Shown here one piece after another: positions 1 through 54,785 of a stretch of 54,785 nt of DNA (position 1 is the first letter of the stretch; the number at the start of each line of letters is the position of its first letter). The position numbers and the translations under genes are program-made. This stretch comes from Methanobacteriota archaeon (GTDB taxonomy: Archaea > Halobacteriota > Methanosarcinia > Methanosarcinales > Methanosarcinaceae): contig JAENZL010000001.1 in assembly GCA_016841265.1 (NCBI GenBank), positions 1 to 54,785 of the forward strand, read 5' to 3'. The notes under the pieces were generated by a model, which had not been told where the DNA came from, made no database searches, and saw nothing but the letters and a program-made list of their open reading frames with translations.

Positions 1-10
1 AGGGATATTC

Positions 11-55
11 AAGCCCCTTCCTCGGCTCCGAAGGAGACAGGGAGGGGTAGTTGAC
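11..55 (+). mobile_element. Right end of an IS200/IS605-family element (rest lies left of the window)
   Basis: The segment has the layout of the IS605-type right end seen complete further on in this window: AAGCCCC, a G-rich partner arm GGGAGGGG, then GTAGTTGAC (compare GTAGTTCAC on the minus strand at 11609-11646). The arms CCCCTTCCT and AGGGAGGGG pair over 9 bp, with an inner CTCC/GGAG hairpin. In this family the right end overlaps the 3' end of tnpB and its guide (omega) RNA, so a tnpB on the + strand would be expected just left of position 1. A second hairpin (CCCC/GGGG, 66-84) follows. This is inferred from shape and motif only. Confidence 0.45.
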
Positions 56-129
56 CCTCCGCATACCCCGACCGCCGGCAGGGGAAATAAACTCATATTT
101 ATATATATCTATTTAATCCAATTAAGTGC

Positions 130-275
130 CCACAACGAAATAACCTATGCAACTTATTATTTTTTGTAACTTTGATTGGAGACATTGATCTTGAAAATCA
201 AGATGTCCAATCGGAAATATGCAGAGGTTGTTCTGTGACGAGTCCTGAGACTGCATCAAATAAATTATTTTTCTA
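130..275 (+). ncRNA. Candidate structured small RNA upstream of the mtm operon
   Basis: No reading frame is visible here. A TATA-like box TTTATATATATC (about 98-109) would start a transcript near 133. Two stem-loops follow: 174-212 (outer GATTGGA/TCCAATC, inner ATCTTGA/TCAAGAT) and 219-256 (ATGCAG/CTGCAT, enclosing GTGACGA and CTGA, which resemble C and D boxes but not with normal spacing). A T-rich tract at 264-272 could end it. It could also be part of a very long mtmC leader. Function is unknown. Confidence 0.3.
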
Positions 276-497
276 ATTAGTGTTTAGTAGTGCTTACTTA
301 GTGTACAGGCAGGCATACAGACAAGGTTAAACCCGAAGCCTGAAAGATTTTGTATAAATAATTTTTGATTTAACTTACAGTTTAGTTAGTTTCAGAACCT
401 GTCCAGACAAAAAATCGGAAGGTTTTCACCTGAACATTTATCACAAAAAAGATTAAAAAAATATATTACATTATAATATTATTAAATATAGTAATCG

Positions 498-506
498 CTT
501 ATATAG
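498..506 (+). promoter_or_regulatory. Possible TATA box for the mtmCB transcript
   Basis: CTTATATAG lies in an AT-rich stretch after the last upstream structure. A start about 25 nt downstream (near 530) would give a leader of roughly 510 nt before mtmC. Long leaders are known for methylamine operons of Methanosarcina; the exact start here is a guess. Confidence 0.3.
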
Positions 507-711
507 TAGAAGGCTAATGTTTAACATAAGTAATTGTTTTTGAGATAGCAATTACAGGGCAACGATATAGTTGGGATATATCGAGAAACCTGTTCATCCG
601 TTCGGGATAAAACAGGTTGAAAATATAGGATAAGATTATCCAGAAAACCAATGTGAAAATCTGTTCACTATATGCACAGGACACTCATTCAGAAAATGAA
701 TCTCATGTAAA

Positions 712-760
712 GGAATTTCAAAATGGCAAAACTCAGAAAAACCCATTCTGAGGAAATTCC
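712..760 (+). promoter_or_regulatory. Two-part hairpin in the mtmC leader
   Basis: Outer arms GGAATTTC (712-719) and GAAATTCC (753-760) and inner arms CTCAGAA (732-738) and TTCTGAG (746-752) are all perfect complements. The motif GGAATTTC / ATGGCAAAA / GAAATTCC partly recurs to about 810. It sits about 285 nt before the mtmC start, inside the presumed leader, so it may be a regulatory RNA structure; there is no T-run that would make it a terminator. Confidence 0.4.
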
Positions 761-835
761 GATATGGCAAAATAATGGGAACGAATTTTCTGAGAAGAAA
801 TTCCAAATGCATTGAACGGAAAACTGAGCAAATAA

Positions 836-944
836 GAACCCCACTCAAATCGGCTACCGTAAGGTATAGGTAGCGAAGCTTATGAGAACCCTACTCAGGT
901 CGGCTACTGGAAGGTATAGGTAATAGAAGGTAGCGTAGCGTGAG
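836..944. repeat. Imperfect direct repeat, about 50-58 nt, two copies, in the mtmC leader
   Basis: Copy 1 (836-885) and copy 2 (886-944) share GAACCC(C/T)ACTCA, TCGGCTAC, AAGGTATAGGTA and a TAGCG...GAG end. Copy 2 has a small internal insertion. They sit 100-200 nt before the mtmC start. Confidence 0.6.
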
Positions 945-1043
945 TCATTCCTCAGAGCATGAGTCGTTTTTATGCGTATCAGTAAGCATTGCGTTGCCCC
1001 AGAGAAACTGCGTGATAACGGAGTTTTAAATGGAGGATTAAAA

Positions 1044-1697
1044 ATGGCAAACGAAGAAATGTTTGACAAGCTTCGCGACTCTATTGTTAATCAGGATGTC
1101 GCAGGATGCGTACAGTTAACCCAGGAAGCTCTTTCTGCTGGAATCCCGGCACTCGATATCATCACAAAGGGCCTTTCCGTAGGGATGAAGATCATCGGAG
1201 ACAAGTTTGAAGCCGCCGAAATCTTCCTGCCCCAGATAATGATGTCTGCAAAAGCAATGAGCGGTGCAATGGAAATCCTTACTCCCGAAATTGAAAAGAC
1301 CAGGAAGGAAGGAGAAGAAACCGGGCTTGCAATCACTTTTGTTGCAGAAGGGGACATCCACGACATCGGACACCGCCTTGTCTCAACCATGCTCGGAGCA
1401 AATGGTTTCGATATCCTTGACCTCGGAACCGACGTCCTCAACGAGACTGTTGTGGAAGAGGCTGCAAAGCACAAGGGAGAAAAAGTCATTCTTGTAGGTT
1501 CCGCCCTTATGACCACTTCCATGCTCGGCCAGAAGGACCTCATGGACCTGCTCAGGGAAGAAAATCTGAGAGACAGTGTAAAGTGCATGTTCGGAGGAGC
1601 CCCTGTTTCTGACGGCTGGATCGCTGAAATCGGAGCAGACGCAACCGCAGAGAACGCTGCAGAAGCCGCAAAAGTAGCTCTTGAAGTTATGAAATAA
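1044..1697 (+). CDS. mtmC: Monomethylamine corrinoid protein MtmC
   Basis: A 217-residue methyltransferase corrinoid protein. In methylamine catabolism it accepts the methyl group from monomethylamine via MtmB and passes it to coenzyme M via MtbA; it is cytoplasmic. Residues 1-90 form the four-helix cap domain; the B12-binding Rossmann domain follows, with the D-x-H-x-x-G motif at about 104-109 (His106 is the expected lower cobalt ligand), then GSALMTTSM and FGGAPVSD. The frame is open to 972, but the ATG at 1044 is preceded by GGAGG (1032-1036) at normal spacing and gives the family length, so it is the start. mtmB follows 15 bp downstream, which makes MtmC more likely than the dimethyl- or trimethylamine paralogs MtbC/MttC. 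Confidence 0.95.
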   Translation: MANEEMFDKLRDSIVNQDVAGCVQLTQEALSAGIPALDIITKGLSVGMKIIGDKFEAAEIFLPQIMMSAKAMSGAMEILTPEIEKTRKEGEETGLAITFVAEGDIHDIGHRLVSTMLGANGFDILDLGTDVLNETVVEEAAKHKGEKVILVGSALMTTSMLGQKDLMDLLREENLRDSVKCMFGGAPVSDGWIAEIGADATAENAAEAAKVALEVMK

Positions 1698-1712
1698 ACG
1701 GGGGAACCACAT

Positions 1713-3089
1713 ATGACATTCAGAAAATCATTTGATTGCTACGATTTTTACGACAGAGCAAAAGTCGGAGAGAAGTGCACCCAGGACGACTGGGACCTCA
1801 TGAAAATCCCAATGAAGGCAATGGAGCTCAAACAGAAGTACGGGCTTGACTTCAAGGGAGAATTTGTCCCCACAGACAAAGAAATGATGGGAAAGCTTTT
1901 CAATGCCGGCTTTGAGATGCTTCTGGACCTCGGTATCTACTGTACCGACACCCACAGGATCGTCAAGTACACCGAAGACGAAATCTGGGATGCACTCAAC
2001 AACGTCCAGAAGGAATTCACCCTCGGGACCGGCAGGGATGCAGTCCACGTCTCCAAGAGAGAAGTAGGCGACAAGAAGAAGCCAATTATCCAGGGAGGTC
2101 CTACCGGGTCCCCAATCTCCGAAGACGTCTTCATGCCTGTCCACATGAGCTACGCCCTGGAAAAGGAAGTAGACACCATTGTAGACGGTGTTATGACCTC
2201 TGTCCGCGGCAAGCCTCCAATTCCGGGAAGCCCCTATGAAGTCCTGGCATCAAAGACCGAAACCAGGCTCATCAAGCAGGCAGCAGCAATGGCAGGCCGC
2301 CCAGGCATGGGCATATAGGGCCCTGAGACCTCCCTGTCCGCTCAGGGAAACATTGCATCTGACTGCTACGGCGGCCAGATCTCCTCCGACAGCCACGAAG
2401 TCTCCCAGCTCAACGAGCTGAAGATCGACCTCGATGCAATCGCAGTTATCGCCCACTACAAAGGCAACAGCGACATCATCATGGACGAACAGATGCCAAT
2501 CTTCGGCGGATACGCCGGCGGCATCGAAGAGACCACCATCGTGGACATTGCAACCCACATCAACTCAATCATCATGAGCAGCGCAAGCTGGCACCTTGAC
2601 GGTCCTGTCCACATCCGCTGGGGATCCACCAACACCAGGGAAACCCTCACAATCGCAGGCTGGGCATGTGCAACTATCTCCGAGTTTACGGACATCCTCT
2701 CCGGGAACCAGTACTACCCATGTGCAGGCCCCTGTACCGAGATGTGTCTCCTCGAAGCCTCCGCCCAGTCCATGACTGACACCGCTTCAGGCCGTGAAAT
2801 CCTCTCCGGTGTGGCAGCAGCAAAGGGTGTCGTCACCGACAAGACCACAGGTATGGAAGCCAGGATGATGGGAGAAGTCGCAAGGGCAACAGCAGGCATG
2901 GAAATCGCAGAAGTCAACGGAATCCTCGACAAGCTCGTCGGCCTCTACGAGAAGAACTATGCAAGCGCACCCGCAGGCAAGACCTTCCAGGAATGCTACG
3001 ACGTTAAGACCATCACCCCAACCGACGAATACATGCAGGTCTACGCCGGAGCAAGGAAGCAGCTCGAAGACCTCGGACTCGTCTTCTAA
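1713..3089 (+). CDS. mtmB: Monomethylamine methyltransferase MtmB, with in-frame UAG (pyrrolysine)
   Basis: Moves the methyl group from monomethylamine to the cobalt of MtmC, releasing ammonia. The first frame runs 201 codons to a TAG at 2316-2318; the same frame then continues to a TAA at 3087-3089, giving 458 residues with residue 202 encoded by UAG. This matches the known MtmB family, where residue 202 is pyrrolysine, placed in the TIM-barrel active site. The downstream half shows no frameshift. A conventional caller would split this into a 201-aa and a roughly 200-aa gene; both belong to one protein. It follows mtmC by 15 bp in one operon and is closed by a terminator. Confidence 0.96.
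2316..2347 (+). promoter_or_regulatory. Pyrrolysine UAG codon and adjoining stem-loop in mtmB
   Basis: TAG at 2316-2318 is followed two bases later by CCCTGAG (2321-2327), which pairs perfectly with CTCAGGG (2341-2347). A stem-loop at this place (PYLIS-like) has been proposed for mtmB mRNAs. Its need for read-through is debated: UAG suppression by tRNA-Pyl works without it. Confidence 0.75.
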
Positions 3090-3118
3090 ACTGATAATAC
3101 CTAAGGTAATAAACCCGG

Positions 3119-3152
3119 GCCGGCGAGATTGTTTCGCCGGCTAATTTTTTTT
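3119..3152 (+). terminator. Terminator after mtmB
   Basis: GCCGGCGA (3119-3126) pairs with TCGCCGGC (3134-3141), followed by TAATTTTTTTT. It lies 30 nt after the mtmB stop, so the permease genes beyond are probably reached by partial read-through or by their own promoter. Confidence 0.8.
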
Positions 3153-3270
3153 AAAAACATGGGCGAACCCCATAAATACGTCAGACACTTTTGACATTAG
3201 ATATTTTTCAGGAATAGACAACGGAATGCAAAAAAACACTGTTTAAAAACATATCGGGGGATATGAGAAA

Positions 3271-3372
3271 ATGGACATCTGGACTATCATAAACGGTATG
3301 ATATATCTCCTTGCTTTTGCATTGATGGCCTGGGTTTTGCTGGACGCCAGCAAGATTTCAAAAAGAAGCTGA
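3271..3372 (+). CDS. 33-residue membrane peptide before the methylamine permease
   Basis: ATG at 3271 is preceded by GGGGG at 3256-3260 and opens a 33-codon frame ending TGA at 3370. The product has one hydrophobic segment (about residues 4-24, with a run of I, L, A, M, W) and a basic tail KISKRS, so a single-span membrane peptide with the tail in the cytoplasm is expected. It lies 16 bp before mtmP, in the same direction, so it is probably co-translated. Its position suggests an accessory subunit of the permease. That is inference; I do not recognise a family. Confidence 0.6.
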   Translation: MDIWTIINGMIYLLAFALMAWVLLDASKISKRS

Positions 3373-3388
3373 ATAAGAGAGGGATAAA

Positions 3389-4801
3389 ATGTCTGAAAAC
3401 TCTGAATCTGCCAGCTTAGTGAAGACTCTGCGCCCATTCCACGTATGGGCTCTTGGAGTCGGGATCGTGCTGGTCGGAGAGTACATGGGCTGGAACTTCA
3501 CCGTCGCAAAAGGAGGAGTTCTGGGTTCCCTGCTTGCCATGCTGGTTGCAGGAACCATGTATGTTATAATTTCTCTCTGTGCCAGTGAACTTGGATCGGC
3601 CACAAAACTTGCAGGAGGACCCTACGACTGGGCAAGACTATTTATAGGACCCGGAGCAGCCGCCAGTGTTGGGCTTGCGGTGTATATGGAATACATCGCT
3701 CTTGAAGCTGCGGACGCTATTGTTGTCGCATTTATTGCGTCGGAGGTATTTCCACAGTTACAGGTTTTCCCTGTGACGCTGCTAGTTATTGCACTATTGA
3801 CATTTATTAACTACCGGGGTGTGGTTGCAGCTTTAACCCTGAATTTCTTCCTGACCATGATCGCCTTTATTGCAATTGTGGTATTCTTCTTCGCAACCGC
3901 CTTCGGAACAGTGGACATTCACCCTGAATATCTCTTCCAGGGGGCTTTGCCAAACGGCATGATAGGCCTATTTGCAGCGTTGCAATTCGGGCCGTGGTTC
4001 TACCTGGGAATAGAAGGGGCAGCGATGTGTGCCGAAGAATGTAAGCACCCGTCAAGGGCAGTCCCGCTCGGACAGCAGGCAGGGATGATTACACTCCTGA
4101 TAGGAGCAGCTATGACCCTATACCTCTGTTCAGTGTTGATTCCCGCGAACATGCTCGGGGTTTCCGTGTATCCGCTCTTTGAAGCGGCACAGAACAGCGG
4201 CATATTCATCTTCATCGCCCTCCTGGGAATCGGAACGCTCCTGACCTGCCTTGCAAGTGCAAACGGCTGTGTCTGTGACTCTTCACGCTCCTGGTTCGCA
4301 CTTTCCAGGGACCACTACGTATCTTCCTGGTTCTCGGCGGTGCACCCGAAGTACAACACCCCTTACAGGGCTGTGATCTTCACAGTGCCGGTAGCAATCG
4401 GCTTTGCTTTCAGCGGTTTCCTGGACCAGGTTATTACCTTCTCCATCGTCTCGGGACTGCTCTGCTATGTGCTGATCCCCTTCTCCCTGATCCGCTTCAG
4501 GACCCTCTTCCCGGAGACCACAAGCAAAGTCCGTCCCTTTGCAGGACCTCTCCAGCCCTACATCGCCTACTTTGCTATCGCAATTGCAATTACGATCCTT
4601 TCAACCCTCTTCTGGGGCTACAAGTATAACCTGATCTTCGGGTTCGTATTCTACGGCATTGCGTACTTCTACTTCAGCCACAAGCACAAGACTTCAAAAG
4701 CAGAAAACAACTGGGCTGAAATGGGCTGGCCCGAACCCAGAGGGTCGGAAAATGCGAGGATCGGAAAGGAGGTGATTGGAATTGAGTTCAGCGAAGATTA
4801 A
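3389..4801 (+). CDS. mtmP: APC-superfamily permease, probable methylamine transporter MtmP
   Basis: A 470-residue polytopic membrane protein of the amino acid-polyamine-organocation superfamily, resembling ethanolamine/amino-acid permeases. About 12 hydrophobic segments can be counted, beginning with the conserved first-helix region around GVGIVLVGEYMGWNF and the conserved glycine-rich part GGPYDWARLF. The C-terminus is hydrophilic. The location directly behind mtmCB, with methylamine as the obvious substrate, supports MtmP, the name used for the methylamine permease in methanosarcinas. The start ATG at 3389 has GAGAGGGA 6 nt upstream. The stop overlaps the next small gene by 20 bp, which indicates translational coupling. 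Confidence 0.85.
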   Translation: MSENSESASLVKTLRPFHVWALGVGIVLVGEYMGWNFTVAKGGVLGSLLAMLVAGTMYVIISLCASELGSATKLAGGPYDWARLFIGPGAAASVGLAVYMEYIALEAADAIVVAFIASEVFPQLQVFPVTLLVIALLTFINYRGVVAALTLNFFLTMIAFIAIVVFFFATAFGTVDIHPEYLFQGALPNGMIGLFAALQFGPWFYLGIEGAAMCAEECKHPSRAVPLGQQAGMITLLIGAAMTLYLCSVLIPANMLGVSVYPLFEAAQNSGIFIFIALLGIGTLLTCLASANGCVCDSSRSWFALSRDHYVSSWFSAVHPKYNTPYRAVIFTVPVAIGFAFSGFLDQVITFSIVSGLLCYVLIPFSLIRFRTLFPETTSKVRPFAGPLQPYIAYFAIAIAITILSTLFWGYKYNLIFGFVFYGIAYFYFSHKHKTSKAENNWAEMGWPEPRGSENARIGKEVIGIEFSED

Positions 4802-5057
4802 CCAGGAGATGGAAAGCAAGTACCACAGCAAACTAACCGGAGACAGTATCCTGGTTGCAGGAATGCTCTTACTGCTTGTAAGTGTAGAACTCTTTGTGAT
4901 CAGTAAGATCCTGGGGGCTACATGGGAGATAGCTTCGGACTTCTTCTATCTCTACTTGATCTTCTTCGGGCTGATAGTTGTAGTCGAAACGATAGGTTGC
5001 CTGCGGGTACGCGACTCCATCAAGAAGCACATGTTTGAGTTCGCCTACTATGATTGA
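4782..5057 (+). CDS. Small two-span membrane protein coupled to mtmP
   Basis: About 91 residues. Two hydrophobic segments are visible, roughly residues 22-42 (ILVAGMLLLLVSVELFVISK) and 55-75 (YLYLIFFGLIVVVETIGC), with a charged N-terminus. No ATG has a usable ribosome site; AGGAGGTG (4767-4774) points to the TTG at 4782 (a TTG at 4776 is in frame but too close). The gene starts inside the last codons of mtmP and ends 14 bp before the next small gene. I do not recognise the family; with the 33-aa and 83-aa proteins it looks like a set of accessory subunits for the permease (inference). Confidence 0.7.
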   Translation: MSSAKINQEMESKYHSKLTGDSILVAGMLLLLVSVELFVISKILGATWEIASDFFYLYLIFFGLIVVVETIGCLRVRDSIKKHMFEFAYYD

Positions 5058-5071
5058 GGAGGCTGAAAAAA

Positions 5072-5323
5072 ATGGCAGAAATTACCAAAAAAGAAAAAAG
5101 TGCCCTTGCAGAGGCCTTTGACATCATATTCATCTTTGTCCTGGCCTTCGCCTGCGTCGTGGTGCCCACGGTGCTCCAGGGAGCAGTGCTCGTTTCCTGG
5201 GACGAAGGCGGGGCTGGCATAGGCTTCATCTGGGACCCGGTAGGCTTCTTCAGTTTCTTGCTTGTAATCATCGCATTCTTTGTGGTGATCCTCCACCACT
5301 CGGTGAAGAACTACAAGTACTGA
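5072..5323 (+). CDS. Small two-span membrane protein, last gene of the mtmP block
   Basis: 83 residues. The frame is open from 5054, but GAGGAGG (5056-5062) is correctly spaced for the ATG at 5072. Two hydrophobic segments: about residues 16-40 (IIFIFVLAFACVVVPTVLQG) and 56-76 (FFSFLLVIIAFFVVILHH), linked by an acidic/glycine loop WDEGGAGIGFIWDP; lysine-rich N-terminus. It follows the previous small membrane gene by 14 bp and is followed by a tandem repeat and a terminator. No family recognised. The two-span layout echoes that of the 91-aa protein, though the sequences are not obviously similar. Confidence 0.7.
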   Translation: MAEITKKEKSALAEAFDIIFIFVLAFACVVVPTVLQGAVLVSWDEGGAGIGFIWDPVGFFSFLLVIIAFFVVILHHSVKNYKY

Positions 5324-5324
5324 A

Positions 5325-5404
5325 GAATAGTTAAAGAATTGAATAGTTAAAGAATTGAATAGTCAAAGAATTGAATAGTCAAAGAATTGAATAGTCAAAG
5401 AATT
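5325..5404. repeat. 16-nt tandem repeat, five copies
   Basis: Five head-to-tail copies of GAATAGT(T/C)AAAGAATT fill 5325-5404 exactly, starting 1 nt after the stop codon of the preceding gene. Only the T/C position varies (T in copies 1-2, C in 3-5). Confidence 0.95.
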
Positions 5405-5422
5405 AAAAAATAGGATGTTGAA

Positions 5423-5460
5423 CTGCCTGAAGGAGGGTTCAGGCAGACAACACTTTTTTT
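5423..5460 (+). terminator. Terminator of the mtmP block
   Basis: CTGCCTGA (5423-5430) pairs with TCAGGCAG (5439-5446); after 7 nt comes a run of seven T (5454-5460). Confidence 0.8.
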
Positions 5461-5978
5461 GGAATTCTGGTTTGGAAATTTAGGATACTGGTTTGTGGGA
5501 ATTTCCGGCAGATCCGACTGTTTTCATAGAACTGCCTCAAAAACCAGGTAATTCGATAAGCAAGATCTCCCTGAACCAGGAGGGATTCAGGGAATTTTGA
5601 GGGAGTTTTTGTGGAATTTTGAAGGAGACTCCTGAAGGACGGGCACCTGCTCAAGGGAATTCAGGCCCTTTACCACTCAATAGAGATATTTTTGAACCCT
5701 TCTACGGAGATCCGTAGAGTCCGAGCCCCGATATCCCTTTACAGAAGGTATTTTCGGACCTCTAGTATCCTGAGGAGCCCCATACCCAAGAAGTACCTTA
5801 TATTATACTAAAATACTATAGTATAAATAAATTGCGCCACGTATTTTACGATTTGGGAATATGGTATATATATTTTGTGTATTTAGATATTAGAAAACCA
5901 AATGTTATATATAAGAGAGTCTTGAGGCTCGATAAGCTACCGAAAGTATTAAATGCAGATACCCCACAAATAAAAAAA
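5461..5978. other. Intergenic region between the mtmP terminator and the RFC paralog
   Basis: No credible gene seen. It contains a short hairpin CCCTGAA/TTCAGGG near 5570-5593 and an AT-rich stretch at 5800-5835. The short frames here lack ribosome sites and look like chance. Confidence 0.5.
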
Positions 5979-7004
5979 TTAAGAGAAAGAAGAAATAAGA
6001 TACTCGAGCTGGATCCTTTCGTTTGCTGCATCCACCATACGGGCATCAGCCTCCGCAATTTTCACCAGCAGACGAGCAATATTCTCATCCGGTGCCCCGG
6101 AATCTGTAAGGGCTTCAGAGAGCCCTTCAAGGATCTCAATTCCGGAAAACCCCTTTTCGATAAGCATTTCATCAATGAGCTTGCGCCCCCGGATAAAGTC
6201 CCCGGAAAGAGCAGCGTCAAGCAGTTCGTCTATTGCTTCGTCCCTGCCTTTAACAGTAACCTCGTAGACAAGGTCCTCCGTAATTTCAGCTTCCTCCGCC
6301 CTGAGAAAAGCAATCTGAAGAGTCTGGACAGCTCTTGCAACGTTCCCTCTTGCAAAATAGAGGACCGCATCCAGAGCCCCTTCCGAACAGCTGAGCTTTT
6401 CAGCCTCAGCTATCTTCTCAAGATATGGTTTCAAAGAAGCATCGGAAACATAGGTGAAAAAGAGCTGCAAGCCTCTGGAACGAATAGGGGGAATCAGTTT
6501 TGAAGGCCGTGTTGTGGAAAGGATAAAGCGGCAGGTAGAAGTATACTTTTCCATGATGCGCCTGAGGGCATGTTGAGCATCGGAACTAAGGGACTCGGCA
6601 TTGTCAATGTAAATGAGCTTGTAGTCCGCATCAAGGGAAGCCATTCCTGCGTATTCGTTAATGATTTGCTTGAAAATATCAATTACGCTTTTGTAGATCT
6701 TTTTCGGATCATCGGTCCCGATAATCCGGATAAAACGCCTGTCCCGGACAAGATAACGTTTACCCTGATCGAAAAAGTCCGAGGCATTGAAATAGGTAAA
6801 GTTGTTTTTCCAGGTGTCCCCGTAAAGTTCCCGGGCAAGAGCAAGAGCTGCAGTCGTTTTCCCCGAATTTTCCGGACCGTGGAAAACAAGGTGAGGCAGG
6901 TTCCCGGACTGCAGCATCTCGGAGAGAGTATCCACCGAATGTTCGTTTCCAAGCATTTCTTTCAGGGCAACCGCCCTGTATTTCAACGTCCAGAGATCCT
7001 GCAT
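5979..7004 (-). CDS. Replication factor C small-subunit paralog (RFC2 type)
   Basis: 341 residues, AAA+ clamp-loader subunit, helps load PCNA at primer ends. The P-loop is GPENSGKTT (about 43-51), against the usual GPPGTGKT; Walker B is YIDNAE in place of DE(A/C)D; the sensor-1 region STTRPSKLIPPIRSRG ends in SRG where most subunits have SRC (arginine finger motif). These departures mark it as a divergent paralog. Methanosarcina acetivorans is known to have a three-component RFC (RFC1, RFC2, RFCL), and this fits the second small subunit. It follows secD by 85 bp on the same strand. The start is the ATG at 7002-7004. Confidence 0.85.
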   Translation of the reverse strand: MQDLWTLKYRAVALKEMLGNEHSVDTLSEMLQSGNLPHLVFHGPENSGKTTAALALARELYGDTWKNNFTYFNASDFFDQGKRYLVRDRRFIRIIGTDDPKKIYKSVIDIFKQIINEYAGMASLDADYKLIYIDNAESLSSDAQHALRRIMEKYTSTCRFILSTTRPSKLIPPIRSRGLQLFFTYVSDASLKPYLEKIAEAEKLSCSEGALDAVLYFARGNVARAVQTLQIAFLRAEEAEITEDLVYEVTVKGRDEAIDELLDAALSGDFIRGRKLIDEMLIEKGFSGIEILEGLSEALTDSGAPDENIARLLVKIAEADARMVDAANERIQLEYLISSFS

Positions 7005-7089
7005 CTTAGCACCTTGTTATTTTGCGTTCCTTCGATCCGTTTATCTGTTTTTCTGCGGCCTTTATTATTTATTTTCCATGAAGCACGGT

Positions 7090-8814
7090 TCACTCGTCAG
7101 TGGAAATTTCCCCTTTACGAGCAGCAGAGGCTTCCCCTGCTTCGAGCATTTCCTTAATCACCACTCCGTAGACAGGTCTTGCAATCACCACGCCGATGAA
7201 CACACCGATGATTGTGGTTATGGCAAAGCCCTTCAGGGCTCCAAAGCCCATCACGACCAGGGGAGACATGGCAATGATAGTGGTCGCAGCAGCCCCGAAA
7301 ATGATTCCAAAGGCTTTCCCGATCCTTGAGACAAAGACCTTTGTTGGGGGAAGCTTACCTTCGTAAAGCACTTCGTCGGTGATGATAACCAGGTGGTCAA
7401 TTCCTGTCCCTATGGCTGCTATGATACCTGCAATTGCCGCCAGGTCCATCTGCCAGCCGATGGCCGCAGCCACCCCGAGGATCATTATCACTTCACTGAT
7501 AGAAGTCCCTACCATGGGTATGAGGATCTCAGGTCTCCGGTACCTGCGGAAGACCACTACTGCCACGGCTAAGAGGGAAAGAAGGCCTGCAATCAGGGCT
7601 TCGGTCTTGAACTGCTCACCGAGAGCGGCGTCCACATGTCCGGAACCCACAAGCACCACATTCACAGGCAGAGCCCCTGCCCTGAGGTGTATCTGGAGTG
7701 CCTGAGCCTGAGCCTTGGCTTCCTCATCACTGCCGGTGGAAGCTTGCCAGGAGTAGATAGGAGCTTGTTTTAGCTGGGATGCTGCGGAATAGCTAAGGGG
7801 AGCGCTGTAGACCACGTTTTCGTCCAGGTACATTGTAAGATAGTGAGCACTCGGGTTATCCACTGCCCCGGTTTCGATTGCGACTTTCTGGAGGGCGAGC
7901 GCCCCGTCCTCGTTCAGGGTAAAGGGTGTATTCCACTGGTTGTCGTGGAAACCGGGTATCCCTACGCTTACTATGGAATCCCCGTAAAGAACATGCTGGG
8001 TATCAGTTCCTGTAGTATTGATCCTGATCTCGAATTTTCCGGGCTTTTCAGCAATGTCCTTTGCGGTTGCCAGGTCTATGCCTGCAAAGTCAATGAGGAT
8101 GTAGTCATCCCCGACTGTCCGGACAGGAATATCTTTCAGACCAAGAGAATTGAGCTTGTCGTTCAGGATTTCGCGGGTCAGGTCCCGGGTCTCAACGCTT
8201 ACCCCTTCCTTGTAGCTGGAAGCCCCGTCTTCGTTCTTGAGGATTGAACCGCCTACCTTTGCCATCAGAGCTTCGAGTTCCTCTTCGGAAACAGCAGTCC
8301 TGATTTCATAGACAAACCCTTCCCCTTCGTCAAAAGTAATGACTTCGGCATCCAGGGAATTTGCCAGGTAAAGCCGGACCAGGCTTTCCTTGCTGGTAAA
8401 GATGGTAACCTGGGTGGTTTCCTGGTTCACCCGGTCCACACTTACCCTCCCGATTTCCAGGAGCTCAAGTTCGGAGCTGCTGACCGGGACATTCGTTGTG
8501 AACGTAATGGAGTTTTCAGCTTCTGAAAGACCGTTTCCTTCCAGCTTGTTTTCCGTTATTGTTATAGGGGCTCCGATTACAGGTTCCACGAGTTCGCTGA
8601 CGATCATCTCGGAATCCGCGTCCACCTGAGCCAGAGCACCCTGCAGTTTAATCTGGAGCCAGGACCCGCCTTCCAGGTCAAGCCCGTAGTTCAGGTTCGA
8701 GGTCGTGCCTTCCCCCGAGGAATATCCTGGGTGGATTGCAATAATGGAAGCCAGCAGAGCAATAATAAAGATGATAACTCTCACGTTTTTAAAGATACTT
8801 TTTTCGTCGCTCAT
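7090..8814 (-). CDS. secD: Preprotein translocase subunit SecD
   Basis: 574 residues; with SecF it aids export through SecYE. An N-terminal membrane helix (about 10-26) is followed by the motif NYGLDLEGGSWLQI (the conserved D1 region G-x-D-L-x-G-G), a large outside domain to about residue 390, and a C-terminal block of five membrane helices with AAIGTGIDHLVIITDE in the RND-type core. The start ATG overlaps the secF stop by 4 bp (ATGA), so the two are translationally coupled. Confidence 0.93.
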   Translation of the reverse strand: MSDEKSIFKNVRVIIFIIALLASIIAIHPGYSSGEGTTSNLNYGLDLEGGSWLQIKLQGALAQVDADSEMIVSELVEPVIGAPITITENKLEGNGLSEAENSITFTTNVPVSSSELELLEIGRVSVDRVNQETTQVTIFTSKESLVRLYLANSLDAEVITFDEGEGFVYEIRTAVSEEELEALMAKVGGSILKNEDGASSYKEGVSVETRDLTREILNDKLNSLGLKDIPVRTVGDDYILIDFAGIDLATAKDIAEKPGKFEIRINTTGTDTQHVLYGDSIVSVGIPGFHDNQWNTPFTLNEDGALALQKVAIETGAVDNPSAHYLTMYLDENVVYSAPLSYSAASQLKQAPIYSWQASTGSDEEAKAQAQALQIHLRAGALPVNVVLVGSGHVDAALGEQFKTEALIAGLLSLLAVAVVVFRRYRRPEILIPMVGTSISEVIMILGVAAAIGWQMDLAAIAGIIAAIGTGIDHLVIITDEVLYEGKLPPTKVFVSRIGKAFGIIFGAAATTIIAMSPLVVMGFGALKGFAITTIIGVFIGVVIARPVYGVVIKEMLEAGEASAARKGEISTDE

Positions 8815-9716
8815 CTGTTAAACCTCCCTCTGAATTCGGGTTTCAGGACATACCAGCGCAAAATCCCCGTGTTCAGGAGCCAGGTGTTCATCAGGTCCGC
8901 AGCCAGCCCTATGATCAGGACGCTGGAAATCTGCGAGAGCAGGGTTATCTGCGTGAATGAGGGGATGACCAGGTATGGGAAAGTGGAGACAACGTACATC
9001 ACCACGAGGGCTGCAAGGGTTGTGGAGGTCATGGTAATCCCGGTCTGCATGGCCCTGGAAACTTTCTCTTCCACCGTACCTCTGCGCTTCAGCACCCTGT
9101 TAGTCAGCAGGATGTCACTGTCCACTGAATAACCGATAAGCATAAGGAGGGCTGCAACCGTCCCCAGGGAAAGCTCGATCCCTGCAATTCGCATGAAAGC
9201 TGCGGCAATCACTATGTCCGAGAAAGCCGAAAGCACAACTGCGAAAGAGGGGACAAGGCTCCTGAAGATCAGGAAGACCACAATAGCCATCCCGATAAAG
9301 GAGATTAAAAGGGCCTGGAGAGCCTGAACCTGCAGGTCTTTTCCGTAAACCGGCCCTATCTGCTTGATTTCCACGTTGGAATAACGGTCCATTACATCAT
9401 TTTCTAGCTGGCGCTGTTCCTCATTATCCATGACACCGAACTGCATGATAATCCTGTTTCCTGCCTGCCGGGCATCCATAATCGGATAATCGGAATACAG
9501 TTCTTCAAGCTCAGCAGGGGAATCGGTAGTTCCCATCGAAATCTGGGTCCCTCCCTGGAACTCCATGCCCAGGAGCAAAGGTGACCCGCTGCTTGCGAAA
9601 GAAACCAGCAGTATCGCTAAAGAAACCGCGAATACTGCAAGAGGAATTGCCAGCAACTGGCGATTATCGTGACCCTTCACGAAGGAATCTAAAAAATCGG
9701 TAAAACCTGTTGCCAT
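8811..9716 (-). CDS. secF: Preprotein translocase subunit SecF
   Basis: 301 residues, six predicted membrane segments: one near residues 20-42, the rest from about 135 on. The conserved LLGMEFQGGTQI motif and the LMLIGYSVDSDILLTNR signature of the SecF core are present. It is first in the secF-secD pair; the order secF then secD with a 4-bp overlap is usual in euryarchaea. Confidence 0.93.
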   Translation of the reverse strand: MATGFTDFLDSFVKGHDNRQLLAIPLAVFAVSLAILLVSFASSGSPLLLGMEFQGGTQISMGTTDSPAELEELYSDYPIMDARQAGNRIIMQFGVMDNEEQRQLENDVMDRYSNVEIKQIGPVYGKDLQVQALQALLISFIGMAIVVFLIFRSLVPSFAVVLSAFSDIVIAAAFMRIAGIELSLGTVAALLMLIGYSVDSDILLTNRVLKRRGTVEEKVSRAMQTGITMTSTTLAALVVMYVVSTFPYLVIPSFTQITLLSQISSVLIIGLAADLMNTWLLNTGILRWYVLKPEFRGRFNR

Positions 9717-10093
9717 AATTTAATACTCCGGATGAATGCATCTATTTTTTCCTTGAACGTATCCGAGTCTGTTTTTTATAATCCAAATTGATAAGTCGAA
9801 TTGAGAATCCATTTATGATCCAGATTCATAATTCAAATTTATGATCCAAATTTATGATCCAAATTTATATACAGAGTTTGTAGTACTAAACATACCCGGT
9901 AACTCCGGACTCGGCCGGAAAAAAATTCCGATTGCGGTTCCGGAAATAAGTGATCAACACATCTTAATAATGCTGATGAATTTAATCTGTTTTAATTCTG
10001 TACTCTCATCGATTATATCAATTCTTCTCTCTAAGCAAAGATTCATTTCATTTAAAATTAATCTCAAAAATGGCACAAATCCTAACGTCACAA

Positions 10094-10103
10094 CTATATA
10101 TAC
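10094..10103 (+). promoter_or_regulatory. TATA box of the dCMP deaminase gene
   Basis: CTATATATAC centred near 10098. A start about 26 nt downstream falls at 10124-10126, so the mRNA would be almost leaderless. This settles the start codon at 10126 rather than the longer open frame from 9841. Confidence 0.65.
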
Positions 10104-10125
10104 GAGTTACTGTCCATTAAAAATA

Positions 10126-10596
10126 ATGACAGAAAGACCATCCCTTGACGAATACTTCCTCGAAATCGCCTTCGTGGTAGGCAAACGGGCCACCTGCCTC
10201 AGGAACAACGTGGGGGCGGTGATTGTCCGGGACAAGCGCATCCTTTCAACCGGATACAATGGCGCCCCAAGCGGCATGGACCACTGCCTGGATATAGGTT
10301 GCATCCGGGAACTGGAAAACATCCCATCGGGCACACGGCACGAGAAATGCCGGGCAGTGCATGCGGAGCAAAATGCCATTATACAGGCTGCCCTCCACGG
10401 CGTGAGCATTGCCGGGGCAACCCTCTACTGCACCCACCAGCCCTGTATCCTCTGCGCAAAAATGATCATCAATTCAAAAATAAAAAAAGTCGTGTACTCA
10501 ACCCCTTACCCGGACAGCGATTCTCTGAACTATTTCAAGGATGCGGGAGTGGAAGTCGAGTATGTCCCCTTTAAACAAGGAAAAGATTCGGACTGA
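10126..10596 (+). CDS. dCMP/cytidine deaminase family protein
   Basis: 156 residues. Zinc-dependent deaminase of the ComEB/dCMP deaminase type, which makes dUMP from dCMP for thymidylate synthesis. Zinc ligands are seen in HAE (79-81, with Glu81 the proton shuttle) and PCILC (Cys107, Cys110). The substrate-site region [14 protein letters not shown] is typical of dCMP deaminases. The frame is open upstream to 9841, but that part has no conserved look and lies upstream of the TATA box. It is single and faces cofE. Confidence 0.88.
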
Positions 10597-10602
10597 AAAG
10601 AA

Positions 10603-10631
10603 GAAAAGCCCGGCTTTTCAGCTTATTTTTT
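10603..10631. terminator. Terminator between convergent dCMP deaminase and cofE
   Basis: GAAAAGC (10603-10609) pairs with GCTTTTC (10613-10619), then TTATTTTTT. Its symmetrical A/T arms could serve both strands. Confidence 0.7.
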
Positions 10632-10644
10632 ATATATCTTATTA

Positions 10645-11406
10645 TTATTTTTTCAAAAGGCAGCGAAGCCCTTTTTTGATGACGTCAAAATCTTCCGGAC
10701 GGTACATTTCCTTCATTCCCGGGTAGTCTTCACAATAATAATCGAGACCCCTGATAACAATCACAGGAACGCCGCCGTTACCTTCTCCCATCAGAAGGTT
10801 TGCAGCCCCTGCAAGTTCATCGGAAACAGCTTCTTCGGTGATTTCCAGGGTTTTTCCGAAAAGGTCTTTTTCCCCAATCCAGCGCTTGACGGGTTTAATT
10901 TTGTAGAGCCCAATAGCAATTCCTGTCTGCCCGATCTTGAACGCCCGGCCGTTAGTGTCCGTGATAATCACGCTGAGCTTTTTCCCACTAAGGGTTTCAA
11001 GCATCTCTCCGATTATTGCAGCACTGGCGTCAGGATTTTCAGGGGTGTTCAGCAGCAGCTCACCCTCGACGTTTGAGTCGTCAATCCCCGCGTTTACGCA
11101 GGTGTGCCCTGCAAGAGTCGTTGCGAGAATGAAAGGGGCTTCTACCAGGATCTCCTTGCTCCGAAAAAGGACCGCCTGTACAAAACGTGGGTCCTGCCCA
11201 TTCCTGGACGCAAGCTCAAGCGCCCGTTCTCCGGGGATGATATCCTCAAGCCTGAAAGTCAGCCCTTCGGCTTTTCCGACTATTGTGGAGGCGATGATAA
11301 CTATGTCCCGGTCCTCAAGAACGATATTTTCACAGATAATGGAAGGAAGGTCATCACCCTTCCGAATCAGAGGGATATGTTCTACGGCTATGGCTTCGAA
11401 TTTCAA
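10645..11406 (-). CDS. cofE: Coenzyme F420-0:L-glutamate ligase CofE
   Basis: 253 residues, GTP-dependent enzyme that adds the gamma-linked glutamates to F420-0, the hydride carrier of methanogenesis. Recognised by IVIASTIVGKAEG near the N-terminus, HTCVNAGID in the middle, the metal/nucleotide region IITDTNGRAFKIGQTGIAIG, and the C-terminal AGAANLLMGEGNGGVPVIVIRG. The start is a TTG (11404-11406) with GAGGA 8 nt upstream; no ATG fits. Length matches the archaeal family. Confidence 0.93.
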   Translation of the reverse strand: MKFEAIAVEHIPLIRKGDDLPSIICENIVLEDRDIVIIASTIVGKAEGLTFRLEDIIPGERALELASRNGQDPRFVQAVLFRSKEILVEAPFILATTLAGHTCVNAGIDDSNVEGELLLNTPENPDASAAIIGEMLETLSGKKLSVIITDTNGRAFKIGQTGIAIGLYKIKPVKRWIGEKDLFGKTLEITEEAVSDELAGAANLLMGEGNGGVPVIVIRGLDYYCEDYPGMKEMYRPEDFDVIKKGLRCLLKK

Positions 11407-11712
11407 GCGGATTCCTCAAAGTTTTGTTAGGGTTGTAAGAGTATTAATAGTAGACATAGAAATGACAGGGAAAAGGTATGCAATGGATATATCAGGAGTA
11501 TATAAGAGTCATATGATGAGGCACATGAGAGACGTCTGATGAGATATTTAAAGCGGATTAAAGCACTCCCACAGTTGAGAATAATTTTGATCAGTAAAGG
11601 CACTAAACGTGAACTACCCGCTAAATCTAAAGATTTAACGGGCTTCTTGCTTCATTTCCCCTAAGTATCCTAGACGAATCCACAAGCTTAACCCCACGTT
11701 CCATAGGGAAGA

Positions 11713-12828
11713 TTATATTACTATCAAATTTTGCTCTTGCAGAGCAAACTTTTTAATGTTTATGGCTGCGTTTATGTCCCTATCATGTTCTGTTTTACAT
11801 TCAGGGCAAACCCATTCCCTTATTTCTAGAGTTATGTCCTTATTATGATAGCCGCAAACATTACACAACTTTGTTGATGGTTCAAATTGTCCTATTCTCA
11901 GAATGGTTTTTCCGTACCATTCGGCTTTATACTCCATTTTTGTAATGAAGCTAGACCATGAAGCATCACTTATAGCCTGTGCAAGACAATGATTTTTTAC
12001 CATGTTCTTAACTTTCAGAGTTTCAAATGCTATTGCTTGGTTCTCGCTGATTAATCTTAGTGAAACTTTATGCTGAAAGTCGTTTCTTTGGTTTTTTACT
12101 TTTTCGTGAACTTTAGCAAGCCTTTTCTTAGCCTTTTCCCGATTCTTTGAGCCTTTCTTTTTCCGGCTTAACTGCTTGCTAACAACTTTAAGACGTTTTA
12201 AGGATTTTTTAAGGTATTTGGGGTTATCAATTTTTTCCCCATTTGACAAAACAGCAAAATCTTTAATTCCAACATCAACACCGATAGTATTTTGTTCTGT
12301 GAATTTTTGCTTTTCAGGAACTTCTTTTCCATCATCAACAAGAATACTAATGAAATATTGTTCTGTTGAAGTTCTGGATATTGTTGCGATTTTTAATACT
12401 CCTTCGAAAGTCCGGTGAAGAACGGCTTTAATTTCTCCAATTTTTGGAAGTTTGACTATATTTTTTTCAAAATCTACTGTATAATGTTGAGGAATTTCAA
12501 AGGATTGAAGGGGATTTTTTTTAGATTTGAAGTTTGGGAAACCTGCTTTTTCCCTGAAGAACTTAGTAAAAGCATTTTCTACATTTTTTGTCATTGCTTG
12601 CAATGACTGAGAATTTGATTCCTTTAACCATTCATGTTCTTTTTTTAGTTCAGGAATCATTTTATTAATGTCGAATCTGGAAAATGATTTTCCTTCTTCT
12701 TGATATGATTTAATTTTTAGTTCTAAAGCCCAATTAAAAACAAATCGACAGCTACCTATATGTTTTGCTATCATCGTTTTTTGTTCAGTTGTAGGATTTA
12801 ACCTAAACTTGTAGGCTTTTAACATCAA
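11713..12828 (-). CDS. tnpB: TnpB, RNA-guided nuclease of the IS605 element
   Basis: 371 residues. The N-terminal part YKFRLNPTTEQ is the usual TnpB beginning. The RuvC residues appear intact: Asp185 in GVDVGIKDFAVLS, Glu269 in AFETLKVKNM, Asp351 in HDRDINAAINI. A zinc ribbon lies between them (Cys322, Cys325, Cys341, Cys344). Length and motifs suggest an active, omega-RNA-guided nuclease; the guide RNA should be read from the 3' end of the gene into the right end near 11609-11712. The two lead Met codons (MMLKAYKF) leave the start uncertain by one residue. Confidence 0.93.
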   Translation of the reverse strand: MMLKAYKFRLNPTTEQKTMIAKHIGSCRFVFNWALELKIKSYQEEGKSFSRFDINKMIPELKKEHEWLKESNSQSLQAMTKNVENAFTKFFREKAGFPNFKSKKNPLQSFEIPQHYTVDFEKNIVKLPKIGEIKAVLHRTFEGVLKIATISRTSTEQYFISILVDDGKEVPEKQKFTEQNTIGVDVGIKDFAVLSNGEKIDNPKYLKKSLKRLKVVSKQLSRKKKGSKNREKAKKRLAKVHEKVKNQRNDFQHKVSLRLISENQAIAFETLKVKNMVKNHCLAQAISDASWSSFITKMEYKAEWYGKTILRIGQFEPSTKLCNVCGYHNKDITLEIREWVCPECKTEHDRDINAAINIKKFALQEQNLIVI

Positions 12829-12878
12829 ACAAGTATATGCTTTACCAGATTATATGCTTTGTGGTAAAATAGAATACT

Positions 12879-13274
12879 ATGAAATATGAAACTGAGAATC
12901 ATAGCAAATTTTTGTTAATGTACCACATTATTTTTGTTTGCAAATATAGAAAAAAGATACTTGAACCAATAGATCAGGAACTAAAAAATTTGATATATTT
13001 AATTTCAGAAAATTCTGATTTTAAAATTGTAGAAATGGAAACGGACAAAGACCATATACACATCCTTGTTGAGAGCAAAACAAAAATTAGCAGACTTTCT
13101 ATAGTTAGAAAGTTAAAGTAGTTAACTACATATAGACTATGGAGAACTCAGGAATCATATTTAAGCCAATTCTATAGAAATGAAAATACGTTATGGAGTG
13201 ATGGGTACTTTGCCTGTAGTATTGGAAATGTTAGCAGGGAGACTTTAGAAATGTATATACGGAATCAGGGTTAA
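12879..13274 (+). CDS. tnpA: TnpA, Y1 HUH transposase with one in-frame UAG
   Basis: The frame of 132 codons has a single TAG at 13119-13121 (codon 81); it is otherwise complete. The HUH motif is at His59-Ile-His61 (KDHIHILVE). After the UAG it continues LTTYRLWRTQESYLSQFYRN and reaches the catalytic tyrosine at about Tyr126 (MYIRNQG). A change of CAG (Gln) to TAG explains the codon. In most hosts this would be a dead gene; the host here decodes UAG as pyrrolysine in mtmB, so full-length TnpA could still be made. Treat as pseudogene or UAG-readthrough gene. Confidence 0.8.
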
Positions 13275-13324
13275 GTTGACGCTTATATCCCCTAGGCTAA
13301 AGACCTGGGGGTTTTACGCTGTTA

Positions 13325-13333
13325 TTTATAAAT
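13325..13333 (+). promoter_or_regulatory. TATA box for the C/D RNA candidate
   Basis: TTTATAAAT is centred 28 nt before the first base of the flanking stem at 13358. A second TATA-like string (13342-13350) is too close. Confidence 0.5.
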
Positions 13334-13357
13334 AAGACCATCTATATATTACTTTTT

Positions 13358-13420
13358 GCGGCGATGATGAGAGTTACCCCGACCGAGCAAAGTATGACGA
13401 GAACTATTTCCTGATGCCGC
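13358..13420 (+). ncRNA. Candidate box C/D guide RNA
   Basis: All parts of an archaeal C/D sRNA occur in order: terminal stem GCGGC (13358-13362), box C ATGATGA (13364-13370), a 12-nt spacer, box D' CCGA (13383-13386), box C' ATGACGA (13394-13400), a 10-nt spacer, box D CTGA (13411-13414) and stem GCCGC (13416-13420). The 12-nt C-D' spacer is the standard length; D' and C' carry one change each and the second spacer is 2 nt short. Such RNAs guide 2'-O-methylation of rRNA or tRNA by fibrillarin; the two guides are GAGTTACCCCGA and GAACTATTTC. I could not assign targets. Confidence 0.65.
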
Positions 13421-13530
13421 ACTTTTCTTCAACTTCACAGACCTATGCCTCAGCCCGGGGCTTCAGGGCCAAAACAGCACCTCGTGGTCAAACCGGCACC
13501 CGTGTTTTCCCTTAGCTTTGCATTACAAAT

Positions 13531-13590
13531 GCCAGTTAATGCCAGCTAATACCAGTTAATACCAGCTAATGCCAGCTAATACCAGCTGAA
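13531..13590. repeat. 10-nt tandem repeat, six copies
   Basis: Six units of (A/G)CCAG(T/C)TAAT, the last ending in CTGAA. The period is close to one helix turn. It lies 60 nt before the 130-aa gene at 13651. The variable bases are all transitions. Confidence 0.9.
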
Positions 13591-13650
13591 AATCCGATAT
13601 ATTTGAGCATTCTTATTTAGTTTGCCGTCCAAAGCTTTCAGGGTGAAAAA

Positions 13651-14043
13651 ATGAGTCAGTATGACCTTGACGTAATAATACAGAAAATTCAGGACAAAAG
13701 CCCCTTCGAGCACAAAGACAATATAAAGAGCAGAGCAAGGACCCTGAAAATCGTAATATCCAGGCTTTATTACTCCCTGAAATATACAAAAGAGCCCCAG
13801 GAAACCCGGGAAAAGGTTACGCAACTCTTGCTCCACCACGGACAGTTCAGCAAAGAAGAAATAGATAAACTCTTCGAGCATGTATCCAGGCGGCAGACCA
13901 CTGATTATTCAGAAGAATTCCTGAAACAGCACCCTGAACTCACAAAAGCCGAAGGTTCGGAAGGCAAGGAAGCCCCTGATAACAAGGGAATAGGAGAAGA
14001 AAAACCCGAAGAAATAAAATACATTTTCCCTCGTTATACATGA
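13651..14043 (+). CDS. Conserved-looking hypothetical protein, 130 aa, charged
   Basis: The first 85 residues look helical with alternating charge (DLDVIIQKIQDKSP, TLKIVISRLYYSLKYTKEP, REKVTQLLLHHGQFSKEEID), and the C-terminal third is low-complexity and rich in Glu, Lys and Pro. There are no membrane spans or metal motifs. The start ATG is preceded by GGTGAAAAA. Codon use resembles the neighbours, so it is likely a real gene. I do not recognise the family. Confidence 0.65.
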   Translation: MSQYDLDVIIQKIQDKSPFEHKDNIKSRARTLKIVISRLYYSLKYTKEPQETREKVTQLLLHHGQFSKEEIDKLFEHVSRRQTTDYSEEFLKQHPELTKAEGSEGKEAPDNKGIGEEKPEEIKYIFPRYT

Positions 14044-14146
14044 ATATATTGAAAAAATCAAAAAAGAAATTAAAAAAAAGTAAGGACTTGATGAAAAAGT
14101 AGGGAGTGAAAAGAAGTTTCCCTAAGTCACCGGGTCTTTTTGAAAA

Positions 14147-14611
14147 TTACTCGATATCTATCTTTTTCTTGGGCTCTTCGAGCTGGAGTTTCGGAATCGT
14201 TATTGTCAGGACCCCGTTTTCCATTTTTGCAGTTGCTTTTTCGTCCGTGACGTTGGTTGGCAGGCGGACCGCCCGGTAAAAGCGCGTGTAAGCCCGCTCC
14301 CGGCGCAGATAACCCTCTTCTTCGGTTTCCTTTTCCCGGCCGCATTTTGCGCTGATCTCAAGCATGTCTTCTTTTACGTTTATTTCAATATCTTTCTTAT
14401 CGACTCCCGGAAGGTCGGTGGTAACTACGAGTTTGTTTTCTTCTTCCATGATGTCAATGGCAGGAGCGTATACTTTACCCCCTGCCCACTCTTCAACTGG
14501 CATGAACTCTTCAAACAGCTGGTTCAGGCGATCCTGCGTCCTCTTGATCTCATCAAACGGATCCCAGCGTACAGGACCTCCGGAAGGTCTTCTGACAGGC
14601 CATTTAACCAT
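14147..14611 (-). CDS. Small heat-shock protein, Hsp20 family
   Basis: 154 residues. The alpha-crystallin domain spans about 48-140: it begins YAPAIDIMEEENKLVVTTDL, contains DLPGVDKKDIEINV and ends in the conserved A-x-x-x-NGVLTITIPK stretch. A short C-terminal tail (EPKKKIDIE) carries an I-x-I-like end. The N-terminal part WDPFDEIKRTQDRLNQLFEEF is the usual amphipathic arm. Role: ATP-independent holding of unfolding proteins, as an oligomer. It is a single gene; the upstream AT-rich region on the minus strand holds the promoter. Confidence 0.92.
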   Translation of the reverse strand: MVKWPVRRPSGGPVRWDPFDEIKRTQDRLNQLFEEFMPVEEWAGGKVYAPAIDIMEEENKLVVTTDLPGVDKKDIEINVKEDMLEISAKCGREKETEEEGYLRRERAYTRFYRAVRLPTNVTDEKATAKMENGVLTITIPKLQLEEPKKKIDIE

Positions 14612-14732
14612 AAAAATACCCCCTTAAATGAAGTGATAACGTTCAATATTTGAATACATTGAGAGCAAATATATAGTTTTTCTGAGAAAATATAATTAGT
14701 ATGTTAAGTAAACAATAAAGAAATAAAAGAAG

Positions 14733-14780
14733 TTGCAGAAAGGAAAAATTGCAGAAAGGAAAAATTGCAGAAAGGAAAAA
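14733..14780. repeat. 16-nt tandem repeat, three copies
   Basis: Three exact copies of TTGCAGAAAGGAAAAA, followed by a hairpin TTCCCG...CGGGAA (14781-14805). It lies between the apgM stop and the hsp20 start. Confidence 0.95.
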
Positions 14781-14828
14781 TTCCCGAAATTCGAAAATCC
14801 GGGAATAACAACACAGAATGTAAGGCAA

Positions 14829-16025
14829 TTATTCGGCTCTTATAATCATCCCAACAAGGTCCGAAGCTTTCACAATGCCCATAGAACCATTTTGAACAGA
14901 CTCCTCATCAAAAGCCCCGGCTCCATCCGGATCTGCCTTATCGGTCCTGTAGACTGCGAAAGGCACAGGGTCCGAAGTATGGGTTTTTAAGGAGATGGGA
15001 GTCGGGTGGTCGGGCATTACAAGGATGGTAAAAGGCTCATCAGAGGCTTGGGCATGCTTAAGGATGGGAGCGACGATCCTGCGGTCAAAATCCTCAACAG
15101 CTTTTAGCTTCTTCTCAAGGCTTCCTTCGTGTCCTGCCTCGTCCGGGGCTTCTACATGGACAAAAACGAGATCCTGAGTCTCAAAAGCTTCGATTGCGGC
15201 GCGGGCTTTTCCCTCATAGTTCGTGTCAAGGTAACCGGTGGCTCCCGGGACTTCTATTACTTCAAGCCCTGCATAGACTCCTATTCCTTTCAGGAGGTCC
15301 ACCGCCGAGATCACGGCTCCGGTCTTCCCGTAAAGCTCCTTGAAGGAGGTGAACTGCGGGGCGTGCCCCTGGCCCCAGACCCAGATGGAATTGGCCGGGT
15401 TTTTGCCTTCCTCGGCCCTCTTCAGGTTCACCGGGTGCAATTCCAGAATCTCCATGGAAGCCTCCATAAGGTCCCTGAAGAAGTCCTCTTCCTCTCCTTT
15501 AGGGAGATGTTCCGCCACCCTTTCCCCGGTCACATCGTGGGGAGGAGTGCATTCCATTTCGATACCTCTGTCCCCTCTTGCGACCAGAAGGTGCCTGTAG
15601 CTAATTCCGGGGTAGAACTTAAGTTCCTCAGTCCTTAATTCCGAATCAAGAGTCTCGATAAGGGTTTTCGCTTCATCACTGCTTATGTGTCCTGCACTGT
15701 AATCCTTTACTAATCCGTTTTCAATTGTCACGAGGTTGCATCTGAAAGCCACATCGTCCGCGGCAAGAGCCACTCCCATGCTCGCAGCTTCCAGAGGAGC
15801 CCGACCGGAATAGTAGACTGCGGGGTCATAACCGAGAATGGACATGTTTGCCACATCACTGCCGGGGGGAAAGCCTTCCGGCACAGTTCTTGCAAGCCCT
15901 GCTTTTCCGCGGGCTGCGATGGAATCCATAGCTGGAGTACTGGCTGCCTGGAGGATTGTCTTTCCACCCAGATCCTCAATAGGATAATCCGCCATTCCGT
16001 CTCCTATAAGTACGGCGTATTTCAT
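14829..16025 (-). CDS. apgM: Cofactor-independent phosphoglycerate mutase, archaeal type (ApgM)
   Basis: 398 residues, alkaline-phosphatase superfamily. Interconverts 2- and 3-phosphoglycerate in glycolysis and gluconeogenesis. Metal and active-site regions are seen as [11 protein letters not shown] at the N-terminus, [14 protein letters not shown] (with the expected catalytic serine), [12 protein letters not shown], and [14 protein letters not shown] near the C-terminus. The first ATG gives family length. Transcribed away from aspartate kinase across a 426-bp gap. Confidence 0.93.
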
Positions 16026-16451
16026 TGCTTCACCTGTGTTTAACTGTTTTACTCTCTTTCACTTGGGGATAAGATATATCCCTTTCTACCGTTCCCTTCT
16101 ACAAGGCACTGCAAAGCCTGCCTGCAAGAGATTTTCCAAGGTTTCAATCTACACTTTGCTACACTTTGTTTTACACAAATGTTATAATATAGTACCTATA
16201 TCCTATACAGGAAATGCTTGCAGCGTAAATTATATTAATCTGCAAAAAGAGCCGGCGTGTAAATGCCCGTTCAAAAAAAAACCGCATCAGAGAAAGGCAA
16301 ACTGCAAACAGGACAGATAAACATTGAATAATATTCAGCATTAAATAAATTTCAGGAAATAATGCCAATTAGAATAAACCTGCTAAAAATAAATCATTAA
16401 ATGATTGAGATTAAAAATATTTTTATTTAAATTCTGAAATGTGATTCGATC
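16026..16451. other. Divergent intergenic region, apgM / aspartate kinase
   Basis: No gene seen. AT-rich tracts near 16405-16430 (TTTTTATTTAAAT) could be the promoter region for the aspartate kinase; the apgM promoter should lie near 16050-16080 on the minus strand. Confidence 0.4.
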
Positions 16452-17858
16452 ATGAGACTTGTGATGAAATTTGGAGGAAGTTCCGTAGGCGACGGAGAGA
16501 AGATCCGTCATGTTGCCCAGCTCCTCATGAAGTACTACGAGGAAGGCAACCAGATCGTGGTGGTAACTTCGGCACTCGGTGGAGTGACCGATATGCTCAT
16601 GGAAAATGCAAACTTTGCTTCCACAAAGGGCAAAGTAACTCTTGTGAAAGAGTTTAAGACAGAGCTGACAAACAAACACCACGAAGCCGTTAAGGAAGCT
16701 ATTGAAAACCCCAAAATCGCAGAAGAAGTCCTCCAGATCCTTGACATCCGCATTGACGAACTTGAAAAAGCTCTGATCGGGATCTGTTACCTGGGAGAAC
16801 TTACCCCAAGGTCCATTGACTACATCTCATCCTACGGGGAACGCCTTGCAGCCCCCATCATATCCGGAGCGATTCGCTCTCTTGGAATCTCCTCCACAGA
16901 ATACACCGGAGGCGAAGCCGGGATCATAACCACTGGAGATTACGGAAATGCCCGGCCTCTTGAAAAAACCTACGAATTGGTAGAAAAGAGGCTGAGCTGC
17001 CGGCTTGAGTCCCAGATCCAGGTGGTCACAGGCTTTATCGGGGAAAACGAAGAAGGGATCATTACGACCCTTGGCCGGAGCGGCTCGGACTTCTCGGCAT
17101 CCATTCTTGGCGCTTCCCTGAAAGCTGATGAAATTTGGCTCTGGAAAGAAGTAAACGGAATCATGACAACCGATCCCAGGATCGTGCCCGAAGCCAAGAC
17201 CATCCCCCGGATTTCCTACTCCGAAGCCATGGAACTTTCTTACTTCGGGGCAAACGTGCTCCACCCGCGGGCAATTGAACCTGCAATGCGCGAGCACATC
17301 CCTGTCCGGGTCAAAAACACTTTCTACCCCCTGTTCGAAGGCACCCTTGTGGTCGCGGACAAGTTCCAGTGCAGGCACGTGGTAAAGGCTGTAAGCCTGA
17401 TCAAGAACGTAGCTCTTATCAACATATCAGGGGCTGAAATGGCGGGCACCATAGGCACCGTTGCAAGGCTCTTTACTACCCTTGCAAACGCAGGCGTGAA
17501 CATCGTCATGATCAGCCAGGGTTCTTCTGAGTCCAACCTCTCCTTCGTGGTCAGCGAAGCCCATGCGGAAAAGGCCGTAAACGCTCTCCACAGGGAGTTT
17601 AACCGAAAAATCATCCGGGAAATCATTTCCGACAAAGAAGTCTGCGTGGTTGCCGTTGTCGGCGCGGGCATGGCCGGGACCCCGGGAGTGGCAAAACGAG
17701 TCTTTGGGGCTCTGGGGAATTCCATGATCAACATTATCATGATCAGCCAGGGCTCTTCCCAGTACAACATCTCCTTCGTGGTCCGGGAAAAAGACGCAAT
17801 CCCCGCGGTCAAGACCCTGCATCAGGAATTCGAACTTTACAACGGAAACGGGATCTAA
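16452..17858 (+). CDS. Aspartate kinase
   Basis: 468 residues. Phosphorylates aspartate, the first step to lysine, threonine, methionine and diaminopimelate. The kinase domain starts with MKFGGSSVG and holds TLGRSGSDFSA and the MTTDPRIVPEAKTI segment; two ACT domains fill about 315-465, each carrying the repeated phrase VNIVMISQGSSESNLSF / INIIMISQGSSQYNISF. Two ACT domains suggest feedback control by an end-product amino acid. purM follows 35 bp downstream. Confidence 0.93.
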   Translation: MRLVMKFGGSSVGDGEKIRHVAQLLMKYYEEGNQIVVVTSALGGVTDMLMENANFASTKGKVTLVKEFKTELTNKHHEAVKEAIENPKIAEEVLQILDIRIDELEKALIGICYLGELTPRSIDYISSYGERLAAPIISGAIRSLGISSTEYTGGEAGIITTGDYGNARPLEKTYELVEKRLSCRLESQIQVVTGFIGENEEGIITTLGRSGSDFSASILGASLKADEIWLWKEVNGIMTTDPRIVPEAKTIPRISYSEAMELSYFGANVLHPRAIEPAMREHIPVRVKNTFYPLFEGTLVVADKFQCRHVVKAVSLIKNVALINISGAEMAGTIGTVARLFTTLANAGVNIVMISQGSSESNLSFVVSEAHAEKAVNALHREFNRKIIREIISDKEVCVVAVVGAGMAGTPGVAKRVFGALGNSMINIIMISQGSSQYNISFVVREKDAIPAVKTLHQEFELYNGNGI

Positions 17859-17893
17859 TATCAAATTTGAACGGCACGGCAAGAGGTCAAAGA

Positions 17894-18895
17894 GTGAGCG
17901 AAAAACACCTTACGTACGCAGAATCAGGCGTTGACATCAGGAAAGAAGAAGAGACCATTAAAGCCCTGACAGGCAAACTCAGCTATATACGGGAAGGCCT
18001 TGGCGCCCCCCTGACGGGAATCGGGCACTATGCAGGTCTCCTGGACTTTGGGGAATATGCCCTTGGCCTGGCAACGGACGGGGTAGGTTCGAAAGTCCTC
18101 ATCGCAAACGAGATGCGGCGCTGGAACACCGTGGGAATTGACTGCATCGCCATGAACGTAAACGACCTCCTTGCCATAGGAGCCGAACCCATGGCTTTCG
18201 TGGATTATCTGGCTCTCGAAAAGCACGATGAGGCTTTCGCCGAGCAGATAGGAGAAGGGCTTTTGAAAGGAGCCGAAATCTCCAGGATGTCCATCGTGGG
18301 AGGGGAAACCGCAACTCTGCCCGACATCATCAAAGGTTTCGACCTTGCAGGCACCTGTCTTGGAATGGTTAAGAAAGGTGAGATAGTAACCGGGGAAAAA
18401 GTGCAAGTAGGAGACATTATTGTGGGAGTCCCGAGCAACGGGGTACACAGCAACGGCTACACACTTGTCAGGAAGATCATTGAAGAGTCAGAATACTCCT
18501 ATCAGGACCCCTGCCCCTATGATGCTTCAAAGACCATAGGAGAAGACCTCCTGATCCCAACCAGAATCTATATCGAAGTCCTGGACGCCCTCAAAGAATG
18601 CGAAGTACACGGGCTTGCCCACATCACGGGCAGCGGGCTTTTGAAGCTAAAAAGGGTGACAAAACTCGGTTTTGACTTTTACGACCCCCTGGAACCCCAG
18701 GAAGTCTTCAAATTCCTCCAGAAAGAAGGCGGAGTCGAGGACCTGGAGATGTATAAGACCTTCAACATGGGCATGGGCTTCCTGCTCATCCTCCCGGAAA
18801 AAGACGCAGCAAGAGCCGCAGAAATCACCGGCGGAAAAATAGTCGGGAAAATCGTGGAAAGCGGGATCAGGGTCAGAGACCTGATAATAGAGTAA
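17894..18895 (+). CDS. purM: Phosphoribosylformylglycinamidine cyclo-ligase PurM
   Basis: 333 residues. Makes aminoimidazole ribonucleotide in purine synthesis, using ATP. Motifs: LATDGVGSKVLIA, the NDLLAIGAEPM metal/ATP region, SIVGGETATLPD and GVHSNGYTLVR. The frame is open to a TTG at 17867, but GAGGT (17883-17887) is spaced correctly for the GTG at 17894, and this gives the family length, so GTG is preferred. Same strand as the aspartate kinase. Confidence 0.92.
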   Translation: MSEKHLTYAESGVDIRKEEETIKALTGKLSYIREGLGAPLTGIGHYAGLLDFGEYALGLATDGVGSKVLIANEMRRWNTVGIDCIAMNVNDLLAIGAEPMAFVDYLALEKHDEAFAEQIGEGLLKGAEISRMSIVGGETATLPDIIKGFDLAGTCLGMVKKGEIVTGEKVQVGDIIVGVPSNGVHSNGYTLVRKIIEESEYSYQDPCPYDASKTIGEDLLIPTRIYIEVLDALKECEVHGLAHITGSGLLKLKRVTKLGFDFYDPLEPQEVFKFLQKEGGVEDLEMYKTFNMGMGFLLILPEKDAARAAEITGGKIVGKIVESGIRVRDLIIE

Positions 18896-19059
18896 ATACC
18901 GGCAATAGAATAATTAAATGTAAAATAATTGAGTACAAAATAGTTAGTGCAAAACTATTAGTGCAAAACTCGGTTTTGAAAGTCAACTTAGAGGAAAGTG
19001 AGGGTAAAACTCTTTTCCCCTATGTTGAAATCTTTTTAGAATTCACCTGCTTTTATAAT

Positions 19060-19434
19060 TCACTTTTTCCACATATCCAGGAAGCTGCCCGGTGGTTTTT
19101 TGGAGCTTTCGTGAGGCTTGCTTTTCTTCAATGAGGAAATCACCTTTTCCTCCTCCTTCTCCCTGAGCCGATTGATCTCCTTTATGCTATCCTCGTTGTC
19201 TACTGTCAGGACAAAAGTTCCATAGCAGGGCTTTGTATAGGTGAAGATAAGAGCACTACCTTTAGCTCCCATAGCAATGGGCGGAACTCCTATTATATGG
19301 TAGTCCCTGAAGATCTTGTAGCCAGGGGAAACATAGTAAACCTCGTCCGAGTTTTCCTTAATGTACTCTCTGGCATCCTTATAGGTCGTCCTATCCAGGA
19401 GGATCTCGTACTTCATCTGCTCAATACAGCTCAT
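19060..19434 (-). CDS. DUF1894-type methanogen protein
   Basis: 124 residues. Core with EEVYYVSPGYKI-like text (here SDEVYYVSPGYK), a PPIAMGAKGSALIFTYTKPC middle and a GTFVLTVDNE strand, then a charged tail (KEEEKVISSLKKSKPH). It is a paralog of the protein at 20378-20680. I assign it to DUF1894 from memory; the member MTH1880 is a small calcium-binding protein encoded, with a DUF1890 gene, beside hdrCB in Methanothermobacter. Its start overlaps the stop of the DUF1890 gene by 4 bp, so the two are coupled. The C-terminal tail is longer than in its paralog. Confidence 0.75.
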   Translation of the reverse strand: MSCIEQMKYEILLDRTTYKDAREYIKENSDEVYYVSPGYKIFRDYHIIGVPPIAMGAKGSALIFTYTKPCYGTFVLTVDNEDSIKEINRLREKEEEKVISSLKKSKPHESSKKPPGSFLDMWKK

Positions 19435-19889
19435 TTGGAGATCTCCTCCAGTACCTTATCAAGTTTTTTCTTGAGCTGGACGGGGTTATGAGCAGCCTTT
19501 TCAATAATCTGGTCACAATCGAACTCGATGGTTTCCGCCAGAGCCTCGGCGTTCCTTCCAAAGACTATGGAGTACAGTTTAGCCTCGGAAAGGGCGCTCA
19601 TTGTAGCGGCATAGGTCATTCCGGCATCGTTATGCATAAAAGCAAAGCAGATGTCAAAATCCGCTCGTTTCTCGATAACGTCCTCCAGGGTTTTATCGAG
19701 ATTCACCAGCTTTTTTACATAATAGCTGTCGGAATCAGAGACTCTCAAAAGCTTGGTTGCTGCACCTGTCCCGGCAACGGTTACATCGAATCCTGAGTTG
19801 GCCAGCTTATGGGAAAGGTACAGAGCAATGCTGGTTTGAATTGGGACCTCAGGGCATCCCATCATGAGGAGCACTTTTACGCCGGTCAT
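19431..19889 (-). CDS. DUF1890-type methanogen protein
   Basis: 152 residues. Rossmann-like: VKVLLMMGCPEVPIQTSIALYLSHKLANSGFDVTVAG has a strand, then a loop with Cys and a helix, as in B12- or nucleotide-binding folds, but no D-x-H-x-x-G is present. Later segments FDICFAFMHNDAGMTYAAT and KLYSIVFGRNAEALAETIEFDCDQI are distinctive. I place it in DUF1890 (from memory), which in methanogens travels with DUF1894. Role unknown; a link to heterodisulfide reductase has only neighbourhood support in other genomes. Confidence 0.75.
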   Translation of the reverse strand: MTGVKVLLMMGCPEVPIQTSIALYLSHKLANSGFDVTVAGTGAATKLLRVSDSDSYYVKKLVNLDKTLEDVIEKRADFDICFAFMHNDAGMTYAATMSALSEAKLYSIVFGRNAEALAETIEFDCDQIIEKAAHNPVQLKKKLDKVLEEISK

Positions 19890-20106
19890 AACATTTCATC
19901 TCTGATGTATTTTTATCTGTAAGAATGGTATCTGTAAGAATGGAATATAGATAAGCCTGAATTTCAACCTTTGCAATTGAGATTTAGGCGGATAATCCTT
20001 GAAACGAGACAACGTTTTAATTCAACCATGTTTTCGTAGATTCGCGTTTCGATCCTTCTAAGGTTTGATTATAACAATTCTCATGTGTTAACAATTTATA
20101 TGTTTG

Positions 20107-20114
20107 TTTATATC
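20107..20114 (+). promoter_or_regulatory. TATA box for the small-RNA candidate
   Basis: TTTATATC; a start about 26-30 nt downstream falls at 20137-20141, just before the paired region. Confidence 0.45.
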
Positions 20115-20139
20115 AGTCCAAAAAAGGTTCAATATTCCT

Positions 20140-20245
20140 GGCTGAGGTTCTATGAAAAGGAAGTGCAGAGAAGCACTCAAGGCATGAAAGTTCCGTCATC
20201 AAGTCAAAGAAGCAGAACTTAGAACCATCTTTTTACTCTTTTTAG
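20140..20245 (+). ncRNA. Candidate structured small RNA between the DUF1894 genes
   Basis: GGTTCTA (20146-20152) pairs perfectly with TAGAACC (20220-20226), closing an 81-nt domain that holds the inner hairpin AGTGC-AGAGAA-GCACT near 20167-20182. Directly after the outer stem comes ATCTTTTTACTCTTTTT, a strong archaeal-style terminator, and a TATA box lies at the right distance upstream. There is no ribosome site or coding frame. Family unknown; a leader for the downstream gene is a less likely reading because of the T-runs. Confidence 0.5.
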
Positions 20246-20377
20246 AATGAGCTATCTCTATATATCATCCCCCCTTAACTTAAATTTGTAGATTTAATTA
20301 AGGTCATTTGAGGCAGTGGCAGCCATCAAAATCTTTCTGGCTGATCTAAATGAAAAAAAATCATAAAAGGTACAAAA

Positions 20378-20680
20378 ATGGTATGTTTAAGCGACCTGGA
20401 CTTTGAGCTCCTCCTGAAGAATGCCACACTCAAAGAGTGTGAAAAAACCGTGAAGGATAATTCAGAAGAAGTTTACCTTGTCCCCGGCGGATACAAGGTA
20501 AAAGACCTACCCCTCATGGGAGAGGTAGCCCCTGTGGGTTTTTCAGGAGACGACATAATATTTCAGTATATAAAACCCTGCTTCGGCTTGTTTGTCCTGA
20601 GGCTTAGAAACGAAGCAAAAGAGATCAAAAAGCTGAAAGCCCAGTACAGCAAAGACAAAGACGTCAAAAAAATAAAATGA
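20378..20680 (+). CDS. DUF1894-type protein, second copy
   Basis: 100 residues. Shares with the 19060-19434 protein the pattern EEVYLVPGGYKV, a MGEVAPVG turn, IFQYIKPCFGLFVLRL and a following NEAKEIKKLKA helix. The conserved Y-x-KPC-x-G core is nearly identical in the two. It stands alone, divergent from the DUF1890-DUF1894 pair. The start ATG follows AAAAGGTAC. Role unknown; duplication suggests the two copies may be used under different conditions. Confidence 0.7.
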   Translation: MVCLSDLDFELLLKNATLKECEKTVKDNSEEVYLVPGGYKVKDLPLMGEVAPVGFSGDDIIFQYIKPCFGLFVLRLRNEAKEIKKLKAQYSKDKDVKKIK

Positions 20681-20736
20681 GGAAGAGAAAGGCCGATAAA
20701 AAAGAATTAAGACTTTAACTTTTCTTCATAATCTTA

Positions 20737-20812
20737 CTTTTCCTTCAAATCTTAACTTTCCTGAACTTTCCTGACTTTTCCTTCAAATCTTAACTTTCCT
20801 GAACTTTCCTGA
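20737..20812. repeat. 38-nt tandem repeat, two copies
   Basis: Two copies of a pyrimidine-rich unit starting CTTTTCCTTCAAATCTTAAC, offset 38 nt, with an inner CTGAACTTTC repeat. It lies between two convergent genes, so its T-rich + strand may help end transcription of the upstream DUF1894 gene. Confidence 0.85.
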
Positions 20813-20823
20813 CCTGAACTTGT

Positions 20824-21390
20824 TCAGACCTTAACTTTGCAGGTGCCACATACCCTGCATTTGAAAAACTCTTCGGCAGGCAGTTCATGCACCGTGGTTG
20901 CCACTATCAATCCCTTTCCGATTTCCTTTGCAACCATAACGGGCCTTCCCTTATCATCATTCAGCACCACGTCTGCATCGGTTTCTGCGAAATAACCGTC
21001 GCATCCGACGGGAGGGTGGACGCCTTCCACAAGCTTCTGGGCATCGTGCTCACCCACTGGCCGGGGAGTACAGGGGTTTTCCTCCATTACGTACTTCAGG
21101 GTGAAAGGAAGCCATTCATATTCATATTCCGGAACAAGAGGGCTGAATACCAGGAGGGTCCCTCCTTTTTCCACAAACCTTTCAAGGCGAGTACCACTGC
21201 TCTCGATCCCGGACCCTATTTTGGTATACTGCCGGTTTGCAAAACCTGTGGGCACAACCAGGATTTTACAGGCGGGAAGATAGGGAGTGCCCAGAGAACC
21301 GGAATGCGTCCGGGTGCATTCAAGGCCGTATTCAAGAAACAGTTTTTCAAAAAGCAAAGGGGTGTCCCAGAGCAGAATCACGTCACTCAT
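20824..21390 (-). CDS. Hypothetical protein, glutamine-amidotransferase-like fold with C-terminal Cys cluster
   Basis: 188 residues. Begins VILLWDTPLLFEKLFLEYGL and has KILVVPTGFANRQY and VEKGGTLLVFSP, the strand-turn pattern of class I GATase-like (DJ-1/ThuA) folds; I see no catalytic Cys-His pair. The C-terminus ends FKCRVCGTCKVKV, a C-x-x-C-x-x-C cluster that could bind metal. Single gene. The reading of the fold is tentative. Confidence 0.6.
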   Translation of the reverse strand: MSDVILLWDTPLLFEKLFLEYGLECTRTHSGSLGTPYLPACKILVVPTGFANRQYTKIGSGIESSGTRLERFVEKGGTLLVFSPLVPEYEYEWLPFTLKYVMEENPCTPRPVGEHDAQKLVEGVHPPVGCDGYFAETDADVVLNDDKGRPVMVAKEIGKGLIVATTVHELPAEEFFKCRVCGTCKVKV

Positions 21391-21467
21391 GGAAAAGAGA
21401 TATGAAACTCTGCAATATCAATTTATCCGTGAGTCAACGTATCAGTAAGTCAATAGTGAACTTTTTT

Positions 21468-21519
21468 GAAACAAAAACCTGAAACAAAAACCTGAAACAA
21501 AAACCTGAAACAAAAACCT
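21468..21519. repeat. 13-nt tandem repeat, four copies
   Basis: Four exact copies of GAAACAAAAACCT, directly after the 3' end of the first RHH gene (minus strand). In its mRNA the tract reads as U/G-rich. Confidence 0.95.
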
Positions 21520-21531
21520 GAAAGCAGAGTT

Positions 21532-22656
21532 TCAGGGAATCAGAGAACGGGGATCGACAAAATCGGGTTTTGTTTCAGCACAGGAATCAGGACTTTTACT
21601 GAAATCAAAAAGGATCAGGTTGGGACTGGAAGTGACTGAAAAGGGATAGAAAAGAGCCCTTAACATGTTTGAGTAATACTGAGTGACGTATTCACGGACC
21701 TTTTCATTGGAATACTCATGGATGAGTTTTATGTATTCATGCCCTTTTTCCGTGGAGACCTCAATGTCACCCCCTATATTGTCTGTCAGGTAGAGTTCCT
21801 TGAAAATCATAATATGTTCGGAGAGAGTGAGAGCATCAGGAGGTTTTCCCGCGAGGAATTCGAAGTCCCTTAGCATATCCGCAACATCAGGCACTCTTCC
21901 GGAGACAAGGTCCTCAAAAATTGTTTTCTGTATGCTGATGCGCTGGTAGTTGTGCTGCATGTAGAGCTGGATGAGATTTTTCCAGAAATCGGGCTTTTTC
22001 CGGATTTCCCGGAAGGTGCTGTCCATGGAACCGAAATGCTCTTCAAAGCCTCTCGGAACCTTTTCATAATCAAGGTACTTAAAACGTTTCAGGTACAGTT
22101 TGGTCACGTTTGACCTGCTATACAGCCCCTGGACATCCAGTTTCATCTGTTTAACCAGGTAAAGAGCAACCCCGTGAGCCAGGTGTTCCCGGAAAGAAGG
22201 ATTGCCGTTTGAGAAAGTAAGAGTGACTGATTCCAGTTCCGGGGCTTCCTGGCATTCTGCAGAAACCTTAATCTTCCAGCCAAGTTTCTCGTAAAGTGTG
22301 TTCAGGTAGTTGATAATTTCAGGGATCTTTCTGAACTTATAAGGATTTATAAGCTCATATATAGTAGATTCATCTATAAGCAGCCCCGAAGTTTTTTTAG
22401 AGAACCATTCAAACATGGTACGGTGTACAAGTATGAATTCGTCCGTCTCAATAAGCTTATTACGAATTTCCATATTTTGAGGAACATCAGTTACGTACTT
22501 TTCAGCATCCAGAGCCATTTTTCCTTCCATTACCCGAGAGGAAATTTCAATGGCGTCCCTTATCGCTGCGCTCAGGTTGCCGTTATTTTGTTCCAGAAAA
22601 GGCTGGAGCTTATCAATATAGCACTGGTCAATCGAGATATTCTTCCGGACTATCAC
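21532..22656 (-). CDS. RHH-domain regulator paralog 1
   Basis: 374 residues. N-terminal ribbon-helix-helix: strand VRKNISI, helix DQCYIDKLQPFLE, then GNLSAAIRDAIEI. It is followed by a long domain shared with the two neighbouring genes (INPYKFRKIPEIINYLNTL, GWKIKVSAEC, HFGSMDSTFREIRKKPDFWKNLIQLYMQHNYQRI) and by a C-terminal alpha/beta part (EYSNEKVREYVTQYYSNMLRALFYPFSVTSSPNLILFDF). Start is GTG. Likely a DNA-binding regulator with a sensing or dimerising C-terminal region; the ligand is unknown. It has an extra C-terminal tail of about 25 residues. Confidence 0.8.
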   Translation of the reverse strand: MIVRKNISIDQCYIDKLQPFLEQNNGNLSAAIRDAIEISSRVMEGKMALDAEKYVTDVPQNMEIRNKLIETDEFILVHRTMFEWFSKKTSGLLIDESTIYELINPYKFRKIPEIINYLNTLYEKLGWKIKVSAECQEAPELESVTLTFSNGNPSFREHLAHGVALYLVKQMKLDVQGLYSRSNVTKLYLKRFKYLDYEKVPRGFEEHFGSMDSTFREIRKKPDFWKNLIQLYMQHNYQRISIQKTIFEDLVSGRVPDVADMLRDFEFLAGKPPDALTLSEHIMIFKELYLTDNIGGDIEVSTEKGHEYIKLIHEYSNEKVREYVTQYYSNMLRALFYPFSVTSSPNLILFDFSKSPDSCAETKPDFVDPRSLIP

Positions 22657-22798
22657 TTAGATTGCCTTCTTCAAACTATTGGGACCAGGCAGGTATTTAA
22701 GCATTAATTGTTCACTCGCCTTGACCATATAGTTGAGTAACACCCACTACCAGATAATTGTAGATTCTCGCTTTTAATTTTTTTGGTGCATGTGTTTA

Positions 22799-22985
22799 AA
22801 AAGTTAGACAGTTGACAGAGAGGGAAAAACGTAGAATGCAGAACTTTGGAGAAAAAAGAGAGGGGAGAGGAAAATTGGAGAGAAAAGAGAAAGGGGGAGA
22901 AAATTGGAGAAAAGAGAAGGGAGGGGAAAAAATCCCAAAAAAGTAAAACATCCTGAAAGGAAATAATCGAGAAAAAGCCGGAAGG
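22799..22985. repeat. Purine-rich degenerate repeat 3' of RHH paralog 2
   Basis: GGAGAGAAAAGAGA-like units with no fixed period on the + strand; in the paralog 2 mRNA this is a U/C-rich 3' tail. Possible multi-U termination zone. No gene. Confidence 0.6.
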
Positions 22986-22989
22986 CTGT

Positions 22990-24042
22990 TTAACACTTTC
23001 CCCTGAATTCGAAAATCAGAAGGTTCGAAACGGCTCTTACCTCAAACTCGTATCCTGCAGCCTGGAACAGATTGGAAAAAAGTTCAACCAATTTAAAGGA
23101 AGCTTTTTCACTGGAAAATTGATGCCGGATTTTTACCTGCATCTTTCCTTCCTCAAAAACCCTTTCGACATCACTTACAAGCTGGGTGACCGAGGACAGT
23201 TTTTTCGTGGCAACAATCATTTCACAAAGCGGAATTTCTCGGATATGTTTGCCTGTAAATTCTTCGAAAAAGCTTGTTATGTCCGGGATTTCTCCAACGA
23301 GGAAAGCTTCAAAAATTTCCTTGTTCAGGTTCACCCTCTGGTACCTTTGCTGCCTGTACCTGCCGATGAGGGAAATCCAGAAATCAGGCCTGCTCTTAAT
23401 CTCCTTGAAAACGGCATCAAAAGCTCCAAAGTGTTTTAAGGTTCCGGGAGGAGGTTCCAGGTCCACGGACCTGTATTCCTTGAGATATATACGGACCGAG
23501 TTTGATTTCCGGTGGACAAAAGAGACGTCCAGATCCATATAAAAGCCAAGGAAAATAGAGATTTTCTCGGAAATGAAAGCTCTGAAACTCGGGTCCCCGT
23601 TTTCGAGTACTATTACTTCGGTTTTATCGTCATCCAGGTGATAGGTCGAAGCTACAAGTTCCCACCCCATATTCCGGCTTCGGGTGTTCAGATACTCCAC
23701 AAGGTCGGGAAGAGACTTTATCCGGTAAGGATTGAAAAGTTCACTTACGATCCCTTCTTCCACGAGAATCCCATCGGTTTTCTCGATCAGCCACCTGACG
23801 GCGAGCTGACTCATTAATATGCATTCTCCACTTTCAATCAGGCTGTTGCGAAGTGCAGGGTACCCGGACTCTTCCCTGAGGTGCTTAATTGCCTCCTCGA
23901 TTGTGTCATATTCCTGTAGTGCAGCTTCGGCAAGTTCGATGGTATCCCTTATTGCCGCACTCAGATTACCAGAGTTATTATCAAGAAAAGGGTGCAATTT
24001 TTGCAGGTACTCATCTTCCATTGAGATATTCTTTCGGATCAC
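22990..24042 (-). CDS. RHH-domain regulator paralog 2
   Basis: 350 residues, start GTG. RHH core RKNISMEDEYLQKLHPFLD and GNLSAAIRDTIELA. Same later domains as its neighbours: NPYRIKSLPDLVEYLNTRSRNMGWEL, the RKSNSVRIYLKEYRSV segment, GTLKHFGAFDAVFKEIKSRPDFW, YRQQRYQRVNLNKEIFEAFLVGE and a final FSSEKASFKLVELFSNLFQAAGYEFEV. It lacks the C-terminal tail of paralogs 1 and 3. The 334-bp gap to paralog 1 suggests each has its own promoter. Confidence 0.8.
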   Translation of the reverse strand: MIRKNISMEDEYLQKLHPFLDNNSGNLSAAIRDTIELAEAALQEYDTIEEAIKHLREESGYPALRNSLIESGECILMSQLAVRWLIEKTDGILVEEGIVSELFNPYRIKSLPDLVEYLNTRSRNMGWELVASTYHLDDDKTEVIVLENGDPSFRAFISEKISIFLGFYMDLDVSFVHRKSNSVRIYLKEYRSVDLEPPPGTLKHFGAFDAVFKEIKSRPDFWISLIGRYRQQRYQRVNLNKEIFEAFLVGEIPDITSFFEEFTGKHIREIPLCEMIVATKKLSSVTQLVSDVERVFEEGKMQVKIRHQFSSEKASFKLVELFSNLFQAAGYEFEVRAVSNLLIFEFRGKC

Positions 24043-24284
24043 TAGCGTTCACCAGAGTTGTTTTTAAAATAAGGTACTTTTAAGCCGGGCATTGAAATTT
24101 GAAACAAATGTCCGTCGTGATTTCCGGATAACGGATGTTTACGGGCATCAGGATGTGAATGAATACCATCCAATACACACTAAGATGTTAATCGATTGTA
24201 TATAAAATTTCTTAAATATTATATAAAATAAGAAGAGCTGTTTTCATGCCGGCCCACATGAAGAAACCGGTGAAGACCTGAAAG

Positions 24285-24465
24285 AACACGAAAGAATCGA
24301 GTGGATACGAAAGAAAAGGAGAGAAAACAAAAGAATCTGAAAGAAAACAAAAGGATCTGAAAGAAAACAAAAGAATCGAAAGAACGCAAAAGAATCTGAA
24401 AGAAAACAAAGGGATCTAAAAGAACACGAAAGAATCGAAAGAACACTAAGGGATCTGAATTAGAC
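24285..24465. repeat. Purine-rich degenerate repeat 3' of RHH paralog 3
   Basis: About 14 loose copies of GAAAGAA(A/C)AC(A/G)AA-(A/G)GATC on the + strand. In the paralog 3 mRNA it is a U/C-rich tail. Confidence 0.7.
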
Positions 24466-24481
24466 CCCAACCCTCATTTAT

Positions 24482-25597
24482 TCAGAATTCCATGCCTTCG
24501 TCCAAAGGACGGGGAAGCCCGGAACTTTCCTTTTCAACTTCCGGGTCATTGAACTCCAATATTGTAAGTCCTTTTAGAGAGGTTACACTGAAACTGTGCC
24601 AGCCTGCCCGGAATACATCAGAAAAAAGACGGACCATTTTGGCACTTACCTTTTCACTGGAATAATTATGGTACACTTTGATGTACTCTTTCCCTTTTTC
24701 CGTGTTAATTTCAACATCGTCCACAAGCTGCGAGGCCATAAACAGGTGCTTGAAAAGAGGGATCAGTTCCGAAAGAGGGATTTCACGGAGCTTGCGCCCG
24801 GCTTTTACCTCGAAATACTTCTTTATATCGGGATATTCCCCTGCAGCAAAAGCTTCGAAGAGGTTCCTGTCGATGTTTATCCGCTGGTAGTTGAAAAACT
24901 TGTATAGTTCGACGAGCGTTTTCCAGAAATCCACTTTTCTTTCGATTTCCCTGTACATACTGTCCATCGACCCGAAATATTTCAGGATCCCTGGAGGGAT
25001 TTCTCCCTGTTCATGCCGTGCAAAGGGTTTCAGGTAGATGGTAGTTGAGTTGGACTTCCTGTGCACTGCTTCCACATCCAGGCTCATCCCCCGCGCCAGG
25101 AAAAGGCAAACTGTTTCCACAACGAGTTCCCTTATATCCCGGTCTCCCCCCAGAAAACTCATACTTGAAAATTCAGGATCAAGTTCCTTGCCGCAGGAAG
25201 CCGAAACCTCCAGATTCCAGCCCATCTTCCGGCTTCGGGCATTTAGATATCCTTCAAGTTCGGACATCGTTCTGATCCTGTAAGGGTTGATCAGCTCATG
25301 GACAATATCTTCATCCAGCAGCCTGCCGGAAGTATTCTTCACAAGCCAGTTCAACACTTGCTGGCTTACCATGACGCCTTCCCCTGACTCCACCAGAGTT
25401 TCCATCCCTCCGAAATCAATTTCACTTCCATTAAGGGAATTTGCGGCTTTTTCCGGAGTCCCGTGCTTTTCCAGAGCGAGATCGGCAAGCTCGATGGCTT
25501 CCCTTACCGCCGCACTAAGATTTCCTCCATGCCGGTCCAGAAAGGGCTGGAGCTTAAGGAGATGAGCATCATCCAGAGAGATGTTTTTGCGAATCAA
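24482..25597 (-). CDS. RHH-domain regulator paralog 3
   Basis: 371 residues, start TTG with GAGGA about 6 nt upstream. RHH core RKNISLDDAHLLKLQPFLD, GNLSAAVREAIELAD. Shared domains: INPYRIRTMSELEGYLNARSRKMGWNL, HRKSNSTTIYLKPF, GILKYFGSMDSMYREIERKVDFWKTL, FNYQRINIDRNLFEAFAAGEYPDI, and a closing YSSEKVSAKMVRLFSDVFRAGWHSFSVTSLKGLTILEF. All three paralogs share this architecture, so they arose by tandem duplication. Confidence 0.8.
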   Translation of the reverse strand: MIRKNISLDDAHLLKLQPFLDRHGGNLSAAVREAIELADLALEKHGTPEKAANSLNGSEIDFGGMETLVESGEGVMVSQQVLNWLVKNTSGRLLDEDIVHELINPYRIRTMSELEGYLNARSRKMGWNLEVSASCGKELDPEFSSMSFLGGDRDIRELVVETVCLFLARGMSLDVEAVHRKSNSTTIYLKPFARHEQGEIPPGILKYFGSMDSMYREIERKVDFWKTLVELYKFFNYQRINIDRNLFEAFAAGEYPDIKKYFEVKAGRKLREIPLSELIPLFKHLFMASQLVDDVEINTEKGKEYIKVYHNYSSEKVSAKMVRLFSDVFRAGWHSFSVTSLKGLTILEFNDPEVEKESSGLPRPLDEGMEF

Positions 25598-25848
25598 AAG
25601 AGTCCTCGACTTTTTATATTAAGATAACTTCCCGGGCAGGCAGATCAGGTCAGCAGATCCCTGACCCCGGAAAATGCCATAAACTTTCACGAAATATTAT
25701 ATATTCTACCAGTTACTGCTTTAATACAACAAATATAAATAAGTTATTATATCGTTCAACAAATATTAATGTGATGCATCCAGGGAAATCCCTCCGGAAA
25801 ACTCAGGATGACCGACACGGCTTTAAGTTCAGCATATTATTTACTCTC

Positions 25849-26328
25849 ATGCAGAGCGAAGAGAGACTTACAAGAGTCCGCACGATCGCGGATTATCAGT
25901 TTGGTAAAGGCTCCGGAAAAGAACTTTTCCCTGAAGGGGCAACATTCCAGTTATCCCGGACAAAGAGGGTGCGCCAGGTCTTCCACTCCGGAAAGCGCAT
26001 CACAACGGCAAGGGCAAAGGACGGTTTTTTTACCCTGAGCATGAAAGGGGCAGCCGTTCTTCACGGATATTTACCGGGAAAAAGACTCAGGGTAGTGGTC
26101 TGTGAAGACGCGGCTCCTTTTGTGGCAAAAGGTAAAACGGCTTTTGCAAAACATGTGGTATCCCTCGACCCCGAACTCAGGGCAGGGGACGAAGTCCTTG
26201 TCACGGACGAAAACGACAGGCTTCTTGCGACCGGACAGCTGCTCCTCTCTCCCGAAGAGGTCCTTGCCCTTGAGGGTGGGCCTGCAGTGGATGTGCGGGT
26301 AGGAATAGAGTCAAAAAAAGCGGAATGA
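25849..26328 (+). CDS. PUA-domain RNA-binding protein
   Basis: 159 residues. The C-terminal half is a PUA fold (VVCEDAAPFVAKGKTAFAKHVVSLDPELRAGDEVLVTDEN), and the N-terminal part RVRTIADYQFGKGSGKELFP is typical of a small archaeal family related to archaeosine transglycosylase. It probably binds tRNA or rRNA. The frame is open to 25771 but the first 26 codons have no conserved look; the ATG at 25849 starts just before the conserved RVRTIADYQFG. No clear ribosome site. Confidence 0.8.
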   Translation: MQSEERLTRVRTIADYQFGKGSGKELFPEGATFQLSRTKRVRQVFHSGKRITTARAKDGFFTLSMKGAAVLHGYLPGKRLRVVVCEDAAPFVAKGKTAFAKHVVSLDPELRAGDEVLVTDENDRLLATGQLLLSPEEVLALEGGPAVDVRVGIESKKAE

Positions 26329-26582
26329 GACTCCAACAAAGGAGTCCCTGTGTTCCCTGTGTTCCCTGTGTTCCCGGGTTTATATTTCGGATTTTCCGGA
26401 GAAGACCCCGGGAGGGAAATAGACTGGATAAAAAAAATATGATATATATTTCCGGGAATTTACACAATATTTTATATGTTAAGGCTGGTAAAAATAGGAC
26501 ATAATATAATAAGGATGCCATTTTGAATGGCTCATGTCCAACAGTAAATGAATAAAAATATATCCTGGAAAGTAGTTTTTGC

Positions 26583-27785
26583 TTGAAACTACTTCATAGA
26601 TTTCTGAAAAAAGATTTCAAACAATATCCCTGCAGCAGAGGCCCAGGTATCCAAAATCAGTTCCCGGAGAGTGAAAACATTTCAGAGCCAGAACAGGTCT
26701 TTAAATCCCTGCTCATTCCCGACAACACCAGAATAGAAGCTAACCGGATCCTCGTGGAAGGAGACGTGATTATCGGCAACCACTCCAGTATTGAATACGG
26801 AATTTCCGGAGAGATGGTTATAATCGGGGAAGGGGTGAGCGTTTCTGGAGACGTTGCAGCCAGGTCCGATGCCAGGATTGACATGTGGTCCAAATTCGGG
26901 AGCAATGTCGATGTTGGGAAAAACGCCTATCTGGGGGAATTTGTGACAATTGACGGGAAACTAACCGTTGAAAGAGACCTGGATGTTGGAAAAGAAGTGA
27001 AGGTCAAAGCCGGATTCGAAACCAAAGGTTGGATAGTGGTCAGGAACCCTGTACCCGTAATCATGTACCTCTTCCTGTACATCAGGGAAATGATGGGCCT
27101 TGGAAAGGGCGAAGAAGTTGAAAAAGCTATTGAAGACCTCTTCGAAGATTGTGAAGGCAATGAAGAGACCCCCCGGCTTAGTGACAAGCTCCTGATTGTG
27201 CCCGCAGGCTCGAAAGTCTCCCCAAAAGCCATAGAGGTTGCGGAAAAAGCCTTGATAGGAAGCGGCTGTGTTCTCATAGGAAATATTAAGGCGCAGTCGG
27301 TAGAGGCAGGAAAAGACATGACCCTGCAGGGAAGCATCCATTCGGAGGACAAAATTACCCTCGGAGACAACAGCACCGTCCACGGCAGCCTTGTTTCAAA
27401 AGGACAGGTCCGCATAGGAAGAAACAGCCGGATCTATGGAGGAATAAAGGCCGATGCCGTGTTCCTGCATGAAAAGGCAAGGGTAGACGGCACTATCAGG
27501 GCACCGTCCGGGGTATCTTTTATCCGGGAACCTTCAGAAAAAATAGCTTTCAGGAAAGTCCAGAACTTTGAGAGCCCTGTGGCTGAAAAAGCAGCTGAAG
27601 GGTTTAAAGAAAGTTATCATGAAGAAGGGGTCGTAAAAGCCCTTGAAGTGGTAGAAATCGAAACCCTCATGAAAACAAAGGCAAAAGCTAAAAACGGTTT
27701 TGTGCCCGGCAGAGGAAGAATGCCTGCCAGGACCGGGGCAATGGGCAGAAGCCGACGTTTCATGGGTATGCAGAGGTTCAGGTGA
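26583..27785 (+). CDS. Bactofilin-like polymer-forming protein, 400 aa
   Basis: Two blocks of short beta-repeats (VEGDVIIGNHSSIEYGISG... and GKDMTLQGSIHSEDKITLG...IRIG-like text) are typical of bactofilin/DUF583 proteins that stack into a beta-helix. Between them is a hydrophobic stretch PVPVIMYLFLYIREMMG and an acidic segment, so a membrane contact is possible. The C-terminus is basic (RGRMPARTGAMGRSRRFMGMQRFR). Start is TTG 26583; no good ribosome site. The stop codon lies within an IS605 right-end sequence, so the original C-terminus was probably cut off or altered. Confidence 0.7.
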   Translation: MKLLHRFLKKDFKQYPCSRGPGIQNQFPESENISEPEQVFKSLLIPDNTRIEANRILVEGDVIIGNHSSIEYGISGEMVIIGEGVSVSGDVAARSDARIDMWSKFGSNVDVGKNAYLGEFVTIDGKLTVERDLDVGKEVKVKAGFETKGWIVVRNPVPVIMYLFLYIREMMGLGKGEEVEKAIEDLFEDCEGNEETPRLSDKLLIVPAGSKVSPKAIEVAEKALIGSGCVLIGNIKAQSVEAGKDMTLQGSIHSEDKITLGDNSTVHGSLVSKGQVRIGRNSRIYGGIKADAVFLHEKARVDGTIRAPSGVSFIREPSEKIAFRKVQNFESPVAEKAAEGFKESYHEEGVVKALEVVEIETLMKTKAKAKNGFVPGRGRMPARTGAMGRSRRFMGMQRFR

Positions 27786-27819
27786 ACTACCTGCAAAATC
27801 TAAAGATTTAACGGGCTTC
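27782..27819 (-). mobile_element. Solitary IS605-type right end
   Basis: 38 nt matching 11609-11646 at 36 of 38 positions (GTGAACTACC, then GC, the palindrome AAATCTAAAGATTT, AACGGGCTTC). No tnpA or tnpB is near. It may be a decayed copy or a non-autonomous element. It supplies the TGA stop of the bactofilin-like gene. Confidence 0.75.
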
Positions 27820-28193
27820 CCGCCTTCGGTGCTAAAGCATATGGGCATTCTGGCTGTCTCAGTAAGAATTAAGATCCGGAATCTGGAAAAAGTCAGGAAA
27901 ATCCTGAACCCTGACTAATCCTGACCTTTCTAAGACATATTTTGATTTTTTTTATTTTGAATGAAGAAACCTTTAAGTGAATATTATATTCTTTAAAGGA
28001 AACTGCCAGGTAGCAGTAAGATTAATTAGGGAATCAGGGAATTATCTGGCTTCAGATAGAATAGAGGAGAGTTTCAACTAACTTCTATAATTACGGAGAT
28101 ATTTTTCCGCAGGCAAGAGCTGTAGATAAACGGTTACAAGTAAGCAGTTAATCATTATAACTTAAAATTATAAATCTCAGAGAAGGTGTTCAT
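27820..28193. other. Intergenic region before argD
   Basis: No gene seen. An AT-rich zone near 27945-27995 (TTTTTTTATTTTGAATG, AATATTATATTC) may hold the promoter of argD; GAAGGTG at 28183-28189 is the ribosome site. Confidence 0.4.
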
Positions 28194-29381
28194 TTGACAG
28201 AAGGAATAATGGACCAGAAGGATCCACAGACAAAGTATGATTCCGTTATCGAGAAAGATTCAAAATACGTGATGCAGACCTACGGGCGCCAGCCCCTCGT
28301 GCTCTTGAAAGGAAAAGGGGCGCTTGTCTACGATGTGCACGGGAAAGAGTATATCGACTGTGTGGCGGGGATTGCGGTAAACAACGTGGGACACTGCCAC
28401 CCGAAAGTGGTCCAGGCTATAAGGGAACAGGCAGGAGAACTGATGCACGTCTCCAACCTCTACTACACCGAAATCCAGGCCGAACTTGCGGAAGCCCTGG
28501 TCTCGGTTACGGGTATGGGACGTGTTTTCTTCTGCAACTCGGGAGCTGAAGCCGTAGAAGCTGCAATGAAACTTGCCCGCGTGGTCTCAGGGAAAAGCGC
28601 CTTTATTGCAGCCGAAGGCTCCTTCCACGGCAGGACCATAGGAGCACTTTCCGTAACCTACAAAAACGCATACAGGGCACCTTTCGAACCCCCGGTAAGT
28701 ACGGCGACCACCTTTGTCCCCTACTCCGATGCCAATGCAATCAGGCAGGCAATCTCCGACAATACCGCTGCCGTTATCCTGGAACCCATCCAGGGAGAAG
28801 GTGGAGTGAACATTCCTGACCCCGGCTACCTTAAAGAAGTCAGAGAAATCTGCGATGAAACCGGCACTCTCCTGATCTTTGACGAGGTACAGACGGGCTT
28901 CGGGAGGACAGGGACCTGGTTCTGTAAAGAGCAGGCAGGGGTTGAACCCGACATTATGAGCATGGCAAAGGCAATCGGAGGAGGTTTCCCCATGGGAGCC
29001 ATTGCCGCCCGGGAAGGGATTAGTTTCGGGCGCAGCCAGCATGCTGCGACCTTCGGAGGCGGCCCCCTGGCCTGTGCTGCTGCGCTTGCCTCGATCGGAG
29101 CCATCAAGGAGGAGAAGCTCCTGGAACGTTCCCGTGAAATGGGAGCTTATTTTATAGAAAAACTCAGGAACATGGCCCGGGACGATGTAGTGGAAGTCCG
29201 CGGGAAAGGGCTCATGATCGGGGTTGAGATGAACTACAAATGCGGGGATATCGTGGACTTTGCCCGGGAACACGGGGTGCTTGTGAACTGTACATCGGAC
29301 TCGGTGCTCCGCCTTGTGCCCCCACTTGTAATCACCAAAGAGCAGATAGATACGGTAGTTGGTATCCTTGAGCAGGCCTGA
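28194..29381 (+). CDS. argD: Acetylornithine aminotransferase ArgD
   Basis: 395 residues, PLP-dependent class III aminotransferase of arginine (and possibly lysine-type) synthesis. Features: [56 protein letters not shown], and the PLP lysine in [14 protein letters not shown]. Two starts are possible, TTG 28194 (with GAAGGTG 5 nt upstream) and ATG 28209 (with AGAAGGA 4 nt upstream); they differ by 5 residues. hisC overlaps the 3' end. Confidence 0.92.
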
Positions 29382-30462
29382 ACTCATAAAAAAAGAAATT
29401 TTTGAAATTGCAGAGTACGTGCCCGGCAAGTCCATCGAGGAAATAGCCTCGGCTTACGGGCTTGACCCTGCAACGATTATCAAACTCGGCTCAAACGAAA
29501 ACCCACTTGGTCCCTCTCCAAAAGCCGTGGAAGCCCTGGTAAAAGCCGCTCCCGGAGCAAACATCTACCCCTCAGCCGATGCCCGGGAGTTAAGGGAAGC
29601 CCTCTCGGAGTACACCGGTTTCCCGGTCTCGAACATTGTCGCTTCCGGCCCCGGGATGGACGGGCTTCTGGATGGGCTTTGCAGACTCACCCTCGAAAAG
29701 GGAGACGAAGTCATTGTCCCGACCCCCACCTTTGCCTATTACGAACTTCCGGCTCTGGCCTGCGGGGGAATTCCGGTCTTTGTCAACAGGGAAGCCGACT
29801 TTTCCGTGGACCCGGAAAAAGTCCTGGCAGCCGAAACACCGCGGACAAAGCTTATCTTCCTCTGTTCCCCCAACAACCCCTCAGGAAACCTCCTGCCCGA
29901 AGTCGACCTCAGGAAGGTCCTTGAAAATACCCGGGCCCTTGTCTTCGTTGACGAAGCCTATGTGGAATTTGCCGACAGGAAGCTCTCAGGCCTGGTCAGC
30001 GAGTACGACAACCTGATCGTAGGCAGGACCTTTTCCAAAGCCTTCGGACTTGCAGGCCTGCGCCTTGGCTACGGGATCATGCAGGAATGGCTTCAAAAGG
30101 AATACATGCGGGCAGCAACGCCTTTCTGCGTGAGCCTCCCCGCTCTCAGGGCAGGAATCGCCGCCCTATCGGATACCGAACAACTCCGGAAGAGCATAGA
30201 ACTTGCCAGGAAAGGCCGGGAAGACCTGAAAGAGAGGATGCCTTTCAAAGTTTATCCCTCCCAGGCCAACTTCGTCCTCGTGGACGTCGCCCCGCTTAAA
30301 TCAAAAGCCGTGTCCGAAGCTCTCCTGAAAAAAGGAATTATCGTGCGTCCCTGCGACTCCTTCCGGAATGCCGGGGATACCCTGATCCGCCTGACAGTGG
30401 GCACCCCGGAACAGAACGATAAGGTGGTCCGGGCTTTCGAGGCTGTAAAAGAAGAGCTTTGA
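29368..30462 (+). CDS. hisC: Histidinol-phosphate aminotransferase HisC
   Basis: About 364 residues, class II PLP aminotransferase of histidine synthesis. Motifs: [49 protein letters not shown] and the lysine motif [17 protein letters not shown]. No ATG is available; the TTG at 29368 gives [13 protein letters not shown] and is preferred over the TTG at 29359. It overlaps the argD end by 14 bp, so the two aminotransferases are co-translated. Confidence 0.92.
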
Positions 30463-30466
30463 AAAA

Positions 30467-30557
30467 GGAAGTTGAAAAAGGAAGTTGAAAAAGAAAGTTG
30501 AAAAAGGAAGTTGAAAAAGGAAGTTGAAAAAGGAAGTTGAAAAAGGAAGTTGAAAAA
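30467..30557. repeat. 13-nt tandem repeat, seven copies
   Basis: Seven copies of G(G/A)AAGTTGAAAAA beginning 4 nt after the hisC stop; only the third copy differs by one base. Confidence 0.95.
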
Positions 30558-30631
30558 GATGTGATGGAAACCCGGAACCCGGGTTTCTGACTTCAATTTG
30601 TTTAATTAGCCGGGTTTTCAATTAATTCGCT

Positions 30632-30907
30632 TCACAACTTTACTTCTTCAATTCCTTCGATTTTCATGAGGGGATAATCCAGTTCGGGGTCGTACTCCAT
30701 GCCCACTTTCACCCTGGCAGAGCCGTATTTTACGGTGATTTTTACTTTCAACATGGGCCCCTGGATTTCGAAGTAGCCGAATTCATCGTTCAATTTGCCT
30801 TTCAGCATTTCCCGGTCGATTTTCACGGAAATGTCTTCCACGTAAGGCTGGACGGAGATGCTTTCCTGAATGGCTATTTCCAGACTTCCTGCCGTTTTCA
30901 GGTTCAC
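30632..30907 (-). CDS. Hypothetical protein, 91 aa, beta-rich
   Basis: Alternating strand-like segments (VEDISVKIDREML, GYFEIQGPMLKVKITVKYGSARVKVGMEYD) suggest a small beta protein. No metal motif or membrane span. Convergent with hisC and in a normal codon context, so probably real. The start ATG has CGTGAACC upstream, a weak site. Family not recognised. Confidence 0.55.
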   Translation of the reverse strand: MNLKTAGSLEIAIQESISVQPYVEDISVKIDREMLKGKLNDEFGYFEIQGPMLKVKITVKYGSARVKVGMEYDPELDYPLMKIEGIEEVKL

Positions 30908-31140
30908 GGGGGAACCAGTAAACTGGTGGAAGAGGGCACCCAGTTTTATGCCTGCCTCAAAGAGAGCGTTGTCCCTGTCAGTGATAGTATGTGTTCTATC
31001 ATTTGTACAATCAGTTATAGTATCACCTGTACTGTAATTTGTACTATTAGGCGTGATGCCTTTGCATCATCAGCTGCATTACCAGTCAGATTCACTTCAG
31101 TCAGACGGACTTCTCCTTTCTGAAGCTTCTGTTTTTCAGT

Positions 31141-31839
31141 TTAGGACCTTTTCTTATTATGATTAGCATTGCTCAACATAGGTATTTTCAGGAAGGGAGA
31201 GAGCATATAAACCAGCATCAAAATGAAAGGAATCGGGGAAAAGAACCTCATGTAACTCAGGTCTATGAAGAAGAGCAGCACCATGGCAAAAAACATGGAA
31301 GCTATGAAAGCCAGGAGTTTTAAGTTCCTGATCTTGGGATAGGCCACGGAGCTTACCATCAGGAGGGACAGGGCAAGGGTCAGGACAAGCAGGAAGTCAA
31401 TCCTGACGAGGTTTTCTCCCAGGAGCATGTACGAGGCGAGCATAACACAGCCTGCGGTGATCGGGAGCCCTTCGAAACCTGCCTTTACCGAGGGGATTAC
31501 GTTAAAACGGGCAAGTCTCAGGACCCCGCAGAGGGCATAGAAGTATGCAAAAATGACTACTATCAGGTCTTCTCCGCCAAAATTGAAGTAAATAACAAGA
31601 GCAGGAGCGACCCCGAAAGAGACAGCATCGGCCAGAGAGTCCAGCTGTTCCCCAAGCTCACCTCCCCCGAATTTCCGGGCAAAGTGCCCGTCAGCCCCGT
31701 CTGCAATTGCTGCAAGGAGCAGGAGGATCAGGGCAAGGTCAAAGGAACCTGCATGGGCAGCGGAAATAGCCGAGATTCCGAAGAAGAGGTTCGAGAGGGA
31801 AACAAAGTCAGGTAATCTTAAAAGCTGCAAAAGGGTCAT
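31141..31839 (-). CDS. pssA: CDP-alcohol phosphatidyltransferase, archaetidylserine synthase (PssA)
   Basis: 232 residues, polytopic. The CDP-alcohol motif is clear: DGADGHFARKF, then GEQLDSLADAVSFG (Asp47, Asp50, Asp67, Asp71). It should join L-serine to CDP-archaeol. About six hydrophobic helices. It overlaps the decarboxylase gene by 4 bp (ATGA) and belongs to the artA-asd-pssA unit. Confidence 0.88.
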   Translation of the reverse strand: MTLLQLLRLPDFVSLSNLFFGISAISAAHAGSFDLALILLLLAAIADGADGHFARKFGGGELGEQLDSLADAVSFGVAPALVIYFNFGGEDLIVVIFAYFYALCGVLRLARFNVIPSVKAGFEGLPITAGCVMLASYMLLGENLVRIDFLLVLTLALSLLMVSSVAYPKIRNLKLLAFIASMFFAMVLLFFIDLSYMRFFSPIPFILMLVYMLSPFLKIPMLSNANHNKKRS

Positions 31840-32462
31840 ACTACATCAATGTCCTCGTTTAGTGTTGCTATAACGGTCCTGCCTGCGAACACCCTCTCTC
31901 CTTTATGGACAGCGATGTCAAAGGCTTCGGGGATTGTCACGTCTACCCTTGACCCGAAACGGATCATCCCTATGCGCTGGCCCTGTTCAACAACATCATC
32001 TTTTTTTGCATAAGTAACGATCCTGCGGGCAATTGTACCTGCGATCTGTGTAACACTAACATCCCCGTATTTGCTGATGATAATGAACTCGTTTCTTTCG
32101 TTCCTTTCAGAGTCCTTGCAAAAAGCCGGAAGATATCCTCCTTTTTTGTAGACTACTTCCGTAATCCTGCCAGAAATTGGAGTCCTGTTTACATGAACGT
32201 TCTGAAGAAACATGAATATACAGATTTTACGTCCTCTTATGTCAATGATTGTGCCGTCAGCCGGAGAGATCATGTAGTTGTCCGAAACTTCTACCTTCCT
32301 CTCGGGGTCCCTGAAGAACCAGACCATAAATATGGCCATTGCTGTTCCCAGATACGTAGCGTGGAGAAACACGGAGTAATTAGTAACCCGGTGAAACCCC
32401 GCAAGAAGGGCGGTGACAGAGATAGCAGCACAAATCCAGGGTTCAGAGCCTTTTGCAAACAT
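31836..32462 (-). CDS. asd: Archaetidylserine decarboxylase (phosphatidylserine decarboxylase family)
   Basis: 208 residues. It has one N-terminal hydrophobic region, MISPADGTI, the MFLQNVHVNRTPISG signature, and FGSRVDV near the C-terminus: Gly170-Ser171 is where the precursor should cut itself to make the pyruvoyl cofactor (LGST in bacterial Psd). Product: archaetidylethanolamine. It follows artA by 6 bp and overlaps pssA by 4 bp. Confidence 0.87.
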   Translation of the reverse strand: MFAKGSEPWICAAISVTALLAGFHRVTNYSVFLHATYLGTAMAIFMVWFFRDPERKVEVSDNYMISPADGTIIDIRGRKICIFMFLQNVHVNRTPISGRITEVVYKKGGYLPAFCKDSERNERNEFIIISKYGDVSVTQIAGTIARRIVTYAKKDDVVEQGQRIGMIRFGSRVDVTIPEAFDIAVHKGERVFAGRTVIATLNEDIDVV

Positions 32463-32468
32463 GCCTCT

Positions 32469-33341
32469 TCAGTCCTCCGCAAACCTGTCCAGAATATTTT
32501 TTATTTCTCTGGAAAGGACAACCCACAAACCATCGATCAGATCCAGCAGTTCCGGCAGGATGCGGAGTACTGCGTATGAAATTAAAAACAGAGCTATTCC
32601 TGAGCCTGCCTTTGCAATATAGTTGTGGGCAATCGAGAAACTGTTAATGCCAAACCACTGTTCCCCGTAAGCCAGAACCACAAAACTATCCCTGATAAGA
32701 TTGAGCACGTAAATCACCGGCACTGAAACGATAAAAGCGGCAACCAGGCGCCTGAAAGGAGCACTGACCGAACCGATAAGTCCCATGAAAAGAGCAATGC
32801 TCTCGATTGCCGTACAGGCGAGGATGATCTCCACGGTGTACCCGTTCAGGGTTATCAGGTTCCAGTCCTTCATATACGCAGGAATGTCAAAATAATGGAG
32901 TATCCAGACAACCTGGGAGGCTACCCCTCCTATGATCCAGGTGTTAAGGGCTGAAAAATTCGCAAATGGGAAATAGATAAGAGCTCCAAGGGCACTTGCA
33001 CTGGTAAGCATGGAAGTTATTTCCATGCCATTTTCTCCCCCGTCGGGGGAAGGAATTTTCGAGCGTACCAGATCCCTGTTCTTTCCTACCAGAAGGACAC
33101 CCTCCCTGTATTCCCGGAACATTATGTACGCAACGAACACACAGAAAAGGGCAAAGATAAAGGTTAAGCCTACATTTGCATAGTCCTGAATCTCTATGTA
33201 GTGAAGGGGCTGGTAACCCCAGTGAACGGAAAATAATCCCCAGCCTATTCCGCCGACCAGTTTGCGGACCGTAAGGTTCCTGGGAATTACTGATGATGCA
33301 ATCATTAACCCGACTGCAAGCCAAAGTACATTTTCAATCAT
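32469..33341 (-). CDS. artA: Archaeosortase A
   Basis: 290 residues, multi-pass membrane cysteine transpeptidase of the exosortase/archaeosortase group, which cuts C-terminal sorting signals and is thought to attach a lipid. The catalytic triad is visible: Cys176 in ILACTAIESIAL, Arg217 in NLIRDSF, His239 in FSIAHNYIAKAGS. About eight hydrophobic segments. A hydrophilic insert at about 84-108 (GKNRDLVRSKIPSPDGGENG) lies between membrane segments. Sorting targets should end in a PGF-type signal; none lies in this window. Confidence 0.88.
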   Translation of the reverse strand: MIENVLWLAVGLMIASSVIPRNLTVRKLVGGIGWGLFSVHWGYQPLHYIEIQDYANVGLTFIFALFCVFVAYIMFREYREGVLLVGKNRDLVRSKIPSPDGGENGMEITSMLTSASALGALIYFPFANFSALNTWIIGGVASQVVWILHYFDIPAYMKDWNLITLNGYTVEIILACTAIESIALFMGLIGSVSAPFRRLVAAFIVSVPVIYVLNLIRDSFVVLAYGEQWFGINSFSIAHNYIAKAGSGIALFLISYAVLRILPELLDLIDGLWVVLSREIKNILDRFAED

Positions 33342-33908
33342 TTTTCAAGCACCTTTTTCCGGAAAACAGTATCTGAAATTCTCCAAGATGATTAAAAGCA
33401 TTTCTATTGAAGATTCAGTTACAAGCTATCAGGCATGCGGATTTTAGTCTCATTTGAAAAAACCCGATGCGTTATGGCTACAAGGCCAGAAGAAGCCCGG
33501 GGGAGAGCACTCGATTTACAAGCACTTAGTAAGTATGATAATAAATTTCTAATATAGAAGAATACCGATTACAAGAAGGTTTCCGTTAATAAAAAACCTG
33601 CTGCCTGGCAAAAAGAATTTTACAAGATGGAAAAGAGAAGTTCTCCGGGAAGCAAAGAATAGAAAACTTTAAGAAAGGCTTCAGCAAAAAGAACCTTTTT
33701 GCATGAGAAATTCCTGCAAAGAAAAAAGAATTTAGAAGAATAATTGAAATATGATAACGATTTTCTACATATGTACAATAATAATATAATATTCTGCTAT
33801 AAAATAATATAATATTCTACTTCCGGCACAACTGCCGGAAAAACAGCATTCATGAGGAGATTGATAGCAGTAAAAGATCTCCATGAAAGTGTGTTATGAA
33901 GGCGTTTT
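33342..33908. other. Divergent intergenic region, artA / Nudix
   Basis: No gene seen. Two copies of AATAATATAATATTCT near 33780-33820 and a perfect hairpin TTCCGGCA-CAAC-TGCCGGAA (33821-33840) lie 70 nt before the Nudix start, possibly in its leader. Confidence 0.5.
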
Positions 33909-34328
33909 ATGTGTCCTCCTCCCAGTCCCAGTCTAACAGTAGACGCATTGATCCTCTATAAAAACAGGCTTGTTCTTATAAAGAGAAAAAACCCCCCTTA
34001 TCAAGGAAAATTTGCCCTTCCGGGCGGCTTTGTTGAAGTCGGAGAAAGCACGGAAAGGGCCACTTTAAGAGAAGCTTTTGAAGAAACCGGACTTTCTATA
34101 GAGCTCGTCAAGTTAATCGGGGTCTATTCCGACCCCCGGCGAGACCCAAGAAGGCATACGGTTTCGGTGTGTTACCTCGCGACAGGATGCGGACAATTAA
34201 GATCAGGCTCTGATGCCGCTGCTGTGGAACTTTTTGAGCTTGATTCAATCCCTGAACTAGCTTTTGACCATGATAAAATGATAAACGATGCGAAAAGTGA
34301 TATTAATGCGGTTTTGTCCCAAATGTAA
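33909..34328 (+). CDS. Nudix hydrolase
   Basis: 139 residues. The Nudix box spans about 40-62 (G-F-VEVGE...REAFEETGL), giving pyrophosphohydrolase activity; the flanking text (NRLVLIKRKNPPYQGKFALPGG) suggests an ADP-ribose pyrophosphatase or 8-oxo-dGTPase type, which cannot be told apart by sight. The stop overlaps the TFS start by 23 bp. Confidence 0.88.
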   Translation: MCPPPSPSLTVDALILYKNRLVLIKRKNPPYQGKFALPGGFVEVGESTERATLREAFEETGLSIELVKLIGVYSDPRRDPRRHTVSVCYLATGCGQLRSGSDAAAVELFELDSIPELAFDHDKMINDAKSDINAVLSQM

Positions 34329-34620
34329 AAGTATGATGTTTCCTAAGAATGGCAATTTAGAATGTAGAAAATGTGGTCATTCGGAACCTGTTGAAGAAAA
34401 CGCAAAAGCGTTTGTCTCCAAAGCAAAGATGGAAGAACACGAAGTGGTAGTTCTGGAAGGCGAACAGATGTCAGGCCTGCCCTCAACAAACGCAAAATGT
34501 TCGGAATGCGGGAATAATACCGCATACTGGTGGTTAAGGCAGCTTCGGTCTGCAGATGAGTCAGAGACCCGCTTTTTCAAGTGCACCAAATGCGGTTTCA
34601 CCTGGAGAGAATACGACTGA
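34306..34620 (+). CDS. tfs: Transcription factor S (TFS), RNA polymerase cleavage factor
   Basis: 104 residues. N-terminal zinc ribbon CPKCKSMM...CRKC, C-terminal TFIIS-type ribbon CSECGNNTAYWWLRQLRSAD with the catalytic Asp-Glu pair in RSADESETRFF and CTKCGFTW. It rescues stalled RNA polymerase by transcript cleavage. The frame is open to 34288, but MRFCPKC (ATG 34306) is the family start. It overlaps the end of the Nudix gene. Confidence 0.93.
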   Translation: MRFCPKCKSMMFPKNGNLECRKCGHSEPVEENAKAFVSKAKMEEHEVVVLEGEQMSGLPSTNAKCSECGNNTAYWWLRQLRSADESETRFFKCTKCGFTWREYD

Positions 34621-34890
34621 AATTCCAGTAAAAAAATCCTATCTCGAAAAAGAGCTCTATAACTTTAAGGAGGTTGCTGTTCCCGCAACCCTGTATCCCC
34701 GAGAGAAAAAAATACCCCTGCGGACCTGCCTTCCGACTTTCGGATGAGGTTAAAGCCTTCGGTTTTTCTAACCAAGCTTTATATAGTTGCCGGGACTTTG
34801 AATCTATTGATTCCAGAATTCCAGAAGGTTGTTTCCCCAGATTCCGGATTTGTCCGTCCGAAACAGCCTGAAAGCGCCCTCATCTATAAA
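34621..34890 (+). other. Intergenic region between tfs and pcn with hairpins
   Basis: No gene seen. GGTTGC-TGTTCCC-GCAACC (about 34673-34692) and GGTTA...TAACC (about 34748-34773, inner AAGCC/GGTTT) form stable hairpins; a TATA-like TTTATATAG lies near 34779. They could be a terminator region or a small RNA. Confidence 0.4.
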
Positions 34891-34894
34891 GAAA

Positions 34895-34904
34895 TTTATA
34901 TATC
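34895..34904 (+). promoter_or_regulatory. TATA box of pcn
   Basis: TTTATATATC preceded by AAAGAAA (BRE-like). The start would fall near 34928; ACGGAGAAG at 34942-34950 is the ribosome site for the ATG at 34956. Confidence 0.65.
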
Positions 34905-34955
34905 TCAAGGGTAAATAGGAGTTTAAGATTTAAATTTATTTAACGGAGAAGAACT

Positions 34956-35693
34956 ATGTTAAAGGCAGCGATTAATGCAGAGCTTCTGAAAGATTCGATT
35001 GCCTCACTGGCTGTAATTGTCGATGAAGTACGCTTCAGGATTAACTCGGAAGGAATTACCGTAAAAGCGGTTGACCCCGCAAACGTTGCGATGGGGATTT
35101 TCGAGCTCAGATCGGCGGCTTTCGATGAATACAGCGCAGATGAGTCCGAAATCGGAGTCGACCTGAACAAGATCACGGACCTGCTGGGAATTGCGGACAG
35201 GAGCGATACCGTGAGGATGGAGCTTGACGAAGTAAACCAGAAACTCCTTATCGACGTCGGTGGGCTTTCCTACACCCTTTCCCTCCTTGACCCCTCAACC
35301 ATCCGGGCAGAACCGCGGGTACCCCAGCTCGAGCTGCCTGCAAAAGTCGTTCTTAACGGAGCTGACCTGAGACGGGCCGTAAAGGCGGCCGAAAAGATCA
35401 GTGACCACATGCTCATGGGAATTTCCGAAGATACCTTTTACATGGAAGCAAAAGGCGACACTGACAAGGTCCGCCTGGAAATGGGCAGGGACCAGCTGAT
35501 CGACATGAAGGCCGGAGATGCATGTTCGCTCTTCTCGCTGGATTACCTGTCAGATATTGTCAAACCCACAAACAAGGTCAACGAGGTTACCCTCTCCCTT
35601 GGCAGAGACTTCCCAATCCTGATCGATTTCGAAATCGCAAACGGGGCAGGAAAAATCTCTTATCTCCTGGCTCCGAGAATTGAGTCGGACTAA
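34956..35693 (+). CDS. pcn: DNA polymerase sliding clamp (PCNA)
   Basis: 245 residues, trimeric ring that holds DNA polymerase and other enzymes on DNA. Two similar halves; DEVRFRINSEGITVKAVDPANVAMG and the final LGRDFPILIDFEIANGAGKISYLLAPRIE are typical. Followed 5 bp later by priL, so the two replication genes are one operon. Confidence 0.95.
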   Translation: MLKAAINAELLKDSIASLAVIVDEVRFRINSEGITVKAVDPANVAMGIFELRSAAFDEYSADESEIGVDLNKITDLLGIADRSDTVRMELDEVNQKLLIDVGGLSYTLSLLDPSTIRAEPRVPQLELPAKVVLNGADLRRAVKAAEKISDHMLMGISEDTFYMEAKGDTDKVRLEMGRDQLIDMKAGDACSLFSLDYLSDIVKPTNKVNEVTLSLGRDFPILIDFEIANGAGKISYLLAPRIESD

Positions 35694-35698
35694 CATTT

Positions 35699-36814
35699 AT
35701 GGAAAATGAACAACTGGCATACTACCCATTTGTTTCAGAAGCATCTGCTTACGTAGAAAGCCTGGGGGTATCTCTGGACAGCCTCCTCAACTCCCGTGTC
35801 TACCGGGCTGCCAGAGCCCGGGGGATAGAACGGGTCAAAGAGGCGCTCGAAGGAGAGATTGGAAAATCTTCCCTCAATGGGGAAGCCCAGGTCCTTTCAG
35901 AACTCCTTTCCTATCCTTTTGCCAGGATGCTGGTCGCTTGTATTGATGATCAACTCTTTACCCGGCGCTATGCTCTGGCGGAGGCAAAAGCTGCTTATAC
36001 TCTCCTGAAAACGGAAAGTCACGATTTTTTGATGGAATTCGGGGAGGACTTCGGAATCTCCGCCGAACCCCGGGAAACTCATTTCAGCATGCATTTTACG
36101 GATTACATCAGGTTCTCGAATTCTTTAAAAGATCCAACCTGGAAACTGACCAACCGCCAGCTCCGCGCAGGAAAAGTCCGGGTTACCAGGGAAGAATTCG
36201 CAAGGCTACTCCAGGAAGCCATCAGGGAACGCATCGAGCAGTCCTTTCCCATACCTGAAATCCCCGAAGAGGTTTCCACCTTTTGCGCCCCTCACGCTGC
36301 CGAGATCAAAGAACAGTTCGAGGTCCAGAAGAAAAAGTTCGGGGCAACGGATTTCGGGGTTGTGGAACCCGGACTCTTTCCTCCCTGTATCACCCATGCT
36401 CTGGCAAACGTGCAGGGCGGGGTAAACCTGGCACATTCCATGCGTTTTGCCATGACCTCTTTTCTCCTGAACGTAGGAATGTCCGTGGATGAAATCCTGA
36501 ACCTCTTCAACGTCTCCCCTGACTTTGACGCGGAAAAGACCCTCTACCAGATCGAGCACATCGCCGGAGCTACGGGCAACGAGTACAAACCCCCTGCCTG
36601 CGAAACCATGCGGACCTACGGGAACTGTATAGGAAAGGACGGGATCTGCGCAAAGATCAGCCATCCCCTGGGATATTACGAGAGAAAAGTTTTCCTGAAG
36701 AACAGGGATAGGGAAAAGGAAGAGAATAAAGGGGAGCAGAAAGAAGAGAAAAGAGAAGAAAAGGGAACAATAGAAATTAATAAAAAAAGAAGCAGGGAAA
36801 AAAGAGAACGATAA
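35699..36814 (+). CDS. priL: DNA primase large subunit PriL
   Basis: 371 residues. With PriS it makes RNA primers. Four cysteines for the 4Fe-4S cluster are visible (FPPCITHA; PACETMRTYGNC; GICAKISHP). The rest is helical, as in the family. The last 40 residues are an unusual charged low-complexity tail (REKEENKGEQKEEKREEKG...), encoded by a purine-rich stretch, that looks like a later extension. No ribosome site is seen, so translation is probably coupled to pcn. Confidence 0.92.
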   Translation: MENEQLAYYPFVSEASAYVESLGVSLDSLLNSRVYRAARARGIERVKEALEGEIGKSSLNGEAQVLSELLSYPFARMLVACIDDQLFTRRYALAEAKAAYTLLKTESHDFLMEFGEDFGISAEPRETHFSMHFTDYIRFSNSLKDPTWKLTNRQLRAGKVRVTREEFARLLQEAIRERIEQSFPIPEIPEEVSTFCAPHAAEIKEQFEVQKKKFGATDFGVVEPGLFPPCITHALANVQGGVNLAHSMRFAMTSFLLNVGMSVDEILNLFNVSPDFDAEKTLYQIEHIAGATGNEYKPPACETMRTYGNCIGKDGICAKISHPLGYYERKVFLKNRDREKEENKGEQKEEKREEKGTIEINKKRSREKRER

Positions 36815-36904
36815 AAATTAATGAAAAAAGAAGCAGAATCAGTGATCTTAAACCTGATAACCTTCTACCTCTTCTTATAGAATTGCTTTTTTACTTCCTT
36901 TCAC

Positions 36905-38224
36905 TCACTTCCGTTTGTATTCCCTGCACTTTTCCACGAACTTTTCTACGGGGAAGGTAGAGGGATGGGCATGCATGTACCCTGCCAGGGTGTTGTGTTC
37001 CAGCAGCCCGTCAAAGCCGTCCTGGATGCCTTTTCCGCGGAGCATTTCGTAGGCGAACCTGGCGTCCCGGTCGCAGTCGGTGAGGGAGTAGTGGAACTCG
37101 TGCCCTTTGAGGTTGTGGGAGCTGAAGTTTTTGTCAAGGGGGCGGGCTTCGGTGTACCCGAGGCCTCTTAAGCGATTTGTCATGCGGGTGTCAGCGGGAA
37201 CGACGTCTGCAAGTTTGTAGGTCCGGCCTTCCACTTCATAGGTGCCGCAAAGGTAGAGCAGGCCTCCGCATTCCCCGTAGATGGGCAAACCATCGGCTGA
37301 AAGGTCCTTTAAGCCGCGGGTGGTCTTCGAAACTTCCAGGTCCCCGGCGTAGAGTTCAGGGTAGCCGCCTCCGAAATAGATCCCGTCCACGTCCGGAACT
37401 TCCCCTTTCATCGGGCTAAAGAACTCGATCTCAGCCCCGCAGGCCCGGAAGGCGTCGAACATGTCCTGGTAGTAAAAGCAAAATGCTGCGTCCCTGGCGA
37501 CCCCTATCCTTACATCCGCATCCTTATCCGGGATCTCCTGGATTTCAGGGACGGAACAGGGCTCAGAAAGTTCGAGAACTGCGTCAAGGTCCACATTTTC
37601 CTCGATGAATTCCGCCATTTCGGCAGTATTATAATCCTTTTCATGAGCCATGTAGAGCCCAAGGTGCCGGGAAGGGACCTCGATATCTTTCCTTCTCGGG
37701 ATCATTCCGACAATTGGGATGTCTCCGGGAAGGGAGTTTTTGATCATTTCCCCGTGGCGGGGGCTTCCGACCTTGTTCAGGATGACGCCTGCAATCCGGA
37801 CTTCCGGGTCAAACTCGGAGTAGCCCTTGAGGAGAGCTGCAGCGCTTCGGGACATCCCGTGAACGTTGATGACCAGAAGTACCGGAATGTCAAGGATCTT
37901 TGCAACATGCGCCGAGCTTGCAATTTCCGTAGAGTCCATTCCGTCAAAGAGCCCCATTACCCCTTCAACGACAGAAATTTCTGCATCTCCGGAGGTTCTT
38001 GCAACCGTTTCCCCGACCCCGTCGGTGCCCATCATATAGGTGTCCAGGTTCCGGGAAGGACGCCCGCAAATTGCGGTGTGGTGAGAGGGATCGATGTAAT
38101 CCGGACCAACTTTGTAAGGCTGGACCTTAAGCTGCCTGTGCTTGAGGGCCGCCATTATACCCATGGAGACGGTGGTTTTTCCAACTCCGCTGTGGGTTCC
38201 TGCAATAAGTATTCCTTTTGTCAT
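36905..38224 (-). CDS. Cobyrinate / Ni-sirohydrochlorin a,c-diamide synthase (CbiA/CfbB family)
   Basis: 439 residues. ATP-dependent amidation of the a and c side chains of a corrinoid (CbiA, cobalamin) or of Ni-sirohydrochlorin (CfbB, coenzyme F430). The N-terminal P-loop is GTHSGVGKTT (9-18); the DPSHHTAICGRPSRNLDTYM region follows; the C-terminal glutaminase has the Cys in PIYGECGGLLYL and His in HEFHYS. No other cobalamin or F430 gene is nearby to decide between CbiA and CfbB. Confidence 0.88.
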   Translation of the reverse strand: MTKGILIAGTHSGVGKTTVSMGIMAALKHRQLKVQPYKVGPDYIDPSHHTAICGRPSRNLDTYMMGTDGVGETVARTSGDAEISVVEGVMGLFDGMDSTEIASSAHVAKILDIPVLLVINVHGMSRSAAALLKGYSEFDPEVRIAGVILNKVGSPRHGEMIKNSLPGDIPIVGMIPRRKDIEVPSRHLGLYMAHEKDYNTAEMAEFIEENVDLDAVLELSEPCSVPEIQEIPDKDADVRIGVARDAAFCFYYQDMFDAFRACGAEIEFFSPMKGEVPDVDGIYFGGGYPELYAGDLEVSKTTRGLKDLSADGLPIYGECGGLLYLCGTYEVEGRTYKLADVVPADTRMTNRLRGLGYTEARPLDKNFSSHNLKGHEFHYSLTDCDRDARFAYEMLRGKGIQDGFDGLLEHNTLAGYMHAHPSTFPVEKFVEKCREYKRK

Positions 38225-38560
38225 TTGCTCACTATTGTACAGATTAATATATATTAATTGGGCTGCTCCGAGAATCTGAGAACCTGAGACACTGAAGTCC
38301 CGTATAGAGAATCATGCGGAGAATTTTATAATTCCATTAACTTTTTAAAAATTCCTTTCACCCGGGTTTCCCCTCGGCCCTGCGCTACTCATTTATATAA
38401 CCTGATATTAGGTATATTACCGGCTATACATAACCGGGTTTTATTCCAGAGACAATTTTCTCCTTCTGCAGTGACGTTCCCTAGCTGCGGGAGCAAAAAA
38501 CTATAATTCGAATTACAACTACAATTATAATTATAAAAATATAAAAAAGGCTGGAAACCC
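38225..38560. other. Divergent intergenic region, cbiA/cfbB and moaA
   Basis: No gene seen. AT-rich tracts at 38505-38545 (TTATAATTATAAAAATATAAA) lie just before moaA; CATTTATATAACC near 38389-38401 is another TATA-like string. Confidence 0.4.
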
Positions 38561-39616
38561 ATGTCAGAAGACAGGCCTGAACTCAATGCTCAAAAAACAT
38601 CATTCGGAGCAACAAAGAAAACAGGAGCAGGAAAAAAGACTTTTGAAAACGTTCTGCCCCTGGCAGACCCTTACGGACGAAAGGTAACGGGGCTGCGCAT
38701 ATCGATCACGGAAAGGTGCAACCTTGCCTGCATGTACTGCCACAATGAAGGCTCGGAGGGCTGCACCCGTGGTCCCTCCGAAAAGGAGATGCCTGCGGAG
38801 CTTATCTGTGAAATTGTCCGTAAGGCGGCAGAATTCGGGGTCAGGAAAGTCAAGTTCTCAGGAGGAGAACCCCTGCTCCGAAAGGATTTCGAGGAAATCC
38901 TGGCCTGCCTCCCACCCCTGAAGGAGGTCTCGGCAACTACCAACGGCGTCCTGCTCTCAAAACGCGCAAAATCCCTGAAAGCGGCAGGCCTGGACAGGGT
39001 AAATGTGAGCCTTGACTCCCTCATTCCGGAAAGGTACGAAGCAATAACCGGAGCTCCTCAGGGCACCCTGGAAAAGGTGAAGGAAGGAATCAACAGCGCC
39101 GTTGAAGCGGGCCTGACCCCGGTAAAACTGAACATGGTGCTCCTGAAAGGCGTAAATGACGGCGAGATCGATGCCATGATGGACTTTGTCCGCCCCTACG
39201 AGGGCCAGGTCATCCTGCAGCTAATTGAACTCATGGACATCGACCCGGAACTCTCTCCGTACATGATCGATTCGGAATCCCTCAAAAAAACCCTGGCAGA
39301 GAGGGCGAGCGAGGTCAGGGTCCGGCACCTGCACCACAGGAAAAAGTACATGATAGACGGGGTAGAGGTGGAGTTCGTACAGCCCATGGACAACTCCGAA
39401 TTCTGCGCCAACTGCAGCAGGCTCAGGGTCACTGCAGACGGGAAATTAAAGCCCTGCCTGCTGGTAAACGACAACCTGGTAGACGCCATAGGGGCAGAAA
39501 ATCCGGAAGAGATCGAAAAACTCCTGAGACTCGCGGTAAGCCGGAGAAAGCCCTATTACATAGCTGGCGCCGAAAAGAAAAGAATAGAACTCAAGGTTCC
39601 AGGGAAAAAAGATTGA
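38561..39616 (+). CDS. moaA: GTP 3',8-cyclase MoaA
   Basis: 351 residues, radical SAM enzyme that begins molybdopterin synthesis. The SAM cluster motif CNLACMYC is at about 53-60 and the second cluster in EFCANCSRLRV...KLKPCL. GGEP (FSGGEPLLR) is present. The N-terminus is 30-odd residues longer than the usual beginning before the DPYGR-x-V region, and it is charged. Needed for the molybdenum or tungsten enzymes of methanogenesis. A small gene follows 71 bp downstream. Confidence 0.92.
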   Translation: MSEDRPELNAQKTSFGATKKTGAGKKTFENVLPLADPYGRKVTGLRISITERCNLACMYCHNEGSEGCTRGPSEKEMPAELICEIVRKAAEFGVRKVKFSGGEPLLRKDFEEILACLPPLKEVSATTNGVLLSKRAKSLKAAGLDRVNVSLDSLIPERYEAITGAPQGTLEKVKEGINSAVEAGLTPVKLNMVLLKGVNDGEIDAMMDFVRPYEGQVILQLIELMDIDPELSPYMIDSESLKKTLAERASEVRVRHLHHRKKYMIDGVEVEFVQPMDNSEFCANCSRLRVTADGKLKPCLLVNDNLVDAIGAENPEEIEKLLRLAVSRRKPYYIAGAEKKRIELKVPGKKD

Positions 39617-39687
39617 AGTAACAAAGAGCAAGAAAAAACGGGATAAAATAAAAGAAAGGAATGGAAAAGAAAAAAGGAGGAAGAAAA

Positions 39688-39867
39688 GTGAAAACCGAAC
39701 TCGTAATTGATGGAAAGAAAGTTCCTATGAACGACTTTATAAGGAAAATCTTCACCAACACCGTAGGAGCAATGGCGGAGTGCCTGCACGGAATCGACGA
39801 AAACTGGACAGAGATTTCGTTAAAAATAGAAAAAGACGGGGAAGAAGAAAAAGAAGAAAAATCCTGA
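39688..39867 (+). CDS. Small conserved-looking protein, 59 aa, downstream of moaA
   Basis: The open frame starts at an ATG at 39661, but GGAGG (39676-39680) is ideally placed for the GTG at 39688, giving VKTELVIDGKKVPMNDFIRK onward. A strand, helix, strand pattern (ELVIDGKKVPMNDFIRKIF; WTEISLKIE) with an acidic end EEEKEEKS. Same strand as moaA and likely co-transcribed. Family not recognised; function unknown. Confidence 0.6.
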   Translation: MKTELVIDGKKVPMNDFIRKIFTNTVGAMAECLHGIDENWTEISLKIEKDGEEEKEEKS

Positions 39868-39911
39868 TCTATGGATTTGAATCCCCAATGTACTTCTACT
39901 TTTTTGTATTT

Positions 39912-41464
39912 ATCAGTAGTTCCGAATAGCCGTAGTTCCGAAAAAGAACAACTTCACACAGTCTGGACTGGTTCATAAATCTTAAAAACTCTTATAAGCT
40001 TTTTCATTTGTTATTGATTTCAAACGTATTTTATAAATTACATTTCAAAATAATCATAAGTCGTCCTGTTTTTATCCAAAGCTTCCGCTATCAAACATAG
40101 TAATTTTCTTTGAGATAAATTACATATTATATTCTTAGTAACTGATTGCGTAAATCCCTTTTTCTTGTTTTATTATACATGTTCAAATAATTCAAAAACA
40201 ATTTAAACGGAATTGTGTAAAGTGATTTCAATCCGTATCTTACAACCTTGATTATATCTTCGTTGATCAAAGATTTTAGTTCATATGCCGTAATTTCCAA
40301 AACGGATTTCAACATATTCAAAATGTTATACAATGTACATTGAATAACAAAGAATAACGTTCTTGCTACAGGTGATTTTGTACATGTTCGTATCTTGAAA
40401 TCGTTTTTTACTCTATATCCGGTCTCAATGTTCCATCTTTTCCTGTACTCTTCAGGAATTGACTTTTCAAATTTTTCAATCGATTTTACATCCTTGTTTG
40501 TGGCAAATAGGATGTATCCTTTTTCTTCATCATGTGTTGCAACGAGATTGAAATCTGTTCCTTTTTTATTGAAATGATATTCAAAAACAGTTGATATAGG
40601 CCCATTTTCTCTTTTAAATTTATCAAGTATGCCCATTATTCGTGGAGTGCGTTTGGCTGCAATAACAAAGTTTACATTTAGTTTGGTCAAAGCAGAAATT
40701 GTATCATCATTACAAAATTCCTTGTCCAAATATACTGTACCGACTTTTATTTGCATTTTTTCAAGTCGTTCAAACAAAAATGTAATAAGATCTGAATAAT
40801 TCTTATTTAAACCATTAATTGCAATAACATCAAGTGTAAGTTTAACATCCCCAATGATGTCCAACGTACAATATGAATAGCCCCAATAGCTTCCATTTTT
40901 AGGTTTTATACCAGTTATCAAGGGAGTGTTTTCATCACCATAAAAGGGAATGTTATGAAAATCAATTGCTATGTCATGAACTTTACCTTCAATGTTCATA
41001 CTTTTGAATATATCCCGATTCATGGCTCTAAATGAAGAAAGTATATATTCAACATTATTGCAATTTATGTAATTAAAAATAGTATCAGCTGACGGAATTT
41101 TTGTGAGAGAACTTTTAAGCTTAAGATCGTTGCTTGCAGATTCAAGTGAGTTATTAACAGATGTTGCGGCATGTAGCAATATCGTGAAAATATTTTGGAA
41201 AGTGTATTTTGCACCCTCTGGTAAATTAATTATATTATGATTGCTAAACAGTTCAGATGCTACAGCCATCAAACTGACTGTGGCTAAGGACTCAATGGAA
41301 TCGTTTTTTTGATTCATCATCCAAAAAGATTCCATTAGTCCTACAAAAAGCCTTTTTGATTGAGATTCTAATCTTAGTGTAGCGACTGTTAAGCTTTTTT
41401 AATAAGCGATTAAACTTATGTAATAATCATACATTCGGAACTATGCTCAATCGGAACTACTGAT
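39912..41464 (-). mobile_element. ISH3-like insertion sequence with 31-bp terminal repeats
   Basis: Left end 39912-39942 and right end 41434-41464 are inverted repeats (ATCAGTAGTTCCGA...GTTCCGAA), with about five mismatches. Each end carries two copies of a GTTCCGA motif. One transposase gene fills the element. I could not settle a target duplication: the flanks (GTATTT and TTATGT) are AT-rich. Confidence 0.8.
40127..41335 (-). CDS. Transposase, DDE type (ISH3/IS4-like)
   Basis: 402 residues. Catalytic residues fit D in HDIAIDFHNIPFYG, D in VYLDKEFCND and E in RKRWNIETGYR, followed by ARTLFFVIQCTLYNILNML. AT-rich codon use unlike the host genes near it, as expected for an IS. The frame is intact, so the element may be active. 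The start could also be M6 or M7 of the frame (MESFWMMNQKN). Confidence 0.88.
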   Translation of the reverse strand: MESFWMMNQKNDSIESLATVSLMAVASELFSNHNIINLPEGAKYTFQNIFTILLHAATSVNNSLESASNDLKLKSSLTKIPSADTIFNYINCNNVEYILSSFRAMNRDIFKSMNIEGKVHDIAIDFHNIPFYGDENTPLITGIKPKNGSYWGYSYCTLDIIGDVKLTLDVIAINGLNKNYSDLITFLFERLEKMQIKVGTVYLDKEFCNDDTISALTKLNVNFVIAAKRTPRIMGILDKFKRENGPISTVFEYHFNKKGTDFNLVATHDEEKGYILFATNKDVKSIEKFEKSIPEEYRKRWNIETGYRVKNDFKIRTCTKSPVARTLFFVIQCTLYNILNMLKSVLEITAYELKSLINEDIIKVVRYGLKSLYTIPFKLFLNYLNMYNKTRKRDLRNQLLRI

Positions 41465-41475
41465 TTATGTAATTG

Positions 41476-41542
41476 TTAGGACTTATCTAATTTTTAGGAC
41501 TTATCTAATTTTTAGGACTTATCTAATTTTTAGGACTTACGG
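41476..41542. repeat. 18-nt tandem repeat, three and a half copies
   Basis: Copies of TTAGGACTTATCTAATTT at 41476, 41494, 41512 and a partial one at 41530; degenerate relatives (CTAATTTTTCAGATTTAT) continue to 41639, the surE end. It abuts the IS right end. Confidence 0.9.
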
Positions 41543-41639
41543 ACGGCCAATTTTTCTGATTTATCCAGGCCCTCTGACTTGCCTAATTTTTCAGATTTAT
41601 CTAATTATCAGGCAGACCTAATTATCAGACTTTTCCGAC

Positions 41640-42431
41640 TCAAAAATACTTCTCAATTTCTGAAAACTCGACCCGGGCTGTGGAGTCCAGGGATATGGGA
41701 GTTATCGAGATGTGTTCTTTTTGCATAAGGGCATGCACGTCGGTTCCTTCGGCTTCTTCCTTTATGAGGTCTCCTGCGATCCAGTAGTAGGGCCTGCCGC
41801 GCGGATCGTGACGCTCTTCCACGTCGGTTTTGAAGACCTTCCGGGCGAGGCGTGTGACGTCTATGGGAGTATCCTCTTCCGCGTGGTAAGGGACGTTGAT
41901 GTTCAGGAGGTCCACGGAATCGGGCATGCCGTGTTTGAGGACGTTTCTTGCAATTCTGTTTACGACCTTTATCGCGACTTCGAAACGTTCCCGGTGGTAG
42001 TCCCTGGGGTCATCGAATTTGTCCCCTTCCTCCAGGACCTGGATGGATGCTGCTATTGCCGGAACGCCATAGCTTGCGGCTTCAAGAGCTCCTCCGATGG
42101 TTCCGGAAGTCGTGATCGTATCCGTACTGATGTTTTCCCCGATATTGAAACCTGAAAGGATAAGGTCCGGCATTTCCTTCATGATCGTAAAAATTCCGAG
42201 AATAACCGAATCCGTGGGAGTCCCACCAACGGCATTGGCAGGAACTCCTCCGATATCCGTTTTCGTGATCCTCAGGGGTTCAAAAATAGAGATCGAACGT
42301 CCGACCCCACTCTGCTGCATCGCAGGGGCCGAGATGGTGACTTCCCCGAGATCCGCAACGCTTTCATAAGCAGCTTTGAGACCCGTGGAATAAACACCGT
42401 CATCATTTGTAACAAGGATTTTGGGGGACAT
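41640..42431 (-). CDS. surE: 5'-nucleotidase SurE
   Basis: 263 residues, metal-dependent nucleotide/phosphate monoester hydrolase. The N-terminal SPKILVTNDDGVYSTG holds the metal Asp pair (Asp10-Asp11); VGGTPTDSV and ILSGFNIGENISTDTITTSGT are also typical. The frame is open to 42503, but the ATG at 42431 starts right before the conserved KILVTNDDG. The upstream IS630 copy lies 128 bp away. Confidence 0.92.
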   Translation of the reverse strand: MSPKILVTNDDGVYSTGLKAAYESVADLGEVTISAPAMQQSGVGRSISIFEPLRITKTDIGGVPANAVGGTPTDSVILGIFTIMKEMPDLILSGFNIGENISTDTITTSGTIGGALEAASYGVPAIAASIQVLEEGDKFDDPRDYHRERFEVAIKVVNRIARNVLKHGMPDSVDLLNINVPYHAEEDTPIDVTRLARKVFKTDVEERHDPRGRPYYWIAGDLIKEEAEGTDVHALMQKEHISITPISLDSTARVEFSEIEKYF

Positions 42432-42559
42432 TAGCTTCACTCTTAAGTTTGCTGATGATTTAAAATTAATGGAGGGGAAACCCCCCCTGAAATCGTGATT
42501 CATTTTCTTAAGAATCTGCAGTGAAGAGTGCCTACGATGAATTTTTCAAATTGTTGCTA

Positions 42560-43772
42560 GTGTCGCGTCAATCCTCAAGTGTCGGATAAAGGCGCGATAA
42601 TTTTACTCTTGCATCCTCTGTTGTGAATTGCCAATTAACCTTCGCATTTTTGTTGTTTCTGAATTTTTGCCAGGCCAACACCTCTTTCCTTACAACCTCG
42701 ATGTCATCAATTCTCCTTTTTAAGCACTGACCTGTGAGCACATTTAATTCAATTTCAGCCATATTCAACCAGCTTCCATGTTTTGGAGTGTACACAAACT
42801 CAAACCGATCCCATATTGCCTTCGCCTTCGCTGGTGGAAATACTTCATAGAGAGATCCTGGAATATGTGTGTTTAGATTGTCCATGACCAGCGTAATTTT
42901 ATCTGCATTTTCCTGTTCAAGTAAAATTTCTTCCAGAAAACAAGCCCAATCTCGCTTGGTTTTTCTTTCGGTAATTTTCACCATACGTTTTCCTGCTAAT
43001 GGTTCACAGGCGAGGAATATATTGCACATTCCATAACGCTTGTATTCATAATCATACCTGGCTGGTTTCCCAGGTGAGCAGGGGACAGGAATCCTGGTTT
43101 CTCCAATCAGTTGCTTTGGAGATTCGTCCATGCATATAACAGGGTTTCGTGGATCGAATGGACGTTTATAAACATCCAGAACCATTTCCATATTTGCAAC
43201 AAAGCTACTGTTTTGTTCCGGGGGAATTACCCATCCTTTCCTTTGCCAGGGTTTTATTTCGTTTTTTTAAAGTACGGCGTACTGTTTCATGAGAAATGTT
43301 ATCGATATAGCCAAGCTCTACAACCTTATCAGCTAACAATCTCAAAGACCATCTTGCAAAACCTTCAGGTGGGTCACTGCAACTAAGGGCGACCAAATGG
43401 GCTTCAAAATCACCATCAACTTTTTTAGCATAAACGCGATCTCTTTTTTCCCCGTTGAGGGCAACTTCAAGACCTTCTTCAACAAATCGTTTTTTAACCC
43501 GGTCAATTTTCCTCATACTAATATTCAGAACATGGGAGATTTCTTCATTGGTTGAATGGTTAACGTTCCATTCACCTTTATCACAATTAAGTAAGATCAG
43601 AGCATTGAGAATTTTTTGGGAGTTATGTTTGCCCTTTGAGGTAATTTCACAAAGGGCTTTACGTTCATCTTCGGTAAGTGTCACAGTGTATCTATTCATA
43701 AGTAATCCTCTAGGATTCTTTATGAATTTCATACAATATAATTTTTACGACATTTTATCGTTGACGAGACAC
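42560..43772 (-). mobile_element. IS630-family element flanked by TA
   Basis: Inner ends GTGTCGCGTCAA (42560-42571) and TTGACGAGACAC (43761-43772) are inverted repeats with one mismatch; each is flanked by TA (42558-42559 and 43773-43774), the target that IS630/Tc1 elements duplicate. The element holds one transposase in two frames. Confidence 0.9.
42568..43699 (-). pseudogene. IS630 transposase in two frames (frameshift at a poly-A run)
   Basis: Frame 1 (43699 down to 43205, start MNRYTVTLTEDERKAL) has a helix-turn-helix and ends in frame near VRRTLKK. Frame 2 (open from about 43262 to 42568) continues WVIPPEQNSSFVANMEMV and holds the DDE residues: MDESPKQLIGE, VMDNLNTH and HGSWLNMAEIELN. 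The change lies at seven A (plus-strand T7, 43262-43268). Deleting one A or slippage restores one protein. IS630 elements of archaea often use programmed frameshifting, so this may be functional. The ORF of 207 aa alone is the C-terminal part. Confidence 0.8.
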
Positions 43773-43828
43773 TAGTCATTATAAGCACCTTTCGAAGAAC
43801 AGAATCTGCAGTAAAAACAAAAACAAAA

Positions 43829-43876
43829 GTGAAAACAAAAGTGAAAACAAAAGTGAAAACAAAAGTGAAAACAAAA
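43829..43876. repeat. 12-nt tandem repeat, four copies
   Basis: Four exact copies of GTGAAAACAAAA. The stretch continues as A-rich sequence to about 43900. Confidence 0.95.
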
Positions 43877-44079
43877 ACAAAAATAAAAAATTAAAGAGAA
43901 ATATGAAATTTCAAGGCTGTTTCTTTGGCGTTTGCTGAGCCCTGGACTCTCTTTTTACATTGAATTCAAATAATTCCTGAAGCATTCCTTAAAACGCGCC
44001 TGTAAATCGAATAAATAATCCCCGCAAAAACATAAAAGGGGAAATTGAGGGAAGGATGTGAATTCAATTCAATCGCGGC
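43877..44079. other. Non-coding A-rich stretch
   Basis: No gene seen. Confidence 0.4.
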
Positions 44080-44253
44080 TTAAAAAATAGTTTTAACCGC
44101 ATAATCATAAAGGTGATACAGGCTCAAAGAAATCATTATCACCTTTATTGCCAGAAATTCCAGGCTGTGGAGCGATTCCACAACCAGTTCCATACTTAAT
44201 TCTCTTTCTTCAACGATAAACTTTAAAATATCTCTTAAACCTCTTTCAAACAT
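44080..44253 (-). CDS. Possible small membrane-active protein, 57 aa, with internal inverted repeats
   Basis: A continuous frame from ATG (44253) to TAA encodes a charged first half (FERGLRDILKFIVEERELS) and a hydrophobic second half (LEFLAIKVIMISLSLYHLYDY). The same DNA has two perfect inverted repeats: ATAAAGGTGAT (44107-44117) with ATCACCTTTAT (44138-44148), and TGTGGA/TCCACA near 44166-44184. So either it is a gene with chance symmetry, or a structured RNA whose frame is chance. No strong ribosome site (GTGGGGT about 10 nt upstream). Confidence 0.35.
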   Translation of the reverse strand: MFERGLRDILKFIVEERELSMELVVESLHSLEFLAIKVIMISLSLYHLYDYAVKTIF

Positions 44254-45205
44254 TTTAATCGTACCCCACTGATAAACTCACATTTCAACCCTCTGCCAGT
44301 ATGAGATATTAATTTCTGTATATTGGCCATTTGATTAATAGGGTCTCAACAGAATAGCACATTTGCACCGTTAATTTGTACAAAAGCACCAGAATTCGAA
44401 ATGTGAGTGATAACGTATACCCAAAAAGTATTCGGATACCCATTTAACGAATACTCATAAAGTATCCTATTATCAATTATGCCCTGAAAAGGCATCTTCA
44501 AACGAAAACATCCTTTTCTCACCCCCGTGCAATCTAGCTTTACAGATCAATCGTATTAATAAATTTTGGGTTAATATAAAAAATTATAAATGAGTGCATT
44601 AATGATGCTCTAGCCCTCCAATCCACATATCAACAGCCTGAGCAGGAAGTAAAAACCGAACATGAAAAGTAAAGAATGGCGGGGCATAGGGTTTGAAAAG
44701 AAGCTTTGAACAAAAAAACAAATTCAAGCGCGGTGTTGAGTAGTTGCCGTTAATTCGTTCTGCCCTTTCGGGCTGAGCCGAAAAAACCTTGAAATTCGGG
44801 AAAAAATAGCTTAAAAGAGCCTTCGAGAATCAAAAATAATCAAGACACTTGCCTTTTATCATACCGTATTTATTTTTTAACTGCCAGCTTAGCTTCCTGA
44901 AAAACTGTCAAAAAATTAAAGGATTCTTCCGGATTCTCAAGGTAAAAAGGCAAAACCTGTTTCACTCTTTCAAATACTTGTCTCGAAAACCGGGAAAAAG
45001 CCTGTGAATCCGAAAAAACAAAAGCCGAGGCAACATTAATAGCCGTCTCCCTTCTGTCTTCCCCCGCGCCTCGGCGCGGCCCGAGCAGGAAAAAAACCTG
45101 AAATTAAAAAGAAAAGAACTAAACGACAGCTTCAAAAATCGAAAACCGATAAGTAATCCCGGAATTAATCTTTTCATTTTTCGGAACTCTTCACCCCAGT
45201 TATTG
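44254..45205. other. Long AT-rich non-coding stretch
   Basis: About 950 nt without a convincing gene. Several short frames on both strands lack ribosome sites; one on the minus strand (44962-45246) has an Arg/Phe/Leu-rich product with no protein-like pattern. A CGGCGCGGCC-rich patch near 45068-45082 stands out in an otherwise AT-rich area. Confidence 0.4.
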
Positions 45206-45310
45206 AGATACACTTTTTGGTTATCGAAATGTATTTTTTCAGTCATTCAGATGCACTTTTTGGTTATCGAAATGTATTGTTTTAGTTATCCAGATGCACT
45301 TTTTAGTCCA
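45206..45310. repeat. 43-nt tandem repeat, about 2.4 copies
   Basis: Units start AGAT(A/G)CACTTTTTGG..., with TTATCGAAATGTATT inside, at 45206, 45249 and (partial) 45292. Near-identical for the first 30 nt. Confidence 0.85.
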
Positions 45311-45334
45311 TCAAAATACAATTTATGGGAAAAG

Positions 45335-45354
45335 CCGGTCAGCAAGCTGACCGG
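45335..45354. terminator. Perfect short hairpin
   Basis: CCGGTCAG (45335-45342), loop CAAG, CTGACCGG (45347-45354). No T-run follows on either strand, so it may be a binding site or structure rather than a terminator. Confidence 0.4.
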
Positions 45355-45607
45355 TGAGAGTGCCGGTACCTATAAAGCAGATCAAAAAAAGGTTCCAGAG
45401 GATAACTGAAAGAGGAAATCACAGCTGCCTTTTCAGGATTAAAACCGTTTCAACCTGTTGAAATCCCGGTATATTTTGCAGTACGACTCGGAACCAATCC
45501 ACCGGAAAATTAGCCCGATTTTTACAACTCTATTATTATATTTCGCAGGGGGACGCCAGAACCAACCCGACGCAACATTCAACAAAAGAACCCAAAAAAA
45601 GGAACTT

Positions 45608-46009
45608 TTAACCCTCTGCCTCGATTGCTTCGACAACCCGCCTGCAAACCCTATCCATCAGCACCCAGTAATCCCTTATCTGATGATAGATCTCTTCTAC
45701 AGCTTCTTCGTCGTAGGTGTGAGTACTGAGGTTCCTATCATCGGTCATTTCAAGAGTTTTCACTGTTTCTTCTTCCGAAAGGATGCCTACTTTGAATGCT
45801 TCTCTGAAACAGGACTTTGGAGAAGCACACTCGATACCTTCCCTGACTCGAAGGTAATCCTTGATAAACTTCCAGAAAATGTCAAATGAATATTCAAATC
45901 TCTTAATTGAAGCATCTCTTATGATCGTTGAATAAGACTCTTCGGTTATTTCGTGTAAAGTTTTCAAAGCTTTTGTAGCAGATTCAGCTCTGAGTTTTAA
46001 TTTTTCCAT
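45608..46009 (-). CDS. HEPN (HI0074-type) toxin/substrate-binding protein
   Basis: 133 residues. Nearly all helical with the R-x4-H motif of HEPN RNases at Arg92-NLST-His97 and a following Tyr (HTY). In MNT-HEPN pairs the HEPN protein is a ribonuclease toxin or substrate-binding partner, controlled by nucleotidylation. It overlaps the MNT gene by 13 bp, and both should be translated together. The antitoxin is read first. Confidence 0.85.
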   Translation of the reverse strand: MEKLKLRAESATKALKTLHEITEESYSTIIRDASIKRFEYSFDIFWKFIKDYLRVREGIECASPKSCFREAFKVGILSEEETVKTLEMTDDRNLSTHTYDEEAVEEIYHQIRDYWVLMDRVCRRVVEAIEAEG

Positions 46010-46308
46010 AAAACACCATCTCTAAGCGCCTTTTCTCTAAAGGCATCCGTAACTTTGGAAAGATCTACTACATCAACAGTGTAGGGGATATTAAGATCAT
46101 CAATTTTTTCTTTTAACAAAACCAATTTTTTCTTGTCCAGACTTTTTTCCGGAATGATCCCAATATCAAAATCTGAAACTCTACTATAATCTCCCCTTGC
46201 CCGCGAACCAAAAAGTATCACGACAACGTTTTCATCCTTGAAAATCTCAATAACAAGAGATTTCAAATCATGGACGCTTTTTTGATAGATAGGAGAAAGA
46301 CTACTCAT
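45997..46308 (-). CDS. MNT-type nucleotidyltransferase (antitoxin MntA-like)
   Basis: 103 residues, minimal nucleotidyltransferase. Catalytic motif GSRARGDYSRVSDFDIGI at about 34-51 gives G-S and the Asp46-x-Asp48 metal pair; a third Asp is expected in TVDVVDL (about residue 80). In the MntA-HepT system it adds AMP to the HEPN partner and stops its RNase. It is first gene of the pair. Confidence 0.87.
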   Translation of the reverse strand: MSSLSPIYQKSVHDLKSLVIEIFKDENVVVILFGSRARGDYSRVSDFDIGIIPEKSLDKKKLVLLKEKIDDLNIPYTVDVVDLSKVTDAFREKALRDGVLWKN

Positions 46309-46402
46309 CTATTATTCATTTGGGGGTTTCTATACTTGAATTTAATGTTAGTTTCAGACAATTTCAAGTCCGGTTCAGAACACATCTGAAGCAGGACCCT
46401 GG

Positions 46403-46591
46403 CTACTCGAAGATAAATCCCTCATGGACGCAGAGGTAGTCTTTCAGGAGCCTGCTGAAGATTTCGACGCTGCGGTTGAATCTGAGGAGAGCGGCGTCAC
46501 GGATGATTGGGGAGTAGGGTTTGGAGAGGACTTCGTGGAAGGGTGTGAGAGATTTTGTTGTGAGTTCGAGTTTAAGGTTCAGGTTTTGCAT
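46403..46591 (-). pseudogene. Truncated HEPN copy
   Basis: 62 residues matching the N-terminal 60 of the complete HEPN protein: NLNLKLELTTKSLTPFHEVL against KLKLRAESATKALKTLHEIT, then PIIRDAALLRFNRSVEIF against TIIRDASIKRFEYSFDIF. It ends before the R-x4-H site, so it is a broken copy, or a stub left when an MNT-HEPN pair was lost. Confidence 0.75.
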
Positions 46592-46799
46592 TGATCCTTA
46601 GTTCCCAAATTTTAAGCGCATATAAGTATTATGTGGTCTCAATTGATGCCGATTTTGAAGTCAAATCAAAAAAACCATGTGCGTATAATTTAAGCACATA
46701 GTTCAATGTCGGGTGGCCTTTATGCGCCTAAAAATGCGGAATCCAGGATTGATTGTTCCTTGATGTCTATTTGCTTAAAATTATCTGAACTTCCTGAAA

Positions 46800-48548
46800 T
46801 TATGGCCTGATAGTCACATTCGTTAAAGTTACCAAAAACAAACCCAGAGTTAACCAGCCTAAAAATCCTTCAATCATAACCCATTTTCTGAACTTATCTT
46901 TTGGATACCAATCTCCATACCCAATTGTAGCAAAGGTGACCATACTGAAATAAAAGGCATCAAAAAAGGATACTTCTTGAATACAATTTTCAGCTGTTGT
47001 TAATCGAGAAATTCCAAGATTAGGCCAATCAATCTTGGGAATGAATCTTCGGAGACTTTCTGGAAGTGATCTGTGAATACGATCTATGTTTTTTCCATTA
47101 CGCAAAGAAATAGTAGGACAACCTAGATAAATAAAAGAGAATAGCAGAACAATTAAACCACCTAAACCAAATGCACGAAAAGGTTTCACACCATATCCGC
47201 AGGTAAGCCACATAAATATATCCCCCCATTTTGGAAACGAAATCCATGGCCATTCTGTTTGGAACGAAATCCACGATTTTTCCGCTTGACGGAGTTTTCG
47301 GTACTGGTAATATGCTGCATCAGCTTCTTCAAACTGTTCAAGATTTCTGAAATTACGAACTAATGTTGCATATGTTAGTCCATCAAAAACAAGTGAATTT
47401 TCAAGGGAATCCCATCTGACCTCCATTTCGTTGAAATCAGTACCATTTAGTGAAACGCTTTTAAATGTAGTATCTGAAAAGGAGACAGTGTCAACAAAAG
47501 TAGCACTTTCAAAGTCAGCAGAATTGCCAAAAGTAGAATCAGAGAAGTCGGCGGAATCGCCAAAAGTAGATCCTGTAAAGTGGGCAGAATCGCCAAAAGT
47601 AGAATCAAAGAAGTAGGCGGAATCGCCAAAAGTAGAATCAGAGAAGTCGGCGGAATCGCCAAAAGTAGAATATGAGAAGGAGGCAGAATCACCAAAAGTA
47701 GACACCCAAAAGTCGGCGGAATCGCCAAATTTAGATATCCCAAAGTAGGCAGAATCACCAAAAGTAGACGCCCAAAAGGAGACAGAATCGCCAAATTTAG
47801 ATCCTGTAAAGTGGGCAGAATCGCCAAAAGTAGAATCTAAGAAGTAGGCGGAATCGCCAAAAGTAGAACCTGAGAAGTCGGCGGAATCACCAAAAGTAGA
47901 ATATGAGAAGTCGGCGGAATCACCAAAAATAGACGCCCAAAAGGAGACAGAATCGCCAAAAGTAGATCCTGTAAAGTGGGCAGAATCGCCAAAAGTAGAA
48001 TATGAGAAGTAGGCAGAATCGCCAAAAGTAGAACCTGAGAAGTCGGCGGAATCGCCAAAGGTAGATCCAGAGAAGGAGACAGAATCGCCAAAGGTAGATC
48101 CAGAGAAGGAGGCAGAATCACCACAATATATACATATAAAATTAGCTGTGGGAGCGCAATTTAGTTCAACGAAGGATAATGATTTTTTAAATAGTACACT
48201 CAAAAAATTAAGATCATTTTCAAAAATTGAATTATGGATTGTGATATTGCTTTCAACAACCTTCAATTCTTCATTGATTCTAAAAGATTCCAGACTTTTT
48301 TTGTTGAATCCATGCTCCAATAATTCATAATACTTCGGATTTGGAATAGTTTCAAGCTCAATTTTGCTTAAATTAAACTCTCCAATTATACGGCAATTTT
48401 CAAGATATACATCTTCTCCATTTTCTATTTGTTTCAAAATATCACTTGCCTGGACTTCTCTATATTCTACTGCCAGACTAACCATTGACATGGAAATGAG
48501 CACTAAAAATGAAAAAATAGCCCAAAAAAATAAAATCCTGAACCTCAT
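46800..48548 (-). CDS. Pentapeptide-repeat protein fused to a two-helix K+ channel
   Basis: 582 residues. N-terminal hydrophobic signal or anchor (about 5-26), a short linker, then about 19 decapeptide units (two pentapeptides each; pattern F-G-D-S-A-x-F-x-x-S-T) over residues about 140-345, expected to fold as a quadrilateral beta-helix. Then a helix-rich linker (LRQAEKSW) leads to the pore: helix FGLGGLIVLLFSFIYLG, P-loop with TIGYGD at about 541-546 (K+ selectivity filter), and helix WVMIEGFLGWLTLGLFLVTL. A two-TM channel with a beta-helix domain on the outside of the membrane (if the first segment is a signal) or inside (if it is a helix). The gene sits in the accessory region next to TA genes. 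Confidence 0.88.
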   Translation of the reverse strand: MRFRILFFWAIFSFLVLISMSMVSLAVEYREVQASDILKQIENGEDVYLENCRIIGEFNLSKIELETIPNPKYYELLEHGFNKKSLESFRINEELKVVESNITIHNSIFENDLNFLSVLFKKSLSFVELNCAPTANFICIYCGDSASFSGSTFGDSVSFSGSTFGDSADFSGSTFGDSAYFSYSTFGDSAHFTGSTFGDSVSFWASIFGDSADFSYSTFGDSADFSGSTFGDSAYFLDSTFGDSAHFTGSKFGDSVSFWASTFGDSAYFGISKFGDSADFWVSTFGDSASFSYSTFGDSADFSDSTFGDSAYFFDSTFGDSAHFTGSTFGDSADFSDSTFGNSADFESATFVDTVSFSDTTFKSVSLNGTDFNEMEVRWDSLENSLVFDGLTYATLVRNFRNLEQFEEADAAYYQYRKLRQAEKSWISFQTEWPWISFPKWGDIFMWLTCGYGVKPFRAFGLGGLIVLLFSFIYLGCPTISLRNGKNIDRIHRSLPESLRRFIPKIDWPNLGISRLTTAENCIQEVSFFDAFYFSMVTFATIGYGDWYPKDKFRKWVMIEGFLGWLTLGLFLVTLTNVTIRP

Positions 48549-48791
48549 CAGAACGTCTTTTGATGTTGTACATATTAAATTTTATGAAATAATCTCAATT
48601 AAGAATTCATCAAAAACTTTCAACTTGATTTCCCTGAGGATTTTATTAAATTTCTTTGTCCCCCTCCCCCAACCCTCCAGACCAGTATAAATTTAATATA
48701 ATGATTTCCTTAATCCATCTATTATTTCAGACAAATCACGAATTCACAATCATCCAATACCCCCCAATCAATCATCACGAGGATTTATAAA
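48549..48791. other. Divergent intergenic region, K+ channel gene / glyS
   Basis: No gene seen. AATTTAATATAATG near 48690 and GGATTTATAAA before glyS are AT-rich promoter candidates. Confidence 0.35.
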
Positions 48792-50627
48792 ATGGACAAG
48801 TACGAGCAGGTTATCGAGCTGGCAAAACGCCGCGGTTTTCTCTGGAACTCTTTTGAGCTTTACGGCGGAAGCCGTGGTTTTTACGATTACGGACCCCTCG
48901 GGAGCACGCTGAAAAGGCGGATCGAGCAGATCTGGAGGGAGTTTTACGTTATTCAGGAAGGGCATATGGAAATCGAGTGCCCGACCATCGGGATTGAGGA
49001 CGTCTTTGTAGCATCCGGGCATGTGGGCGGCTTTTCTGACCCTCTTTGCGAGTGCAAGAAGTGCGGCGAGGCTTTCCGGGCAGACCACCTGGTGGAAAAC
49101 GTCATGGACGCGGCAGGGACCCTGAATGCGGAACAGCTTACGCAGGTCATAAAGGAAAAGGGAATCACCTGTCCCGAATGCGGCGGAGAGTTCAACGACG
49201 CCTACGAATTTAACCTGATGTTCAAGACCACCATCGGGCCGGGAACCGGGCGCCAGGGCTACCTCAGGCCGGAAACGGCTCAGGGGATGTTCGTGGACTT
49301 CCAGAGGCTGTCCCGTTTTTACAGGGAAAAGCTCCCCTTCGGGGCAGTGCAGATCGGAAAGTCCTACAGGAACGAAATCGCACCAAGACAGGGCGTAATC
49401 AGGCTCAGGGAGTTTACCCAGGCCGAGTGTGAAATCTTCACCGATCCCCGGGACAAGTCCCACCCGAACTTCGAGCGCTTCGCAGACAGGGAGCTTATGC
49501 TCTACTCCCAGGAAGCCCAGGAGAAGGGCGAGCCTTTCAGGATGACCGTTCGGGAGGCAGTCGAGAAGGGTATCATTGCCCACGAGTTCCTGGGCTACAA
49601 CCTCGCGCTTACAAACGAGTTCCTGACAAAGATCGGGATCGACCCCACAAGGCTCAGGTTCAGGCAGCACCTGAAAGACGAGATGGCCCACTACGCAATC
49701 GACTGCTGGGACGCCGAGATCGAGATGGACCGTTTCGGCTGGGTCGAGACCGTGGGGATTGCCGACAGGACCGACTACGACCTGAAAGCCCATGCGAAAG
49801 TCAGCAAGACCGAGCTTTACGTCTACGTGGAATACGACGAACCCAGGATGGTTACCAGCTTTGTCGTAAAGCCGAACATGGGAAAACTCGGCCCAATCTT
49901 CAAGGGAAAGGCAAAAGCCGTTTCTGAAGCCCTCAAACAGCTCTCCGAAGCCGAGCTCAGCCAGGCCGAGATTAAAGTTACAGTGGACGGCGAAGAAGTC
50001 AGCGTCAGCTCCGACATGGTAGAGTTTGCGGAAGAGACCGTGAAGGTCAGCGGCGAAGCAATCGTACCCCACGTGATCGAACCCTCCTACGGGATTGACA
50101 GGATCTTCTACGGGACCATGGAACACGCCTTCGAAGAAGAGGACGTGGCCGTAAAGGAAACCGAGTCCGGGCTGAAAGGTTCCGGGGAAACAAAAGAAGG
50201 AGATTCGGAAACCGCAGGCGAAACCGAGGGTAAAGCCGAAGGCGAAGCTGAAGAAGAAACCCGTCTGGTCATGCGCTTTTCCAGTGTCGTTGCCCCTGTC
50301 CAGGTGGCAGTCCTCCCACTCCTGACCCGGAAAGAACTCGCAGATCCCGCAAAGGAAATCCTGGCAAAGTTCAGGGAAAAGAACCTGCTGGTCGCCTACG
50401 ACGATTCCGGAACCATCGGGCGCCGCTACCGGAGAAACGATGAGATCGGAACTCCCTACTCCGTCACCGTTGACTACACCACCCTGGAAGACAAAACCGT
50501 CACCATCAGGGACAGGGACTCCATGCGCCAGATCAGAGCCCCGGTCGAAGGCATCGAAGACATGCTCTACGAGCTGATCTACAGGGGCAGAAGTTTCGAG
50601 TCCGCAGGCGAGCCCTTTAACTTCTGA
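48792..50627 (+). CDS. glyS: Glycyl-tRNA synthetase
   Basis: 611 residues, class II synthetase of the archaeal/eukaryotic alpha2 type. Zinc cysteines C-x-C-x-x-C near 86-91 and CPEC (127-130); motif 2 YRNEIAPR (192-199); the glycine-binding region and motif 3 EPSYGIDRIFY (430-440). The C-terminal anticodon-binding domain follows. Between residues 448 and 490 there is an acidic low-complexity insert (EEEDVAVKETESGLKGSG, then E/G/K-rich) that most homologues lack. No other gene is in the unit. Confidence 0.94.
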   Translation: MDKYEQVIELAKRRGFLWNSFELYGGSRGFYDYGPLGSTLKRRIEQIWREFYVIQEGHMEIECPTIGIEDVFVASGHVGGFSDPLCECKKCGEAFRADHLVENVMDAAGTLNAEQLTQVIKEKGITCPECGGEFNDAYEFNLMFKTTIGPGTGRQGYLRPETAQGMFVDFQRLSRFYREKLPFGAVQIGKSYRNEIAPRQGVIRLREFTQAECEIFTDPRDKSHPNFERFADRELMLYSQEAQEKGEPFRMTVREAVEKGIIAHEFLGYNLALTNEFLTKIGIDPTRLRFRQHLKDEMAHYAIDCWDAEIEMDRFGWVETVGIADRTDYDLKAHAKVSKTELYVYVEYDEPRMVTSFVVKPNMGKLGPIFKGKAKAVSEALKQLSEAELSQAEIKVTVDGEEVSVSSDMVEFAEETVKVSGEAIVPHVIEPSYGIDRIFYGTMEHAFEEEDVAVKETESGLKGSGETKEGDSETAGETEGKAEGEAEEETRLVMRFSSVVAPVQVAVLPLLTRKELADPAKEILAKFREKNLLVAYDDSGTIGRRYRRNDEIGTPYSVTVDYTTLEDKTVTIRDRDSMRQIRAPVEGIEDMLYELIYRGRSFESAGEPFNF

Positions 50628-50639
50628 ATCCCTGCAATC

Positions 50640-50696
50640 CGAAGCTACAATTTGAAACTACAATTTGAAGCTACAATTTGAAGCTAAAATCTGAAG
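50640..50696. repeat. 13-14-nt tandem repeat left of the MITE
   Basis: GAAGCTACAATTT with variants (GAAACTACAATTT, GAAGCTAAAATCT). The same units resume after the MITE at 50875, so one array has been split. Confidence 0.85.
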
Positions 50697-50874
50697 GTAT
50701 CCTCTTCAAAATCAGCGGTAAATTTTCCAGCCAGGCAAATACTTAAACGTTAAATTCATGAAGTAGATATATTGAATGGGGCGCATGGATGTGATTCCCC
50801 AACTCATAAAATTAATTCAACTTCACTCAAATTCATGGAATTCACGTTGCTACCCCTAAATTTGAAGAGGATAC
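50697..50874. mobile_element. 178-bp MITE with 8-bp target duplication
   Basis: Terminal repeats GTATCCTCTTCAAA (50697-50710) and TTTGAAGAGGATAC (50861-50874) are perfect inverts over 14 bp and extend to 22 bp with three mismatches. The 8 bases outside, ATCTGAAG (50689-50696) and ATCTGAAG (50875-50882), are identical, giving an 8-bp target duplication. No gene inside. It sits within a tandem repeat whose units continue on both sides. Confidence 0.85.
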
Positions 50875-50950
50875 ATCTGAAGCTACAATTTGAAGCTAAA
50901 ATCTGAAATTGAAAAAAGCTGCAATTTGAAGTTGAAAAAAGCTGTAAAAT
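50875..50950. repeat. 13-14-nt tandem repeat right of the MITE
   Basis: GAAGCTACAATTT, GAAGCTAAAATCT, then looser GAAATTGAAAAAAGCTGCAATTT units. Continues the array at 50640. Confidence 0.7.
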
Positions 50951-51025
50951 AAGGGCTCTTAACAGGGCCCACAGCAAACTTTTTATTTTTTATTACTTTT
51001 TTTATAATGCGGAATTATTATAGTA

Positions 51026-51180
51026 CTAACTGACGGCACTGAAATATCACTAAGCTGATGACACCAGGCTGATGACACCGAGCTGATAACACTAAACTAA
51101 GAGCACTGAAGTATATCACTAGGCTAACAGCATAAACCAAGAGCATTAAACTGACAGCACAAACTGAGGCCACTGGATCG
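51026..51180. repeat. Degenerate 13-14-nt repeat before hef
   Basis: About ten loose units of (A/G)(A/G)GCTGATGACACC and relatives (AAACTAAGAGCACT, AAACTGACAGCACA). It ends a few bases before the hef ATG, so it is in the hef leader. Confidence 0.6.
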
Positions 51181-51182
51181 AA

Positions 51183-53501
51183 ATGAACGACACACCCTTC
51201 ACGAATGAGCCTTCCTACATCAAGCACCCGCTTATAAAACCCGATACCGTGGAGCAGAGGCTCTATCAGCTCAACCTGGCAGGAAAAGCCCTGGAAGGTC
51301 CGAGCCTGGTGGTGCTCCCGACGGGCCTTGGAAAGACCATCATAGCCCTCTTTGTTATTGCTTCCCGGCTCCAGCGTTTCGGGGGAAAAGTCCTCCTGCT
51401 CTCCCCAACCAAACCCCTGGTGGAGCAGCATGCGTCTTTTTTCAGGAAGGTTATGAATATCCCGGAAGAGGAAGTCCTGACCTTTACGGGGAGCATCTCT
51501 CCTGCGGAGCGGGAAAAGCTCTGGGAAAAAGGCAGGCTGATCGTTTCCACGCCCCAGGTGATCGAAAACGACATACTGACAAAGCGGATCAGCCTGGAAG
51601 ACGTGACCCATATCACCTTTGACGAAGCCCACAGGGCTGTTGGGAATTACGCTTACACCTTCATTGCGGAAAAATACTTTGAAGCCGCTAAAAACCCGCA
51701 CATCCTGGCGATTACCGCAAGCCCCGGAAGTTCCGACGAGAAAATAGCCGAGGTCTGCGAAGCCCTGCATATAGAGAACGTCGCCGTGCGAACGGAAAAG
51801 GACAGGGACGTCAGGCCCTATGTGCAGGAAAAGGAAATCGAGTGGGAAAAGGTAAACCTCCCACCCGAAATGAAAGAGGTCCGGGACCTGCTTGAAATAA
51901 TCATGGACGACCGCATAGGGAAACTCGGGGAACTGGGTTTTCCGGTGGCTTCCCGGAAAAACATGTCCAAGAAAGACCTGCTGGCTCTCCAGAAAAGTCT
52001 CCAGTCCGAACTCCGGGGGGAAGGAAACCCGGCAGTCTTTACCGCCCTTTCGGTCCTGGCAGAGATGATGAAACTGAACCACGGCATAGAACTTATCGAG
52101 ACGCAGGGAGTGCTCGCCCTTAAAAAATACCTGGAAAAACTCGGACAGGAAGCCTTTGCAAAAGGCGGGACCAAAGCCGCAAAACGGCTGATGGAAGACC
52201 TGTACATGCGAAAAGCCCTCCACATGTTAAAAGAAAACATGGGCGAAGTCGAACACCCGAAACTCGGTCTGGCACAAAAAATCGTATCCGTGCAGCTTGA
52301 AGGAAGCCCGGAATCAAGGGTGATCGTCTTTACTAACTACAGGGATACTGCTGAAATGGTCACTGATGCCCTTTCCGAAGTTCCCGGGCTTTCCCCGGTC
52401 CGCTTTGTAGGGCAGAGTTCGAAGTACAAAGATAAAGGACTTACCCAGAAAAAACAGGTAGAAATCATAGAGAAATTCAGGCAAGGGGAATACAACGTCC
52501 TGGTAGCAACTTCCGTGGCAGAAGAAGGGCTTGACATCCCTTCCACCGACCTTGTACTTTTCTACGAACCAATCCCCTCGGAAATCCGGAGCATCCAGCG
52601 CAAAGGCAGGACCGGAAGGCTGCATAAGGGCAGGGTCGTCGTGCTGGTGACGAAAGGGACCAGGGATGAAGCTTACTACTGGAGCAGCAAAAACAAGGAA
52701 AAAAGGATGCTCAGCAGCATGCATGGCCTGGAGTCTGCTCTGGGTTCGAAGAAGGTCACTGACCTTTCGGCTTTTGAAAACGGAACCGAAGCAGGGCCGG
52801 AAAAGCAAAAGACCCTCGGGGAGTTTGAAGTTCCATGCGAAACAGGGGGTGAAACCCTCAGGGTAGTCATCGACCACCGGGAAACGAAAAGCGGGGTTGC
52901 AAAATCCCTCGATAGGATGGGAGTGGGACTGAGTTTCAAGGCCCTGGAGGTAGGGGACTATGTAGTGAGCGACCGGGTAGCGGTTGAGAGAAAACGCACC
53001 GACGACTTTGCCAGTTCCCTGATTGACGGAAAACGCAACCTCTTTGCCCAGCTCTCGGATCTTGCCCGGGTATATGAAAAGCCGGTCCTGATTATCGAAG
53101 GCGGAGACCTTTTCACCGCAAGACAGATCAATCCGAACGCGATTTACGGCTCCCTGGCGTCCATTGCCATCGATTTTGGAGTTTCCATCCTTTATTCCCG
53201 GGACGAGGGAGAAACAGCTTCGATCCTGAAAGTGCTTGCAAAGCGCGAGCAGATCGGAGAAAAACGAGACGTCAACCCCCACGGGAAGAAGTCCGCCAGC
53301 ACCCTTGCCGAGCAGCAGGAATACCTGGTCTCCGCAATCTCCAACATCGGGCCCAAAGCAGCCAGAAACCTCCTCCTCCATTTAGGGTCCGTGGAAGCTA
53401 TCATGACCGCCGACAAGGAAGAGCTTCAAAAGGTAAAGCTAATCGGCCCGAAGACGGCAGCCAGGATAAGAGAAGTCGTAACGAGCCAGTACAAAGGCTG
53501 A
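51183..53501 (+). CDS. hef: Hef: FANCM/XPF-type helicase-nuclease
   Basis: 772 residues. SF2 helicase with Walker A PTGLGKT (about 46-52), DEAH at about 147, a helicase C domain to about 500 (VATSVAEEGLDIP, SIQRKGRTGR), then an XPF-type nuclease with the V-ERKRTDD motif (about 602-608), and a C-terminal tandem helix-hairpin-helix (NIGPKAARNLLLHLGSVEAI, LIGPKTAARI). It acts at stalled forks and flaps in archaeal DNA repair, together with PCNA. Length and layout match. Confidence 0.94.
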   Translation: MNDTPFTNEPSYIKHPLIKPDTVEQRLYQLNLAGKALEGPSLVVLPTGLGKTIIALFVIASRLQRFGGKVLLLSPTKPLVEQHASFFRKVMNIPEEEVLTFTGSISPAEREKLWEKGRLIVSTPQVIENDILTKRISLEDVTHITFDEAHRAVGNYAYTFIAEKYFEAAKNPHILAITASPGSSDEKIAEVCEALHIENVAVRTEKDRDVRPYVQEKEIEWEKVNLPPEMKEVRDLLEIIMDDRIGKLGELGFPVASRKNMSKKDLLALQKSLQSELRGEGNPAVFTALSVLAEMMKLNHGIELIETQGVLALKKYLEKLGQEAFAKGGTKAAKRLMEDLYMRKALHMLKENMGEVEHPKLGLAQKIVSVQLEGSPESRVIVFTNYRDTAEMVTDALSEVPGLSPVRFVGQSSKYKDKGLTQKKQVEIIEKFRQGEYNVLVATSVAEEGLDIPSTDLVLFYEPIPSEIRSIQRKGRTGRLHKGRVVVLVTKGTRDEAYYWSSKNKEKRMLSSMHGLESALGSKKVTDLSAFENGTEAGPEKQKTLGEFEVPCETGGETLRVVIDHRETKSGVAKSLDRMGVGLSFKALEVGDYVVSDRVAVERKRTDDFASSLIDGKRNLFAQLSDLARVYEKPVLIIEGGDLFTARQINPNAIYGSLASIAIDFGVSILYSRDEGETASILKVLAKREQIGEKRDVNPHGKKSASTLAEQQEYLVSAISNIGPKAARNLLLHLGSVEAIMTADKEELQKVKLIGPKTAARIREVVTSQYKG

Positions 53502-53800
53502 ATTACCGTCCCTGCCGCCTTCGGAGTTAAAGAGAATACAAAACCCGGATGACAAAATAAAGCCGTGGCAAACAAAAAGAAACACATAAAAAGAAAAAAC
53601 CAAAATTTAAAATATAAAAGCCAGGACCCTGCAGAAAAAAAAACCATATAATGACCAGGAGGAAGCGGACAACGTCAGAGGAAAACCGCTTTATCAGTAC
53701 ATGAAACAATAATATTTAACCCTGCAGACCCCGGAAAATTCCATTTTTTAAAATAAGGAAATTCCCTGGAGGGAATTCCCACGAGAGAGAACCGGTCTCT

Positions 53801-53980
53801 TTAATACCTTTTAAGGTTGCAACGCCTTTTCAAATGCCGCCCAAGCACGGTACTTTCCGGTTCAGACAGCATGCAGAAAAGGAGGATGATCCACCCGAAA
53901 GGAACCAGAAGGACCAATCCGCACAGCAATTCTAGAAAGGTAAATAGATATGAAACCAGACCTTTGGACATATCTCGCAC
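53801..53980 (-). CDS. Small membrane protein, 59 aa
   Basis: One long hydrophobic segment (ELLCGLVLLVPFGWIILLFCML) of about 22-30 residues, with a basic tail (GRHLKRRCNLKRY). Frame is open to a TTG at 53998, but GAGGTGAT at 53987-53994 fits the GTG at 53980. A TATA box at 54018-54027 on the same strand is placed to start a short leader. This gives fair support for a real small gene; family unknown. Confidence 0.55.
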   Translation of the reverse strand: MRDMSKGLVSYLFTFLELLCGLVLLVPFGWIILLFCMLSEPESTVLGRHLKRRCNLKRY

Positions 53981-54017
53981 GCTTTCATCACCTCTCAATA
54001 TTAAAGTGTGAGTTTCT

Positions 54018-54027
54018 AAAATATAAA
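54018..54027 (-). promoter_or_regulatory. TATA box for the 59-aa membrane protein
   Basis: On the minus strand TTTATATTTT; a start about 26 nt downstream is near 53997, 17 nt before the GTG start. Confidence 0.5.
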
Positions 54028-54055
54028 GACTTCTAAAATAAATTTATGAACAATC

Positions 54056-54259
54056 GTGATAGATAAAAGAAGGAGTATGGGACAGGATCCGGAAAAACCC
54101 CCTTTATCCTCAATGATAAATAGTGATATATTAAATTCCTTCAAAGAGAACTTGAAAAATATTTTCACAAAAGAAAAAAAATACCTTCCTTCTGACATCG
54201 AAAAATTATTACCCCGCATAATCCGGATTCATAAAATAAAAAATGGAAACCCGATCTGA
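54056..54259 (+). CDS. Hypothetical protein, 67 aa
   Basis: Frame from a GTG (54056) with no ribosome site, or ATG 54077 with AAGGAG at 54070 too close. The product (DILNSFKENLKNIFTKEKKYLP) is helical and basic. Family not recognised; weak evidence. Confidence 0.35.
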   Translation: MIDKRRSMGQDPEKPPLSSMINSDILNSFKENLKNIFTKEKKYLPSDIEKLLPRIIRIHKIKNGNPI

Positions 54260-54432
54260 GAAAATGAAGGGCCGGAATTGTAACGATAAATCAAGAGCTA
54301 TTGAAAATAATATATGAAGTTGTATATTTGGAGAAATATACCGGGATAAAAATACCTGTATCTTTATAAAAACCTGCTAAAACCTTAGCCCAGGTAAATA
54401 AGAGGAGAAAAGACATCAAGAGGGGCAACGGC

Positions 54433-54785
54433 ATGAACCGGGAAGGATCCGTAGACCTGAAAGGAAAAAATACGCCCGAAGATAATGTTCCGGCGCATCC
54501 GTCTCCTTGCAGCGAGTCAGGGCACTCTTATCTGAAAGTACCGAACAGACTGTCAGTAGCTAACCTTCAAATCCATAGAACGTCAGTAGCTAACCTTCAA
54601 ATCCATAGAACGTCAGTATCTAACCTTCAAATCCATAGACCGCCAACTTCTAACCTTCAAATCCATAGAAAATCAGTAGCTAACCTTCAAATCCATAGAA
54701 CTTCAGCTTCTAACCTTCAAATCCATAGACCGTCAGCTTCTAACCATCAAATCCATAGACCGTCAGCTTCTAACCATCAAATCCA
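54433..54785 (+). CDS. Partial ORF with a decapeptide tandem repeat, runs off the window
   Basis: ATG at 54433 has GAGGGG about 7 nt upstream. A 40-residue head (NREGSVDLKGKNTPEDNV..., mixed polar) is followed from residue 41 by a 10-residue repeat, S-V-A-N-L-Q-I-H-R-T and close variants, at least eight units; the frame is open to the last base. Variation between units is all non-synonymous, so coding is not proved. If real, it is a repeat-rich surface or structural protein, or a non-coding array that happens to be open in one frame. Confidence 0.45.
   Translation, partial: MNREGSVDLKGKNTPEDNVPAHPSPCSESGHSYLKVPNRLSVANLQIHRTSVANLQIHRTSVSNLQIHRPPTSNLQIHRKSVANLQIHRTSASNLQIHRPSASNHQIHRPSASNHQI
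54551..54785. repeat. 30-bp tandem repeat, eight units, continues beyond the window
   Basis: Units start at 54551, 54581, 54611, 54641, 54671, 54701, 54731 and 54761 (last one cut). Bases 10-15 (CTAACC) and 17-29 (TCAAATCCATAGA) are constant; bases 1-9, 16 and 30 vary. The variable part is not a CRISPR spacer: it is too short and too similar between units. Confidence 0.95.

Follow-up and report, generated by a model that had tools for sequence, protein, structure and literature searches.

Gene organization and the repeat array

Positions 46800–48548 of the window (the whole stretch of 54,785 nucleotides that was analysed, from a Methanosarcina-like archaeon) carry, on the minus strand, one intact open reading frame free of frame errors that codes for a protein of 582 amino acids. 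The features recognized in it are listed below.

46800..48548, minus strand: whole gene, coding a signal peptide + beta-helix + two-helix K+ channel-type protein (ORF, Pfam, AlphaFold)
48471..48548, minus strand: residues 1–26, Sec-type signal sequence with MRFR n-region, hydrophobic core and SLA followed by VE (sequence; AlphaFold helix 2–21; rule-based family calls)
48123..48470, minus strand: residues 27–142, N-terminal cap and less regular beta-helix coils, with the conserved ILKQIENGEDVYLENCRIIGEFNLS motif
47496..48122, minus strand: residues 143–351, 19 tandem 11-residue (33-bp) units GDSADFSGSTF
47925..48056, minus strand: units 3–6, first copy of the four-unit order D / Y / H-TG / VS-WA
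47760..47891, minus strand: units 8–11, second copy of this order, 165 bp on
47421..47495, minus strand: residues 352–376, degenerate unit and C-terminal end of the beta-helix
47238..47420, minus strand: residues 377–437, helical linker (helices 390–402 and 406–423; RNFRNLEQFEEADAAYYQYRK; AlphaFold)
47190..47237, minus strand: residues 438–453, short helix M0 (FPKWGDIFMWLTCGYG) with Asp443 (AlphaFold)
47124..47183, minus strand: residues 456–475, membrane helix TM1 (AlphaFold)
46929..46967, minus strand: residues 528–540, pore helix (AlphaFold)
46911..46928, minus strand: residues 541–546, selectivity filter TIGYGD (sequence, Pfam)
46812..46898, minus strand: residues 551–579, membrane helix TM2 with the conserved Glu560 (AlphaFold)

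The repeats match Pfam Pentapeptide_3 (PF13576) in 7 stretches with 117.1 bits against a curated cut-off of 27 bits (E 3.7e-34). The carboxyl terminus matches Ion_trans_2 (PF07885) with 50.4 bits against a cut-off of 22.5 (E 2.1e-13), the TxGYGD filter being present as TIGYGD. The AlphaFold model of the full protein, built with 24 homologues, has a mean pLDDT of 89 (~97 in the repeat array) and features a helix at residues 2–21 followed by a beta-helix at residues 30–376. A second model of the last 207 residues (60 homologues) is consistent with it. The pore domain is under purifying selection, as its dN/dS between this copy and relatives is 0.19–0.34. An exported beta-helix joined to a K+-type pore is well supported as a prediction from sequence and structural model. 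The first-pass annotation had described a K+ channel pore joined to a large beta-helix, which is borne out by Pfam, by profile matches in the PDB and by AlphaFold/Foldseek. Two grounds for doubt that it had named, a frame error in this copy and a lack of close fusion homologues, fall away: the frame is open over its 582 amino acids and fusion homologues are common in Methanosarcinia.

The profile of the pore domain is shared with KirBac, K2P and TOK K+ channels (E 1e-7 to 1e-5), whose C-terminal Kir domain or second pore domain is missing here. Membership of the Kir/KirBac group was ruled out because the chain ends 3 residues past TM2, with no C-terminal cytoplasmic immunoglobulin-like domain. 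The beta-helix is of the pentapeptide type found by Foldseek in the pentapeptide repeat proteins MfpA, EfsQnr and AlbG, from which the protein differs by its 11-residue units (5+6) throughout, by the fused pore and by its predicted export.

Tandem Repeats Finder assigns to the array a period of 33 bp and 18.5 copies. Reading in frame gives 19 near-identical 11-residue units GDSADFSGSTF, in agreement with the earlier count of about 19, and then one degenerate unit. The units are not the decapeptides described at first: this reading was ruled out by the period of 11 here and in homologues, and across the family the 11-residue period is generally stronger than the 10-residue one. As the unit measures 33 bp, five units span 165 bp rather than the 150 bp initially given. 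Each unit has two short strands in the AlphaFold model. One four-sided coil of ~22 residues would correspond to two units, and the whole beta-helix would have roughly 16 coils and a length of some 75 Å.

A unit order recurring every five units had also been reported. It stands for two blocks, units 3–6 and 8–11, which are identical at 125 of 132 bases, but not beyond them, since the third D/Y/H run (units 15–17) lies seven units further along. Units 7–10 and 14–17, likewise seven units apart, match at 123 of 132 bases. When the order of units was shuffled, the pair 3–6 and 8–11, taken as best diagonal run, had p values of 0.045 for DNA and 0.14 for protein. The proposed growth of the array by block duplication is likely but weakly supported, and its rhythm is not strictly one of five units. 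Orthologues differ widely in array length, the copy of genome G159 having about three units against 19 here; this short-array copy also has a 5' frame break and has lost nine residues after the filter. Two channel genes of the family (L006, 3995–5682; L054, 562–1885) are broken by a frame break within the repeat array, which could be real or a sequencing error in the repeats of metagenome assemblies.

Note that a second, unrelated open tandem array, made of 30-bp/10-amino-acid units (SVANLQIHRT), is found on the plus strand at 54433–54785 and continues at 434–1162 of L152. Its predicted ORF of 242 amino acids extends beyond the window end and across a short run of masked bases, the frame shifts later, and it may not be a gene.

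Distribution of the family and of the selectivity filter

A paralogue (L010) is present in the same genome, and orthologues adjoin glyS in other Methanosarcinaceae. Of 238 genomes of the class, 66 have the pore/linker domain; one family (f7, probably Methanotrichaceae) reaches as many as ten matches in a single genome, and more distant relatives occur in haloarchaea. The architecture common in Methanosarcinia starts with the N-terminal motif, the 11-residue pentapeptide-type array and a linker with YYQYR, and continues with CGYGVRP, TM1, P-loop, TM2 and a short tail. The haloarchaeal pentapeptide-repeat/ion-channel proteins (L072, L074, L085 and others) share a pentapeptide-type array, YGxxPxR, TM1, TLGYGD, TM2 and the short tail, but they lack a signal peptide, have a Cys/His-rich N-terminus and few positive loop residues, and are expected to have the ordinary orientation with the repeats inside. 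No homologue was found on plasmids, the viral fold library gave nothing convincing, and no description of pentapeptide-repeat K+ channels of methanogens was found in the open literature.

At the homologous position of the filter, copies from Methanosarcinales and of ANME-1 type have T[VIL]G[YS]GD, most haloarchaeal copies have TLGYGD, and nearly all sampled Methanotrichaceae copies carry unrelated letters. The filter-bearing rows outside haloarchaea all belong to one 22-row clade (SH-aLRT 99), within which the filter was lost several times; in the well supported clade containing this copy it is kept in most rows. Sequences such as TFGNND, FMSHNN and MSYKEW are found where it was lost, while filterless members (L005 3977–5548, L019 223–2055, L045, L069 and L009) keep the rest of the pore scaffold. 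The loss in many relatives implies that the scaffold needs no K+ selectivity, and from the filterless or decaying copies (L005, L016, L019, L045 and L069) it is evident that some lineages can do without conduction. The protein could be a surface beta-helix anchored by a vestigial, non-conducting channel fold whose filter survives in some copies only. Most Methanotrichaceae and several Methanosarcinaceae copies, which are without filter yet keep M0, Glu560 and both helices, are in keeping with this explanation, as is the L016 copy with its 5' frame break and 9 residues lost after the filter. The conservation of TIGYGD in this copy, that of the filter in most rows of its clade and the low dN/dS of the pore domain make it quite unlikely here.

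Export signal and orientation of the pore

Signal peptides were called by our own rule and proteins with unclear starts were set aside. A positive n-region, a hydrophobic core and an acidic start of the mature part are found in 50 family members, with mean charges of +1.38 in the n-region versus −1.50 at the mature start and an AxA-like site in 47 of the 50. All 11 filter-bearing Methanosarcinia-type copies whose N-terminus is known carry the signal; the haloarchaeal and many Methanothrix relatives do not. The pattern suggests that the beta-helix of this protein is probably outside the cell, in line with the surface position of the repeats put forward previously. The roles of gate, ligand sensor or surface-bound cap had been offered at the same time without a choice among them. 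Sequon and cysteine content was uninformative as a surface marker.

Known K+ channels have the N-terminus of TM1 in the cytoplasm. Here both AlphaFold models place one 20-residue membrane helix (residues 456–475) between the beta-helix and the P-loop. If the signal puts the repeats outside, a single helix before the P-loop would therefore bring the latter inside, and the pore would be inverted. Signal and helix count, taken from sequence and model, make inversion relative to ordinary K+ channels about an even bet for this protein. The signal-less relatives, including the haloarchaeal channels, should have the ordinary orientation. This topology is what is new here, and the inverted pore is the consequence that the first-pass annotation missed.

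The parity problem would be settled without inversion if the M0 segment (438–456), whose helix adjoins TM1, crossed the membrane: there would be three spans, with the repeats outside and the pore in its ordinary orientation. However, M0 is a helix of 16 residues whose mean hydropathy over 19 residues is 0.3–0.4 against 1.8 for TM1, and it carries Asp443, a near-invariant residue with and without signal that is conserved outside haloarchaea. M0 is not more hydrophobic in signal-bearing members than in signal-less Methanosarcinia-type members, and its properties are the same in signal-less relatives, which have no need of a third span. M0 is too little hydrophobic to be a likely membrane span, and the three-span topology is very unlikely.

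Differing orientations should be revealed by the positive-inside rule. The C-terminal domains were aligned and K+R counted in the TM1–TM2 loop, in the flanks and in the tail, with the following results for loop K+R, loop K+R density, K+R in the 12 residues after TM1, K+R before TM1 and C-tail K+R.

Signal and filter: mean 8.9 (n=11, range 4–20); 0.121; 2.64; 4.9; 1.0
Signal, no filter: mean 5.7 (n=41, range 3–16); 0.098; 1.83; 4.7; 1.2
No signal, no filter (Methanosarcinia-type): mean 1.8 (n=25, range 0–5); 0.039; 0.28; 6.4; 2.4
Haloarchaeal rows: mean about 2 (n=33, range 0–4); 0.040; 0.55; 6.5; 1.9

The loop has 3–20 K/R in the 52 signal-bearing proteins versus 0–5 in the 58 others, and values of two or less are found in 0 of 52 signal-bearing rows versus 20 of 25 signal-less Methanosarcinia-type rows. 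The density gives the same answer, so that the difference is not explained by loop length. The charges before TM1 and in the C-tail shift opposite to those of the loop, as expected in the direction that inversion predicts, although the stretch before TM1 is still positive in signal-bearing members (4.7–4.9 K/R in 32 residues), whose balance of charges lies close to zero instead of being firmly inverted. In the 12 residues just ahead of TM2 the groups did not differ in the direction expected. C-tail charge was dropped as a clean marker of the signal, because it was clean in a first sample and less so on wider sampling. Mann-Whitney tests of the charge differences give very small p-values, which do not take kinship into account. 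A tree from which the loop was left out shows at least six switches of the signal, and in independent signal/no-signal pairs the loop charge changed as expected or was equal, never opposite; with only 3 such pairs lying on starred branches, a sign test could not reach significance. The charge distribution gives good but not conclusive support to inversion. That a single archaeal family holds one K+-channel-type pore module in both orientations, switched repeatedly by gain or loss of the signal with compensating loop charges, is a tentative proposal whose chances fall a little below even.

Related channels, neighbouring genes and other features of the window

Among solved structures, the Hailong anti-phage effector HalA, a channel, has the two-domain build nearest to this one. 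It is the best fold match over beta-helix and pore and a close one over linker and pore, a similarity that is not proof of homology. Against the whole model, Foldseek gave HalA (9nyi) a probability of 1.00 and E 5.8e-4 with TM-scores of only 0.23/0.36. In the search with the C-terminal domain it takes third place by E-value, with TM-scores of 0.41/0.27, the query value of 0.41 being the highest among the matches listed. Several sequence queries of the PDB gave no match to HalA among the best 60 listed. HalA is controlled by the nucleotidyltransferase HalB, whereas the protein described here carries an export signal. The channel of HalA is blocked by HalB poly-dA adducts (PMC13275509); together with the fold match this suggests, by analogy, that beta-helix/K+-channel fusions form a broader class in which gating is exerted through the helix. 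Genes possibly relevant to such control are found downstream of the channel gene.

46406..46597, minus strand: fragment of an NTase_sub_bind (HI0074-like) gene, downstream of the channel
45997..46308, minus strand: Pol-beta/MNT nucleotidyltransferase, full length, 103 amino acids, syntenic neighbour
45608..46009, minus strand: NTase_sub_bind protein, full length, partner of the MNT gene

An NTase_sub_bind-family gene directly follows the channel in 7 of 7 Methanosarcinaceae glyS-locus copies, often broken and partly together with a Pol-beta/MNT nucleotidyltransferase. The protein might thus be a HalA-like channel of ordinary orientation which is not exported and whose cytoplasmic beta-helix binds an internal (nucleotide?) signal, perhaps from this neighbouring nucleotidyltransferase, to gate the pore. 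HalA as the top Foldseek match of the whole model, there bound to oligo-dA, speaks for this arrangement, as do the block by HalB adducts, the conserved gene neighbourhood and the haloarchaeal and many Methanothrix relatives without signal. It is nevertheless unlikely, as all filter-bearing Methanosarcinia copies whose start is known have a Sec-type N-terminus, and loop charges are sharply unlike those of signal-less relatives. Nucleotidyltransferase genes are also absent from the examined flanks of the paralogue L010 and of the ANME-1 copy, and PADLOC gave no match for the channel. The nearby nucleotidyltransferase is of the 103-amino-acid MNT type with its own NTase_sub_bind partner; its likeness to HalB is only putative and its place beside the channel may be mere synteny. 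A beta-helix that is exported, as predicted, could not meet a cytoplasmic signal.

The inverted K+ pore is established for GluR0, the K+-selective ionotropic glutamate receptor of Synechocystis, and the proposed ancestor of glutamate receptors is a K+ channel that was inverted and joined to an external binding protein (PMC6385376). The predicted plan shared with GluR0 comprises an extracytoplasmic sensor-like domain, M1, a P-loop with K+ filter and M2, in a pore that would likewise be inverted relative to KcsA-type channels. GluR0 has a split substrate-binding-protein domain; here there is an N-terminal beta-helix, with few residues after M2. No sequence relation to GluR0 was found, and membership of the ionotropic glutamate receptors was ruled out by the lack of a binding-protein domain split by the pore and of anything after M2. 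By analogy, the protein may work like GluR0.

In the inverted arrangement, the signal sequence would direct the chain to the Sec translocon, as its pattern suggests, and the beta-helix would fold outside. From the helix count, and in agreement with the charge distribution, TM1 would run out-to-in and the P-loop with TIGYGD would enter from the cytoplasmic side; TM2 would then run in-to-out, leaving the chain end outside. Speculatively, binding of a ligand, the S-layer or strain at the surface might open the pore through a shift of TM1 and the helical linker. The functional plan would be that of GluR0 with a beta-helix replacing the glutamate-binding domain, in a two-domain build like that of HalA. 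We give even chances to a K+-selective channel, presumably a tetramer, of which the protein is one subunit, with its beta-helix at the surface and its pore inverted.

If true, there would be a natural inverted K+ pore that does not belong to the glutamate-receptor line, and the flip from which ionotropic glutamate receptors are proposed to have arisen would have a living example. The family would also give archaea a surface-sensing type of K+ channel and would show the fate of a channel scaffold after loss of the filter. Its importance is that it seems to have the same pore both ways up: with a signal-less (ordinary) and a signal-bearing (apparently inverted) pore, the flip would be testable by moving one signal peptide.

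Further features were noted in the window. Likely insertion sequences are found at 40127–43732 on the minus strand, a few kilobases from the channel gene, with a transposase-like ORF (40127–41335) and an HTH + DDE_3 pair (42568–43732). Three tandem paralogues of 374, 350 and 371 amino acids (21532–25597, minus strand), spaced by short tandem repeats, have in common a ribbon-helix-helix-like start, MIRKNIS...LSAAVREAIEL. On the plus strand, a methyltransferase frame (1713–3089) is interrupted at codon 202 by a single in-frame TAG, which, read as pyrrolysine, gives one open protein of 458 amino acids. We take it to be probably the dimethylamine methyltransferase MtbB, pyrrolysine TAG codons being known for Methanosarcina.
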